9,122 bases of DNA. Source: Frankiaceae bacterium. Lineage in GTDB: Bacteria; Actinomycetota; Actinomycetes; JAVEEB01. The first letter of the stretch is position 1, and each line of letters starts with the position of its first letter. Both the position numbers and the translations under genes were made by a program. The notes under the pieces are model-generated. The model had not been told where the DNA came from. It saw nothing but the letters and a program-made list of their open reading frames with translations, and did no database searches. The DNA lies in NCBI GenBank assembly GCA_030840665.1, contig JAVEEB010000081.1, positions 1 through 9,122 on the forward strand. Reading direction: 5' to 3'. Below are positions 1 to 9,122 of the stretch, one piece after another.

Positions 1-410
1 ACCGAGTCCTGAGCCGCGACGGCCTCTGGGTCGACGCACCCTTCTCCTCGTACGGGGTTCAGCCCCTCATGCGGTTGACGCTGACGCGCAACTCGCAGCG
101 CAAAGTGATCCACGCGACGGCCGATCACCGCTGGTTCGTGTCTGCACACAAGGACCAGGAAGTCGTCACGCGTGCCCTGCAGTCGGGGCAACGGCTCGTG
201 TCGGTCTCCCCGCTGCGGCCTCTCGTCGGCGCATCCGCACCCATGCCGCTTCCCGCCCGTCACGACGGCACGAACGGCACGAACGGCACGAACGGCGCAG
301 CGTGGGTCGTGGAGTCGGTGGAGGAGACCGACCGCGTCGAAGAAGTTTTCTGCGCAGAGGTCGAGGACGGTCACGCGTTCGTCCTCGCGGACAACCTGTT
401 GACCGGCAAC
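1..410 (+). other. Intein (C-terminal part) in DnaG, probable class 3 mini-intein
   Basis: A protein-splicing element translated in frame with dnaG. The N-terminal block A lies left of the window. Block B is visible as HATADHRWFV (T and H of the TxxH motif; Trp codon at 132-134). Blocks F/G are EVFCAEVEDGHAFV followed by NLLTGN, with the last Asn at 408-410 and a +1 Cys at 411-413. Trp two residues after the block B His, Cys at block F position 4 (nt 351-353, where class 1 inteins usually have Asp) and Thr at block G position 5 (nt 402-404) together form the WCT set that defines class 3 inteins. The penultimate residue is Gly rather than the usual His. Only about 75 residues separate blocks B and F, too few for a LAGLIDADG endonuclease, so this is a mini-intein. 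Assignment as an intein is firm; the class 3 call is by motif and cannot be completed without residue 1. Confidence 0.88.
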
Positions 411-2084
411 TGTTTCGGGTGCGGCGAAGGCGGCGACGTCATCACCTTCCTACAGAAGGTCGAGCACCTGTCGTTCTCCGAAGCGGTCGAGCAACTGGCC
501 GGCCGCGCGGGCATCGAGCTCCGGTACGAGGAAGGCAGCGCCGCCCTCGGCAAGGAGAAGGGCCAGCGCGGTCGTCTCGTGGCGGCCCACGCAGCGGCCG
601 CCGCTTTCTACACCGAACAGCTCGCGAGCCCCGAGGCGATCGCGGGCCGGCGGTTTCTGGCGGAGCGCGGCTTCGACGCCGACAGCGCCGTCCGGTATGG
701 CGTCGGCTACGCGCCCAAGGGCTGGGACGCGCTGACGACCCATCTGCGGGGCAAGGGCTTTCACCCCGACGAACTGTCGACGGCGGGCCTTGCGAAGCCG
801 GGGCAGCGCGGCCCCATCGACCGTTTCCGCGGCCGCCTGGTGTGGCCGATTGCGGACATCGCCGGCGACATCATCGGGTTCGGTGCCCGCAAGTTGTACG
901 ACGACGACAACGGCCCCAAATACCTCAACACCCCCGAGACGCCGCTGTACAAGAAATCTTCAGTCCTGTATGGGCTTTCGCTCGCGAAAAGCGAGATCGC
1001 GAAGCGCCAGCAGGTCGTCGTCGTCGAGGGCTACACCGACGTGATGGCCTGCCATCTGGCCGGCGTCCCGACCGCGGTCGCGACTTGCGGCACGAGCTTC
1101 GGCGAGGAGCACATCCGCGTCCTGCGCCGGCTGCTGATGGACCAGGCGGAGCACAGCGGCGAGGTGATCTTCACGTTCGACGGCGACGCGGCCGGGCAGA
1201 AGGCCGCCCTGCGCGCGTTCGCCGACGAGCAGAAGTTCGTGCTGCAGACGTTCGTGGCCGTGACGCCGGGCGGCCTCGACCCGTGTGAGCTCCGCCTCGC
1301 CAAGGGCGACGCGGCCGTGCGCGACCTGGTGGCCGGTCGGGTGCCGCTGTTCGAGTTCGCTCTTCGTACGACGATCGAGAAGTTCAACCTGGACACCACC
1401 GAGGGCCGGCTCGCCGCCCTCGACGCCGCGGCGCCCATCGTCGGCGGGATCCGCGACCGGGGCCTCCGCCAGCGGTACGCCGTGAACCTCGACCGCTGGC
1501 TCGGCTTCATGGACGAGGCCTTCGTCTTGCAGCGGGTCGTCGAGCACGCGGGCGACACCCCCGGCGGCCGCAGGCCCGCGGCCGCTCCCGTCAAGGCCGC
1601 CCCGGACCCGCGCGACGCCGGGCTGCTCGTCGAACGCGAGACGCTCAAGCTCGCCATCCAGCGGCCGGCCATGATCGGGCCGCGGTTCGACGCGCTGCCC
1701 GAGGACGTGTTCACCGCGCCCGCGTACGAGGCCGTGCGCGACGCGATCCTGGCCGCCGGTGGTTGCGTCGCCAGCACGGGCGGTGGGGCCTGGGTGGCCG
1801 CCGTGGCGACCGGCGCGGACGACGACGTCACCCGCAGCCTCGTCACCGAGCTGGCGGTCGAACCGCTCATGTCCGGCAACGGCGTCGATGATCGCTACGT
1901 CGCCGAGCACCTCGCCCGCATCCAGGAAATCGCCGTTACCCGGCAGATCGTCCGGATCAAGTCCAGGCTGCAGCGGGTCAACCCCGTGGAACAGGCGGAT
2001 GATTACAACAAGCTCTTCGGCGAGCTCATCGCGCTCGAGGGCTTCAAAAAGCGCCTCCGCGCGCAAGGAATAGCGGGCCTTTGA
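3..2084 (+). CDS. dnaG: DNA primase DnaG, 5'-truncated by the window and interrupted by an intein
   Basis: DnaG makes the RNA primers for lagging-strand synthesis at the fork, working with the DnaB helicase. The reading frame is open from the first full codon (nt 3), so the true start lies upstream; the ATG at 69 is internal to the intein. Intein sequence runs to nt 410 and the C-extein starts at Cys 411. The C-extein begins with CFGCGEGGD, the second half of the CHC2-type zinc ribbon. It continues with the primase core (RFRGRLVWPI, GFGAR, KYLNTPET). The TOPRIM domain follows: EGYTDVM with Glu at nt 1026, CGTSFG, and FDGDAAGQKA with Asp codons at nt 1179 and 1185. The last third, after a Pro/Ala-rich linker near nt 1560-1620, fits the DnaB-binding region. 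The C-extein is 557 aa, which with a usual N-terminal stretch of about 60 aa gives a normal DnaG length. It ends in TGA, 115 nt before rpoD on the same strand, the classic dnaG-rpoD order. All visible TOPRIM acidic residues are intact, so the spliced enzyme should be active. Confidence 0.96.
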   Translation, partial: RVLSRDGLWVDAPFSSYGVQPLMRLTLTRNSQRKVIHATADHRWFVSAHKDQEVVTRALQSGQRLVSVSPLRPLVGASAPMPLPARHDGTNGTNGTNGAAWVVESVEETDRVEEVFCAEVEDGHAFVLADNLLTGNCFGCGEGGDVITFLQKVEHLSFSEAVEQLAGRAGIELRYEEGSAALGKEKGQRGRLVAAHAAAAAFYTEQLASPEAIAGRRFLAERGFDADSAVRYGVGYAPKGWDALTTHLRGKGFHPDELSTAGLAKPGQRGPIDRFRGRLVWPIADIAGDIIGFGARKLYDDDNGPKYLNTPETPLYKKSSVLYGLSLAKSEIAKRQQVVVVEGYTDVMACHLAGVPTAVATCGTSFGEEHIRVLRRLLMDQAEHSGEVIFTFDGDAAGQKAALRAFADEQKFVLQTFVAVTPGGLDPCELRLAKGDAAVRDLVAGRVPLFEFALRTTIEKFNLDTTEGRLAALDAAAPIVGGIRDRGLRQRYAVNLDRWLGFMDEAFVLQRVVEHAGDTPGGRRPAAAPVKAAPDPRDAGLLVERETLKLAIQRPAMIGPRFDALPEDVFTAPAYEAVRDAILAAGGCVASTGGGAWVAAVATGADDDVTRSLVTELAVEPLMSGNGVDDRYVAEHLARIQEIAVTRQIVRIKSRLQRVNPVEQADDYNKLFGELIALEGFKKRLRAQGIAGL
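267..293 (+). repeat. Three perfect 9-bp tandem repeats encoding Gly-Thr-Asn
   Basis: GGCACGAAC occurs three times head to tail, in frame, giving GTNGTNGTN followed by one more Gly. It sits in the middle of the intein between blocks B and F, in the surface region where homing endonuclease domains are inserted in full-length inteins. It most likely forms a flexible linker, and being made of whole codons it can change copy number by slippage without breaking the frame. Confidence 0.9.
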
Positions 2085-2093
2085 GCGCCCGTT

Positions 2094-2111
2094 CGGCGGT
2101 CACAGCCGCCG
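2094..2111 (+). terminator. Weak hairpin in the dnaG-rpoD gap
   Basis: CGGCGGT and GCCGCCG can pair (7 bp, one G-U) around a CACA loop, 9 nt after the dnaG stop codon. Only a short ATTTCC stretch follows, with no real U-tract. It could be a weak terminator or attenuator that uncouples rpoD from dnaG, or simply chance pairing in G+C-rich DNA. The rest of the 115-nt gap shows no convincing -35/-10 pair. Confidence 0.3.
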
Positions 2112-2199
2112 ATTTCCTGCCGATGACGCAAACTGAGACCATGTACGACGCCACCAGCCCCGGTGCGCGCGCCAGGTTCGACGGAAGGCCGACATCCAA

Positions 2200-3378
2200 G
2201 TGAGTCCCACCGCACTGCCTCGTGAGGCACAGGTCGACGAGGTCAAGGACCTGATCACCCGGGGTAAAGAGCAAGGCTTCCTCACGTCCGAGGAGATCGG
2301 CATCGCCCTCACGGCCGCCGAGCTCCCGCCTGAGCAGACCGACACGGTGCTCAAGGTCCTCGCCGACGAGGGCATCGAGGTCGTCGAAGGCGGCGACGAG
2401 GAGGAAGAGGACGACCGTCCCGCCCCCGGGAAGCGTCGCGCCGACGAAGAGGTCTCCCTCAAGGCGCCGACCAACGACCCGGTCCGCATGTACCTCAAGG
2501 AGATCGGCAAGGTCCCGCTCCTCACCGCCGAGGAGGAGGTAGACCTCGCCAAGCGCATCGAGGCAGGCCTGTTCGCCGCCGAGAAGATGGCAACGGCGAC
2601 GAAGAAGCCGACCGACAAGATGCGCAAGGAGTTCGACTGGATCGAGCGCGACGGCGAGATCGCCAAGCGCAAGCTCGTCGAGGCCAACCTGCGCCTCGTA
2701 GTGTCGATAGCCAAGCGCTACGTCGGTCGCGGCATGCTCTTCCTCGACCTCATCCAGGAGGGCAACCTCGGCCTTATCCGCGCGGTCGAGAAGTTCGACT
2801 ACACCAAGGGCTACAAGTTCTCGACGTACGCGACCTGGTGGATCCGTCAGGCCATCACGCGGGCGATAGCCGATCAGGCGCGCACCATCCGCATCCCCGT
2901 CCACATGGTCGAGACGATCAACAAACTCGTCCGCATCCAGCGTCAGCTCCTGCAGGACCTGGGCCGCGAGCCCACTCCCGAGGAGATCGCGAAGGAGATG
3001 GACCTCACCCCCGAGCGGGTGCGCGAGATCCAGAAGGTGTCCCAAGAGCCGGTGTCCCTCGAGACCCCCATCGGTGAAGAAGAGGACTCCAGCCTCGGCG
3101 ACTTCATCGAGGACTCGGACGCGGTCGTCCCCGTCGACGCCGCGAGTTTCATCCTGCTGCAGGAGCAGCTCGACTCCGTGCTCCACACGTTGAGCGACCG
3201 TGAGAAGAAGGTCATCCAGCTCCGGTTCGGCCTCACGGACGGCCACCCGCGCACGTTAGAAGAAGTGGGCCGGGAGTTCGGCGTGACCCGCGAGCGCATA
3301 CGGCAGATCGAGTCCAAGACGCTGTCCAAGCTCCGCCACCCGTCACGGTCGCAGAAGCTGCGCGACTACCTCGAATAA
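2200..3378 (+). CDS. rpoD: Principal RNA polymerase sigma factor (SigA/HrdB/RpoD type)
   Basis: The primary sigma factor directs core RNA polymerase to housekeeping promoters. The 392-aa protein has the full group 1 architecture. A short acidic region 1.1 spans residues about 10-72, including a DEEEEDD run. Region 1.2 begins at [18 protein letters not shown] (92-109). Region 2 has [35 protein letters not shown] and [20 protein letters not shown] (about 160-225), covering core binding and -10 recognition. Region 3 spans about 234-312 ([10 protein letters not shown] onward). Region 4.2 carries the -35-binding helix-turn-helix [20 protein letters not shown] (352-371). The N-terminus is short compared with HrdB proteins that carry long acidic or Lys/Ala-rich extensions. 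The GTG at 2200 is the only usable start I can find: an in-frame TGA lies at 2134 and no other ATG/GTG intervenes. GGAAGG at 2183-2188 can serve as ribosome binding site, at a longish 11-nt spacing. The last nine codons (SQKLRDYLE) and the stop recur at 5662-5691. Confidence 0.97.
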
Positions 3379-3407
3379 ATCGATCGTGTACGACGAGAAG
3401 CCCGCCG
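3348..3407 (+). repeat. Direct repeat, copy 1: rpoD 3' tail plus start of terminator
   Basis: Nt 3348-3399 are identical over 52 nt to 5661-5712. After one inserted A in copy 2 the match continues through GCCCGCCG (3400-3407 against 5714-5721). The segment covers the last nine rpoD codons, the stop, 20 nt of downstream spacer and the left arm of the terminator. This is the genuine rpoD end. Confidence 0.97.
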
Positions 3408-3428
3408 CAGAGTCGCTACCGGCGGGCT
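3399..3428 (+). terminator. rpoD terminator hairpin (T1)
   Basis: AGCCCGCCG (3399-3407) and CGGCGGGCT (3420-3428) form a perfect 9-bp stem around a 12-nt loop, 20 nt after the rpoD stop. Outer GAG/CTC pairing is possible with a one-base bulge. There is no U-tract, as is common for actinobacterial terminators. It shares its stem base with hairpins at 5713 and 7062 but has a different, longer loop. Confidence 0.8.
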
Positions 3429-3450
3429 CTCGCGTGTCGTGGGGCGACTC

Positions 3451-3526
3451 GCGGCATATGTCGGCGCCGTCCCATTTCTCACCCGAACGGGCCGGCGACA
3501 TTCGCCTGATCGGCCTATCAAGAGCG
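3451..3526 (+). promoter_or_regulatory. Conserved upstream element, copy 1
   Basis: This 76-nt stretch aligns without gaps to 5791-5866. The left 35 nt differ at three positions and include the exact 17-mer GTCCCATTTCTCACCCG. The middle 30 nt are poorly conserved, and the right end shares TATCAAG at the same distance. Just inside, CCCG-AA-CGGG can form a small hairpin, and copy 2 has ACCC-GTTT-GGGT at the same place. It lies between a terminator and a secreted-protein gene, so a promoter/operator or a 5'-UTR element is likely; I do not recognise it as a known riboswitch. The rest of 3379-3643 shows no gene. Confidence 0.5.
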
Positions 3527-3643
3527 GCGTCGACACGTCACGATGTGTCTGCGGCAGTGGGGCCGCCAGGGGGATCGAGTGCCGCACCTCGCGGCGCGTC
3601 TCGCGACAGCGAGCACGCCCTGATCGGCGAGAGAGGCACCACC

Positions 3644-5548
3644 GTGAAGCTGGCCAGCGCGCCATCAAGTGCGCGGAACAGCCGCCTCAACCGTCCAGAG
3701 ACGCACATGGTGCGCGCCCGTGCGGTCACGCGACGGGTCCTCGCCGCCGTCGGCGCAGCCGTCATCTGTCTCGTGGCCGCTGGAACAACGACCGCAACGG
3801 CACAGGCAGCGGGAGGTCAGCTCCCGTTTCCCCCACAGGTCGCCCCATCCACGTCGCAACTGTGGCTGAGTGACACGGCGACACAGGTCAGCATCCCGTA
3901 TGCCACCTACAGCCTCAGCTCGAACGCCGCCGTCTTCTACGCGATCATCGCGGGGCCGGACGTCGACCCGGCCGGCAACGGGCCGACCGTCGCCGACGGC
4001 CTCTGTGCCGGCAGCGCGACCGGCACGTGCACCCTCACGGGGTTGCGTCCGACCGTGTACGAGGACACCGTTCGCATCTTCTCCCTCGATACTCCGGCGA
4101 CGACGCTCGCCGACTCCGCTGTCACTGGCGCGCTCACGGCGGACGTCTCCGTCCGTCGCAACAGCGAGCCGGACGTCGCACGACTGACGCCGACGAGCGG
4201 GTTCGTCTCCACGGCCGAGGACAATGCTGTGTACGTCGGCCTCAACATTGCGGCCGGGTTCGACATCAGCGCGCTCGCCGCTTCCGGGCAGCCGACGCCG
4301 AATGTCTCATTGACGGTCACGTTCCGCATCGACTCGAGCGGGCCGCCCCCGATCGTCGTGACTGGGCTGACCAACGTGGTGACGACGAGCCTGCCGCCGT
4401 CGTGCCGGCAGGACCTCACGTGCTGGCAGGTGATCGGGACGGCGACCACCGGCTCGAGCGGGATCGGTCATGTGAGCGTCGCCATCACCGAGCTGTACGG
4501 CCAGGTCGGGGTGTACGCAGTCCCGGACTTCGTGGGTTACCACGCGACGGCCGCCTTCCAGACGGTCCTCGAGGCTCCCGTCGCGGCGATCACCGGTGTC
4601 GTGAACGGCCGCACGTACACGATGGCGACCTTGCCGTCGATCGGATGCACTCAGGACGGCGTGCCCGGCGGTGCCGCGGCAGTGACCGTCGACACGTCGA
4701 CCATGCATGATCTGTTGATCACCTGCGGTTACGTCGACGCCCGGATCACCGTTTCGGACCTCAGCCTGCGGCCGCTGGTGCCGGCGGACATGACGGTCAT
4801 GGCGACATCGGATGCGGGCACACCGGTGCCCTTCGCGATCCGTTCCGTGTTTCCGGCAACGTGCGACCACGCTGCCGGGTCCCTCTTCGCGATGGGCGCG
4901 ACCGTTGTCACGTGCGACGCGGGGTGGGGCGCGTCGCAGTTCACGGTCACCGTGGTGGTGGCCCCACCGGTCATGGTCGCTCCACGTCAAGTCGTCGCGT
5001 ACGCCGACGGCACCGCGGGTGTTTCCGTCAGCTTCGTGGCCGCCGCGTCGTCGATGGGAGTTGCGGTTCCCGTGGCCTGCGACCACGCGACCGGGTCCGT
5101 CTTCGTGCTGGGCACCACGCGCGTGACGTGCTCAGCTGTCAACCCGACCGGCGACTCGGTCACGGTGCAGTTCCCCGTGGTCGTGAAGCTCGGCGGCGTC
5201 GCCTTCCGCGCACCGCTGTCCCGCGGCGGGACGATCCGACGGGGCACACGCCTCCACGTGCAGTTTCGTCTCCTGCGTGCAGACGGCCGCACGTCCATCT
5301 CCAACGCGGATGCGATGTCGCTACTGCGTGCGGGACGGGTGACGGTCGTGTGGGGTAAGGCCGGGTCATCGACTGCCACGGCCGTAAGGGTCAGCTACGA
5401 CACGGTGCTGCACGCCTTCACGGGCTCGACGGTCGTGACGAGCAGCTGGCGGCGTGGGTCGACCTACAGCGTGACCGCGACCGCTAGAGCCGCTGACGGC
5501 ACAGCAGTTGGAGGCCGGTCCATCCGGATCGCGGTGGTCGCCGGCTGA
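3644..5548 (+). CDS. Secreted Ig-like/HYR-domain protein, function unknown (gene A)
   Basis: A putative exported, possibly surface-located or adhesive protein of unknown function, 634 aa from the GTG. The GTG at 3644 has a good ribosome binding site, GAGAGAGG at 3629-3636; an ATG at 3707 (613 aa, weaker site) is a real alternative that gives a tidier signal peptide. The longer open frame from 3386 would run through the rpoD terminator and is not credible. Numbering from Met 3707: Sec signal peptide 1-34 (VTRR, hydrophobic core VLAAVGAAVICLVAA, AQA cleavage site). Beta-rich Ig-like sequence follows to about 350. Two HYR-like repeats come next, at 354-418 (Cys 386/403) and 422-493 (Cys 458/475), sharing the CDHA[AT]GS...TCxA pattern. 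A C-terminal segment (497-612; FRAPLSRGG, VSYDTVLHAFTG) faintly resembles the PxKF domain often found after HYR repeats. There is no transmembrane anchor or LPXTG-like motif at the end. The downstream neighbour is a shorter relative with a similar upstream region. No catalytic motif was seen. Confidence 0.82.
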   Translation: MKLASAPSSARNSRLNRPETHMVRARAVTRRVLAAVGAAVICLVAAGTTTATAQAAGGQLPFPPQVAPSTSQLWLSDTATQVSIPYATYSLSSNAAVFYAIIAGPDVDPAGNGPTVADGLCAGSATGTCTLTGLRPTVYEDTVRIFSLDTPATTLADSAVTGALTADVSVRRNSEPDVARLTPTSGFVSTAEDNAVYVGLNIAAGFDISALAASGQPTPNVSLTVTFRIDSSGPPPIVVTGLTNVVTTSLPPSCRQDLTCWQVIGTATTGSSGIGHVSVAITELYGQVGVYAVPDFVGYHATAAFQTVLEAPVAAITGVVNGRTYTMATLPSIGCTQDGVPGGAAAVTVDTSTMHDLLITCGYVDARITVSDLSLRPLVPADMTVMATSDAGTPVPFAIRSVFPATCDHAAGSLFAMGATVVTCDAGWGASQFTVTVVVAPPVMVAPRQVVAYADGTAGVSVSFVAAASSMGVAVPVACDHATGSVFVLGTTRVTCSAVNPTGDSVTVQFPVVVKLGGVAFRAPLSRGGTIRRGTRLHVQFRLLRADGRTSISNADAMSLLRAGRVTVVWGKAGSSTATAVRVSYDTVLHAFTGSTVVTSSWRRGSTYSVTATARAADGTAVGGRSIRIAVVAG

Positions 5549-5660
5549 CAGGCCGCAGTGTGGGGTGATCCGCGCAATGTCCGCGATCTTGCAACCTGAC
5601 GGCGTCGAGATCCGTCTATGAGCCGAACGCATGTGCCACAGGGGACCCATTCGGCCACGT
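5549..5660. other. Gap between gene A and the duplicated rpoD tail
   Basis: 112 nt with no gene and no strong hairpin close behind the gene A stop. Gene A therefore has no obvious terminator of its own before the hairpin at 5713, which may serve it. Similarity to rpoD ends abruptly at about nt 5660, marking the left edge of the duplicated segment. Confidence 0.5.
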
Positions 5661-5721
5661 GTCGCAGAAGCTGCGCGACTACCTCGAATAAATCGATCGT
5701 GTACGACGAGAAAGCCCGCCG
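5661..5721 (+). pseudogene. Direct repeat, copy 2: detached rpoD 3' end fragment
   Basis: This piece carries TCG-CAG-AAG-CTG onward, coding SQKLRDYLE and TAA, exactly as at the end of rpoD, plus the 20-nt spacer after the stop. Nothing upstream continues the sigma factor reading frame, so it is a fragment left by duplication or recombination and not a gene. The repeat distance to copy 1 is 2313 nt, and the interval holds gene A. Confidence 0.93.
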
Positions 5722-5744
5722 ATGCGAACGCGCATCGGCGGGCT
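5713..5744 (+). terminator. Strong hairpin terminator (T2)
   Basis: AGCCCGCCGATGCG (5713-5726) and CGCATCGGCGGGCT (5731-5744) form a perfect 14-bp stem with an AACG loop, extended by GAG/CTC outer pairs with one bulged A. A copy of the rpoD tail precedes it. It is placed to end transcripts from gene A. The 45 nt 5704-5748 match 7053-7097 at all but one position. Confidence 0.85.
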
Positions 5745-5790
5745 TCTCGCTTGTGGTGGCCCTTTCGCCTTACCGGCGGACGCTGCGCAC

Positions 5791-5866
5791 GCGGCATTTG
5801 TCGGCGGGGTCCCATTTCTCACCCGTTTGGGTTGTCAGGGTTGGCCCGAATGGCGTATCAAGTGCG
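5791..5866 (+). promoter_or_regulatory. Conserved upstream element, copy 2, with possible promoter
   Basis: Gap-free counterpart of 3451-3526, including GTCCCATTTCTCACCCG at 5809-5825. Inside it, TTGTCA (5832-5837) and TATCAA (5856-5861) are spaced by 18 nt and could be -35 and -10 boxes of a housekeeping promoter. The -10 is conserved in copy 1 but the -35 is not, so the promoter reading is tentative. The stretch 5867-5944 before the gene B ribosome binding site shows nothing else I can name. Confidence 0.45.
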
Positions 5867-5958
5867 CGAAAAGTGCCCCAGGATGAGCGGGTGCCAGCCG
5901 TCGAGGGGCTGCGGGCGCCCGATCGTGTCCCGATTGGTCATCCTGGAAGGAACCGTCT

Positions 5959-7023
5959 GTGTCGAACATCTTGCTTGCCGGGGGAAAGCGGGTCGCCGCT
6001 CGCGCCGCCATCGTTGCTCTCTCAGCCCTTGCCGTCGCCGTTCCGGCGTCGGCCGCGCGGGCCGTCGTGCCCGTCTCATCGGTCTCCCTTTCGCCCGCGG
6101 TAGCCACAGCTGCAGTCAACGTGGCAGTGACCTATACGGTCGGCGCCAGGGACGCCATGGGCGCCTGGGTCAGCGGTCAGGCCATCAACGTTGAGCTGCA
6201 ATCAGCAGCGTCGTCAGCGGCGCAGCCGATTTCCGTCACCGGGCTGGCCGGCGCGGTCTCTGGCGGAACGAGCGGTGCCTGGCTTGTCACCGGAACAGTC
6301 ACCACTGGCGTCGGCGGCACGGTTTCCTTCACCGCGGCTGCGAGTGTTCCGAGCAGCGTGGTTGTTCGCGCGTACGTCGGCGCAGCGCCGTTCAACGGGT
6401 CGCAGCCGTCGAACACCGCGACGCTGTTCACGAGTGGATCAACCGGCAACGCGGCCGTTTTCTCCCTCTCGGCGTCCCCGCTCACCGCCCCTCAGGCAGT
6501 CGGTGCCGGTCAGTCGGCAACGGTGCGTGCGTACGACGTGCTCGGTGGCTCGGTCGCGGGTGCTTTTCCCTCCGCCTTCGTCACCGGCGCGAACGCTGGA
6601 GCGATCACGACGTGCTCCATCACCGATCTCACGGGCCTCACGACCTGCACCTACAGCAACCCGAACGCGGGCTCGGACACCCTGACCGTCTACGTGAACC
6701 TGCCCACCGGCATGGGGCCGTTCTACGAGCCCGGCGAGCCCGCGGTAAGGGTGACGCGCATCTCGCAAGCTCCGGCGCTGCCGCCGACAGTCACCGTGCC
6801 GGCCAACATCACCCGATCGGTGCGTGTGGGCCGCCCCGGTGAGACGGTGCGTTTCGCCGCGACGGCAACAGATCCGATCGACGGTGCGCTCACCCCGACG
6901 TGCCTCCCGCCGAGCGGCACGCTTTTCCCGGCCGGCATCACGACGGTGACGTGCAGCGCCACCAATAGCCACGGACTTACGGCCTCTGCAACCTTCACGA
7001 TCACCGTGCTGGTCAGGGTGTAG
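5959..7023 (+). CDS. Secreted Ig-like protein with C-terminal HYR domain, function unknown (gene B)
   Basis: A 354-aa exported protein, probably a divergent relative of gene A; its job is unknown. The GTG start has a strong ribosome binding site, GGAAGGA at 5945-5951, 7 nt upstream. The signal peptide has a GGKR n-region, hydrophobic core AAIVALSALAVAV and cleavage after PASA (residue 32) or ARA (35). Residues about 38-155 form a first Ig-like module. Residues 165-268 form a second resembling bacterial Ig-like invasin-type domains (LSASPLTAPQAVGAGQSATV), with a Cys pair at 219/230. Residues 275-352 are a HYR domain (VTVPANIT, ATATDPIDGALTPTC, GTLFPAGITTVTCSATN, Cys 315/332). The pattern VTGL...W-V-x-GT-x-TTG-x-x-G is shared with the middle of gene A. 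There is no membrane anchor, sortase signal or enzyme motif. It stops at TAG 7021 and is followed by a bidirectional hairpin. HYR domains are usually extracellular Ig-fold spacers or adhesion modules, so a structural or binding role is the best inference. Confidence 0.88.
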   Translation: MSNILLAGGKRVAARAAIVALSALAVAVPASAARAVVPVSSVSLSPAVATAAVNVAVTYTVGARDAMGAWVSGQAINVELQSAASSAAQPISVTGLAGAVSGGTSGAWLVTGTVTTGVGGTVSFTAAASVPSSVVVRAYVGAAPFNGSQPSNTATLFTSGSTGNAAVFSLSASPLTAPQAVGAGQSATVRAYDVLGGSVAGAFPSAFVTGANAGAITTCSITDLTGLTTCTYSNPNAGSDTLTVYVNLPTGMGPFYEPGEPAVRVTRISQAPALPPTVTVPANITRSVRVGRPGETVRFAATATDPIDGALTPTCLPPSGTLFPAGITTVTCSATNSHGLTASATFTITVLVRV

Positions 7024-7061
7024 GTAGCCGGGCAGCCACCCAATTCCGGTCTCGACGAGAA

Positions 7062-7093
7062 AGCCCGCCGATGCGAGCGCGCATCGGCGGGCT
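7062..7093. terminator. Bidirectional hairpin terminator (T3) between convergent genes
   Basis: A perfect 14-bp stem, AGCCCGCCGATGCG (7062-7075) with CGCATCGGCGGGCT (7080-7093), and an AGCG loop, plus outer GAG/CTC pairs (7057-7059/7095-7097). It lies 38 nt after gene B and 16 nt after the stop of the opposite-strand hydrolase gene, so it can end both transcripts. It is almost identical to T2, including most of the loop. Confidence 0.85.
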
Positions 7094-7109
7094 TCTCCAT
7101 GTACTGGGC

Positions 7110-9122
<2,013 letters not shown>

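Follow-up and report, generated by a model that had tools for sequence, protein, structure and literature searches.

A DnaG mini-intein with predicted class 1 splicing carries both Cys1 and the Trp-Cys-Thr signature of class 3

The dnaG gene of a Frankiaceae bacterium carries a mini-intein, read over two contigs, for which class 1 splicing begun by its own Cys1 is predicted, a reading held with somewhat better than even confidence. The prediction draws on the anatomy of the intein, the conservation of its residues, the fold prediction of a close relative and the distribution of its family. The intein belongs to a widespread DnaG intein allele, here without an endonuclease. The joint conservation of three cysteines in this family, namely Cys1, the Cys at position 4 of block F (F:4) and the first C-extein residue (Cys+1), is unusual.

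The locus and its host gene

The window, that is, the whole stretch of 9,122 nucleotides analysed here, starts within the dnaG gene, and its reading frame 3 is open from nt 3 to 2084. The host protein is a bacterial DnaG primase, as the preliminary description of this DNA had proposed, since the frame matches TIGR01391 (E 1e-93) as well as PF08275, PF13662, PF10410 and PF08278. The match to PF01807 (CHC2) starts at residue 136 of the frame, corresponding to profile position 56. The first 136 codons encode the C-terminal portion of the intein, which ends in LLTGN and is directly followed by the primase sequence CFGCGEGGDV.

A genome search with the first 1500 bases of the window led to a single further place, the end of contig C311, whose last 94 nt are the first 94 nt of the window contig (C333). 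Joining the two contigs gave an open frame for a 779-residue DnaG, counted from a GTG start and carrying a 161-residue intein, in which the N-extein ends with ARGFYH, the intein runs from CLAGDTEVIT to LLTGN and the C-extein begins with CFGCGE (Table 1). The intein profile matches C333:3-410 and C311:4570-4734. The intein, first described as positions 1..413, thus starts ahead of the window, at C311:4570 of the same genome, with a joint based on contig overlap rather than on reads.

It is very improbable that C311 and C333, stemming from different strains or loci, were wrongly joined and that the true N-terminus of the window intein differs from the one on C311. Although the assembly is fragmented (503 contigs, ~78% complete), the overlap is exact from end to end, C311 was the only other place found by the search, the frame is continuous and seven relatives align gap-free over the joint. 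Furthermore, no second DnaG copy was found in the assembly, and C311 carries upstream a dGTPase gene (NF002829, E 3e-174), the usual neighbour of dnaG in Actinomycetota.

Table 1. Positions of the intein, its diagnostic residues and the flanking primase, numbered along the window unless a contig is named
Feature	Position	Strand	Evidence
DnaG intein residues 1-25	C311:4570-4644 (codon 25 ends in window nt 1-2)		intein-profile match, overlap
DnaG intein residues 26-161	3..410	+	94-nt contig-end overlap, unbroken frame, intein-profile matches
Block B core TADHRW: Thr64 (B:7), His67 (B:10), Trp69 (B:12)	117..134	+	joined sequence; family conservation
Trp B:12 codon	132-134	+	frame 3 reading
GTNGTNGTNG linker, 9-bp repeat (GTN repeat), between blocks B and F	267..296	+	sequence
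Cys142, block F position 4 (F:4), the class 3 nucleophile position	351..353	+	joined sequence
Block G end T-G-N	402..410	+	joined sequence
Thr G:5; Gly G:6; Asn161 (G:7)	402-404; 405-407; 408-410	+	frame 3 reading
Cys+1 of the C-extein, third Cys/His of the CHC2 zinc finger (CPFH...C-FG-C)	411..413	+	joined sequence
DnaG primase C-extein	411..2084	+	PF08275, PF13662, PF10410, PF08278; TIGR01391

Anatomy of the intein

The intein is inserted into the CHC2 zinc finger of DnaG, immediately ahead of its third Cys/His. The preliminary description had called it a probable class 3 intein and had proposed retrieving the upstream sequence as a check; the joined sequence revealed Cys as residue 1 and a normal block A, which speaks against that class. 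The other class 1 features are present as well, including the TxxH motif of block B (TADH), the C-terminal Asn161 and Cys+1.

At the same time, the intein bears the complete WCT signature of class 3 inteins (Trp B:12, Cys F:4 and Thr G:5), and the motifs HATADHRWFV, EVFC and LLTGN-C read exactly as first described. It departs from class 3 in having Cys1 where that class has a nucleophile-free residue 1, and Cys+1 in place of the Ser or Thr that is usual, though not strict, at this position. The block F Cys was correctly located in the preliminary description, but its number, Cys95, had been counted from an internal Met and becomes Cys142 in intein numbering. The block F His (His149) is present in the window copy. 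Longer relatives hold extra sequence, often a LAGLIDADG endonuclease domain, at the site of the linker in the window copy.

Conservation, hosts and spread of the intein family

A database search with the intein region returned 512 proteins, of which the best 120, among them the window's own fragment P0001, were listed. All 119 listed relatives share the PF01807 zinc-finger domain, the same insertion place and the C-F-[GS]-C junction. Within these 120 proteins, Trp B:12 and Cys F:4 occur in 120/120 and Thr G:5 in 119/120 (Ser once), confirming that the WCT signature is beyond chance. The inteins of these best 120 of 512 are 140-321 aa long, 276-321 aa in 110 of them and less than 230 aa in ten, including the 161-aa window copy, with PF14528 (LAGLIDADG) entries for many of the long inteins.

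Two added searches, with Azospirillum DnaG and with a phage protein resembling ribonucleotide reductase as queries, listed the best 120 of 780 and the best 120 of 145 proteins, respectively. The resulting family set comprises 350 distinct proteins, counting P0001, and residues were scored by profile columns. Cys1 is found in all 347 proteins that reach residue 1 (the other three begin within the intein), while Thr B:7, His B:10, Cys F:4 and Asn G:7 are each found in 350/350. Nearly as constant are Trp B:12 (349/350), Thr G:5 (347/350) and Gly G:6 (344/350), and the +1 residue is Cys in 347 and Ser in three. The penultimate Gly, which had been regarded as a deviation that might affect Asn cyclisation, is therefore no oddity of the window copy. 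The block F His occurs in 266/350 members. Of 120 columns, ten show no variation at all, and these include Cys1, Thr B:7, His B:10, Cys F:4 and Asn G:7; median column conservation is 69% and median pairwise identity 55%. The sole protein with His for Trp at B:12, P0334, retains both Cys1 and Cys F:4.

Judged by eye from the extein sequences, family hosts beyond DnaG resemble RtcB, phage ribonucleotide reductases, terminases and others. A relative with 54.7% identity lies outside the replication proteins, in an annotated MobF relaxase (L249, Skermanella rosea plasmid pSR-4, 3001-3930). Further loci were fetched by patterns containing either the Trp or Cys F:4; one pattern search kept 80 of 125 loci, and the other gave 30 loci, which are on viral contigs. 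Where just one of the patterns had fetched a locus, the second residue of the pair is retained in 47/47 and 9/9 cases. Two viral relatives outside the 350-protein set end in Gln instead of Asn, at L106:3001-3954 (LTKQ-C) and L113:2974-3936 (LSHQ-C). Of the 98 genomes chosen as relatives, seven gave a match to the intein profile, five of them (own genome included) at E <1e-30 and two weakly, which indicates that the insertion is patchy.

The allele is represented in Actinomycetota and Alphaproteobacteria, for instance in Actinoallomurus, Nocardioides, Geodermatophilus and Azospirillum, with the same insertion point (H^CFGC) and residue set as in the window. The DnaG intein of Actinoallomurus iriomotensis has 59% identity to the window copy.

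Comparison with class 3-type and class 1 inteins

Seeds for fetching further class 3-type inteins from viral contigs and genomes were DnaB inteins bearing the class 3 signature, recognised in genomes of the same class; the label rests on signature and kinship rather than on experiment. In total, the best 80 of 460 loci and 25 more were taken, and 89 of these 105 loci yielded an intein, 75 of them distinct. Because blocks F and G supplied the patterns for the best 80 of 460, these loci were preselected for Cys F:4. The 75 inteins begin with Ala (73) or Pro (two) and never with Cys; the +1 residue is Ser in 50 and Thr in 25. Among 34 of the class 3-type inteins, B:7 is Asp in 32 and Ser and Thr in one each, and G:6 is His in 33 and Gly in one.

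Actinomycetota genomes, along with proteins from the best 120 of 145 search, supplied the class 1 references, for which a Cys or Ser start was required. Of 61 extracted rows, two had been removed beforehand, namely P0285_134, itself a member of the window intein's family with Cys F:4, and P0337_107, whose two ends come from different inteins. In the remaining 59, Trp B:12 occurs ten times, Thr G:5 once and Cys F:4 never, and the WCT combination is absent; F:4 is Asp in 49, Ser in four, Asn in three, Ala in two and Glu in one. The family, holding the class 1 and WCT sets together, accordingly matches neither control group.

Trees and fold model

Trees were computed without the diagnostic columns on chosen representatives, leaving out duplicates and rows with unsure ends, P0285_134 and P0337_107 among them. 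In the first tree (49 family, 34 class 3 and 10 class 1 rows, six diagnostic columns removed), the 34 class 3 rows group together (99/98) and separately from the 49 family rows (95/94), with a bootstrap that was not fully settled. Both groups persist in the second tree of 34 family, 18 class 3 and 59 class 1 rows (100/100 for class 3 and 94/93 for the family), where one class 1 row adjoins the family. The smallest starred sets holding the window intein consist of family rows only, 29 in the first tree and 16 in the second. AU tests did not reject joining class 3 with the window intein (p 0.214) or with the DnaG inteins (p 0.343), both on 126 columns, or with the whole family (p 0.494), so that with this short alignment a separate grouping is favoured but not proved.

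For the Actinoallomurus relative, modelled together with 20 extein residues per side, the fold prediction reached a mean pLDDT of 82, and about 95 over most of the core. The model matches class 1 and class 3 inteins alike, as expected from the statement in PMC7664689 that intein backbones do not tell the classes apart.

Class 3 splicing despite Cys1, in which Cys142 would attack the N-junction to form a block F branched thioester and Cys1 would be a dispensable passenger, is considered unlikely. It would account for the complete and near-invariant WCT set of the 350 family proteins, a combination foreign to the class 1 references, and for the kinship that the AU tests allow, but it fits poorly with Cys1 in every family protein reaching that residue and in none of the 75 class 3-type inteins, with Thr instead of Asp at B:7 and with Cys instead of Ser or Thr at +1. 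The WCT signature noted in the preliminary description therefore stands, whereas the class drawn from it is weakened by these residues, by Cys1 with its normal block A and by two trees that group the family apart, though the AU tests leave a tie to class 3. With Cys1 present, splicing likely begins there, and the class 3 label is probably wrong.

Proposed splicing mechanism

Retention of Cys1, TxxH, Asn and Cys+1 makes class 1 the simplest reading. On this class 1 route, Thr64 and His67 would both strain the His-1/Cys1 bond and activate it, a linear thioester would arise at Cys1, and the N-extein would then be taken over by Cys+1. Asn161 would cyclise, perhaps with help from His149 of block F, which is proposed because the penultimate residue is Gly; an S-N shift would follow and complete the zinc finger, in which Cys+1 serves as the third Cys. 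According to passages of PMC5050341, a mycobacteriophage class 1 intein with a penultimate Gly splices well, and worse once this Gly is changed to His, and the block F His can assume the role of the penultimate His.

Cys142 stands where class 1 inteins usually have Asp, and in inteins at large F:4 is most often Asp and next most often Cys, as given in part of PMC4031507. The invariant Cys F:4 may either replace the Asp as a local acid/base or briefly carry the acyl group, relaying it from thiol to thiol between Cys1 and Cys+1; its role is thus best read as accessory or as a relay. A stricter form of the relay, a three-thiol pathway in which the N-extein would pass from the Cys1 linear thioester to a block F branch on Cys142 and on to Cys+1, with both internal cysteines obligatory, appears slightly more doubtful than class 3 splicing. 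The retention of Cys1 and Cys F:4 without exception, and of Cys+1 nearly so, over DnaG, RtcB-like and phage hosts is in its favor; against it, the F:4 Cys could equally be an acid/base, and the passages of the intein literature consulted contain no such pathway. More doubtful again is the broader proposal that this widespread family splices by the Cys1, block F Cys, Cys+1 relay and survives as a form of the ancestor from which class 3 arose by loss of Cys1.

Several observations count against the preferred class 1 reading. Cys F:4 is as invariant as Cys1, and the Trp and Thr nearly so, which goes beyond ordinary class 1 needs. Position 1 is also conserved in class 3, as Ala, so conservation alone is no proof of a nucleophile. 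The AU tests do not reject a class 3 placement.

Relation to known inteins

Tori and Perler reportedly treated, in 2011, inteins with Cys1 or Ser1 plus WCT (Catera Gp206, Nocardioides JS614 TOPRIM and Tfu2914), reported to bear class 1 as well as class 3 motifs, and are said to have placed at least one of them, Catera Gp206, in class 3, which likewise counts against the class 1 reading. The Nocardioides JS614 TOPRIM intein may be the same DnaG allele as that of the window. In a part of PMC3196547, Catera is listed as class 3 and class 1 inteins with Cys F:4 are described as polyphyletic. The latter category shares Cys1, TxxH, Asn, Cys+1 and Cys F:4 with the window intein, but differs from its family, in which Trp B:12 and Thr G:5 are nearly fixed and the penultimate residue is Gly rather than His; the category is absent from the 59 references. 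Class 3 inteins such as Msm and Mch DnaB1 and phage relatives have Trp B:12, Cys F:4, Thr G:5 and the HINT fold in common with the window intein, which differs from them by Cys1 rather than Ala1, TxxH rather than DxxH, Gly rather than His at G:6 and Cys+1 rather than Ser or Thr.

DnaG is already listed as an intein host in a passage of PMC5874633. A census of 1701 class 3 inteins used the absence of Cys1 as a criterion, as stated in a portion of PMC7891396, and would thus have left out the present family. In the portions consulted of the literature on Cys1/Ser1-plus-WCT inteins and on DnaG inteins, no description of the family was found.

A family with Cys1, WCT and Cys+1 preserved across hundreds of proteins lends itself to asking which of the cysteines is the first to act and how Cys1 might be lost, and its 161-residue endonuclease-free copy should express easily. 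As the insertion interrupts an essential enzyme within its zinc finger, primase activity would be gated by splicing.

Other features of the window

An exact 52-nt repeat links positions 3348-3399, covering the 3' end of a sigma factor gene and the following bases, with 5661-5712, 2313 bases downstream. Both copies are followed by a 77-nt stretch that is 75% identical, as if a segment had been duplicated. An open-ended ORF on the minus strand, at positions 7110-9122, encodes a glycosyl hydrolase family 16 domain together with three F5/8 type C stretches and Thr/Pro-rich linkers.
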